39,095 bases of DNA, taken from contig JAHWJI010000011.1 in the NCBI GenBank assembly GCA_019348495.1, forward strand, positions 1-39,095. Direction: 5' to 3'. How positions within the stretch are numbered: position 1 is the first letter of the stretch; each line of letters starts with the position of its first letter. This document shows positions 1 to 39,095 of the stretch, piece after piece. The DNA is from Actinomycetota bacterium (GTDB lineage: Bacteria; Actinomycetota; Acidimicrobiia; Acidimicrobiales; CADCSY01). A program made the translations under genes and the position numbers. A model generated the notes under the pieces. That model had not been told where the DNA came from, did not search any database, and saw only the letters and a program-made list of their open reading frames with translations.

Positions 1-300
1 GTGCTGGAGTACCTCGAGGGCCCCACACTGCTCGACGTGCTGGAATCGCAGCCGCAGCGCCGCCTCGAGATCAGCGACGCCGTGCGCGCCGCCATCCATC
101 TCGGCGCTGCGCTCTATCACCTGCACCGCCGCGGCTTCCTCCACCTGGACCTCAAGCCGGCCAACATGCTGCTGCGGGATGGCGTGCCGGTGCTCATCGA
201 CATGGAAACCGCGCGGCGCGTCGATTCCGTCACCCGACCGAGCCGCCGCCTCGGCACCGCCGGGCCCGGGCCACCCGCGGGGGCCGCCCCGTCGACGAGG
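1..300 (+). pseudogene. Ser/Thr protein kinase fragment (window-truncated 5' end; kinase homology lost after the activation-loop start)
   Basis: Frame +1 reads ...LYHLHRRGFLHLDLKPANMLLRDGVPVLIDMETARR...RRLGTAG (catalytic loop HLDLKPAN, modified DFG-like IDME). It then becomes low-complexity readthrough of the antisense of the next gene. Confidence 0.7.
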
Positions 301-311
301 GGACGCACCAC

Positions 312-1553
312 CTACTCTCTCCTCTGCACGTCCGGCCCGGGGCTCACCAGTCCCGCCGAGGCGGCGTGCAGCAGCAGGGCCAAGCCGCCGAAGACCACCA
401 GGCGCGACGGCGGCCCGGCCAGCGCGCTGGCCCGTGCCACCGCCTCCCAGGTTCGCCCGGCCAGGGCCCGCAGGATCCCGTTCCAGACCTCGCCGGGCGA
501 TCCTGGCGGTAGCTCCGACCGCCCGTCACCCAAGACCGAGGCCAACAGGTCGGTGGCGTCCACCACACCCGCCTCCTGCGCCCGGGCGTCGAGGTCGACG
601 GGGGAGAGTCCCAGCTCGGCGCTCACCGTGTCGATGACCCGACCGGCACGGGCAGCGCCGGCCAGCAGTGCCCACCCGTCGCCTTCGGGGCGCAGGGTCA
701 CCGCCACCCGCAGGGCCAGGGCCCGCTCGACGTCGGGCAGCTCGTCGGTGGTGGCCACGACCGTCTCCGCCGTCCCGACCGAGTTCCCGAAGTCGCCCGG
801 CCCCGCACCCGCCCCCGCCAGCGCGGCCAGGTGGTCGTGGCCGGCGAGGGTGACGGGCACACCGACCGGGAGCCCCGACCAGGAGGCGCCTGGCGCCGAC
901 ACCCGGCCCATCACCGCTCCCGCCGGGCGCACGGGGGGGAACACCTCACCGGTGATGCCGAGCGCCGCCGGTACCTCGGGCCACCAGGCCCGGGCGGCGA
1001 TGTCGTAGCACCCGGTGCGCGCCGCCAGGGAGTGGTCGGTGGCCTGGGCGCCGGTGAGGGCGAACAGACAGAGCTCGGGTACCCCCAACCAGCGGCCTAC
1101 ACCGGCCACACCCTGGCTCAGCGACCAGCCCAGCTTGGCCACCGACGACACCGTTCGCAGACGCTGGCCGATGCGCCGGGGCAGCTCGTCGCCGAAGCGC
1201 GCTTCGAGCAGGGCCACGGCCTCGGCCCCCCGAGGGTCGTGCCAGGCGATCACCGGGGCCAACGGCTCCCCGCCCCGGCCGAGGGGCGCACCGCTCTCGG
1301 CCATCCCGGTGATACCCACCCCGACCACTCGCCCGGCGGCATCACCCAGCTCGTCCACCACCTGGGCCAGCGTCGACCAGAGCGCGCCGACCTCCATCTC
1401 CACCCGGTCACCGACGGAGCCGAACGGGGTGGCCGCGGCCGAGGACCCGACCTCGCCTCCGTCCTCGTCCATGAGCTGAGCCTTGAGCCGGCTGGTGCCC
1501 ACGTCGAGGCCGAGCAGGAGCGGTGAACCGGCCACGGCCCACAAGTCCAGCAT
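312..1553 (-). CDS. FGGY-family carbohydrate kinase, apparently C-terminally truncated
   Basis: LLLGLDVGTSRLKAQL N-terminal ATPase motif, GVGITGMAESG, GHDHLAAL, LVVFGGLA near the C-terminus. The protein ends about 25 aa after the GG motif, where FGGY kinases usually continue for about 90 aa. Confidence 0.75.
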   Translation of the reverse strand: MLDLWAVAGSPLLLGLDVGTSRLKAQLMDEDGGEVGSSAAATPFGSVGDRVEMEVGALWSTLAQVVDELGDAAGRVVGVGITGMAESGAPLGRGGEPLAPVIAWHDPRGAEAVALLEARFGDELPRRIGQRLRTVSSVAKLGWSLSQGVAGVGRWLGVPELCLFALTGAQATDHSLAARTGCYDIAARAWWPEVPAALGITGEVFPPVRPAGAVMGRVSAPGASWSGLPVGVPVTLAGHDHLAALAGAGAGPGDFGNSVGTAETVVATTDELPDVERALALRVAVTLRPEGDGWALLAGAARAGRVIDTVSAELGLSPVDLDARAQEAGVVDATDLLASVLGDGRSELPPGSPGEVWNGILRALAGRTWEAVARASALAGPPSRLVVFGGLALLLHAASAGLVSPGPDVQRRE

Positions 1554-1680
1554 CCCCGGGCGGGGACGGCGTGCCCGACGGGGCCGACTGCCATAGCCTC
1601 GTCGAGATGGAAGCTGACCCGTATCTCTCCGCCGACGTCACGCTGCGAGGACGTCGCACGGTCCTGCCGGCGACGTCACC

Positions 1681-2076
1681 GTGGAGAACCCCAAGGGGGT
1701 GGAGGCCGAGGCTGCGGCCATCCTGGACGACGCCGCCGCCGGTGAACCCCTCGGCTCGAGAGCCGTCGGCCCCACCGACGTCGCCGTGCCCACCAGCGGC
1801 AGCGACCTGGCCCGAGCCAAGGCCTACTTCACCAAGTCCGGCTTCGAGGTGCACGCACCGCTGGGCCTGAGGTTCTCCATCGGCAACCGCAAGTCGCGCT
1901 TCGAGAGCTTCTTCGCCACGTCGCTGGTGCTCGACGACGACAACCCGGGCAGCCCGGCGACCGTCGAGGGCGGTGGCCGTGACCTTCCCACCGAGCCACT
2001 GCCCGACGAGATCCGCGACATGGTGGAGTCGATCACCCTGCCCGAGCCCCTGGACCTCACCTTCGGCGTGGGCTGA
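1681..2076 (+). CDS. Hypothetical protein (131 aa), start uncertain
   Basis: ORF with protein-like composition (LARAKAYFTKSGFEVHAPLGLRFSIGNRKSRFESFFATSLVLDDD); no family recognised. Confidence 0.5.
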   Translation: MENPKGVEAEAAAILDDAAAGEPLGSRAVGPTDVAVPTSGSDLARAKAYFTKSGFEVHAPLGLRFSIGNRKSRFESFFATSLVLDDDNPGSPATVEGGGRDLPTEPLPDEIRDMVESITLPEPLDLTFGVG

Positions 2077-2123
2077 GCCCCCAGCGACGACCGCACCTCG
2101 GCCGGGGCGCGCGGCTTCGTAGG

Positions 2124-3758
2124 ATGGGGCGCTTGGAGTCCCCGGAGATCGGCGCCGGCCGCGGCTCCGCCCAGCTCCTGGCCTGGTCGGACCTGGCCGC
2201 CATGGCGTTGCTCGTGGTGGTGGCGCTCTGGCTCCGGACACCGGGACTCTCCACCCTCGGCCTGTACCGCGACGACGCCTGGCCGGCTCTGGCCACCAAG
2301 GCGAGCTTGTCCGACGCCCTGGGCATGGGCGTCACCACGCCGGGGTTCGAGCTGTTCCTGCGCTATTGGCTGAGTGTCAGCCAGGCCACACCCTGGGCCC
2401 AGGCGCCGGCCCTCGCAGCCGCCATCCTGTCCATCGTCGGGGTGTACCTGCTGGCCCGGCGGGTGGGCTGCGAGCGGGTGGCGGCGATGGCGGCGGGTGG
2501 CCTGCTCGCCCTCGCTCCCATCAACGTCCTCTTCGCCACCCGGGTCAAGCCCTACCAGTTCGACGCCTTGAGCACGGTAGCCCTCATCGCCGCCGCCGTA
2601 GGCGTGGCCGAGCAGCCGTCCTCCCGGAGGCGCTGGGCGGTCCTGATGCTCGTCTCGGTCACCAGCGCGGTGTTCTCGGCCTCCACCCTGGCGGTGTCGA
2701 TCAGCGCCGTGGCCTGGTGCGCCGTGCTCAGCGTGCGTCGTGGCCGGGGCCGGTCTCGACTCCTCGGTACGGTGCTGCCGGTCACCTACCTGGCGTTGGT
2801 CGGCGCCTACGCCACCCTGGTGTTGGGCCGCGTCCCACCCTCGCTACGGACGTCGTGGAGCGGGCACTACATCTCGGCCTCGACACCCGCCGAGTTGGTG
2901 CGCACCACCACCTCCGTGGTGGGGTCCTTCGCCGCCGGCGTGTTCCCCACCAACGGGGTGGTCGCAGCCCTCGTGCTGGTGGTGCTGGCACTGGGTGCCC
3001 TGTGGTACCGGCCGCCCCTGGCCGTGTTGGTGATGGCGCCCGTGCTGGTGGCCCTGGGACTGGCCCTGGTCCATCGGGCGCCTTTCGGCGGGGGCCGAAT
3101 CGACATCTACCTGTACCCGTGCGTGGCCCTGCTGGCCGCCATGGCCATCCAGAGGATCCTCGACACAGGACACGTCCCCACCGGCCTGGCCCAGGTGGCG
3201 CTGGCCGCGGCCATCGTCGTCTACGCCGCCACCAACGGGCTCGAGCACGTGCGGGCCAACCCCTACCCGGCAGCCGACATCGGCCCCCTCACCGCCGCCG
3301 TACGCGCCCGCATGGAGCCGGGCGACGCCATGGTGGTGGGACCCTTCAGCCGGTACCCCTTCGCCCTCTACGCCGACTCCGACCCGCAGGTGGTCATGAG
3401 CCCCCTTTACGCCCCGGGCTTCACCGTGCGCTCCCGCGACCCTGACGTGTTGATCATGCCGGCGGAGTTCTTCGAGGACGGCTACGACGAGGATCAGGCG
3501 GTGCGCTTCGCCGAGGGACGGGCCCGGGTGTGGTACCTGGCGACCGACACGCCGGAGAGTGACACCCCTGGCGACGTGCAGGCATACGAGTACCGGCCCG
3601 AGCAGCGCCTCCTTGCCGACGGCTTCGAGATCGTGGAGCGCATCGAGGGCGTGGGGGTCCACGCCGACCTGTTGGTCAGGTCCCCCGCCGGACCCGAGCC
3701 GGGCCAGGATCCACCTCCTACAGCCGTCGTTGCGTCGGACGCGTCAGTACGGAGGTAG
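2124..3758 (+). CDS. Polytopic membrane glycosyltransferase-like protein (GT39/ArnT/PMT_2-like)
   Basis: N-terminal TM followed by LYRDDAWPAL (acidic first-loop motif of GT-C enzymes), many hydrophobic segments, soluble C-terminus. Confidence 0.65.
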   Translation: MGRLESPEIGAGRGSAQLLAWSDLAAMALLVVVALWLRTPGLSTLGLYRDDAWPALATKASLSDALGMGVTTPGFELFLRYWLSVSQATPWAQAPALAAAILSIVGVYLLARRVGCERVAAMAAGGLLALAPINVLFATRVKPYQFDALSTVALIAAAVGVAEQPSSRRRWAVLMLVSVTSAVFSASTLAVSISAVAWCAVLSVRRGRGRSRLLGTVLPVTYLALVGAYATLVLGRVPPSLRTSWSGHYISASTPAELVRTTTSVVGSFAAGVFPTNGVVAALVLVVLALGALWYRPPLAVLVMAPVLVALGLALVHRAPFGGGRIDIYLYPCVALLAAMAIQRILDTGHVPTGLAQVALAAAIVVYAATNGLEHVRANPYPAADIGPLTAAVRARMEPGDAMVVGPFSRYPFALYADSDPQVVMSPLYAPGFTVRSRDPDVLIMPAEFFEDGYDEDQAVRFAEGRARVWYLATDTPESDTPGDVQAYEYRPEQRLLADGFEIVERIEGVGVHADLLVRSPAGPEPGQDPPPTAVVASDASVRR

Positions 3759-3780
3759 AAGATCCGGGAGTGCCCACCCA

Positions 3781-5025
3781 TCACGTCGCCTCCTGGCGGG
3801 GCAGGACCACGTGGCGCCCGATGATCTGGATCGACGCGGCCACGGGCACGGCCAGCAGGGCACCGAAGATCCCGAGCAGGCCGGCGCCGATGAGGGCGGC
3901 CACGATGGTGGCCAGCGGGGACACGTCGAGGGTGCGCTTCATGATGTGGGGAGCGAGCACGAAGTTCTCGAACTGCTGGTACACGAAGACGAAGACGACG
4001 GTGGCGATGCCCACCTGCACCGAGACCAGGAAGGCCACGAGCACGGCCACGACCGAGCCGATCGTCGCCCCGACGAGCGGTATGAGCCCGGTGAGGGCGA
4101 TCACCACGGCGAGGGGGAAGGGGTAGGGGATCCCGACCACGACGAAGAACACGAACGACGCCGTCCCGGCGATGACCGAGGTGGCCAGGTTCCCCAGCAG
4201 GTAGCCACCGATGCGGTCGAGGACCTCCTCGGCCAACAGCGAGAACCTTTTCCGGCGAGTGGCGGGGACGAGCCGGTAGGCGGTGTGCTTGAGGCCCGAG
4301 AGCGAGGCCAGGAAGTACAGCGCCAGCACGACGACGGTGAGGGTCGAGGCGAAGGCGGCGAATACGTCCCGGGCTACCCCCACCACGCCCTCCAGGCCGG
4401 CGGCGCCGTCGAAGGCGGGCACGCCCGCCCCGGGCTCACCCGCCAGCGCCTCCTGCACACGCCCGATGATGTCGAAGCGCTCGTCGAGCTCGCGGACCAC
4501 GTCGTTGTCGCGCTCCAGGCGGAGGAGGTACGCCGGCAACTCGGTACGCAGTCCCGATGCCTGGGCCACCAGGGGCGGGACGGCGGCGGCGGTGAAGATC
4601 ACCAGCACCGACACCACGGCGGCCACGATGGCGAAGACGGCCCAGCCCCTGCGCAGCCCCCGCCGTTGCAACCAGCTGACGGCGGGATCCAGCCCGATGG
4701 CCAAGAACAGCGCGAAGCCCACGAGCAGCAGGATCGGGGCGGCGGCCAGCACCACCCGTACGAGCAACAGGGCGGTAACGACGCCCAGGGCGCCGACGAA
4801 GCCGAGACGGAAGGGGGACTCGATCGGCAGCGGGCTGCCCGGGCGGCCGAAGGGGAACGCCTCGTCGGGATCGCCGTGGAGGTGGATGATGGCGGCCTCG
4901 GCGGCGGCGATGGCTTCGGGGGTGGACGGGTCGGGGCCGCCTTCCCCGCTCGGTGCGCTCGGTGCGCTCGGTGCGCTTGGTGCCGTCGACGGCTCGTGCT
5001 CAGCTGCGTCGGGCTCATCGGCCAT
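3781..5025 (-). CDS. AI-2E family transporter / PerM-like permease
   Basis: FALFLAIGLDPAVSWLQRRGLRRGWAV, FIFTAAAVPPL-type start and GLIPLVGATIGSVVAVLVAFLVS...YQQFENFVLAPHIM, typical of the family. Confidence 0.88.
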   Translation of the reverse strand: MADEPDAAEHEPSTAPSAPSAPSAPSGEGGPDPSTPEAIAAAEAAIIHLHGDPDEAFPFGRPGSPLPIESPFRLGFVGALGVVTALLLVRVVLAAAPILLLVGFALFLAIGLDPAVSWLQRRGLRRGWAVFAIVAAVVSVLVIFTAAAVPPLVAQASGLRTELPAYLLRLERDNDVVRELDERFDIIGRVQEALAGEPGAGVPAFDGAAGLEGVVGVARDVFAAFASTLTVVVLALYFLASLSGLKHTAYRLVPATRRKRFSLLAEEVLDRIGGYLLGNLATSVIAGTASFVFFVVVGIPYPFPLAVVIALTGLIPLVGATIGSVVAVLVAFLVSVQVGIATVVFVFVYQQFENFVLAPHIMKRTLDVSPLATIVAALIGAGLLGIFGALLAVPVAASIQIIGRHVVLPRQEAT

Positions 5026-5129
5026 GGTGAAACCCCACCTCCCGGGCGGAGCATAGGCACCACCATCCCGAACCAGCCGAGCCGAGAAGGCACACGGGCG
5101 GCTCGCCCCGACGGTGGAATACTGATGGC

Positions 5130-5411
5130 GTGGTGGGCGACGGCAACCTCCTCGTCGAGCTCCTCGGCCTGGCCGTGGTCGGCCTGATCGTCGGAGCCAT
5201 CGGCCGCCTGGCCGTTCCCGGCCCCAACCCGCTCGGTTGCCTGGGCACCATCGCCGCCGGGCTGGTCGGGTCCTTCCTCGCCTCCCTGGCCGGTCAGCTC
5301 ATCTTCGGTCGGGGATACCGGGTGGGCTGGATCGCCTCGATCCTCGGCGCCGCGCTCGTCGTCTACGCCTACAGCCGCTACCTCGACAAGCGGCGCCGCC
5401 CCTACGTCTGA
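5130..5411 (+). CDS. GlsB/YeaQ/YmgE family (transglycosylase-associated) stress membrane protein
   Basis: GLIVGAIGRLAVPGPNPLGCLGTIAAGLVGSFLASL...GRGYRVGWIASILGAALVVYAY. Confidence 0.85.
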   Translation: MVGDGNLLVELLGLAVVGLIVGAIGRLAVPGPNPLGCLGTIAAGLVGSFLASLAGQLIFGRGYRVGWIASILGAALVVYAYSRYLDKRRRPYV

Positions 5412-5464
5412 CCGGCTGGCCAGTGCGGCCCGAGGGCGCACAGTGGCGGCGCTACGGTTGCGCC

Positions 5465-6076
5465 ATGCGCCTCGCTGTCCTCGCGCTGCTAGGGGGTTTG
5501 GCGCTGGCTGGTGTCCTCGGCGGGCGTCTGGGCAACCTCCCCGCCGAGCGCTTGCGCTGGCCGGTACTGGCCTTCGTGGCCGTGGCGCTGTACTGGGCCC
5601 CCTCTGTGGTGGGGGCCGCCCGGCCGGCGGCGGTGGCACTGTTGTTGTGCTCCTACGCCGCCCTCCTCACCTTCGCCGCCGTCAACCTGCGCCTGGCGGG
5701 CATGGCCGTGGTCGCTCTCGGGTTGGGCCTCAACGCCGCGGTGATCCTGGCCAACGGGGGTATGCCCGTCGACCCCGCCGCAGTGGTCGCCGCCGGGCTG
5801 GCCGGGCCCGAGGAGCTGCGGTCGATCGACCTCGGACCCGGCCGGCAGTGGCAGGCCGGCGACGACCGCCTGGCCGGGCTCGGCGATGTGGTACCGGTGA
5901 GGGCCCTCGACGAAGTTGTCTCCTTCGGCGATCTCATCCTGGCCGCCGGGCTGGCCAACGTGGGCTTCCGCCTCCTGCGTCCCGTCGCCGGTGGCCGGTC
6001 GAAGGACACCGGGCGGGGTCGAGCACGCCGGCGCAGGCCCCATCAGCTGGTGGCCCTGGTGTCACCGGTGAGGTAG
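5465..6076 (+). CDS. DUF5317-like membrane protein
   Basis: Start ATG 5465 inside the longer ORF. Four hydrophobic segments, NGGMPVDPAAV, RLAGLGDVVPV, VVSFGDLILAAGLANV. Confidence 0.65.
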   Translation: MRLAVLALLGGLALAGVLGGRLGNLPAERLRWPVLAFVAVALYWAPSVVGAARPAAVALLLCSYAALLTFAAVNLRLAGMAVVALGLGLNAAVILANGGMPVDPAAVVAAGLAGPEELRSIDLGPGRQWQAGDDRLAGLGDVVPVRALDEVVSFGDLILAAGLANVGFRLLRPVAGGRSKDTGRGRARRRRPHQLVALVSPVR

Positions 6077-7104
6077 CCGTCGCCACCATCGCCCTGGTGT
6101 CGTTCCGCCTGGGCGGCACCGACGGCGTCTCCGTGGCCGCGGCCGGCTGGGCCCGGGTCCTGGGTGACCTCGGCCACCGGGTCCTCACCGTCGCCGGGCA
6201 GGGCCAGGCCGACCGCGTGGTGCCCGGCCTGGCCTGGCCCGGGCCGTGTGGGCCACCCACGCCGGCCGAGGTGCGCGACGCCCTCGCTGACGCCGACGTG
6301 GTCATCGTCGAGAACCTGTGCTCGCTCCCGCTCAACCCGGCCGCCACCGAAGCAGTGGCCTCGGCCCTTCGGGGCCGTCCGGCGGTGCTCCACCACTACG
6401 ACCTCCCCTGGCAGCGTGAGCACTTCAGCGACGTCGGCCCCGGTTGGCCACCCGACGACCCGGCCTGGCGCCACGTCACCATCAACCGGCTGAGCCAGCG
6501 GCAGCTGGCCGAGCGGGGCGTCACCGCCACCGTGATCCACCCCGGCTTCGACGTCGACGCTCCGGCCGGCAAGAGGGGGGCCACCCGTGCCGCGCTGGGG
6601 ATGGGTGAGGAGGAGCGCCTCGTGTTGCACCCGGTACGGGCCATCGCCCGCAAGGCGGTACCGGCCGCCCTGGCCCTGGCCGGGGCGCTCGGCGCCCGCT
6701 ACTGGCTGAGCGGCCCGGCCGAGGAGGGCTACCACGACGAGCTGGCCCGCCTCCTCGCCGCTGCTCCCGGCCCCACCCTGCACCGGCCGTTCCCCACCGA
6801 CACCGCCGGCGCCTACGCCGCCGCCGACGCCGTGGTCCTGCCATCGCGCTGGGAGGGCTTCGGCAATCCCCTGGTCGAAGCGGCCATCCACCGCCGCCCC
6901 CTGGCCGTGCACCGCTACCCCGTCGCCGAGGAGATCGCCCAACTCGGCTTCCGCTGGTTCGCCGCCGACGACCCTGCACCCCTGACCGCCTTCCTTGCCG
7001 ACCCCGACGCGGGCCTGCACGACCACAACGCCGCCCTGGCCCGCCAGCACTTCTCGCTGGCTAGGGTCGCCGAGGACCTGGGACGACTGGTGGGGACGTG
7101 GTGA
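6061..7104 (+). CDS. Glycosyltransferase family 4-like protein (start uncertain, 6061-6097)
   Basis: ATIALVSFRLGGTDGVSVAAAGWARVLGDLGHRV N-terminus; GAYAAADAVVLPSRWEGFGNPLVEAA C-terminal donor-site motif. Confidence 0.8.
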   Translation, partial: VTGEVAVATIALVSFRLGGTDGVSVAAAGWARVLGDLGHRVLTVAGQGQADRVVPGLAWPGPCGPPTPAEVRDALADADVVIVENLCSLPLNPAATEAVASALRGRPAVLHHYDLPWQREHFSDVGPGWPPDDPAWRHVTINRLSQRQLAERGVTATVIHPGFDVDAPAGKRGATRAALGMGEEERLVLHPVRAIARKAVPAALALAGALGARYWLSGPAEEGYHDELARLLAAAPGPTLHRPFPTDTAGAYAAADAVVLPSRWEGFGNPLVEAAIHRRPLAVHRYPVAEEIAQLGFRWFAADDPAPLTAFLADPDAGLHDHNAALARQHFSLARVAEDLGRLVGTW

Positions 7105-8570
7105 GCGACGGCGACGCGATGGGCCAGGAGCTGTGCCGGCGGGCGGTCGACGTGGCCCTGGCGGCGGGGGCCGACTACGCCGACGCCCGTCTGGTCGACC
7201 TCGAGTCGGAGCACCTGGCCGTGCGCGACGGCAACGTGGTGGGGGTCGACCAGACGGCCTCGGCCGGTGTGGGCGTGCGCGTCGTCCGCCACGGCTGCTG
7301 GGGCTTCGCCGCCACCGGTGATCTGGATCCCCGGGCGGTAGAGGCTGCAGCCCGCCTGGCCGTGGAGGTGGGCGAGGCGGGCACCTCCAGCCGGGTGGCG
7401 CCCGTGCACCTGGTCGGCGTCGAGCCGGTGGTGGCCACCTGGGTCACGCCCATCGTCGAGGACCCCTTCGGCGTCGCCCTCGACGACAAGCTCGAACTGC
7501 TGGTGGCCGCCACCGAGGCCATGGGCCGCAAGGACGGGGTGGCGCTGCGCGAGGCGCGCCAGCACGCCTGGCGAAGGAGGTCGCGCTTCGTGTCCAGCGA
7601 GGGGGCCGACATCGACCAGCTCATCGTGCAGTGCGGAGCCGGCATCGCCGCCACCGCCGTGGGCGAGGCCGAGACCCAGACCCGCTCCTACCCCAACTCC
7701 TTCGGCGGCGACTTCGGCTGCGAGGGCTACGAGCTGGTGCGTCGCCTCGACCTCGTCGGCCACGCGCCCCGCGTGGCCGAAGAGGCCGTCGAGCTGTTGG
7801 CCGCCCCCACCTGTCCGGCCGAGGTCACCGACCTGGTGCTCGACGGCAGTCAGGTGGCCCTGCAGGTGCACGAGTCGATCGGCCACCCCGTCGAGCTCGA
7901 CCGGGTCCTGGGCATGGAGGCGGCCTACGCCGGCACCTCGTTCCTGACACCGGGCGACGTCGGCCGCCTGCGCTACGGCTCGCCCCTGCTCGAGGTGGTG
8001 GCCGATGCCACCACGCCCGGTGCCCTGGGCACCTTCGGCTACGACGACGAGGGGGTACCGGCCACCTCCACGCCCATCATCACCGAGGGCGTGTTCCAGG
8101 GCTTCTTGAGCTCCCGGGAGACGGCGGCCGAGCTGGGCCTGGCCCGCTCGGGGGCGACGGTGCGGGCACAGTCGTGGGCCCACCTCCCCCTCATCCGCAT
8201 GACCAACGTGTCGCTGCGGGCCGGACAGGCCGACTCGCTCGACGAGCTGCTCGACGGCGTCGAACGGGGGGTCTACCTGGAGACCAACCGGTCGTGGTCC
8301 ATCGACGACCGCCGGGTCGACTTCCAGTTCGGCACCGAGTGGGGCCGGGAGATCCGCCACGGCCGGCTGGGCCGGGTGGTGCGCAACGCCACCTACGGGG
8401 GCCGCACCCAGCCGTTCTGGTCATCGCTCGACGCCGTCGGCGGCCCCTCCCTGTGGAAGGCGTGGGGCCTGCCCAACTGCGGCAAGGGCCAGCCCGGCCA
8501 GGTCGGCTACGTGGCCCACGGCGCCGCCCCGGCCCGCTTCCGGGCTGTGCAGGTGGGTGGCGCCCGGTGA
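7098..8570 (+). CDS. tldD: TldD-like metalloprotease (U62/PmbA-TldD family)
   Basis: ALQVHESIGHPVELDR (HExxH type), GTFGYDDEGVPA, NVSLRAGQADSLDELLDGVERGVYLE. Confidence 0.88.
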   Translation: MVSDGDAMGQELCRRAVDVALAAGADYADARLVDLESEHLAVRDGNVVGVDQTASAGVGVRVVRHGCWGFAATGDLDPRAVEAAARLAVEVGEAGTSSRVAPVHLVGVEPVVATWVTPIVEDPFGVALDDKLELLVAATEAMGRKDGVALREARQHAWRRRSRFVSSEGADIDQLIVQCGAGIAATAVGEAETQTRSYPNSFGGDFGCEGYELVRRLDLVGHAPRVAEEAVELLAAPTCPAEVTDLVLDGSQVALQVHESIGHPVELDRVLGMEAAYAGTSFLTPGDVGRLRYGSPLLEVVADATTPGALGTFGYDDEGVPATSTPIITEGVFQGFLSSRETAAELGLARSGATVRAQSWAHLPLIRMTNVSLRAGQADSLDELLDGVERGVYLETNRSWSIDDRRVDFQFGTEWGREIRHGRLGRVVRNATYGGRTQPFWSSLDAVGGPSLWKAWGLPNCGKGQPGQVGYVAHGAAPARFRAVQVGGAR

Positions 8571-9910
8571 GAGAACCTCTGGGCGCCGGGTGCCTGCACG
8601 CCGTGCTCGACGCCTCGCTGGACATCGGCGGCGCCGACGAGGTGGAGGCCCGGGCCGTGCACGCCTGGGGTGGCCTGGCCCGCTTCGCCCGCAGCGCCAT
8701 CCACCAACACGTCGCCACCGACGACACGTCGATCTCGGTGCGCGTGGTGACCGGCGGGCGCATCGGCGTGGCCTCCACCAACGACGCCACCCCTGCCGGG
8801 GCCGCGGGCGCCGCCGCTCGGGCCCTGGCCGCGGCCCGCCTGAGCCCGCCCGACCCCACCTACCCCGGGCTGGCCGGACCGGCGGCGCTGCCCGACATCG
8901 GCCGCCGCTTCGACGAGGCCACGGCCACGGCGTCGCCCGCTCTCCGGTCCCGGGCCGTGACCCAGCTCCTCGCCTGCCTGGGGCCCGGCCAGGTAGCTGC
9001 CGGGGCCATCTCCACCGGCGCCACCGAGGTCGCCCTGGTCACCACCGCCGGCGCCCGGCTGCATGGCGTGGCCACCCGCTCGGCGGCCAGCACCGTGGTC
9101 ATGGGGGGCGGCGCCAGCGGGCACGGCGAGGACGCGGCCGTCGCCCTGGACGATCTCTCGCCGGCGGAGGTCGGCGCCCGAGCAGCGCGAACTGCGGCCG
9201 CAGCCGTCGATCCCGTCACCGCCGAAGCAGGCACCTACGAGGTGGTCCTGTTGCCGGGGGCGGTGGCCACCCTGCTGGACCACCTCGCCTCCGCCTTCTC
9301 CGCCAAGGTGTTCGCCGAGGACCGTTCGCCCTTCAGCGGGCGCCTCGGCGAAGCGTGCGTCTCCCCGTTGCTCGACCTGGCCGACGACGCCCTGGGCGAG
9401 GGCGCCCTCGGTGTCGCCTTCGACGGCGAAGGCACCCCCCGCCAGCGGGTGACGTTGCTGGCCGGCGGCGCAGCGCGTGGCCTGGTCCACGACCGCACCA
9501 GCGCCGCCGCCGCCGGCACCGACTCAACCGGCCACGGCCTGGCCGCCCCCAACCCCTACGGGCCCGTAGCCGACCACCTGGTGCTGGCCCCGGGGAGCTC
9601 CGGCGTCGAGGAGCTCATCGCCGGGATCCAACGGGGCCTGGTCGTCACCCGCTTCTGGTACACCCGCGACGTCAACCCCAAGCGCACCCTCGTCACCGGC
9701 ATGACCCGCGACGGGACCTTCCTCATCGAAGGCGGACGACGGGGGCCGCCGGTGCGCAACCTGCGCTACAACCAGTCGATCATCGAGGCCCTGGCCGGCT
9801 GCGACGGGGTGGGTGACCAACTCGGGCACAGCAGCGACGAGGGCAGCGACATCCGGGCCCCGGCGCTTCGGTTGCGCTCGTTCTCCTTCACCTCGGCCTC
9901 GGACCACTGA
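8567..9910 (+). CDS. TldE/PmbA-like metalloprotease partner
   Basis: GTGA overlap with the tldD stop. RGLVVTRFWYTRDVNPKRTLVTGMTRDGTFLIEGG, typical C-terminus of PmbA/TldE. Confidence 0.85.
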   Translation: MREPLGAGCLHAVLDASLDIGGADEVEARAVHAWGGLARFARSAIHQHVATDDTSISVRVVTGGRIGVASTNDATPAGAAGAAARALAAARLSPPDPTYPGLAGPAALPDIGRRFDEATATASPALRSRAVTQLLACLGPGQVAAGAISTGATEVALVTTAGARLHGVATRSAASTVVMGGGASGHGEDAAVALDDLSPAEVGARAARTAAAAVDPVTAEAGTYEVVLLPGAVATLLDHLASAFSAKVFAEDRSPFSGRLGEACVSPLLDLADDALGEGALGVAFDGEGTPRQRVTLLAGGAARGLVHDRTSAAAAGTDSTGHGLAAPNPYGPVADHLVLAPGSSGVEELIAGIQRGLVVTRFWYTRDVNPKRTLVTGMTRDGTFLIEGGRRGPPVRNLRYNQSIIEALAGCDGVGDQLGHSSDEGSDIRAPALRLRSFSFTSASDH

Positions 9911-10164
9911 TGGCGGTCGATCCAGTGCGGGAGCGGCGAGCCCGGGTGGACCGGGTCGCCGTGGCCGCCAAGCGAGTGGGCTACCTGCTGTTGGCGTCGG
10001 CCATCGTGGTGTTCCTGGCCGGGCTGGCCACCACCTTCAGCGAGACGGTCTCGTTCATCGTCGTTGCCTGCCTGTTGACCGGCTCGGTGATCCTCGCCCC
10101 GGCCATCATCGTCGCCTACGCCACCCGCTCGGCCGAGCGCCAGGACCGCGAGCGCGGCCTGTAG
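9910..10164 (+). CDS. Small membrane protein, hypothetical (84 aa)
   Basis: Two hydrophobic helices (LLLASAIVVFLAGLATTF; FIVVACLLTGSVILAPAIIVAYA); ATG overlaps the preceding stop. Confidence 0.6.
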   Translation: MAVDPVRERRARVDRVAVAAKRVGYLLLASAIVVFLAGLATTFSETVSFIVVACLLTGSVILAPAIIVAYATRSAERQDRERGL

Positions 10165-10201
10165 CCCGTCGCTGTCCCAAGCCGGCGGTACTCTCGGCCG
10201 C

Positions 10202-10378
10202 ATGGCCCTGGCCACCCGCATGAGCGCGGCCGAGTGCCTCGCGACCCACGAAGATCACCCCGAGCGCAGGGAACTCATCGACGGAGCTGCCCGCCTCGAG
10301 GTGGCCGAGACGGAGGTGTTGACGTCACCGCCGCTCCCCGGCTTCGCCCTAGAGGTGCGCTCGAGCTTCGGGCGGTGA
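10202..10378 (+). pseudogene. Internally deleted Uma2-family (DUF820) endonuclease-like remnant, 58 aa
   Basis: Read by hand: MALATRMSAAECLATHEDHPERRELIDGAARLEVAETEVLTSPPLPGFALEVRSSFGR*. N-terminal 'ERRELIDG' and C-terminal 'LTSPPLPGFALEV' Uma2 signatures are juxtaposed without the core. The ORF is below the track's size cut-off. Confidence 0.65.
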
Positions 10379-11298
10379 CGGAGCCTCACGGCACCCTCGC
10401 CTGCGCCCTGGCACCGGGCCACCCACCGGCCCTGGCGGCGGCCATCACCACCGGAGGCGGCCAGGTGGTCGGCCCCAACGGGGCCGAGGCGCTGGTGTGG
10501 ACCGATCCCACCGATGTCGACGGGCTGCGGGCCCTGCTCGCCGACGCTCCCGCCATCCGCTGGGTCCAGCTCCCCTTCGCCGGCGTCGACACCTTCGCCT
10601 CCATCCTCGGCGACGGCCGCACCTGGACCAGCGCCAAGGGCGCCTACGCCGAGCCCGTGGCCGAGCACGCCCTGGCTCTCGGCCTCGCCGGCCTCCGCGG
10701 GCTGCCGGCTCGGGCCCGGGCTTCCTCGTGGGGCGCAGCGGCAGGTCGGCGGCTCGCGGGCCAACGCGTCGTCATCGTCGGCGGGGGCAGCATCACCCGG
10801 GCGTTGCTGGCCCTGCTGGCACCCTTCGAGGTCGAGGCCACGGTGGTGCGCCGCCACGTCGCCCCCCTCGACGGCGCTCATCACGTGGTCGGTCCCGACC
10901 GGCTCCACGACGTGCTGCCCGGCGCCGCCCTGGTCGTGCTGACCCTGGCCCTCACCCCGCAGACCACGCGCATCATCGACGCTGATGCCCTCGAGCGGGT
11001 GGACGGCGACGCCTGGCTGGTCAATGTGGCTCGGGGCGCCCATGTGGCCACCGACGCCCTGGTGGCCGCGCTGCAGGAGGGCGCCATCGGTGGCGCCGCC
11101 CTCGACGTCACCGACCCTGAGCCTCTCCCAGGCGACCATCCCCTGTGGCGGCTGGACAACTGCCTCATCACCCCACACGTGGCCAACACCTGGGAGATGG
11201 CCGAGCCGCTCCTGGCCGAGCGCATCAGGGCCAACGTCGAGCGCTTCCGCCAGGGCGAACCGCTCCTCGGCCTGGTCGACCCCGCCCTGGGCTACTGA
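10375..11298 (+). CDS. D-isomer-specific 2-hydroxyacid dehydrogenase (NAD-binding)
   Basis: Start GTG 10375. VVIVGGGSITRALLALL, VNVARGAHVATDALVAALQEGAIGGAALDVTDPEPLPGDHPLW, ITPHVAN. Confidence 0.88.
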   Translation: MTEPHGTLACALAPGHPPALAAAITTGGGQVVGPNGAEALVWTDPTDVDGLRALLADAPAIRWVQLPFAGVDTFASILGDGRTWTSAKGAYAEPVAEHALALGLAGLRGLPARARASSWGAAAGRRLAGQRVVIVGGGSITRALLALLAPFEVEATVVRRHVAPLDGAHHVVGPDRLHDVLPGAALVVLTLALTPQTTRIIDADALERVDGDAWLVNVARGAHVATDALVAALQEGAIGGAALDVTDPEPLPGDHPLWRLDNCLITPHVANTWEMAEPLLAERIRANVERFRQGEPLLGLVDPALGY

Positions 11299-11313
11299 GC
11301 CGGTCACCACCGC

Positions 11314-11362
11314 TTCTGGCAGTGGGATCGGTGTGCTGACCGCAACGTTTCCACTGCCAGAA
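11314..11362. repeat. Perfect 12-bp inverted repeat (ttctggcagtgg / ccactgccagaa) with 25-nt spacer; terminator or REP-like
   Basis: Left arm 11314-11325, right arm 11351-11362, exact reverse complements, 16 nt after the upstream stop. Confidence 0.8.
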
Positions 11363-11410
11363 CGAGGGCGTGAGCCAGAACGAGGGCGTGAGCCAGGACG
11401 AAGGCGTGAG
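11357..11410 (+). repeat. Three tandem 18-bp units (ccagaacgagggcgtgag)
   Basis: 11357-11374 and 11375-11392 are identical; 11393-11410 differs at 2 positions. Confidence 0.95.
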
Positions 11411-11446
11411 GAAGCCCCGCCGGGGCGCTGGCCTACGCTGGCGGAC

Positions 11447-12550
11447 GTGCGGGCAGCGGTGCTGAACCAGGTCGGTGCGGCGCTGGAGATCCGCGACGAC
11501 GTGGAGGTGGAGGCGCCCCGCACCGGCGAGGTGCTGGTCCGCTACCGGGCGTCGGGTGTGTGCCACACCGACCTGTCGGTGCAGACGGGAACCCTGGTGC
11601 TCAACTGCCCGATGGTGCTCGGCCACGAGGGGGCCGGGGTGGTCGAGGAGGTGGGCGACGGGGTCGACGACCTCCGCCCCGGCGACCATGTGGTCGTCTC
11701 GTGGGTGCCCCAGTGCGGCCGGTGCTGGTTCTGCCTGCGGCGCGAAGGCCACCTGTGCGAGAACGCCAACGCCGCCCTGGTCACCGGCGGCCTGCTCGAT
11801 GGCAGTCACCGCTTCTCCTCCCGGGGGGCGCCGCTCTATCAGATGGCGGCGTCGGGGACCTTCAGCGAGATGGCGGTCGTGCCCGCCGTGGGGGCCGTCA
11901 AGATCCCCCCCGACGTGCCCTTCCCCCTGGCTGCCCTCATCGGCTGTGGGGTGCTCACCGGCGTGGGCGCCGCCTTCCACACCGCCGACGTCCAGCCCGG
12001 CGCCAGCGTCGCCGTGGTCGGCTGCGGCGGGGTCGGCCTCAACATCGTCCAGGGCGCACGCATGCGGCGGGCTGAGCAGATCATCGCCGTGGACCTCCAG
12101 CCGGCCAAGCTGGCCCTGGCCGAGGAGCTGGGCGCCACCCACCTGGTCGACGCCGGTGCCGGCGACGCCGTGAGCCGGGTGCGGGAGCTCACCGGCGAGC
12201 GCGGGGTCGACGTGGCCTTCGAGGCCGTCGGCCTGGCCGCCACCATCGAAGCGACCATCGCCATGGCCCGGCGAGGGGGTCAGTCCGTGCTGGTGGGCAT
12301 CCCGAGCATGGACGTGATGGTGGAGCTGCCCGCCTTCCTCGGCCTGGTGCTCTCGGCCAAGACGGTCACCGGCTGTTGGTACGGGTCGTCCAACACCCGC
12401 ACGGATGTGGCCCACCTCGTCGAGCTCTACCGCAGCGGCCAGCTCCGGCTCGAGCCCCTCGTGTCCCGTACGGTCGGCCTGGGCGAGGTGAACCAGGCCC
12501 TGGCGGCGTTGGCCGCCGGGGAGGTGGCTCGCACCGTCATCGAGCACTGA
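11447..12550 (+). CDS. Zn-dependent alcohol dehydrogenase (MDR superfamily, class III-like)
   Basis: Start GTG 11447. GVCHTDLSVQTG, GHEGAGVVEEVGDGV, CGRCWFCLRREGHLCEN structural Zn site, VAVVGCGGVGLN. Confidence 0.92.
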   Translation: MRAAVLNQVGAALEIRDDVEVEAPRTGEVLVRYRASGVCHTDLSVQTGTLVLNCPMVLGHEGAGVVEEVGDGVDDLRPGDHVVVSWVPQCGRCWFCLRREGHLCENANAALVTGGLLDGSHRFSSRGAPLYQMAASGTFSEMAVVPAVGAVKIPPDVPFPLAALIGCGVLTGVGAAFHTADVQPGASVAVVGCGGVGLNIVQGARMRRAEQIIAVDLQPAKLALAEELGATHLVDAGAGDAVSRVRELTGERGVDVAFEAVGLAATIEATIAMARRGGQSVLVGIPSMDVMVELPAFLGLVLSAKTVTGCWYGSSNTRTDVAHLVELYRSGQLRLEPLVSRTVGLGEVNQALAALAAGEVARTVIEH

Positions 12551-12588
12551 GGCCGCGCGCCCTCCAGAGAGCCCGGTGCGGCCGCAGT

Positions 12589-12745
12589 TCAGCCTCGACG
12601 GCCGAGCGTGGCCAACACCCGGGTCCGGCGGTCGGAGCCGTCTGGGGCCTCGACGCCCGGCTTGCAGATTCCCTCCATGTGGATCGGTTCGCCGAAGCCG
12701 GCGATCCCGGCCTCCAGCTGGTCGACCTCAGCAGCGGTGCGGGAA
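12589..12745 (-). pseudogene. Possible C-terminal fragment of an unidentified protein
   Basis: Minus-strand frame reads RTAAEVDQLEAGIAGFGEPIHMEGICKPGVEAPDGSDRRTRVLATLGRRG*, protein-like with no upstream start. Confidence 0.35.
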
Positions 12746-12835
12746 CCTGGCTGACGTTGCCGCCGAGCTCGGATACGCCGACCAATCCCACTTCACCCAC
12801 GACTTCCACACCGTCACGGGCATGACCCCCGGCGG
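12741..12835 (+). pseudogene. AraC-family C-terminal HTH fragment
   Basis: NLADVAAELGYADQSHFTHDFHTVTGMTPG matches the second HTH signature of AraC regulators; upstream frame is not AraC-like. Confidence 0.65.
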
Positions 12836-12876
12836 TTCGCCCGAGGCCGTGCCCCCGCGGCAGGCTCTGCAGAGGT

Positions 12877-13255
12877 TCACGGGAAGCCGGGAGGAGCGAC
12901 CACCCCGTAGTCGTCCTCGCAGACGATCTCGAAGGCAGGGAGCAGGGTCGTCAGGCGGGCGACGAACTGCTCGCGGGTGAGCCCACCCCGGTCCTTCTCG
13001 GCGACCACCGCGCTCGAGCTCCTCGACGATGGCGGCCAACTGTGGTCCGGCCACCCGGGCCCGCTCCAGCGAGGGGACCGTGTTCGGGTCGGAGAACAGC
13101 GACTCGCAGACCTCCCGCCCGGCCACCTGCGCCTCCGGGGACAGCGTGGTGGTGGTGACCCGGTCAGCGTCGGCATCCCCCCCGCCCCCGCATGCGGAGA
13201 TGACGGCGACGCCGAGCAGCGGGCCCAGCACCACGACGCCACGCTTCACGGCCAT
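12877..13255 (-). pseudogene. Putative lipoprotein, frameshifted
   Basis: Frame A: MAVKRGVVVLGPLLGVAVISACGGGG...AGPQLAAIVEELE. Continuation in frame B: AVVAEKDRGGLTREQFVARLTTLLPAFEIVCEDDYGVVAPPGFP*. The frame change is near 13003-13015. Confidence 0.6.
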
Positions 13256-13400
13256 CTCCTCCCCGGTCGAAACGGCTCAGGGTAGGGCACAGGCTCGTGC
13301 CCGAGGCGGACTCGGGGCGACAACCCTACGTCCAGGGCCTAGTCTGGTCACGTAGTCCTCAAAGAGGGGCGCAACTCGAGGGCGGCTGGGGAGGGAGGTT

Positions 13401-14912
13401 GTGATGTTGACCGACGCCGAACTGGTGGACGGAGTGGTCGCCGGCTACGACGATGCCTTCGCGCAGCTCTACGAGCGCCACTCGGTGGCCGCCTGGCGCC
13501 TGGGCCAGACCGTCACCGGCAACGCCGACGACGCCGCCGACGCCGTCTCCGAGGCCTTCGCCCGGGTGCTCGTGGCCGTGCGCGCCGGCCACCTCGACAA
13601 GGGTGGCTCCTTTCGCTCCTACCTGCTCACCGCCACCCGCAACGCCGCCCTCGACAACATCCGCAAGACGAGTCGGACCCGGCCCACCGACCAGGAGCAC
13701 CTGAGCGAGTACGAGTCCACCTCCCCCACCCCGCCAGAGCACCTGACGCACGACGAAGAGGCCTCCCTGGTGGCCGAGGCCTTCCGCAACCTGCCCGAGC
13801 GGTGGCGATCGGTCCTGTGGCTCACCGAGGTCGAGGGCGTGGCCACCAAAGACGCCGCCCATCGCCTGGGCCTGACACCCAACGGAGCCGCCCAGCTGGC
13901 GGTGCGGGCCCGCACCGGCCTCCGGGAGCGCTTCCTCCAGGCCCATCTGCGCAAGACCGTCGAGCCCCGGTGCCGTACCACCGTCGACCGGCTGGGCGCC
14001 TACGTCGGGGGTGGACTGTCGCCGCGCGACCTGGCCAAGGTCGACCAGCACCTCGCCGGTTGCACCTCCTGCGAGACCCGGCGCAAGGAGTTGGAGGACG
14101 TCGGCACGTGCCTGCGCCGGGCCGCCCTGCCGGTGCCCCTGGCCCTGGCCGGCAGCCTCGGTGCCGCGGGGACGCCGGCGCTGTTCGGCGCCGGCGGCAA
14201 GGTGGCCAAGGCCATGACGTGGGTGCAGGAGGTCTGGGTCCAGAAGGCCGCGGCTGCGGCTGCGGCCGGCATCCTCGCCGTGGGGGCTGGCGGTGCCTAC
14301 TTCGCCGGCGTCGACCAGGAGCAGGCGGTGCCCGAGCCCTCCCCCACGCTGGTGTCCGGGGACCAGGCCGAGGCCACGGCGCTGGTGTCGACCGACGTCG
14401 CCGAGGCCGGCCCGGTCTTCGACCAGGCGCCTGCGGTCGAGGCGTCCCCGGCGCCGCCGGCGGCACCGTTGCCGGTCGAGCCCGCCGGCGAGGTCCCCGA
14501 GGCCGAGTGCACCGTGGCCAACGTGGGAGGCGGCTCGGCCGGGGGCACCTCCCTGCAGGGACAAGGTGGTGCCTCGGCGGCCACCCAGGAGACAGGCGGT
14601 GCCGGCCGCACCGGCGGCGACACCGACCAGGAGCCCAGGGTCGCCATCGACAGCGCCCTCGACCCCGGCGAGGGTGCGCCCGAAGAACCGCCGTCAGTGG
14701 AGATCCGCGGCGAGGTTCCCGTGGGAGAGGCGGCCGCCCGGATGGCCCTCACCGGCGACATGGCCGCCGGGGGCGGCGTGGGCCTCGACGCCGGCTTGGC
14801 CGAACGGGCCCACCGCACCGCCGGCTGCTCCGGTGGCCTCCAGGCCGGCGTGGGTGTGGGCGGCGACGGCGCCGTCACTCCCGGGGTGGGTGCCGAGCTT
14901 CCCTCGGGTTGA
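13401..14912 (+). CDS. ECF sigma factor fused to a zf-HC2-like/TM/disordered C-terminal extension
   Basis: sigma2 (DDAFAQLYERHSVAAWRLGQTVTGNADDAADAVSEAFARVL), sigma4 (LPERWRSVLWLTEVEGVATKDAAHRLGLTPNGAAQLAVRARTGLRE), VDQHLAGCTSCETRRKEL zinc-finger-like motif, TM (AAAAAAAGILAVGAGGAYFAG), then a Pro/Gly/Ala-rich tail. Confidence 0.85.
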   Translation: MMLTDAELVDGVVAGYDDAFAQLYERHSVAAWRLGQTVTGNADDAADAVSEAFARVLVAVRAGHLDKGGSFRSYLLTATRNAALDNIRKTSRTRPTDQEHLSEYESTSPTPPEHLTHDEEASLVAEAFRNLPERWRSVLWLTEVEGVATKDAAHRLGLTPNGAAQLAVRARTGLRERFLQAHLRKTVEPRCRTTVDRLGAYVGGGLSPRDLAKVDQHLAGCTSCETRRKELEDVGTCLRRAALPVPLALAGSLGAAGTPALFGAGGKVAKAMTWVQEVWVQKAAAAAAAGILAVGAGGAYFAGVDQEQAVPEPSPTLVSGDQAEATALVSTDVAEAGPVFDQAPAVEASPAPPAAPLPVEPAGEVPEAECTVANVGGGSAGGTSLQGQGGASAATQETGGAGRTGGDTDQEPRVAIDSALDPGEGAPEEPPSVEIRGEVPVGEAAARMALTGDMAAGGGVGLDAGLAERAHRTAGCSGGLQAGVGVGGDGAVTPGVGAELPSG

Positions 14913-14946
14913 GACCGGTCCGGCCCCGTCCCTGGTGCCGGCGTCC

Positions 14947-16305
14947 CTAGTGGCGGCGGACCCGGGTGCCGGTGGGCGTGTCCTCGACCACCCACCCCTT
15001 GGCCACCAGTTCGTCCCGGGCGGCGTCGGCCGTGGCCCAGTCGCCGCCCCCTCGGGCCCGGTCCCGCCGGGTGACCAGGGCCTCGGTGGCGGCATCGAGG
15101 TCGTCGTCGCCGCCGCCGAGGGCCAGGCCCACGGCCTGGACCACCTCCCGCAGGGCCGCCACCAGCGGCGCAGCCCCTTCGAGGTCGCCGGCGTCGAGGG
15201 CGACGTTGGCCCGCCGGTTGAGCTCGAAGACCAGGGCCATGGCCGCCGGGGTGTCGAGATCGTCGTCCATGGCGGCCCGAAAGCGGGCCAGGGCCTCGGC
15301 ATCGGGCGACACGTCGGCCAGCCCCACCTCCACCGCTCGCCGGGCCAGGTTGTCGAGGCGCTCGAGGGCGGCGGTGGCGTCGGCCGTGGTGGCCGGGGTC
15401 ACCTCGAGCGGTGAGCGGTAGTGGGCCCGTAGCACGAGCAGCCGGTAGGCCCGGCTGTCGACCCGAGCCAGCAGGTCGGTGAGGGAGGTGAAGTTGCCGA
15501 GCGACTTGCTCATCTTCTCGCCCTCGACCACGACCCAGCCGTTGTGGACCCAGTGCCGGGCGAAGGCCCGGCCGAGCGCCAGCGCCTGGGCCCGCTCGTT
15601 CTCGTGGTGGGGGAAGGCCAGGTCGGCGCCCCCGCCGTGGATGTCGAAGCCCTCGCCCAGCAGGTCGAGGGCCATGGCCACGCACTCGGTGTGCCACCCC
15701 GGCCGGCCCGGTCCCCATGGGGAGTCCCACGACGGCTCCCCCGCCTTGGCCTTCTTCCACAGGGCGAAGTCGAGGGGGGAGCGCTTGTGCTCGTCGACGT
15801 CCACCCGGGCGCCCGAGCGCAGCGTGTCGAGGGGCTGGCGGGCCAGCAGGCCGTAGCCGTCGACGTGGTCCACGCCCAGGTAGACGCCGTCACCGGTCGA
15901 GTAGGCGACGTCGGCGGCGACGAGCTGGCCGATGAGCTCGACCATGCGCCCCACGTAGGCGGTGGCGTGGGGGTCGGCGTCGGGACGGCGGACCCCGAGG
16001 GCGTCGACCGCCTCGTTCCAGACGGTCTCGTACTCCCGGGCCACCTCCGCCTCGCTGCGGCCTTCGGCCTGGGCCCGGCTGATGATCTTGTCGTCGACGT
16101 CGGTGATGTTGGACACGTAGCGAACCTCGTACCCGCGCCACTCGAGGTACCGGCGCAGCACGTCGAACACGAGCACGAAGCGGCCGTGGCCCAGGTGGGG
16201 GACGTCGTAGACGGTGGGGCCGCACACGTACATCGACACCTTGCCCGGCTCCCGCAGCTCGAGGGGCCGCACGGTACCGGTGGCCGTGTCGTGAAGGCGC
16301 AGCAT
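14947..16305 (-). CDS. cysS: Cysteinyl-tRNA synthetase
   Basis: MYVCGPTVYDVPHLGHGRFVLVFDVLRRYLEWRGYEVRYVSNITDVDDKI, WHTECVAMA, FDIHGGGADLAFPHHENE, KMSKSLGNF. Confidence 0.97.
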   Translation of the reverse strand: MLRLHDTATGTVRPLELREPGKVSMYVCGPTVYDVPHLGHGRFVLVFDVLRRYLEWRGYEVRYVSNITDVDDKIISRAQAEGRSEAEVAREYETVWNEAVDALGVRRPDADPHATAYVGRMVELIGQLVAADVAYSTGDGVYLGVDHVDGYGLLARQPLDTLRSGARVDVDEHKRSPLDFALWKKAKAGEPSWDSPWGPGRPGWHTECVAMALDLLGEGFDIHGGGADLAFPHHENERAQALALGRAFARHWVHNGWVVVEGEKMSKSLGNFTSLTDLLARVDSRAYRLLVLRAHYRSPLEVTPATTADATAALERLDNLARRAVEVGLADVSPDAEALARFRAAMDDDLDTPAAMALVFELNRRANVALDAGDLEGAAPLVAALREVVQAVGLALGGGDDDLDAATEALVTRRDRARGGGDWATADAARDELVAKGWVVEDTPTGTRVRRH

Positions 16306-16364
16306 CGAGCGGGCACGTTATCGAGTGCTCCTCGCCGGCCCTCCCCCATTAGCGTTGACCGGCC

Positions 16365-18959
16365 ATGGCCGCCATCCCCGACAAGCCCTCACTCGACGGC
16401 CTCGAACGGAGGTGGGCCGAGCGCTGGGAAGCCGAAGCGACCTACGCCTTCGACCGCAGCCGGCCCCGTGCCGAGGTGTTCAGCATCGACACCCCACCAC
16501 CCACGATCAGCGGCTCCCTGCACATGGGGTCGGTCTTCGGCTACGTGCAGACCGACGCCCTGGCCCGCTTCCACCGGATGCGGGGCCAGGCCGTGTTCTA
16601 CCCCATGGGTTGGGACGACAACGGCCTGCCCACCGAGCGCCGGGTCGAGAACCACTTCGGTGTGCGCTGCGACCCGTCGCTGCCCCATGACCCGGAGTTC
16701 ACGCCGCCGGCCGAGCCTGACCCCAGGCGCAAGCAGGCCTGCAGCCGGCCCAACTTCGTCGAGCTGTGCCTGGCGCTGACCGTCGAGGACGAGAAGGTGT
16801 TCGAGGAGGTGTGGCGGCGCGTCGGCCTGTCGGTCGACTGGTCGCTGACCTACGCCACCATCGGGCCCCGGGCCCAGCGCACCAGCCAGCAGGCCTTCCT
16901 GCGGGACCTGGCCCGGGGTGACGCCTACGCCGCCGAGGCGCCCACGCTGTGGGACGTCACCGACCAGACCGCCGTGGCCCAGGCCGAGCTGGAGGACCGG
17001 GACCAGCCGGGCGCCTACCACCGCTACGGCTTTTCGCGCCGCGACGGCAGGGGCAAGGTCTTCATCGAGACCACCCGCCCCGAGCTGCTACCGGCCTGCG
17101 TCGCCCTCGTGGCCCACCCCGACGACGAGCGCTACCAGGACCTGTTCGGGACCACCGTCGTGTCCCCGCTGTTCGGGGTGGAGGTGCCCGTGCTCGCCCA
17201 CGAGCTGGCCGCTCCCGACAAGGGGTCGGGCATGGCCATGATCTGCACCTTCGGTGACACCACCGACGTCACCTGGTGGCGGGAGCTGCAGTTGCCCGTC
17301 CGCAACGTCTTGGAGCGCAACGGGCGCCTGCGCGCCGCCCCGCCGGTGGCCATCGCCTCCGAGGAGGGACGGGCGACCTACGCCGAGCTGGCGGGCAAGA
17401 CCACCAAGGCGGCCCGGGCCCGCATCGTCGAGCTGCTGGCCGAGGCCGGCGAGCTGGTGGGCGAGCCCACGCCCATCACCCACCCGGTGAAGTTCTACGA
17501 GCGGGGCGACCGGCCCCTGGAGATCGTGACCAGCCGCCAGTGGTACATCCGCAACGGCGGGCGCGACCCCGACCTGCGCCAGGCCCTGTTGCAGCGGGGC
17601 AAGGAGCTGGCCTGGCATCCGAGCTTCATGCACCAGCGCTACGAGAGCTGGGTGGAGGGCCTCAACGGTGACTGGCTCATCAGCCGCCAGCGCTTCTTCG
17701 GGGTGCCCTTCCCGCTGTGGTACCCGATGGGCGACGACGGCTCCATCGGCTACGACACCCCGATACTCCCCGACGAGGCGTCGTTGCCCGTCGACCCGTC
17801 GTCGGATGTTCCCCCCGGCTTCACGGCCGACCAGCGCGGCCGCCCCGGGGGCTTCGTCGGCGACCCCGACATCATGGACACCTGGGCCACGTCGTCGCTG
17901 ACACCCCAGATCGCCACCGGCTGGGTCGACGATCCCGACCTGTTCTCCCGCACCTTCCCCATGGACCTGCGGCCCCAGGGTCCGGAGATCATCCGCACGT
18001 GGCTCTTCGCCACCGTCGTGCGGGCCCACGCCGAGTTCGGCCGGCTGCCGTGGAGCGACGCCGCCCTCAACGGCTGGATCCTCGACCCCGACCGCAAGAA
18101 GATGTCGAAGTCCAAGGGCAACGTGGTCACGCCGGCGGCCGTGCTCGACGAGCACGGCTCCGACGCCGTGCGCTACTGGGCCGCCAGCGCCCGGCCCGGC
18201 ACCGACACCGCCCTCGACGTCAACCAGATGAAGGTCGGCCGGCGCCTGGCCATCAAGCTCCTCAACGCCTCCCGCTTCGTGCTGTCGCGCCTCCCCGACG
18301 AGGGGCCCTCGGCCGGCGAGCGGGCCGTCACCAACACCCTCGACCGCTCGATGCTGGCCCATCTCGCCGCCGTGGTGGCCGAGGCCACCGCCGCCTTCGA
18401 GGCCTTCGACTACGCCCGGGCCCTGGAGCACACCGAGCGCTTCTTCTGGCGCTTCTGCGACGACTACCTGGAGCTGGTCAAGGCCCGGGCCTACGGAGAG
18501 GCCGGCGGTACCGGCGCCGACTCCGCCCACATGGCGCTGGGTTGGGCCCTCGACACCCTGCTGGGCCTGTTCGCCCCCTTCCTGCCCTTCGTGACCGAGG
18601 AGGTGTGGTCGTGGTCGAACGAGGGCTCGGTGCACCGCTCGACCTGGCCCGACCACCGGTGCCTGGCCTCGGCCGCCGGCCACCTGGAGGAGAGCGCCCC
18701 CGACGTGCGGCCCGGGCCCGGCCACCTCTTGGTGCTCGACGTGGCCGCCGCCGTGCTGGGCGAGGTGCGCAAGGCCAAGACCGCGGCCCAGCGCTCGCTG
18801 CGCACCGAGGTGGCCCGGGTGGTGGTCACCGACACGCCCGAGCGCGTGGCCGCCCTGGCCGGCGCCGCCGACGACCTCCGCGAGGCGGGCCGCATCGCCG
18901 AGCTGTCACTGGTCGAAGGCACCGAGGCGTCGGTGGCGGTCACCCTGGCCGAGCCCTGA
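16365..18959 (+). CDS. valS: Valyl-tRNA synthetase (short form, archaeal-type-like)
   Basis: PPPTISGSLHMGSVFGYVQTDALARFHRMRGQAVFYPMGWDDNGLPTERRVEN, KKMSKSKGNVVTP; 864 aa. Confidence 0.95.
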   Translation: MAAIPDKPSLDGLERRWAERWEAEATYAFDRSRPRAEVFSIDTPPPTISGSLHMGSVFGYVQTDALARFHRMRGQAVFYPMGWDDNGLPTERRVENHFGVRCDPSLPHDPEFTPPAEPDPRRKQACSRPNFVELCLALTVEDEKVFEEVWRRVGLSVDWSLTYATIGPRAQRTSQQAFLRDLARGDAYAAEAPTLWDVTDQTAVAQAELEDRDQPGAYHRYGFSRRDGRGKVFIETTRPELLPACVALVAHPDDERYQDLFGTTVVSPLFGVEVPVLAHELAAPDKGSGMAMICTFGDTTDVTWWRELQLPVRNVLERNGRLRAAPPVAIASEEGRATYAELAGKTTKAARARIVELLAEAGELVGEPTPITHPVKFYERGDRPLEIVTSRQWYIRNGGRDPDLRQALLQRGKELAWHPSFMHQRYESWVEGLNGDWLISRQRFFGVPFPLWYPMGDDGSIGYDTPILPDEASLPVDPSSDVPPGFTADQRGRPGGFVGDPDIMDTWATSSLTPQIATGWVDDPDLFSRTFPMDLRPQGPEIIRTWLFATVVRAHAEFGRLPWSDAALNGWILDPDRKKMSKSKGNVVTPAAVLDEHGSDAVRYWAASARPGTDTALDVNQMKVGRRLAIKLLNASRFVLSRLPDEGPSAGERAVTNTLDRSMLAHLAAVVAEATAAFEAFDYARALEHTERFFWRFCDDYLELVKARAYGEAGGTGADSAHMALGWALDTLLGLFAPFLPFVTEEVWSWSNEGSVHRSTWPDHRCLASAAGHLEESAPDVRPGPGHLLVLDVAAAVLGEVRKAKTAAQRSLRTEVARVVVTDTPERVAALAGAADDLREAGRIAELSLVEGTEASVAVTLAEP

Positions 18960-18968
18960 CCCGGGCGG

Positions 18969-20069
18969 TTACGTCGGCGACTGCATTGACTTCCCCGCCG
19001 GGTCGTTGGTGGCGTGGCCGTTGGCCTCCTCGGCGCCGGGCAGGGTGGCGCCGTCGGGGCGGACCCACACCGTGCGCTGGGGGAAGGGGATCTCGATGCC
19101 GGCGCGGTCGAAGGCCTCCTTCATGCGCTGGCGCAGCTCGCGCATCACCTTCCACTGCGACGAGGGCGTGGTCTTCACCACCAGGCGGATGGCCACGCCG
19201 TCGGGCCCGAACGCCTCCACGCCCCAGACCTCGGGCTCCTCGAGGATGTTCACCCCCCACGCGTCGTCCTTCCACAGCTGGTCGGCGACGGCTTTGATGG
19301 TGTCCTTGGCCATGGCCAGATCGGTCTCGTAAGCCACCTCGAAGTCGATCAGGGCCCGTGACCACTGCTGGGACTTGTTGGCCACCCGTCGGATCTCCCC
19401 GTTGGGGAAGTGCCAGACGGTGCCCTCGACGTCACGCAGGCGCGTGGTGCGCAAGCTCACGCCCTCCACGGTGCCCGAGGCGTCGCCCACGTCGATGACG
19501 TCGCCCACACCGAACTGGTCCTCGACCAGCATGAACATGCCCGACAGGAAGTCCTTGACCAGGCTCTGGGCGCCGAAGCCCAGTGCCACGCCAGCGATCC
19601 CGGCCCCGGCGATGAGGGGCCCGAGGTTGATGTCGAACTCGGCCAGGATGGTGAAGGTGGCGATGGTCCACACCATGGCGGTGGTGATGCTGCTCAGCAC
19701 CGCCCCGATCGTCCCGGCCCGCTGCACCGCTCGGATGTTGACCGGCCCAGTCGTGAGCAGGGCGGCGGGCGTCTTGTCCCGGATGGTCCCCAACGTGCGT
19801 TGGACGTCGGGCTGTTCGAAGCTGCGCACGAAGCGCTTGATGGCCCGCCGGGCCAGGCGGGTGGCGATCAGGGCCAGCACGACGATGAAGGCGATCTTGA
19901 GCGGCTTGGTCAACAGGGTGTCGAACAACTGGGCCAAGCCGTCGTTCTCCGTCTGGGAGAAGACCAGGCGACAGACGGCGCCACGATCCCGACAGACCCC
20001 CTCCACGGTGGCGGGGTCGGATGAGCCCTCGCTTTGGGCCACGATGAGCGCGGTGATGAGCGGGACCAT
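18969..20069 (-). CDS. MscS-family mechanosensitive ion channel
   Basis: GAGIAGVALGFGAQSLVKDFLSGMFMLVEDQFGVGDVIDVGDASGTVEGVSLRTTRLRDVEGTVWHFPNGEI. Confidence 0.93.
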   Translation of the reverse strand: MVPLITALIVAQSEGSSDPATVEGVCRDRGAVCRLVFSQTENDGLAQLFDTLLTKPLKIAFIVVLALIATRLARRAIKRFVRSFEQPDVQRTLGTIRDKTPAALLTTGPVNIRAVQRAGTIGAVLSSITTAMVWTIATFTILAEFDINLGPLIAGAGIAGVALGFGAQSLVKDFLSGMFMLVEDQFGVGDVIDVGDASGTVEGVSLRTTRLRDVEGTVWHFPNGEIRRVANKSQQWSRALIDFEVAYETDLAMAKDTIKAVADQLWKDDAWGVNILEEPEVWGVEAFGPDGVAIRLVVKTTPSSQWKVMRELRQRMKEAFDRAGIEIPFPQRTVWVRPDGATLPGAEEANGHATNDPAGKSMQSPT

Positions 20070-20108
20070 CCCTCGACCCTACTGAGACGTCCCCGCCGGC
20101 GACACCCT

Positions 20109-20125
20109 CCGGCGGCAGCCGCCGG
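20109..20125 (-). terminator. Short GC hairpin downstream of carD
   Basis: ccggcgg-cag-ccgccgg, 8 nt beyond the carD stop; no U-tract. Confidence 0.4.
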
Positions 20126-20132
20126 CGAACGA

Positions 20133-20612
20133 TCAGGCGATCTCGGTCGAGAGGCGCTCGAGGGCCTCGTCCTCGGTGATCGACAGAGCCACGCTGAGCT
20201 CGGACACGAGGATGCCCCGGGCCCGCTCCAACATCGACTTCTCCCCCGCCGAGAGGCCCTTGGCCGCCTCGCGCAGCGCCAGGTTCCGTACCACCTCGGC
20301 CACCTGGTACACGTCGCCGGTCTTGAGCTTCTCCTGGTGGTTCTTGAACCTCCGGCTCCAGTTTCCCGGTTCGCGCACGTCCTTCTTGGACAGGAGCTGG
20401 AACAGGTCCTCGACGTCCTCCACGCTGATGGGAGGGCGCATGCCCACCTCCTCCACCTTGTCGGAGGGCACCGACAAGGTCAGCTCGCCGTGGGCCATGC
20501 GCAGCACCAGGTACTCGGTCTGCTCACCGAAGGCCTCGCGCATCTCCTTGCGCTCGATCACGGCCGCGCCGTGGTGGGGGTAGACGACATGGTCGCCGAT
20601 CTTGAACGGCAT
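20133..20612 (-). CDS. carD: CarD/CdnL family transcriptional regulator
   Basis: MPFKIGDHVVYPHHGAAVIERKE...YLVLRMAHGELTLSVPSDKVEEVGMRPP...NWSRRFKNHQEKLKTGDVYQVAEVVRNL. Confidence 0.95.
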   Translation of the reverse strand: MPFKIGDHVVYPHHGAAVIERKEMREAFGEQTEYLVLRMAHGELTLSVPSDKVEEVGMRPPISVEDVEDLFQLLSKKDVREPGNWSRRFKNHQEKLKTGDVYQVAEVVRNLALREAAKGLSAGEKSMLERARGILVSELSVALSITEDEALERLSTEIA

Positions 20613-20655
20613 GAAAGCTCCTGCTACGGCAACTGGGGAAGGTCCTAGTCTGCCA

Positions 20656-21138
20656 TCAGATCCGGCAGGTCGAGAGCCCCCGCTTCTCCAGGTACTGCTG
20701 GTGGTAGTCCTCGGCGGGCCAGAAGGTCGACGCCGGCGTGACCTCGGTGACGATGGCACGCCCGAAGCGTCCTGACGCCTCCAGCTCCTCGATCGAGCGC
20801 TGGGCGGCCTTCTGCTGGGCCTCGTCGTGGAAGTAGACGGCCGAGCGGTACTGGGTGCCCACGTCGGGACCCTGGCGGTTCAAGGTGGTGGGGTCGTGGT
20901 TGTCCCAGAACACCGACAGGAGGTCGTCGTAGGAGAGCCGCTCGGGGTCATAGGTCACCTGGACCACCTCGGCGTGGCCCGTGCGCCCGGTGCAGACCCG
21001 GCGGTACGTCGGCTCGTCCTTGGTGCCGCCCATGTAGCCCACGGCGGTGGCCACCACGCCGGGAACCTGGCGGTAGGCGGCCTCGATCCCCCAGAAGCAC
21101 CCGGCCCCGAACGTCGCTACCTCTTGCGCCATCGTCAT
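20656..21138 (-). CDS. msrA: Peptide methionine sulfoxide reductase A
   Basis: ATFGAGCFWGIEAAYRQVPGVVATAVGYMGG, FWDNHDPTTLNRQGPDVGTQYRSAVYFH. Confidence 0.97.
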   Translation of the reverse strand: MTMAQEVATFGAGCFWGIEAAYRQVPGVVATAVGYMGGTKDEPTYRRVCTGRTGHAEVVQVTYDPERLSYDDLLSVFWDNHDPTTLNRQGPDVGTQYRSAVYFHDEAQQKAAQRSIEELEASGRFGRAIVTEVTPASTFWPAEDYHQQYLEKRGLSTCRI

Positions 21139-21380
21139 CCACCCTCTCCGCCCGTTGGTCTGCCTGTCTCGAAGCTACGGGGCCGCTGGTCGTACTGGAT
21201 GTAGCGGGCCACCTGGGCGGCCCGCTCGGTGCTGTGCAGGCGGGCCACCAGGTGCAGGGCCATGTCGATGCCGGCCGAGACCCCGGCGGCGGTGACCACT
21301 TGGCCGTCGTCGACGAAACGGTCCTCGGGCCGGAGCTCGATGCGCTCTCCGAGCACCACGGCTATGGCCGGCCCGCTCAC
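21135..21380 (-). pseudogene. DJ-1/PfpI-family C-terminal fragment (about 81 aa)
   Basis: VSGPAIAVVLGERIELRPEDRFVDDGQVVTAAGVSAGIDMALHLVARLHSTERAAQVARYIQYDQRP...; nucleophile-elbow half missing. GTG overlaps the upstream stop, and its TGA overlaps the msrA ATG. Confidence 0.7.
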
Positions 21381-22810
21381 GTGGGGGAGAGAGGGCCGAA
21401 CTGGCCCTCGGTGGGCTCCGCTCAACAGAACCAGGGCTCGGTGAGGCGCGGCCTGCCCTGGGTCGAGCCGGCGGCGATGAGCTCCCCCTCGCCGGGATCG
21501 GCGGCGCCGGCGGCGCCCGGATCGGCGGCCTGGCGCACGGCCCGGCTGACGGCCAGGTACAGGCTGGCGGCCGGCTCGCCGGCATCGAGGCCGGCCTGCA
21601 CCTGCTCGGCCAGCTGGGCCTGGAGCTCGTCGACGCGCCGATCCGCCGCCGTCCAGGAGTAGCTGAGGCGCTCGGCGTCGTAGGACCCGAGGTGGGGGGC
21701 CATGTCGGGGTGGTCGACCAGCAGCGAGCCTTCGGGCACCAGCAGGCGGATGGTGTACTGCACGGGGTCGACGTTGGCGATGAGGTCGTGGGCAGCGACG
21801 AAGTCGACGAGGTCGACCAGGTCGGCGGGCGTGGTCCAGGGGGTGAAGGGCAGGAACGACGGCCGCACCTCGATGTTGTGGTCGCGGAGCACCCCGATGG
21901 CCTCGGCCGCCTGGGCGGCGGTGTGGCCCTTGTCCAGGCGGGCCAGGATGGCGTCGTTGACCGACTCCAGGGCCGAGACGACGAACAGGCAGCCAGCGGC
22001 GGCCATCGAGCCCCAGAGGCCACGGTGGCGCAGGATGAGCTCCACCTTGGTGGTGCAGTCGAAGGTGAGCTCGGGAAAGCGCTCGTGCATGGCCGCCACC
22101 ACCCGTCGGGAGTGGTGGACGCCGTTGAGGAAGTCGGGGTCGGCGAAGGTGATGTGGCGGGCGCCGGCCGCCACCAGTTGGGCGATGTCGGCCACGACCA
22201 CCTCGGGGCCCACCACCCGGATGCGCCCGTCGTAGACCGTGGGCACCGGGCAGTGCCGGCACCGGGAGGCGCAGCCGTGGCTGGCCTCCACCGCGCCGAC
22301 CAGGCGCTCCTCGCCGTCCACGGCGAGGTGGGCGTAGCGCTCGAGAGGCGGCAGCAGGTCGCGGGCGGGGACGTCGAAGTCGCTGCGCCCCAGGTGCACG
22401 ATCGGGCGGGTGTCGGCGGCCGGCGCCGGGCTCGCCGCGCCCCGGGCCGGGAGCCCGTCCACCCAGGCCAGCAGGGCGGGCTCGTACTCGCCGGCGATGA
22501 CCCGGTCGGCCACCGCCCGCAGGGTGGCGTCGGCGCTGACGGCGGCGTAGAGGCCGTAGAAGCACACGGGCAGCTCCGGGCGCTGGTGGCGTGCGGCGGT
22601 GGCCGCGGCCAGGGCCAGGCGCATGGCCGTGTGCATGGGCACCGAGAAGGCGACGGCGCTCGCCCACGCCACCAGCTCGGGGTCCCAGGGCTGGACCGAC
22701 AGGTCGAGGGCGGCCACGTCGTGGCCCCGGCGGCGAAGGGCGGCGGCGGGCGAGGCCACGTGCACCGGCTGGTGCCCGAGCTCGTAGGTCGAGACCAACA
22801 GCACCCGCAC
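21377..22810 (-). CDS. B12-binding-domain radical SAM protein with CUAEP tail; predicted selenoprotein (Sec at TGA 21424..21422, 477 aa)
   Basis: SHGCASRCRHCPVP (CxxxCxxC) and an N-terminal cobalamin-binding-like domain. The minus-strand codons at the end read GAG CCC TGG TTC TGT TGA GCG GAG CCC ACC GAG GGC CAG TTC GGC CCT CTC TCC CCC ACG TGA. Confidence 0.85.
21391..21409 (-). promoter_or_regulatory. Putative bacterial SECIS hairpin
   Basis: mRNA GAGGGCC-AGUUC-GGCCCUC: perfect 7-bp stem, 5-nt loop with G at loop position 2; stem begins 12 nt and loop begins 19 nt after the UGA. Confidence 0.75.
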
Positions 22811-22850
22811 CCGGTCACGCTACCGGGGAAGGCCCCCCACCCCCGTTCGA

Positions 22851-24077
22851 TCAGGAGGCTTCGATGACCACCTCGAGGTGGGCGTGGGCCCGACGCAGGG
22901 CGTCCTCCACCGCCTCAGGGGTGGGGGCCCGGGCGAAGAGGAAGCCGAGGTAGCGGTCGCCCTCGGGCAGGGCCCGCACGGGGCGCCCCCGGGCGATGGT
23001 CAGCTCCAGGCCCTCGATGCCGGGCACGGCCCGGGCGGACTCGACACCGCCCACCTCGACCAGGCAGCCCGAGCGGGGGATGGGCAGCATCATGACCCCG
23101 GCCGCCTGGTCCTCCCGGCGTAGACCGTCGAGGCCGAGGCCCAGGGCGTGGCGGAGGATGACCTCCTCCAGGGAGATGCCGGCACCGAAGCGCAGCGCCC
23201 GCGAGCACAGCCCCCCGATGGAGCGGGCGGCCACCTCCACCAGGCGGACGCCGTCGGCGCCGATGCGCACCTCGGCGTGCACCGGTCCCTCCACCAGGCC
23301 GAGGGCGGTGGCGCCGGCGGCCACCAGCCCGACCACCGCCTCACGGGTGGGGGCCGGGAGCCGCGAAGGGGTGACGTAGATGGTCTCCTCGAAGTAGGGG
23401 CCGTCGAGGGGGTCGGGCTTGTCGAACACCGCCAGGACCTCGAGCCGCCCGCGGGTGAGCAGGCCCTCGACAGCCACCTCGGGCCCGGCCACGAAGGACT
23501 CCACCAGCACCGGCCCTGTGGGGTCCTGGCCGGCGTCGGCCAGGATGGCCCGCACCCTGGACGCCGCCTCGGCGGCGGCGGCGGGGTCGTCGGCCCGCAT
23601 GACGCCCCGGCTACCCGACAGCGAGACCGGCTTGACCACGCAGGGCAGGCCCACCTCGGTGGCGAGGGCGGCCACGTCGTCGCCGGGTCGGGCCACCCGG
23701 AACGCGGGCTGGTCGACCCCGGCGGCGGCCAACGCCGTGCGGCTGCCCAGCTTGTCGCGCGTGGCGGCCACGGCGGTGGCCGGGTTGTGGGCCAGGCCCA
23801 GGCGCCCGGCGGCCAGGGCGGCGGCCAGCACGCCCTGTTCGTCGACGGCCACCACGGCGTCGACGGGGGACCGGTCGGCGGCGAAGGCGACGATGGCGGC
23901 GGCGGCGGCGTCGGGATGGTCGAGGGGCAGCACCAGGGCACGGTCCTCCATGGAGACGGCCATGGCCTGGCGATGCTCGGAGGCGACGACCACCTCGACC
24001 CCCAGGGCCGACGCGGCCCGCACGAAGTCGGTCGCCCGGTAGGTTCCGGTGGGCAGGATAAGGAGGACCCGGGGCAC
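22851..24077 (-). CDS. ATP-grasp domain protein
   Basis: GLPCVVKPVSLSGSRGVMRADD, VLVESFVAGPEVAVEGLL, GPVHAEVRIGADGVRLVEVAARSIGG. GTG start at 24077; same strand and directly upstream of the radical SAM gene. Confidence 0.9.
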   Translation of the reverse strand: MPRVLLILPTGTYRATDFVRAASALGVEVVVASEHRQAMAVSMEDRALVLPLDHPDAAAAAIVAFAADRSPVDAVVAVDEQGVLAAALAAGRLGLAHNPATAVAATRDKLGSRTALAAAGVDQPAFRVARPGDDVAALATEVGLPCVVKPVSLSGSRGVMRADDPAAAAEAASRVRAILADAGQDPTGPVLVESFVAGPEVAVEGLLTRGRLEVLAVFDKPDPLDGPYFEETIYVTPSRLPAPTREAVVGLVAAGATALGLVEGPVHAEVRIGADGVRLVEVAARSIGGLCSRALRFGAGISLEEVILRHALGLGLDGLRREDQAAGVMMLPIPRSGCLVEVGGVESARAVPGIEGLELTIARGRPVRALPEGDRYLGFLFARAPTPEAVEDALRRAHAHLEVVIEAS

Positions 24078-24094
24078 GGTCCTATCATGGGGGC

Positions 24095-24778
24095 ATGGCC
24101 GACGCGAGCGCTCCCGAGAACCTCGACCAACAGCCGGGCACGCCCGGCGAGGCGGTGCTGACGGTCACCGACCAGGCCCGCAAGAAGGTGGTGGCCCTGC
24201 GCCAGGGCGAGCCCAACGCCGAGTCGCTGGCCCTGTGGCTGGAGGTGACGGGAGTGGCCGGGTCCGAGTTCACCTACGACTTGTACTTCGACGCCCTCGA
24301 CCGGGCCCAGCCGGGCGACGCCGTGCAGCGCCATGACGACGTATCGGTCGTCATCCCCGCCGCCAGCGTCGACCAGCTCCGGGGGGCCACGCTGGGCGTG
24401 AGTCGCGACCTGCTCAACCCGGGCATGACCGTCACCAACCCCAACCGCCCCCCCCAACCGGCCAGCCCCTCGATCAGCGCCCGCCCGCCGGCCGACCTGA
24501 GCGGGGACGTGGCCCAGCGGGTGGCCCAGGTCATCGAAGCCCAGATCAACCCCAGCATCGCCTCCCACGGCGGCCAGGCCGAGCTGGTGGCGGTCGACGA
24601 CGGCACCGCCTACCTCCGCTTGAGCGGCGGGTGCCAGGGCTGCGGCATGGCCACGGTGACCCTCACCCAGGGCATCGAGGTGGCCATCCGGGAGTCGGTG
24701 CCCGAGATCACCCAGGTCACCGACGTGACCGACCACGCCAGCGGGGCCAACCCCTACTACGAGGCCGCCAAGAAATAA
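24095..24778 (+). CDS. nfuA: NfuA-like Fe-S biogenesis protein (IscA-like domain + NifU C-terminal domain)
   Basis: C-terminal NPSIASHGGQAELVAVDDGTAYLRLSGGCQGCGMATVTLTQGIEVAIRESVPEI (CxxC). Confidence 0.88.
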   Translation: MADASAPENLDQQPGTPGEAVLTVTDQARKKVVALRQGEPNAESLALWLEVTGVAGSEFTYDLYFDALDRAQPGDAVQRHDDVSVVIPAASVDQLRGATLGVSRDLLNPGMTVTNPNRPPQPASPSISARPPADLSGDVAQRVAQVIEAQINPSIASHGGQAELVAVDDGTAYLRLSGGCQGCGMATVTLTQGIEVAIRESVPEITQVTDVTDHASGANPYYEAAKK

Positions 24779-24871
24779 GGATGCCTCGAGACGCTTCCTG
24801 ACAGCCTGCCCCCACGCTGCCCGGTAGATCCCCGGCTGGTAGTGGCGATCCACCGTGGCGGGGCGGTCCGC

Positions 24872-25525
24872 CTATTCCGACAGGGCAAGCCTCGCTGCGC
24901 TCGGCGCCCTGTCGGCGAACTTGCGCTTGATGCGCTGTAGGGCGTTGTCGACGGCCTTGGCCTGGCGTCCGAGCAGGGCGGCGATCTCCTCGTAGCTCTG
25001 GCCGGTGACGAAGAGCCGCAGCACGTCGTTCTCGAAGCCCGAGAGCAGGGTCGCCACCGTGCAGTCGACGGCGCGGGCGCCGTCGGCGGCGACGACGTCG
25101 TCGGCGGGGTCGGCGGGGTCGGCGTGGCCGTCGATCATGCCCTCGACGCCCGCCTCGAAGGAGCCCTCGGGCCGGGGCCGGGAGATGGAGACGTATTGGT
25201 TGAGCGGCTGGTGCTTGCGCCGACGGGCCGTCTTGACCGCGGTGTGGATCTGGCGGGTGATGCAGAGCTCGGCGAACCCCCGGAAAGAGGCCTCTCGCTC
25301 AGGCCGGTAGTCACGCACCGCCTTGTAGAGGCCGATGAGCGCCTCTTGGACGATGTCGTCGGCATCACCTCCGGGGATGTAGTAGCCCCGGCCCCGGAAC
25401 GAAGCCAAGCGCCGGTAGCGCTGGATCAGCGCTTGCTGGGCCAGGTCGTCGCACTGTTGGGCCCGCATGGCCAGCTCGTCGTCATCGAGGTGGTCGAGTG
25501 CGGCGGTGCCGGATCGGGGCGACAA
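24872..25525 (-). CDS. Spo0H/SigH-like RNA polymerase sigma factor (likely TTG start)
   Basis: DADDIVQEALIGLYKAVRDYRPEREASFRGFAELCITRQIHTAVKTARRRKHQPLNQYVSI and FVTGQSYEEIAALLGRQAKAVDNALQRIKRKF. AGGAG lies 5 nt upstream of TTG 25525. Confidence 0.85.
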   Translation of the reverse strand: MSPRSGTAALDHLDDDELAMRAQQCDDLAQQALIQRYRRLASFRGRGYYIPGGDADDIVQEALIGLYKAVRDYRPEREASFRGFAELCITRQIHTAVKTARRRKHQPLNQYVSISRPRPEGSFEAGVEGMIDGHADPADPADDVVAADGARAVDCTVATLLSGFENDVLRLFVTGQSYEEIAALLGRQAKAVDNALQRIKRKFADRAPSAARLALSE

Positions 25526-25643
25526 GAGGTCTCCTGGAAAGTGCGATGCAACGGCTGGCCGGGCGGTGAGGCGAGAGCGAGAGTACTTCCCCCACCTCGC
25601 CGCCTCCAGCGCTGGACGTGACAAGACCATGACGAAATCGCGG

Positions 25644-26657
25644 TCACGCCGACCGTCGTCGGGCCACCTCGAAGCAGGCCAGTGCCCCCGCCGCGGCCAC
25701 GTTGAGCGACCCCAGGGCGCCTCGCAGAGGGATGGAGGCCACCACGTCACAGCGCTGGCGGACCAGGCGACCCAGACCCCGGCCCTCGGCGCCCAGCACC
25801 AGGGCGACGGGCTCGCTGGCCAGGGTGAGTTCGAAGAGACTGCTCTCGCCACCGCTGTCGAGGCCGACGGTCCACACGCCCGCCTCCCGAGCCCGGGCCA
25901 GGGCAGTGGGCAGGCCACCGACCAGGGCCATGGGGAGGTGCTCGACGGCGCCGGCCGCGGCCTTGGCCACCGTCGGGGTGACGTGCGCCGCTCGGTGCCG
26001 GGGCAGGACGACGCCCGAGACCCCGGCGCCCTCGGCCGACCGCAGCAGCGCACCGAGGTTCTGGGGATCGGTGATGCCGTCGAGGAACACCAGGAACGGC
26101 GCCGCCCACGGCCCCCGTCCGGTAAACAGGAGCTCGTCGAAATCGGCCTCCGGGAGAGGCTCGGCGTGGGCCAGGACCCCCTGGGGGGCCTCGGAGCGGG
26201 CCTCGGCGGACAGGGCAGTCACCCGCACCGGGCGCATGCGCACCCGGGCCTCGGTGGCCAGCTCCTTGATCTCGGCGAGGATCGGGGCGTCGTCCAGATC
26301 GTCGGCCAGCCATACGTCGCGCACCCGTCGGCGCCCGGCGAGCAAGAGCTCCCGGACGGCCTGGCGGCCCTCGACCTGCTCGCCTCCCAGCCCCCGGGGC
26401 CCACCTGACCCGGAGCGGCCCGGCGGCTGGGGTGACGGCGAGGGGCGCCCGAAGGCCTCCCCTCGCGACCCCTGGCGTGGCCCTGATCGTGCCCGACGGT
26501 CGCCCGGCGCACCGGCACGGGAGCGTCCCGGACGGCCAGGAGCGCCATCGGGGCGGCCACGTCGGTCCCCGGGCCGGCCCTGCCGGGGCCCGCCCGGGGC
26601 GGGCCCACCCCGGCGGGGCTGCTCGGGGCGGGCAGGGCGGCGGCGGGGCGGGCTCAC
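25644..26657 (-). CDS. rlmB: 23S rRNA 2'-O-methyltransferase RlmB-like (SpoU/TrmH) with Arg/Gly/Pro-rich N-terminal extension
   Basis: VEGRQAVRELLLAGRRRVRDVWLAD, LDGITDPQNLGALLRSAEGAGVSGVVLPRHRAAHVTPTVAKAAAGAVEHLP, LVLGAEGRGLGRLVRQRCD, LGSLNVAAAGAL. Confidence 0.92.
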   Translation of the reverse strand: MSPPRRRPARPEQPRRGGPAPGGPRQGRPGDRRGRPDGAPGRPGRSRAGAPGDRRARSGPRQGSRGEAFGRPSPSPQPPGRSGSGGPRGLGGEQVEGRQAVRELLLAGRRRVRDVWLADDLDDAPILAEIKELATEARVRMRPVRVTALSAEARSEAPQGVLAHAEPLPEADFDELLFTGRGPWAAPFLVFLDGITDPQNLGALLRSAEGAGVSGVVLPRHRAAHVTPTVAKAAAGAVEHLPMALVGGLPTALARAREAGVWTVGLDSGGESSLFELTLASEPVALVLGAEGRGLGRLVRQRCDVVASIPLRGALGSLNVAAAGALACFEVARRRSA

Positions 26658-26658
26658 C

Positions 26659-27846
26659 TCAGCGTCCCACCGTGGTGACCGGCGCCGGCCCCACAGGCGC
26701 CGTCCCCGCCGCCCGGGCCACCAGGGCCACGGCCCAGCACGCCACCCCCTCGCCCCGCCCCAGTGCCCCCATGCCCTCGGGACGGCGACCCCGCACCGTC
26801 ACCTCGGCGCCGGTGGCCGCCCGCAACGACGTCTCCATCTCCCGTCGGCGGGGTGCCAGCTTGGGGCTGTCGAGCACCACCGAGCAGTCGGCGTTGACCG
26901 GCTCCCACCCCGCATCCCGCACCAGCTCGGCGGCCCGGGCCAACAAGCGGAGGCTGTCGGCGCCCTCCCACGTCGGATCGGTGTCGGGGAAGTGGGTCCC
27001 GATGTCGTCGAGGCCGGCGGCACCGAGCAGGGCGTCGGCGACGGCGTGGGCCACCACGTCGGCGTCGCTGTGGCCGGCCAGGCCCCGCGTACCGGTGAAG
27101 GTGGCGCCTCCGAGCACCAGCGCCCGGGTGGGGTCGTGGCTGTAGGGGTGGACGTCGAATCCCAGACCCACCCTCGTGCCCACTTCCCGGTGATGCGGTT
27201 CCTCGGTCGGCGAGCCCGACAGGTGGGCTGCGGCCGCGACCACGTCGCCCGGGGCGGTGACCTTGGCGTTGGCCGCCTCGCCGGGCACGACCACCACCCG
27301 CCCGCCCGCGGCCTCGACCAGAGCGGCGTCGTCGGTGGCCTCGACCTCCGCGGCGTGGACCTCCCGCAGCACGTCGGCGGCGAAGGCCTGGGGTGTCTGC
27401 ACCGCCACCAGCGTGGCCCGCTCGGGTGTCTCGACCACCACGTCGTCGTCCCCCACGCGCTTGATGGTGTCGATCACGGCCACGCCGGGCACGGCGGCGT
27501 CGGCCCCGGCCCGCACCGAGGCGACGGTGGCCTCGAACAGCGCCACCGAGGCACAGGGACGGGCGGCGTCGTGGACCACGACCACCTCGGCGCCGGCGGG
27601 CACGGCGGCCAGCCCCGCACGCACCGAGGCCGACCGGGTGGTGCCGCCGACCACCACGGCATCGGCCAGGGGCTCAGGGTCGCCGGCCCTTCCGGGCGCG
27701 ACCACCACGACGACGCCGTCGCTCACCGGCCGGGCCGCGGCCAGCGCCCAATCGAGCAGCCGACGACCGGCCACCACCTGGTACTGCTTGGCCGCCCCGA
27801 AGCGGCTCCCCCGCCCGGCCGCCACCACGATCGTCCACACGCCCAC
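26659..27846 (-). CDS. ispDF: Bifunctional IspD/IspF (MEP pathway)
   Basis: VVAAGRGSRFGAAKQYQVVAGRRLLDW and VVVHDAARP (IspD) fused to VGLGFDVHPYSHDPTRALVLGG and LAGHSDADVVAHAVADALLGAAGLDDIGTHFPDTD (IspF). Confidence 0.95.
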   Translation of the reverse strand: MGVWTIVVAAGRGSRFGAAKQYQVVAGRRLLDWALAAARPVSDGVVVVVAPGRAGDPEPLADAVVVGGTTRSASVRAGLAAVPAGAEVVVVHDAARPCASVALFEATVASVRAGADAAVPGVAVIDTIKRVGDDDVVVETPERATLVAVQTPQAFAADVLREVHAAEVEATDDAALVEAAGGRVVVVPGEAANAKVTAPGDVVAAAAHLSGSPTEEPHHREVGTRVGLGFDVHPYSHDPTRALVLGGATFTGTRGLAGHSDADVVAHAVADALLGAAGLDDIGTHFPDTDPTWEGADSLRLLARAAELVRDAGWEPVNADCSVVLDSPKLAPRRREMETSLRAATGAEVTVRGRRPEGMGALGRGEGVACWAVALVARAAGTAPVGPAPVTTVGR

Positions 27847-27879
27847 GGGCGATCACCCTACGAGGAGCTGCGCGGGAAC

Positions 27880-27914
27880 ATCGCCGGGCGGGCCTCGACG
27901 GCCCGCCCGGCGAT
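27880..27914 (-). terminator. Perfect 15-bp GC-rich hairpin between disA and ispDF
   Basis: atcgccgggcgggcc-tcgac-ggcccgcccggcgat; exact inverted repeat, no U-tract. Confidence 0.6.
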
Positions 27915-28039
27915 CCAGCGTAAAAGGGCTGAGGCCGGAGGTCGGAGCGGGTGGCGCCGAGGGGAGGGGCCCGAGGGCCGAGCGCAGCGAGAGCCCTTGG
28001 GAGCGGGACGAGGAGGCCCGAAGCGGTCGGGTGTGGGCG

Positions 28040-29149
28040 TCAGTTGTAGCGGTCGAGGATGCTGGTCTCAGCCAGGCGGGAGAGACCCTCCTTGATGGCT
28101 CGCGCCCTGGTCTCGCCCACCTCCTTGACCTCGTCGAGGTCGGCGATGGACGCCCGCATGATCTTCTGCAGGCTGCCGAAGTGGCCCACGATGCCCTGGA
28201 TCACCGACTCGGGCAGCCGGGGCACCTTGGACAGCATCCGATAGCCCCGGGGCGACAGCGTCCGGTCGAGGTCCTGACTGCCGCCGGGAAGGTGGAGCAT
28301 GGCGGCGACCGCCTTGAGGTCGAGCAGATCCTCGGTGCCCAGGTTGGCCAGCCCCTCGATGGCCTCGCCGAGGTGCCAGGCCGCCTCCTCGTGGAAGTAG
28401 TCCAGGATCATGAGCCGGTAGTCCTCCTCGACCCCGCCCATGAGCTCCTCGAGCTGGAGGCGCACCAGGCGTCCGTCCACGCCCAGCTCGACGATGTGGC
28501 GATCGATCTCCTCGGAGATGCGACGGACCATCTCGGTGCGCTGCAGCACCGTCACCACGTCGCGCAACGTCACCAGATCCTCGATCTCCAGGGCCGAGAG
28601 CGAACCCGACACCATGTCGAGGCGGTTCTTGTAACGCTCCAGGGTCGACAGGGCCTGATTGGCCCGGGCCAGGAGGCGGGGGATGGGCTCGAGGGGGTGC
28701 TTGTCGGCGTTGACGTACACGGCGATGACCGACTGGTCCTCGGAGACCGAGATCACCGGGACGTTGATGGAGCGGGCCACCCGCTCGGCCGTTCGGTGAC
28801 GGGTCCCGGTCTCGGAGGTGGCCACGTTGGGGTTGGGCACGAGGTGGACGTTGGCCCGGGCGATGCGGCTGGCGTCGGCGGCCAGGATGATGGCGCCGTC
28901 CATCTTGGCCAGCTCCGACAGCCGCTGGGGACTGAAGGCGGCGTCGAGCAGGAAGCCTCCGGAGCAGATGTTGAGCACCTCGGGGCCGTCACCCACCACC
29001 ACCAAGGCGCCCATCTCTGCCTGCAGGATGCGGTCGAGGCCCTCCCGCAGAGGTTTGCCGGGCGCCACCGAGGCCAGTGCCTCCAGGAGCCTGGAGCCAC
29101 GCCGAGGAGACACGGAGGTGAGCCTAGTGTCGGGCGTGGTGGTGGCCAT
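28040..29149 (-). CDS. disA: DNA integrity scanning diadenylate cyclase DisA
   Basis: KMDGAIILAADASRI (DGA) and GTRHRTAERVAR (RHR) catalytic motifs; C-terminal HhH repeats (LDEVKEVGETRARAIKEGLSRL). Confidence 0.97.
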   Translation of the reverse strand: MATTTPDTRLTSVSPRRGSRLLEALASVAPGKPLREGLDRILQAEMGALVVVGDGPEVLNICSGGFLLDAAFSPQRLSELAKMDGAIILAADASRIARANVHLVPNPNVATSETGTRHRTAERVARSINVPVISVSEDQSVIAVYVNADKHPLEPIPRLLARANQALSTLERYKNRLDMVSGSLSALEIEDLVTLRDVVTVLQRTEMVRRISEEIDRHIVELGVDGRLVRLQLEELMGGVEEDYRLMILDYFHEEAAWHLGEAIEGLANLGTEDLLDLKAVAAMLHLPGGSQDLDRTLSPRGYRMLSKVPRLPESVIQGIVGHFGSLQKIMRASIADLDEVKEVGETRARAIKEGLSRLAETSILDRYN

Positions 29150-29208
29150 GGCCCCGACACCCTTCCCCCTTGCGGTGGGTTGTGCACGCAACGTCGCTTG
29201 CTGTGGCC

Positions 29209-30591
29209 TCAGCAGCTCCCGTTGCCCCAGGTCAGGCCCATGGCGTCGGTCACGGTGGCCGCCCGGTGCAGGGTCATGCCCGGTGGCGGCGTGGGCGCCG
29301 AGACCGGCACCACGGCCCGGCGGAAGCCGAGGCGGGCCGCCTCGGCCAGGCGGCGCGGCGTCTGGGCGGCCTGGCGCAGCTCGCCGCCGAGGCCCACCTC
29401 TCCCACGGCCACGAGGTCGCCGGGCACGGGACGCCCACTGATCGACGACACCAGCGCCAGGGCCACGGCCACGTCGGCGCCGGGCTCGATCACCCGCACA
29501 CCCCCCACCGCCGAGGCGTGGACATCAGAGCTGCCCAGGGCCCCGTTGGCCGAACCCAGGTCGACCCGGCACCCGAGCACCGCCAAGACCAGGGTGAGGC
29601 GACCGTGGTCGAGGCCCTGGGCCGAGCGACGGGGCTGGGCCAGCGTGGAGGGCGACACCAGGGCCTGCACCTCGACCAGCAGGGGACGGTGGCCCTCCAT
29701 GGTCGGCACCACCACCGAGCCGGCCACGCCGGGCCGGCGGTCGGCGAGGAACAGCCCACTCGGGTCGGGGACGCCGATCAAGCCGGCGTCGGTCATCTCG
29801 AACAGGCCCAGCTCCTCAGTGGAGCCGAAGCGGTGCTTGACCGCCCGCACCAGACGCAGGGCGTGGTGGCGATCGCCTTCGAAGGCGAGCACGGTGTCGA
29901 CCACGTGCTCGAGCACCCGGGGTCCCGCCAACGAGCCTTCCTTGGTGACGTGTCCGACCAGCACCACGCTCATGGACCGCTCCTTGGCCGCCACCACCAG
30001 GCGGTGGGCGCACTCACGCACCTGGGTGACCGAGCCGGGGACCGACCCGAGATCGGGATCGAACAGGGTCTGGACGGAGTCGACCACGACCACGTCGGGC
30101 CGGAGGACCTTGATGTGGGCCAGCACCGACGGCAACACGGCGTCGGCCAGCAGGTGCAGCTCGGGAGCCAGCGTGCCCAGGCGGTCGGCCCTCATCCGCA
30201 CCTGGGGGGCCGACTCCTCGGCGGTGACGAGCAGCGCCCGGGCCCCGGCCTCGGCCATGGACGCCAGGGCCTGGAGGACCAGGGTGGACTTGCCGATGCC
30301 GGGCTCGCCGCCCACCAGGGTCACCGAGCCCGGCACCAGGCCCCCGCCGAGGACCCGGTCGAGCTCGCTGATTCCCGTGGAGCGCCGTCCACAGGACTCC
30401 ACGTCGACCTGACCTATGGGGACCGGGCTGGTGGGAACCAGTGGCTGGCCGCAGGCCCAACCCGTAGGGTCGGCGAGCTCAGGCTCCTCCACCAGGGTGC
30501 TCCAGGCCCCGCACGACGGGCACCGTCCCATCCACCGGGGACTGACTCCGCCACAGTCGGTGCAGCGGTGGACGAGGCGGGTCTTGGCCAT
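29209..30591 (-). CDS. radA: DNA repair protein RadA
   Basis: CTDCGGVSPRWMGRCPSCGAW zinc finger, GGEPGIGKSTLVLQ Walker A, VKHRFGSTEELGLFEM (KNRFG-like motif), C-terminal Lon-like domain. Confidence 0.97.
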   Translation of the reverse strand: MAKTRLVHRCTDCGGVSPRWMGRCPSCGAWSTLVEEPELADPTGWACGQPLVPTSPVPIGQVDVESCGRRSTGISELDRVLGGGLVPGSVTLVGGEPGIGKSTLVLQALASMAEAGARALLVTAEESAPQVRMRADRLGTLAPELHLLADAVLPSVLAHIKVLRPDVVVVDSVQTLFDPDLGSVPGSVTQVRECAHRLVVAAKERSMSVVLVGHVTKEGSLAGPRVLEHVVDTVLAFEGDRHHALRLVRAVKHRFGSTEELGLFEMTDAGLIGVPDPSGLFLADRRPGVAGSVVVPTMEGHRPLLVEVQALVSPSTLAQPRRSAQGLDHGRLTLVLAVLGCRVDLGSANGALGSSDVHASAVGGVRVIEPGADVAVALALVSSISGRPVPGDLVAVGEVGLGGELRQAAQTPRRLAEAARLGFRRAVVPVSAPTPPPGMTLHRAATVTDAMGLTWGNGSC

Positions 30592-30623
30592 GGGCGGGCA
30601 TGGTAGGGACGGCCTGGGACAGC

Positions 30624-31409
30624 TCAGTCCGCCCTTGTGGGCCGGCGACGGTTGCGCACCAGGAGCACCACCAGGGCCAGGGCGCTGACCGCGGCGATCA
30701 CCAGCCAGACCAGGCGCTCGGCGTGCAGGAGCCGCGAGGTCGCCGACAGGGCGACCTGCTCGCCCACCACCGGGCGCCACACCGCCCCGTCCGGCGTCAC
30801 CAGGCCCGGGCTGGTGGTCTCCACGTCGCCGGGCAACTCGGTGCGCACCTCGAAGCGGAAGGTGTCCGCCACCCCGCCGCCGATGGCCTGTTCCAACTCG
30901 GCGCCGTTGAGGCTGAAGCCGCTGCCTTCCAGGGCCTGGCGGAGCTCGTCGTCGCTGAAGGCCTCGATGCCGGCGCCGAGATCGACGAGGCCCTGGAAGG
31001 TGAACGTCGTGGTGAAGAACGACGACTGGCGCGCCAGCTCGAAGTCCCGCAGCGCACCACCGGGCCCACTGACCTCCTCGAGCACCTCGACGGCTCCCTC
31101 GAGGTCGGCGAAGGGCTTGACCGCGCTGACCACCGTCGATCCGTCATCGCTTCGCTGGGGCCCGGCTACGGTCCATCCCGCCCGCTCCAGGTCGTCGACC
31201 CGGACCTGATCGGCCAGGTCGACCCGTCCGGCGGCCTCGGGGTCGAGGACCACGGCGACCTGTACCTCGCCCGACCCGTCCCGGGCCAGGTCGAGGCCGA
31301 CGTCGACGGCGACCTCACAGCCGCTGGCGACCAAGGCCAGCACGGAGGAGGCGGCGCCGAGGACCACCAGCCTCCACACACGGGGACGACCTGCCGCTGC
31401 TCGCCTCAC
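30624..31409 (-). CDS. LppM/DUF3153-like lipoprotein
   Basis: Lipobox LVASGC, C-terminal TM (LVWLVIAAVSALALVVLLV), LppM-like spacing. Confidence 0.6.
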   Translation of the reverse strand: MRRAAAGRPRVWRLVVLGAASSVLALVASGCEVAVDVGLDLARDGSGEVQVAVVLDPEAAGRVDLADQVRVDDLERAGWTVAGPQRSDDGSTVVSAVKPFADLEGAVEVLEEVSGPGGALRDFELARQSSFFTTTFTFQGLVDLGAGIEAFSDDELRQALEGSGFSLNGAELEQAIGGGVADTFRFEVRTELPGDVETTSPGLVTPDGAVWRPVVGEQVALSATSRLLHAERLVWLVIAAVSALALVVLLVRNRRRPTRAD

Positions 31410-31483
31410 CAGGCTGCGACGCTATCGGGGCCACCGGGGACCGGGCCCCACCGCCACGTCGACCAGGCCGTAGGGTGCTGGGT

Positions 31484-32575
31484 ATGAGCGGCCAGCGGGC
31501 GACGGTGGAGGCCATGGGCGTCGCCGTGGCCGCCGGTGTCCCGGTGCTGTTGTGGGGGGCGCCGGGCACGGGCAAGACCTCGGCCATCCGGGCCATGGCC
31601 GACGCTGCCGGCTGGCCCTGCGAGACCGTCATCGCCGCCATCCGGGAGCCGTCGGACTTCTCCGGCCTGCCCGTGGTGGTCGCAGGTGTGGTCCACTTCG
31701 CCCCGCCCCGCTGGGCCGAGCGCCTGGCCGAGGCCGGTCGGGGCCTGCTGTTCCTCGATGAGATCTCGACCGCGCCGCCGGCCGTGCAGGCCGCGCTGCT
31801 GCGAGTGGTGCTCGAGCGGGTGGTGGGCGACCTGGACCTGCCCGACCGGGTGGTCGTGGTCGCCGCCGCCAATCCCCCCGAGCAGGCCGCCGACGGCTGG
31901 GACCTTTCTGCTCCCCTGGCCAATCGCTTCTGCCACCTCGACTGGGAGGTCGACGCCGCCACCTTCGCCCAGGGCCTGGTGGGTGGGTTCCCGGTGGCGA
32001 CCATCCCCTCCCTGCCCACCGGCTGGGACGGTGACGCCCGGGTCCAGGCCCAGGCCCTGGTGGCCGCCTTCGTCACCGTGCGCCCCGGGCTGGCCTGTGC
32101 GCTGCCCACCGACGCGGCCCGTGCCGGTCGGGGCTGGCCCAGCCCCCGCACCTGGGACATGGCCGCCCGCCTCCTGGCTGCCGCCGAGGCCACACACGCC
32201 TCCACCGAGGCGGTCACCGCCCTCGTCACCGGCGCCCTCGGTCCGGGCGCAGGGACCGAGCTGCTCATGTGGCGTTCGGAGATGGACCTGCCCGACCCCG
32301 AGGCCGTGCTGGCCGACCCCCAGCGCTTCGTCATGCCCGAGCGGGGCGACCGGGCCTACGCCGCGCTCTCCGCCGTCGCCGCCGCCGTGGCCGCCCAGCC
32401 CACCGTCGAGCGCTGGCTGGCGGGGTGGCAGGTGGTGGCCCGGGTGGGCACGACCGCGCCCGACGTGGCCGCGGTGGCCGCCCGCACCCTGGCCCAGTGC
32501 CGGCCCCCCTCGGCGGTGGCGCCCCCCGAGGTGAAGCTGTTCGCCCCCCTGCTCAAGGGGGCCGGCCTCCTGTGA
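31484..32575 (+). CDS. MoxR-type AAA+ ATPase
   Basis: GAPGTGKTSAIRAM Walker A, GLLFLDEISTAPPAVQAALLRVVLERVVG Walker B, PLANRF sensor region. Confidence 0.9.
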   Translation: MSGQRATVEAMGVAVAAGVPVLLWGAPGTGKTSAIRAMADAAGWPCETVIAAIREPSDFSGLPVVVAGVVHFAPPRWAERLAEAGRGLLFLDEISTAPPAVQAALLRVVLERVVGDLDLPDRVVVVAAANPPEQAADGWDLSAPLANRFCHLDWEVDAATFAQGLVGGFPVATIPSLPTGWDGDARVQAQALVAAFVTVRPGLACALPTDAARAGRGWPSPRTWDMAARLLAAAEATHASTEAVTALVTGALGPGAGTELLMWRSEMDLPDPEAVLADPQRFVMPERGDRAYAALSAVAAAVAAQPTVERWLAGWQVVARVGTTAPDVAAVAARTLAQCRPPSAVAPPEVKLFAPLLKGAGLL

Positions 32576-32596
32576 GCGACGCCCGGAGCTGCTTCG

Positions 32597-33799
32597 ATGG
32601 CTGAGCTCGACACGGCCAAGTTGGCCTCGGCCCGGCTGTGGGCCGTCGCCCGCCACCCCTACCTGGCCTCAGCGCTCTTCGCCTCCACCGTCGTGGCCGT
32701 CCCCGGCCTCGGCGGGGCCACGGTCGACGAGGCCTGGCGGCTCTACGTCGACCCCGAGGTGGTGCAGCGCTGGCGCGTGGAGGAGCTGGGCAGCCTCCTG
32801 GTCCACCACACCGGGCACCTGCTGCGTGACCATGCCGGGCGGGCCCGGGCCCTGGGCCTGAGCCAGGCCCAGACCGACGACTGGGCGCTGGCCGCCGACG
32901 CCGAGATCAACGACGACCTCTCCCATCCCGACCTGCGCCTGCCCGGCGAGGTGGTCCTGCCCGCCACTTTGGGCTGCGAGGCCGGTCACCTGGCCGAGGA
33001 GTACCTCCACGCGGGTGACTTCGATACGCCCGACCACCACGACTGCGGCAGCGGAGCCGACGCCAAGGCCCGACCGTGGGAGCTGGCCGGCGACGCCGGC
33101 GGCGGCGTCCCCGTGGGTGAGCGGGAGATGCTCCAGTGCCAGACGGCGAGCCGGGTCGTCGACTACGCCCGCTCCGGTCGGGGCCGGATCTCGGCCGGCT
33201 GGCAGCGCTGGGCCGCCGAGGTGCTGGACCCGGCCGTCGACTGGCGCCGGGTGCTGGCAGCCGAGATCCGCAAGGGCATCACCACCGTGGCCGGGCGGGC
33301 CGACTACAGCTACCGCCGGCCGTCGCGACGGTCGGGCGTCAGCCCCGGGGTGATCCTTCCCGCCCTGGAACGACCGGTGCCCGAGGTGGCGGTGCTGTGC
33401 GACACGTCGGGCAGCATGGACGGCGAGGCGCTGGCCCGGGTGCTGGCCGAGGTCGAGGGGCTGCTGCGGGGCGTGGGCGTGGGCCGCTCCCGGCTGCGGG
33501 TCCTGTCCGGTGACGCCGCCGTGCACACCGACCGCCGGGTCACCAACGTGGGCCAGGTCGAGCTGGTCGGGGGCGGGGGCACCGACATGGCGGCGGGCAT
33601 AGAGGCCGTCAGCCGCCTGCGACCCCGCCCGTCGGTGCTGGTGGTGCTCACCGACGGGATGACGTCATGGCCGGCCGAGGCCCCCAAGGGCATGCAGGTG
33701 GTGGTCGGGCTGGTCGGCGCCGAGGATGGTGTGCGAGGTGGGCAGGTCTGGGCCACCCCGGCGTGGACGAGGGTCGTGCACCTCGACATCGCCGCCTGA
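32597..33799 (+). CDS. VWA-like domain protein with degenerate metallopeptidase-like N-terminal domain (DUF2201-like)
   Basis: N-terminal ...LGSLLVHHTGHLLRDHAGR; C-terminal VAVLCDTSGSMDGEALARVLAEVEGLL (MIDAS DxSxS) and GGGGTDMAAGIEAV. Confidence 0.82.
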   Translation: MAELDTAKLASARLWAVARHPYLASALFASTVVAVPGLGGATVDEAWRLYVDPEVVQRWRVEELGSLLVHHTGHLLRDHAGRARALGLSQAQTDDWALAADAEINDDLSHPDLRLPGEVVLPATLGCEAGHLAEEYLHAGDFDTPDHHDCGSGADAKARPWELAGDAGGGVPVGEREMLQCQTASRVVDYARSGRGRISAGWQRWAAEVLDPAVDWRRVLAAEIRKGITTVAGRADYSYRRPSRRSGVSPGVILPALERPVPEVAVLCDTSGSMDGEALARVLAEVEGLLRGVGVGRSRLRVLSGDAAVHTDRRVTNVGQVELVGGGGTDMAAGIEAVSRLRPRPSVLVVLTDGMTSWPAEAPKGMQVVVGLVGAEDGVRGGQVWATPAWTRVVHLDIAA

Positions 33800-33826
33800 C
33801 CGGCCCACAACAGGGAGGTAGCGCTC

Positions 33827-34585
33827 GTGGGCCGGCGGTGGTGCGACCGCCTGGATCCGGTGACCGAGCTGGTGGAGTGCAGCGGCGAGCGCCACCGGGT
33901 GAGCTGGCGGCGCGGCAGCCTGGTGGTCGAGGACCACGACATCGAGGCGGAGCGAGCCATGAAGGCGCTCGGCGCCGAGACCCCGGCGTGCCTGCTGCTG
34001 GTCAAGCAGTGGCGCGAGCTCCACTCGTGGGCCACCTCGCCCGAGCTGTACACCCAGGTGCTCGACCGGCTGGGGCCCGGGCGCATCCTCGCCCCCGGCG
34101 CCCTGCGCGGGCCCAGCGAGCTCTCGCTGCTGCTCACCTGGGAGCGGGCCTGGCGCATGTCGGCGTACTACGGCACCGGCCACGAGCGCCTGCTGGCGCG
34201 CCAGCTGGGTGACCGGGCTGGTCCACCACTGGGCGCCCACGTCGACCACTGGCGCCGGCGCCTCGGCTGCGATCGCACCCCGTCGGTCGAGGTGAAGCTG
34301 GCCCGACCGGGCCAGGCGCCCCGGGTGGTCGGCAACATCGATCGCTTCGGCGCCCGGGCCGCGGCCACCCTGGGGGTGCGCTGGGCCCTGGGGGTGTGGG
34401 CCCGGGGCCTGGCCGTGGTCGACGACGGCTTCGTGTTGGAGCTCCTGCCATCGTCCCAGGCCCTCGGGGCCAGGGCGCTGCGCTGGGAAGCCCAGGCCGA
34501 CGGCGGCGCCCGTCCCGTCGTGGCCCCGGCGCGGCTGGGGCGTGACCGCCAGGGGACGTGGCGCCTCACCTGGATTGCCCCGTGA
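33827..34585 (+). CDS. Hypothetical protein, third gene of the MoxR/VWA cassette
   Basis: 252-aa ORF co-directional with both neighbours; GTG 33827; TGA overlaps the GTG of the ligase. Confidence 0.65.
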   Translation: MGRRWCDRLDPVTELVECSGERHRVSWRRGSLVVEDHDIEAERAMKALGAETPACLLLVKQWRELHSWATSPELYTQVLDRLGPGRILAPGALRGPSELSLLLTWERAWRMSAYYGTGHERLLARQLGDRAGPPLGAHVDHWRRRLGCDRTPSVEVKLARPGQAPRVVGNIDRFGARAAATLGVRWALGVWARGLAVVDDGFVLELLPSSQALGARALRWEAQADGGARPVVAPARLGRDRQGTWRLTWIAP

Positions 34586-35592
34586 GCCGCGCCCCCCGCC
34601 TGGCACCCATGCTCGCCGGAGGCAACGGCATCCCCCCCGACCCGGCCGCCTACCAGCTCGAGCCCAAGCTCGACGGCCAGCGGGTGATCGCCATCGTGGA
34701 AGGCGACGACATCACCCTGACCAACCGAAGGGGGGGCGACATCACCACCACCTACCCGGAGCTACGGGGGCTGGCCGGCGCCCTCGGCGACCACGAGGCG
34801 GTCCTCGACGGCGAGGTGGTCAGCTTCGACGCTCGTGGCCAGACGAGCTTCCAGCGCCTCCAGCGACGCATGCACGTCAAGGAGCCGCCCAATCGGCTCC
34901 TGGCCGACACACCGGTGACGTTCGTGGCCTTCGACGCGCTCTGGCTCGACGGCGTGACCCTGGTGGAGCGGGCCCAGCACGAGCGCCGTCGGTTCCTGGA
35001 GGAGCTCGAGCTGGGTGGCAGGGCGTGGCAGACCGTCCCCGTGCTCGACGCCGCACCCGACGAGCTCCTCGCCGCCTGCCGGGAGATCGGGCTGGAGGGG
35101 TTCATGGCCAAGCATCGAGAGGCGCGTTACCAGCCCGGACGCCGGTCCGGTGCGTGGTGGAAGATCAAGTGCGGGCGGCGCCGGGAGCTCGTGGTCGGCG
35201 GCTGGTCGCCGGGCCAGGGGTCGAGGTCGTCGAGCATCGGCTCGCTGGCGCTGGGCTGCTTCGACGTGGACCGTGCCGAGGCCGAGCGCCGGGGCGCGCC
35301 CCAGCGGCTGGTCTACGTGGGCCAGGCCGGCTCGGGTCTGAACGAGGCCATGATCGGCCAACTCCGGCAGCTGTTCCGCCAGATCGAGACCCCGACCTCC
35401 CCCTTCGTCGACGTGCCCGCCGCCCCGCTGCGCTTCGTGCGCCCCCTGCTCGTGGTCGAGGTGGCCTACAGCGAGGTCACGGAGTCGGGCCTGTTGCGCC
35501 AGCCGTCGATCAAGGGCCTGCGCACCGACGTGGTCGCCGACCAGGTCGTCCTCGACGCCGAGTTGGCGTCGAGGGTCGCCGACAGGTGCTGA
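34582..35592 (+). CDS. ATP-dependent DNA ligase (LigC/LigD-ligase-domain type)
   Basis: YQLEPKLDGQRVIAI (motif I KxDGxR), VLDGEVVSFD, EGFMAKHREARYQPGRRSGAWWKIK. Confidence 0.93.
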   Translation: MSRAPRLAPMLAGGNGIPPDPAAYQLEPKLDGQRVIAIVEGDDITLTNRRGGDITTTYPELRGLAGALGDHEAVLDGEVVSFDARGQTSFQRLQRRMHVKEPPNRLLADTPVTFVAFDALWLDGVTLVERAQHERRRFLEELELGGRAWQTVPVLDAAPDELLAACREIGLEGFMAKHREARYQPGRRSGAWWKIKCGRRRELVVGGWSPGQGSRSSSIGSLALGCFDVDRAEAERRGAPQRLVYVGQAGSGLNEAMIGQLRQLFRQIETPTSPFVDVPAAPLRFVRPLLVVEVAYSEVTESGLLRQPSIKGLRTDVVADQVVLDAELASRVADRC

Positions 35593-35638
35593 GTACAGTG
35601 AGCGGGCCAGAACGGTCGAGACGAGGAGGGCGGGGACC

Positions 35639-36577
35639 ATGCCGAGAGCGATCTGGAGCGGGTCGATCAGCTTCGGTTTGGTGAACATCCCCGTCAAGCT
35701 GCACAACGCCGTGTCTCGCAAGCAGGTCTCGTTCCACCAGATCGACGCCCGCACCGGTGCCCGGGTGAAGATGAAGCGGGTGTCGGCCACCGACGGCAGT
35801 GAGGTCCCCTACGAGCAGATCGTCAAGGGATACGAGGTGTCGCCCGAGCACTACGTGCTGGTGGAGCCGGCCGAGCTGGAGGGCCTCGACCCCGAGGGCA
35901 CCCACACCATCGACCTCGAGGAGTTCATCGACCTGGCCGACATCGATCCCGTCTTCTTCGACACCGCCTACTACGTGGCGCCCACCAAGACGGCCGAGAA
36001 GCCCTACGCCCTGTTGATACGGGCCATGGAGCAGCAGGGCAAGGTGGGCATCGCCCGCTTCGTCATGCGCACCAAGCAGTACCTGGCCGCCCTGCGCCCG
36101 AGGGACGGCGTGTTGATGCTGTCGACCATGGTCTACGCCGACGAGGTGAACCCGGCGTCGGACGTGGCCGAGTTGGCCGCCTTGGGGGAAGTGGCCGTGT
36201 CCGAGCGTGAGCTGGCCATGGCCACCCAGCTCATCGAGTCGTTGGCGGCCACCTTCGAGCCCGAGCGCTACCGAGACGAGTACCGCGACCGGGTCCTGGC
36301 CCTCATCGAGAGCAAGGCCCAGGGCAACGCCGTGGTGGCGGCCGCGCCCACCCCTGAGGGGGCCACCGTGGTCGACCTCATGGCCGCCCTGGAGGCCAGT
36401 GTGGCCGAGGCGCGCGAGGCCCGGCGTCGCCATCCCACTGCCGACGCCGCGGCCCGTGAAGGCGCCGCAGCCCGTGAAGGCGCCGCAGCCGGTGAAGGCG
36501 CCGTCGGCGACACCGGGGACGCGGCGACCGCAGACGGCGGCGAGGCGGCCCCCGAGAAGGTCCGCCAGAGCGCGTAG
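35639..36577 (+). CDS. ku: Ku protein (NHEJ)
   Basis: MPRAIWSGSISFGLVNIPVKLHNAVSRKQVSFHQIDARTGARVKMKRV...YEQIVKGYEV... Confidence 0.97.
   Translation: MPRAIWSGSISFGLVNIPVKLHNAVSRKQVSFHQIDARTGARVKMKRVSATDGSEVPYEQIVKGYEVSPEHYVLVEPAELEGLDPEGTHTIDLEEFIDLADIDPVFFDTAYYVAPTKTAEKPYALLIRAMEQQGKVGIARFVMRTKQYLAALRPRDGVLMLSTMVYADEVNPASDVAELAALGEVAVSERELAMATQLIESLAATFEPERYRDEYRDRVLALIESKAQGNAVVAAAPTPEGATVVDLMAALEASVAEAREARRRHPTADAAAREGAAAREGAAAGEGAVGDTGDAATADGGEAAPEKVRQSA
36452..36505 (+). repeat. Tandem 18-bp repeat in the Ku C-terminal coding region (AREGAA x about 3)
   Basis: gcccgtgaaggcgccgca at 36452 and 36470, near-identical third copy at 36488. Confidence 0.95.
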
Positions 36578-36591
36578 GGGCGACAGCACCG

Positions 36592-37518
36592 GTGGCGGCG
36601 AGAGGTCGGGAGGCCGTCATCGAGGTGGAGGGGCGCTCCCTCAAGCTGTCCAACCTCGACAAGGTCCTGTATCCCGCCACGGGGTTCACCAAGGCCGAGG
36701 TCCTCGACTACTACGCCCGGGTGGCCCCGGTGCTGCTGGACCACCTCGGCGACCGGGCCCTGACGCTGCGACGCTTCCCCGACGGTGTCGACGGCGGGTC
36801 GTTCTACGAGAAGAACTGCCCCCGGCACCGCCCCGAGTGGGTGGGCGTGCACCGCGTGGGGGTCGAGAGCGGTGGCGAGGGGGAGGCCATCGACTTCTGT
36901 CGCATCGACTCGCTCGCCGCTCTGACCTGGGTGGCCAACCTGGCGGCTCTGGAGCTCCACACGTCGATGGCCCGGGCCGTCGACGCCGATGCGCCCACCA
37001 TGGTGGTCTTCGACCTCGACCCCGGCGCCCCGGCCACGGTGCTCGACTGCGCCGAGGTGGCCCGGACGATCCGAGCGGTGCTGGGTGAGCACGGCTTGGA
37101 GGTCCTGGTCAAGACCTCGGGCTCCAAGGGCCTGCAGGTCTATCTCCCCCTCAACGTGCCCACGACCTACGCCCGCAGCGCCGGCTTCGCCAAGCACCTG
37201 GCCCAGCTCCTGGAGCGCCAGCTGCCCTCGCAGGTGGTCAGCCAGCAGCGCAAGGAGCTGCGAAGGGGCAAGGTCCTCATCGACTGGAGCCAGAACGCCC
37301 GGCACAAGACCACCGTGTGCGTCTACTCCTTGCGGGCCCGGGAACGTCCCACGGCCTCGACGCCGGTCACCTGGGGCGAGGTCGACGCCGCCTTGGCCGC
37401 GTCCGATCCCGAGCTGCTCACCTTCGAGGCCCCCCTCGTGCTCGAGCGCATCGAGGCCATGGGCGACCTCTTCGCCCCGGCCAACCACCTGGCCCAGGAG
37501 CTGCCCGCCCTCGGCTGA
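36592..37518 (+). CDS. LigD polymerase/primase-domain protein (stand-alone)
   Basis: LSNLDKVLYPATGFTKAEVLDYYARVAPVLLDHL, MVVFDLDPG, VKTSGSKGLQVYLPL, LIDWSQNARHKTTVCVYSLRARERPTASTPVTW. Confidence 0.95.
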   Translation: MAARGREAVIEVEGRSLKLSNLDKVLYPATGFTKAEVLDYYARVAPVLLDHLGDRALTLRRFPDGVDGGSFYEKNCPRHRPEWVGVHRVGVESGGEGEAIDFCRIDSLAALTWVANLAALELHTSMARAVDADAPTMVVFDLDPGAPATVLDCAEVARTIRAVLGEHGLEVLVKTSGSKGLQVYLPLNVPTTYARSAGFAKHLAQLLERQLPSQVVSQQRKELRRGKVLIDWSQNARHKTTVCVYSLRARERPTASTPVTWGEVDAALAASDPELLTFEAPLVLERIEAMGDLFAPANHLAQELPALG

Positions 37519-37576
37519 GCCTCGTGCCGGCCCGACCCACCGGTCCCGGCGCCCGCCGGGGAGCCGACGCTCCACA

Positions 37577-37975
37577 ATGGCCGGCGTGCCCCTCGATCTG
37601 GCTCACCTTCCCGAGGCGGTGTTCGGCTTCCTGGCCGAGCGCCACCTCGCCACCCTGACCACGTTGCGAGCCGACGCGTCGCCCCACGTGGTTCCCGTCG
37701 GCTTCACCTACGACGCGGCTGAAGGGCTCGTGCGAGTCATCGCCCTCGCCGGGAGCCAGAAGGTGCGCAACGCCGAGCGCCAGGGCCGCGCCGTGGTGTG
37801 CCAGGTGGACGGGGGGCGATGGTTGTCCCTCGAAGGCCGATCCCGGGTGACCGCCGACCCCGACCGGGTGGCGCTCGCCGTTGCCGCCTACGCCAAGCGC
37901 TACCGCCAGCCCGGCGAGAACCCGGAGCGGGTCGCCATCGAGATCACCGTCGAGCGGATGCTGGGCCGGGCCTGA
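37577..37975 (+). CDS. PPOX-class F420-dependent (FMN-binding split barrel) oxidoreductase
   Basis: FLAERHLATLTTLRADASPHVVPVGFTYD...VRVIALAGSQKVRNAERQGRAVVCQVDGGRWLSLEGRSRVT. Confidence 0.85.
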   Translation: MAGVPLDLAHLPEAVFGFLAERHLATLTTLRADASPHVVPVGFTYDAAEGLVRVIALAGSQKVRNAERQGRAVVCQVDGGRWLSLEGRSRVTADPDRVALAVAAYAKRYRQPGENPERVAIEITVERMLGRA

Positions 37976-38007
37976 CGTCGCTGTGGCGCGGGTTCTCCCC
38001 CGGGGCC

Positions 38008-38058
38008 CGGGACCGAGGGCGGTCGGACCAGGCTCCCTGGTCCGACCGCCCGGTCCCG
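38008..38058. terminator. Strong bidirectional terminator-like hairpin between PPOX gene (+) and clpC (-)
   Basis: 16-bp perfect stem gggcggtcggaccagg-ctc-cctggtccgaccgccc (38017-38051), extended by a 7-bp cgggacc/ggtcccg stem across a 2-nt bulge. Confidence 0.85.
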
Positions 38059-39095
38059 CTAGTCGGCGGGGCCCGCCTCGGCCAGTTCCACCGGCGGGGG
38101 TTCGAAGCCCTCGACGGTGCGGAACACGATCTCGCCGCCCTCGGCGTCGACGATGACCGTCTCGCCGGCGGTGAACTCCTTGAACAGGATCCGCTCCGAC
38201 ATCGGGTCCTCGATCATGCGCTGGATGGCCCGACGCAGTGGACGGGCTCCCAGGGTGGGGTCGTAGCCCTTGTCGGCCAGCAGCAGCTTGGCCTCCGGCG
38301 TCAGCTCGAGGCCGATGCCCTGGCCCACCAGCTGGTCCTGGACCCGCTTGACCATGAGGTCGACGATGGAGACGACCTCGGGCTTCGAGAGCTCGTGGAA
38401 CACGATGGTCTCGTCGATCCGGTTGAGGAACTCGGGCCGGAAGTGCTGCTTGAGGGCGTCGTTGACCTTCTCCTTCATCTTGGCGTAGGAGACGGCCTCG
38501 TCGGCCTTGGAGAACCCGACGCTGGCCTTGCGCAGGTCGGCGGTGCCCAGGTTCGAGGTCATGATCAGCACGGTGTTGCGGAAGTCGACCGAACGGCCCT
38601 GGGCGTCGGTGAGCCGTCCCTCCTCCAGGATCTGGAGCAGGGTGTTGAACACGTCGGTGTGGGCCTTTTCGATCTCGTCGAACAACACGACCGAGAAGGG
38701 CTTGCGCCGCACCGCCTCGGTGAGCTGGCCGCCCTCCTCGTAGCCCACGTAGCCGGGAGGCGACCCGACCAGACGGCTGACGGTGTGCTTCTCCATGTAC
38801 TCGGACATGTCGAGGGCGATGAGCGACGACTCGTCACCGAAGAGGAACTCCGAGAGGGTCTTGGCCAGCTCGGTCTTTCCCACGCCCGAGGGGCCCAGGA
38901 AGATGAACGAGCCGCTGGGGCGCTTGGGGTCCTTGAGGCCGGCCCGGCTCTTGCGGACCGCCTTGGCGATGGCGACGATCGCCTCGTGCTGGCTGATGAC
39001 CGTCTTGTGCAGCTCGTCCTCCATCGTCAGCAGGCGCTTGGTCTCGTCGGCGCTGATGCGGGTGAGCGGCACGCCGGTCATCTTGTTGACGACCT
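38059..39095 (-). CDS. clpC: ClpC ATPase, C-terminal part (5' end outside window)
   Basis: FLGPSGVGKTELAKTLSEFLFGDESSLIALDMSEYMEKHTVSRLVGSPPGYVGYEEGGQLTEAVRRKPFSVVLFDEIEKAH... Confidence 0.96.
   Translation of the reverse strand, partial: VVNKMTGVPLTRISADETKRLLTMEDELHKTVISQHEAIVAIAKAVRKSRAGLKDPKRPSGSFIFLGPSGVGKTELAKTLSEFLFGDESSLIALDMSEYMEKHTVSRLVGSPPGYVGYEEGGQLTEAVRRKPFSVVLFDEIEKAHTDVFNTLLQILEEGRLTDAQGRSVDFRNTVLIMTSNLGTADLRKASVGFSKADEAVSYAKMKEKVNDALKQHFRPEFLNRIDETIVFHELSKPEVVSIVDLMVKRVQDQLVGQGIGLELTPEAKLLLADKGYDPTLGARPLRRAIQRMIEDPMSERILFKEFTAGETVIVDAEGGEIVFRTVEGFEPPPVELAEAGPAD

Follow-up and report, generated by a model that had tools for sequence, protein, structure and literature searches.

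Within the window, that is, the whole stretch of 39,095 nucleotides analysed here, a radical SAM gene lies beside the genes for an ATP-grasp ligase and an Nfu-type Fe-S carrier (Table 1). The minus-strand frame that encodes the radical SAM protein runs from 22810 to 21422 and reads ...PRLTEPWF-C before it reaches a TGA. This TGA (21424..21422) is preceded by TGT, the codon for Cys462, and is followed in the same frame by GCG GAG CCC ... ACG TGA, which specifies A E P T E G Q F G P L S P T and ends at a second TGA (21379..21377). When the first TGA is translated as selenocysteine (Sec), the product has 477 aa with U463 and carries the tail WF-C-U-AEP. An earlier note on this DNA had given these coordinates, this length and the position of Sec463, all of which are right by translation; it had also pointed to an NCBI family named for a CUAEP/CCAEP tail, which is exactly NF040546, 'CUAEP/CCAEP-tail radical SAM (seleno)protein'. 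The read-through product scores 559.7 bits against this model (cut-off 500), compared with 539.0 bits if the protein is cut at the TGA. Because read-through raises the score, the part after the stop, which is worth 20.7 bits, is itself family sequence. The gene is a full member of NF040546, with the same tail and the same Sec/Cys position. The selenoprotein assignment is NCBI's and predates the present analysis; what is added here is one more member of a family already known.

Table 1. Features of the radical SAM selenoprotein locus (positions are those of the window).
Feature	Position	Strand	Remarks
Radical SAM selenoprotein gene	21377..22810	minus	477 aa, Sec463, GTG start; NF040546, Pfam Radical_SAM and B12-binding domains
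UGA codon for Sec463	21422..21424	minus	in-frame TGA between Cys462 and AEP
Family tail W-F-C-U-A-E-P	21410..21430	minus	W, F, C, C/U, E and P invariant in 71 aligned members
bSECIS hairpin	21391..21409	minus	7 bp, loop AGUUC, 19 nt after UGA; -13.6 kcal/mol; fits published bSECIS constraints
CxxxCxxC motif (Cys180/Cys184/Cys187) for [4Fe-4S] cluster	22250..22273	minus	invariant in 71 aligned members; common to ArsL
B12-binding-like N-terminal domain	22469..22801	minus	PF02310, E 1.4e-9; without DxHxxG cobalamin motif
ATP-grasp ligase gene, L-amino acid ligase type	22851..24077	minus	PF13535 and LAL_C2; directly upstream of radical SAM gene
Nfu-type Fe-S carrier gene	24095..24778	plus	NifU domain; divergent from ligase gene, 17 bp apart

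Only five soft residues of the radical SAM protein (C180, C184, C187, C462 and C/U463) are invariant in the 71 aligned members. The DxHxxG motif is absent from the window protein and occurs as 4 chance matches among 101 relatives; a cobalamin-dependent methylase was rejected because the B12-like domain lacks this motif. Among families with E up to 0.01 there is no match to TIGR04167 or to NF045646 TrsS, which are other radical SAM selenoproteins. Libraries of defence systems and phage families gave zero matches, and a library of viral structures returned general radical SAM folds only. The structure model of the protein has a mean pLDDT of 93.6 and a pTM of 0.93. Values are about 91 for residues 451-460 and fall to about 68, a moderate confidence, for the last seven; residues 464-466 form a short strand, so that the tail seems to rest against the protein rather than float. 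The closest solved folds are AprD4, OxsB, MgmA and TsrM, each of which is a radical SAM enzyme that carries a B12-type domain. The best of these, the radical SAM 1,2-diol dehydratase AprD4 (6fd2; E 3.6e-18, TM about 0.68-0.70), is only 19% identical to the window protein and differs from it in having a sugar substrate and no C-U tail.

The source genome (2.2 Mb in 161 contigs, estimated to be 98% complete) contains the complete machinery for Sec. The tRNA-Sec scores 67.8 bits and is called as tRNA-SeC(tca) by ARAGORN; selA (376 bits) and selB (273 bits) adjoin on one contig, and selD (375 bits) carries an in-frame TGA of its own (FSHGAG-U-ACKL), making it an independent Sec gene in this genome. 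Relatives of the radical SAM gene were gathered from 149 genomes of the same order and from a collection with one genome per species (85,462 species), which together yielded 109 full tails, 101 of them distinct. In these 101 the codon after that for Cys462 is TGA in 34, TGC or TGT in 67, and nothing else. Residue 463 is consequently Cys or Sec in every one, and AEP (or SEP) after this codon is universal. The tail WF-C-x-[A/S]-E-P is found throughout, and 30/30 full-length relatives from the same order keep it in frame. On a tree of 100 rows that was built without the tail, 14 changes between Sec and Cys are reconstructed, of which starred branches force at least 7, whereas shuffled labels need about 28; on this tree the family has thus switched at least 7 times, and probably about 14 times. 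The form of the gene also follows the machinery of its host. Among 30 genomes checked, selA exceeds its cut-off in 7/7 with the UGA form versus 8/23 with the Cys form (Fisher p 0.006), and tRNA-Sec does so in 6/7 (the seventh genome is 87% complete) versus 10/23. Cys forms alone make up one group, drawn mostly from Acidimicrobiaceae, whose tail is WFCCSEP with Ser for Ala (L052, L064, L066-L068, L072, L073, L087, L090, L092).

The window hairpin, when considered alone, does not have a significant folding energy (z -1.31), and therefore a comparative test was used. The bSECIS model is passed by 27/34 Sec genes versus 7/67 Cys genes (p 6e-12), and in a fixed register 6.06 of 7 pairs form in Sec genes versus 2.76 in Cys genes (p 2e-13). 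Among 26 Sec sequences, pairing is seen in 93.4% of cells and double changes were counted 28 times; the covariation is 0.538, compared with 0.227 after shuffling (0/500) and at most 0.162 in slid registers. Because this covarying hairpin is present in the Sec genes and absent from most Cys genes, it belongs to the UGA rather than to the peptide. The contention of the earlier note that the read-through product is more than a chance match has held up: it is borne out by the 20.7 bits, by C-[C/U]-[A/S]-E-P in frame in all relatives, by the Sec machinery and by the hairpin. Neither of the outcomes that the note had named as refuting was observed, since SelA, SelB, SelD and tRNA-Sec are all encoded and the residues after the codon are conserved. 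The 20.7 bits and the universal tail also led us to reject a chance match for the AEP itself. Judged from these sequence signals, the gene almost certainly encodes a selenoprotein, in which SelB bound to the hairpin would bring Sec-tRNA to the UGA and so create a C-terminal Cys462-Sec463 pair. That the UGA is instead an ordinary stop followed by a relic AEP tail, as might be read from the public annotation of a Thermomicrobium roseum relative that ends at the Cys, is barely credible and was rejected, given the invariant C/U column, a SECIS hairpin that covaries and goes with the UGA genes but not with the Cys genes, and the full Sec machinery of the host. This annotation belongs to T. roseum DSM 5159 (NC_011961.1, L129:8935-10407), whose CUAEP-family protein WP_012643191.1 ends ...ESWFC at a TGA that is followed by an in-frame AEP and a hairpin. 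On these features of the sequence, WP_012643191.1 is probably a selenoprotein, here of a named type strain, that was cut short in annotation. In a search that covered the plasmid NC_011961.1 only, selA was not found.

The ligase gene is a probable operon partner of the radical SAM gene; the two run in the same direction and are separated by 40 bases. The best PDB match of the ligase is the L-amino acid ligase BL00235 (3vot), with the ATP-grasp fold aligned over residues 44-403 (E 1.6e-38). BL00235 is a free-standing dipeptide ligase and, in contrast to the window ligase, is not known to pair with a radical SAM enzyme. To assess the pairing, neighbours within 3.5 kb were counted at 42 loci that have at least 3 kb on both sides of the gene, and the family ATP-grasp gene was found at 27/42; its usual place is directly upstream. 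Across the 149 genomes the radical SAM gene is present in 42, the ligase in 43 and both in 41 (p 4e-33, a value that, like the other co-occurrence p-values, overstates independence because the genomes are related). Put differently, the ligase occurs in 41/42 radical SAM-positive genomes versus 2/107 others. Six genomes contain both genes unlinked, and in one of these (G050) the ligase adjoins Nfu instead. In distant phyla the order and orientation of the genes change, yet the set often persists. Since the pairing is kept when the genes are unlinked and is re-formed across phyla, a functional bond can be argued, and there is very little doubt that the radical SAM enzyme and the ATP-grasp ligase share one pathway. 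The joint claim of a selenoprotein and a two-enzyme pathway with the ligase, chemistry apart, is highly probable. Apparent in-frame TGAs in two other ligase genes (G147, G004) and in one DUF169 gene (G125) proved to be ordinary terminal stops.

Two further genes recur at the surveyed loci. Nfu lies within 3.5 kb at 30/42, in orientations that differ across phyla, and DUF169 at 18/42. The DUF169 subfamily (PF02596; e.g. L067:7314-8045) occurs in 19/42 radical SAM genomes versus 2/107 others (p 1e-10, with the same overstatement of independence) and is missing from the window's own genome. It has invariant residues Cys61, His79, Cys82, Cys172 and Cys190; its structure model is confident but matches no solved fold significantly, and no solved relative was found by sequence either. 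MsrA, CarD and a sigma factor were considered as members of the pathway and rejected, since, though close to the gene in the window, they are near it at only 1, 1 and 2 of the 42 loci, respectively.

A clue to the chemistry comes from the family that scores next, ArsL (NF040542; 287.2 bits, below the cut-off of 450). In the biosynthesis of arsinothricin, ArsL forms the C-As bond by transferring the 3-amino-3-carboxypropyl group of SAM (PMC8552651, PMC12159101). The window protein is 34% identical to ArsL over 419 columns, and 55 columns are conserved in both families, including the CxxxCxxC cysteines and the tail CC pair, as judged from three ArsL sequences only. Like ArsL, the protein combines a B12-like domain and a radical SAM domain with a vicinal pair in the tail, where the ArsL CC aligns with Cys462-Sec463, and an ATP-grasp gene is likewise present in the Bacilli ArsL loci examined. 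Unlike ArsL, it has two soft tail residues rather than three Cys (RCCLKC), so that only the CC pair aligns with WFCUAEP; its linker before the tail is longer, and Sec is allowed. Against the same three ArsL sequences there are also fixed differences at M59, H60 and T61 (MHT versus LFD), Y88 (versus H), H186, P225, H296 and other positions. An ArsL orthologue was rejected on the score below cut-off and the wrong tail. Because the tail and the fixed residues differ, the acceptor is probably not As(III) held in the manner of ArsL. The ATP-grasp gene is present in the ArsL plasmid loci of Bacillus cereus, Priestia megaterium and Alicyclobacillus acidocaldarius, and the Alicyclobacillus protein is 25% identical to the window ligase (E 4e-20); its presence in these loci suggests arsinothricin-containing peptides. 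At the ArsL loci outside Burkholderia (L131, L132, L130) the ATP-grasp gene is beside or near a gene for a carboxymuconolactone-decarboxylase-family protein; a CobW-like GTPase is encoded there too, as is, in Bacillus cereus, the ArsD-related protein VcpD.

The kinship with ArsL, the chemistry of ArsL and the ATP-grasp genes in ArsL loci are the grounds for a model of radical transfer followed by ligation. In this model a [4Fe-4S] cluster on Cys180, Cys184 and Cys187 would cleave SAM, by a mode that we infer from ArsL, to a 3-amino-3-carboxypropyl radical and methylthioadenosine. The acceptor would be a soft atom bound by the Cys-Sec tail, namely As, Se, Te, S or a thiol-bound metalloid. Addition of the radical to this atom would create a C-X bond, and the ATP-grasp ligase might then couple the amino acid so formed to a second one. 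Sec may improve binding, reduction or release at the tail; where selenium goes unused, Cys would fill this role. Nfu would probably supply the Fe-S clusters, and in genomes other than that of the source DUF169 might act as an accessory protein. The idea of the earlier note that the tail serves in redox or in metal/sulfur handling is a plausible prediction, within which the kinship with ArsL would favour handling of a soft metalloid or chalcogen. This specific scheme, in which the 3-amino-3-carboxypropyl group passes to a soft atom on the Cys-Sec tail and ligation follows, is tentative. The broader proposal is doubtful: that the radical SAM enzyme and the ligase, with DUF169 and Nfu as optional members, form an undescribed pathway in some ten phyla, in which a C-Se, C-As, C-Te or C-S bond would be made from the 3-amino-3-carboxypropyl group of SAM and the product built into a peptide.

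Three other readings of the chemistry have to be weighed. Sec463 might have a redox role, in which a substrate radical would receive electrons or a hydrogen atom from a Cys462-Sec463 selenenyl-sulfide, much as it does from Cys donors in certain radical SAM epimerases and dehydratases. Such a role would fit the invariance of the vicinal C-U pair, the nature of the closest solved fold (AprD4, a diol dehydratase of the radical SAM type that has a B12-like domain), and the general view of selenoproteins as mostly redox-active (PMC13188914). It is nevertheless unlikely, as ArsL, whose SAM cleavage and group transfer are of a different kind, is by far the closest relative in sequence (287 bits versus 32 for AprD4), and the paired ligase suggests an amino-acid product. 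In another scheme, which is improbable, the Cys-Sec tail would coordinate a second metal or Fe-S site that is loaded by Nfu and either binds substrate or is consumed, as in lipoyl synthase. The frequency of Nfu near the gene in varied orientations across phyla speaks for such a site, as does the ability of NfuA to restore the cluster of lipoyl synthase; however, five invariant soft residues are too few for a conventional second cluster, and Nfu can equally serve the radical SAM cluster. Quite improbable is an arsenic enzyme that, like ArsL, makes an organoarsenical amino acid. ArsL is indeed a sister family with an aligned tail CC, but the score reaches only 287 of the 450 bits, there is no RCCLKC tail, and in a survey of neighbours that used no arsenic models, no arsenic gene was seen to recur.

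The near-obligate ligase and the kinship with ArsL turn an enzyme without an assigned function into a testable two-enzyme pathway, and the co-occurrence of the ligase points to one that is small and biosynthetic. The natural swaps between Sec and Cys could serve directly for studying the role of selenium in a radical enzyme. A gene caller that ends the protein at the UGA drops the one defining residue of the enzyme, and a public record of the T. roseum relative ends there too. No paper naming the CUAEP/CCAEP family was found in the literature searched, and a 2026 inventory of 119 prokaryotic selenoprotein families omits it (PMC13188914). The same literature was not found to contain the covariation of the SECIS hairpin, the number of Sec/Cys switches or the links to the ligase, to DUF169 and to ArsL, and the earlier note is silent on the hairpin, the ligase and the kinship with ArsL.

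Two other frames lie downstream of the selenoprotein gene on the minus strand. The gene for methionine sulfoxide reductase A (20656-21138) is just downstream and is not conserved at this position elsewhere. An 81-aa frame (21135-21380), whose GTG start overlaps the final TGA of the radical SAM gene, was not found at the other loci surveyed; it resembles ThiJ/PfpI (DJ-1 type) proteins over their C-terminal part alone (residues about 140-195) and is probably a gene remnant.

Follow-up and report, generated by a model that had tools for sequence, protein, structure and literature searches.

In the window, the whole stretch of 39,095 nucleotides that was analyzed, a radical SAM gene on the minus strand carries an in-frame UGA directly after the codon for Cys462, and a hairpin follows this UGA within the same frame. 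The question is whether the UGA ends the gene or is read as selenocysteine (Sec), and whether the hairpin is a bacterial SECIS (bSECIS) element. Based on the anatomy of the hairpin, the family of the protein, covariation among homologues, loss of the stem in Cys homologues, and the sel genes present in the same genome, the hairpin is almost certainly a genuine, functional-looking bacterial SECIS.

The radical SAM gene and its C-terminal tail

The gene product matches the NCBIfam model NF040546, "CUAEP/CCAEP-tail radical SAM (seleno)protein," over its full length at 559.6 bits (curated cut-off, 500 bits), and the match runs across the UGA (residues 3–472). The motifs CxxxCxxC and C-[U/C]-A-E-P are found as C180-x3-C184-x2-C187 and as C462-U463 near the C terminus; an alignment of 29 members shows no variation at C180, C184, C187, or the tail C462-C/U463. 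Additionally, Pfam assigns Radical_SAM and B12-binding domains to the product, and the AlphaFold2 model (pLDDT 89.5) has AprD4, OxsB, MgmA, and TsrM as its closest structures. What an earlier note on this DNA had called the tail is the CUAEP tail of an already catalogued family; the window gene is a member of NF040546, and no difference from the family was found. Among the papers searched, we found none naming CUAEP or describing its SECIS; Haft and colleagues, who wrote on new selenoprotein families, may mention CUAEP in their papers.

The next-best family is ArsL (NF040542), the radical SAM enzyme of arsinothricin biosynthesis (PMC8552651), with 287.2 bits over residues 3–406. ArsL has the same cluster motif, whereas the C-terminal Cys–Sec pair belongs to the CUAEP family. 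An ArsL identity was rejected, as the score lies under the 450-bit cut-off and the match ends before the tail.

Relatives of the ATP-grasp gene upstream occur at 60 of 80 homologous loci, and many of the remaining loci have cut flanks. The radical SAM and ATP-grasp genes may form a biosynthetic unit. On the other side, a GTG-started frame on the minus strand (21135–21378) overlaps the stop codon of the radical SAM gene and encodes a product resembling a DJ-1/PfpI C terminus. This frame has no Pfam match, a 31-residue piece of it was found at one homologous locus only (L008), and it is probably a gene remnant.

Table 1. Features of the radical SAM locus, in window coordinates
Feature	Position	Strand	Evidence
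Radical SAM / B12-binding-fold gene, predicted selenoprotein of 477 residues with Sec463	21377..22810	-	NF040546 at 559.6 bits; Pfam; invariant columns; AlphaFold2 model
Adjacent upstream gene, ATP-grasp / L-amino-acid-ligase-like; probable partner in an operon	22851..24077	-	Pfam ATP-grasp_4 and LAL_C2
In-frame UGA predicted to be read as Sec (residue 463, CUAEP tail)	21422..21424	-	Column holds Cys in 88 homologues and UGA in 65; flanks W-F-C and E-P invariant
Spacer of 12 nt from UGA to hairpin (codes A-E-P-T)	21410..21421	-	Constant length in 65/65 UGA homologues; ungapped alignment
Predicted bacterial SECIS hairpin	21391..21409	-	Direct reading; fold; stem covaries in the 65 UGA homologues and is lacking in the 88 Cys homologues
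5′ arm GAGGGCC	21409-21403	-	Part of hairpin, direct reading
Apical loop AGUUC	21402-21398	-	Part of hairpin, direct reading
3′ arm GGCCCUC	21397-21391	-	Part of hairpin, direct reading
Predicted tail encoded past the Sec codon: AEPTEGQFGPLSPT	21380..21421	-	Translation with TGA as Sec; NF040546 match crosses the UGA to residue 472
UGA predicted to be the actual stop of the radical SAM gene	21377..21379	-	Next in-frame stop in translation

Anatomy and folding of the hairpin

From the Cys462 codon, the minus strand reads TGT TGA GCG GAG CCC ACC GAG GGC CAG TTC GGC CCT CTC TCC CCC ACG TGA; past the first UGA (21424–21422), the frame continues for 14 more codons to a second UGA (21379–21377). The earlier note had claimed that a hairpin GAGGGCC-AGUUC-GGCCCUC follows the in-frame UGA, with a G in the first two loop nucleotides and the loop 20 nt downstream. 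Direct reading bears this out: the stem is a perfect 7 bp, the loop has 5 nt with G at position 2, and 19 nt lie between the UGA and the loop. The hairpin sequence is a single copy in the window, even when three mismatches are allowed.

The published bSECIS model (the Zhang and Gladyshev consensus, restated in Fig. 2 of PMC13188914) has a loop of 3–9 nt, a stem of 4–16 bp, and a UGA-to-loop distance of 16–37 nt. A G is among the first two loop nucleotides, usually with G or U after it, and the minimum free energy does not exceed −7.5 kcal/mol. The hairpin falls within this model in loop size, stem length, distance, and loop sequence, and its energy is −13.6 kcal/mol alone and down to −17.4 kcal/mol in longer segments, so the usual bSECIS geometry claimed for it is confirmed. 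Like the consensus element, it is a stem-loop in the coding sequence just 3′ of the Sec UGA, with G-U at loop positions 2–3; in the CUAEP family, unlike the consensus, the spacer is fixed at 12 nt and the stem is simple and unbroken.

In the 25-nt core, the hairpin has an ensemble frequency of 0.99 at −15.0 kcal/mol (z −3.97), and it is the minimum-energy fold of segments of 39–45 nt, at −17.4 kcal/mol. For a 58-nt segment starting at UGU, a competing fold, not the hairpin, is the minimum-energy structure; shorter or downstream-started segments fold to the hairpin. The folding energy lies 1.3–1.8 SD under that of shuffles for segments of 39–75 nt and 4.0 under for the 25-nt core. Single-sequence folding was counted as weak evidence in either direction.

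A palindrome of 19 nt with precisely this sequence is rare, but hairpins that satisfy the general rules are not. Among random sequences with the codon usage of the gene, 10.1% hold a hairpin of at least 7 bp that fits the position and G-in-loop rules, and recoding the tail peptide synonymously yields the exact in-register stem in 2.4% of cases. Because a rule-fitting hairpin occurs in a tenth of codon-matched random sequences, the window sequence alone is suggestive only. An Rfam scan of the window at gathering thresholds returned no matches; therefore, bSECIS elements are not recognizable by that route.

Comparison of UGA and Cys homologues

Homologues were collected from GTDB contigs and by searching genomes across the phylum and the class. 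The distinct sequences comprise 65 with UGA and 88 with a Cys codon in the same column, all aligned gap-free over 45 nt. In the UGA set, 93.0% of stem cells are paired in the register of the window, and 87 stem cells are changed on both sides. The earlier note had named a lack of stem covariation among Sec orthologues as grounds for refuting the SECIS reading, and the reading survived this test: in six of the seven pairs, both partners change and yet remain paired. The covariation score is 0.575; shuffles give 0.200, and sliding the 3′ partner by 1–3 columns gives no more than 0.163. Moreover, RNAalifold recovers six of the seven pairs unaided; it finds no conserved lower helix in the UGA-homologue alignment. 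In contrast, in the Cys set (n = 88), 38.6% of stem cells are paired, covariation is at shuffle level, and no consensus structure was found, in agreement with the stem loss for which the earlier note had suggested looking.

Counts by sequence follow the same division. All seven pairs are kept in 46/65 UGA homologues versus 0/87 Cys homologues, the inner five pairs in 59/65 versus 1/87, and at least six of the seven in 57/65 versus 4/89 Cys rows of the tree. G followed by G or U at loop positions 2–3, in the same register, is found in 65/65 UGA homologues versus 35/87 Cys homologues. Compensated stems include GCGAGCC/GGCUCGC (L134), ACCCGCC/GGCGGGU (L135), GACGAGC/GCUCGUC (L170), and GGGAGCC/GGCUCCC (L116). 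The tails of UGA homologues vary while pairing is kept (ADQFGSL, DRQLGGL, TRQLGGF, and DEQVARL); in L103, the stem is perfect although the peptide changes from QF to RS. The double constraint of protein and RNA that the earlier note had proposed is seen in the residues themselves, which track the stem (EG..GP, AD..GS, DR..GG, and TR..GG) in UGA homologues only. Collectively, the comparison of these homologous sequences puts the predicted element far beyond chance.

A GC-rich hairpin shortly 3′ of a stop codon is also the usual place of an intrinsic transcription terminator, and the UGA at 21422 might then be a plain stop followed by a terminator or a stabilizer of the mRNA end. However, the hairpin is followed by UCUCCCCC, with no U-run, and a scan of 20900–24300 gives no terminator-like site. 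In addition, coding sequence with family-level conservation continues across the UGA, the position of the hairpin is locked 12 nt after it, and the loop sequence is conserved. We give this alternative practically no weight, and the hairpin is better described as a putative SECIS within a gene that continues past the UGA.

Several UGA homologues deviate. The in-register stem is absent from L109 (2848–2892), where an 8-bp hairpin lies elsewhere with its loop 25 nt from the UGA, and from L154 (1463–1507), where a 7-bp hairpin lies elsewhere with its loop 29 nt from the UGA. Both positions fall within the bSECIS range, and these hairpins are possible relocated SECIS elements. The stem is weakened in L030 and L173. 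These four deviant sequences may be real variants or MAG errors. A further candidate for a divergent UGA form, L176 (283 bits, "1 TGA"), was rejected; it reads WFCCAAPPR-stop and is a Cys form. One genome (G032) holds two UGA-form CUAEP radical SAM genes, on contigs C35 and C72 (L096 and L175/L021), with the tails TEEQLAPY and TEGQFGAL. In a record titled Bifidobacterium breve (L040), the tail region of the CCAEP gene is almost identical to that of a Baikal Acidimicrobiia MAG (L057), and the species label is probably wrong.

A quick maximum-likelihood tree of 154 proteins was built with the Sec codon and the tail excluded; it is approximate, some long branches meet, and the counts taken from it are rough. 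On this tree, Sec and Cys interchanged at least 14 times, at least six of them on well-supported branches, and the stem pair type changed at least 37 times among UGA sequences. An independent-pairs test on supported branches had only six pairs, too few for significance (median p 0.125), with the direction almost always as expected.

Synonymous sites in the loop and the codon after UGA

The loop Gln codon is never CAA in UGA homologues (0/61, 10.8 expected), and a Leu that follows this Gln is always encoded by UUA or UUG (13/13, 1.0 expected in these GC-rich genes). In Cys homologues, CAA is used for Gln in 17/85 (21.7 expected), an avoidance that is not significant, and CUN codons are used freely for Leu with a mild UUR excess (11/39, 4.2 expected). 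As judged from these codon counts, the constraint on synonymous sites of the loop, which is found in UGA homologues only, fits the G-[G/U] rule of bSECIS elements and cannot be a protein effect.

The same counts bear on the possibility that protein constraint produces the stem as a by-product, in which case the peptide TEGQFGPL in a GC-rich genome would give complementary codons by chance. Conservation of the peptide near the window, together with the frequency of hairpins of at least 7 bp in random codon-matched sequences (10%), would allow such an origin. However, Cys homologues have WFC-C-AEPT..Q and the same protein function, yet show neither stem nor covariation. The residues of UGA homologues differ widely while pairing is kept, even in L103 with its RS, and the synonymous sites of the loop are constrained in UGA homologues only. 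A by-product of the peptide is thus scarcely credible, and it is the Cys-homologue control without a stem that refutes it; the stem would instead be maintained as RNA in a SECIS.

A second bias concerns the Ala codon right after the UGA (21421–21419 in the window). This codon is GCC in 1/61 UGA homologues, where 29.8 are expected from the usage of each gene, and in 37/74 Cys homologues, where 34.4 are expected and no bias is seen. The naive probability of the avoidance, 3e-18, is too small since the rows are related; even so, UGA and Cys homologues differ greatly at this codon. In a misfolding test, C at this site lowers the predicted formation of the hairpin; U lowers it equally, yet GCU is common. 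Moreover, the avoidance persists where the complementary UUCGGC is absent (0/37). Misfolding through pairing with UUCGGC is at best a partial cause because the common GCU is equally harmful and the avoidance is found without UUCGGC. Tentatively, the codon after the Sec UGA could be selected as RNA, as a second, unreported requirement for Sec decoding or against release or misfolding, a reading that we consider possible but somewhat doubtful.

Selenocysteine machinery and related elements

The genome of the window encodes SelA, SelB, tRNA-Sec, and SelD. The tRNA-Sec gene (selC) scores 67.8 bits, SelB (272.6 bits) adjoins SelA (376.4 bits) on one contig, and SelD scores 375.4 bits. Across genomes, selA was found in 26/28 with the UGA form versus 17/40 with the Cys form (Fisher p = 2e-5), and tRNA-Sec in 22/28 versus 16/40. 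Both selA and tRNA-Sec are missing from the assemblies of two UGA genomes, G394 and G405, of which the former is 78% complete.

Besides the radical SAM gene, at least two genes of this genome contain a UGA of this kind, selD and a homologue of formate dehydrogenase alpha (loci G000:C161:26739-27662, L193, and G000:C74:21844-22581, L196, respectively). The selD gene has its own UGA (HGAGUACK) with a candidate hairpin loop GGUCC, and the formate dehydrogenase alpha homologue has a UGA (ARIUHS) with a candidate hairpin loop GGUCU. With candidate loops GGUCC and GGUCU in addition to AGUUC, three genes in one genome would therefore share a G-U loop, at the same place, for one SelB. The formate dehydrogenase alpha hairpin also has the 12-nt spacer of the radical SAM gene, with a stem of 6 bp. 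The selD gene differs in that its best rule-fitting hairpin has the loop 32 nt from the UGA, with an extra strong hairpin between. In the E. coli fdhF element, a bulged U lies below the GGUC loop. Compared with that loop, the loop of the CUAEP family is usually AGUU[C/G] and less often AGGU[C/U] or GGU[C/U]C.

A hairpin that is SECIS by descent could also be a decaying remnant in a gene that is unexpressed or in a cell whose machinery is failing, and the source is a MAG assembly. Nevertheless, the stem is intact in 7/7 pairs, as are the G-U of the loop and the entire reading frame. The selA and selB genes lie side by side with selC and selD also present, and selD itself carries a UGA, so that Sec decoding has to work for its own donor to be made. 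Decay is in our judgment very unlikely, and the evidence points to a SECIS that is still maintained.

Proposed mechanism and significance

Collectively, the SECIS interpretation of the earlier note is supported by the comparison of homologues. In bacterial Sec decoding, the ribosome stalls at the UGA, SelB with GTP and Sec-tRNA meanwhile binds the apical loop, and Sec is inserted (PMC13188914). By analogy with this established process, once translation of the radical SAM gene arrives at the in-frame UGA, a complex of SelB, Sec-tRNA(Sec), and GTP would bind the apical loop just downstream, and Sec would be placed at the UGA in place of a release factor. The predicted product has a Cys–Sec pair (WFC-U-AEP) near its C terminus, and translation would run through the remaining 14 codons to the second UGA. 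This mechanism is ordinary and already known; the comparative support for it is unusually strong.

With the UGA as a predicted sense codon, annotation of the gene must extend beyond Cys462. The family provides a rich natural data set, in which 65 UGA homologues stand beside 88 Cys homologues with repeated Sec/Cys interchanges, and it could serve to test SECIS predictors and the specificity of actinobacterial SelB. In this family, the RNA signal and the encoded peptide appear to evolve together: the hairpin would dictate the protein tail, and the constraint is gone once Sec is replaced by Cys.
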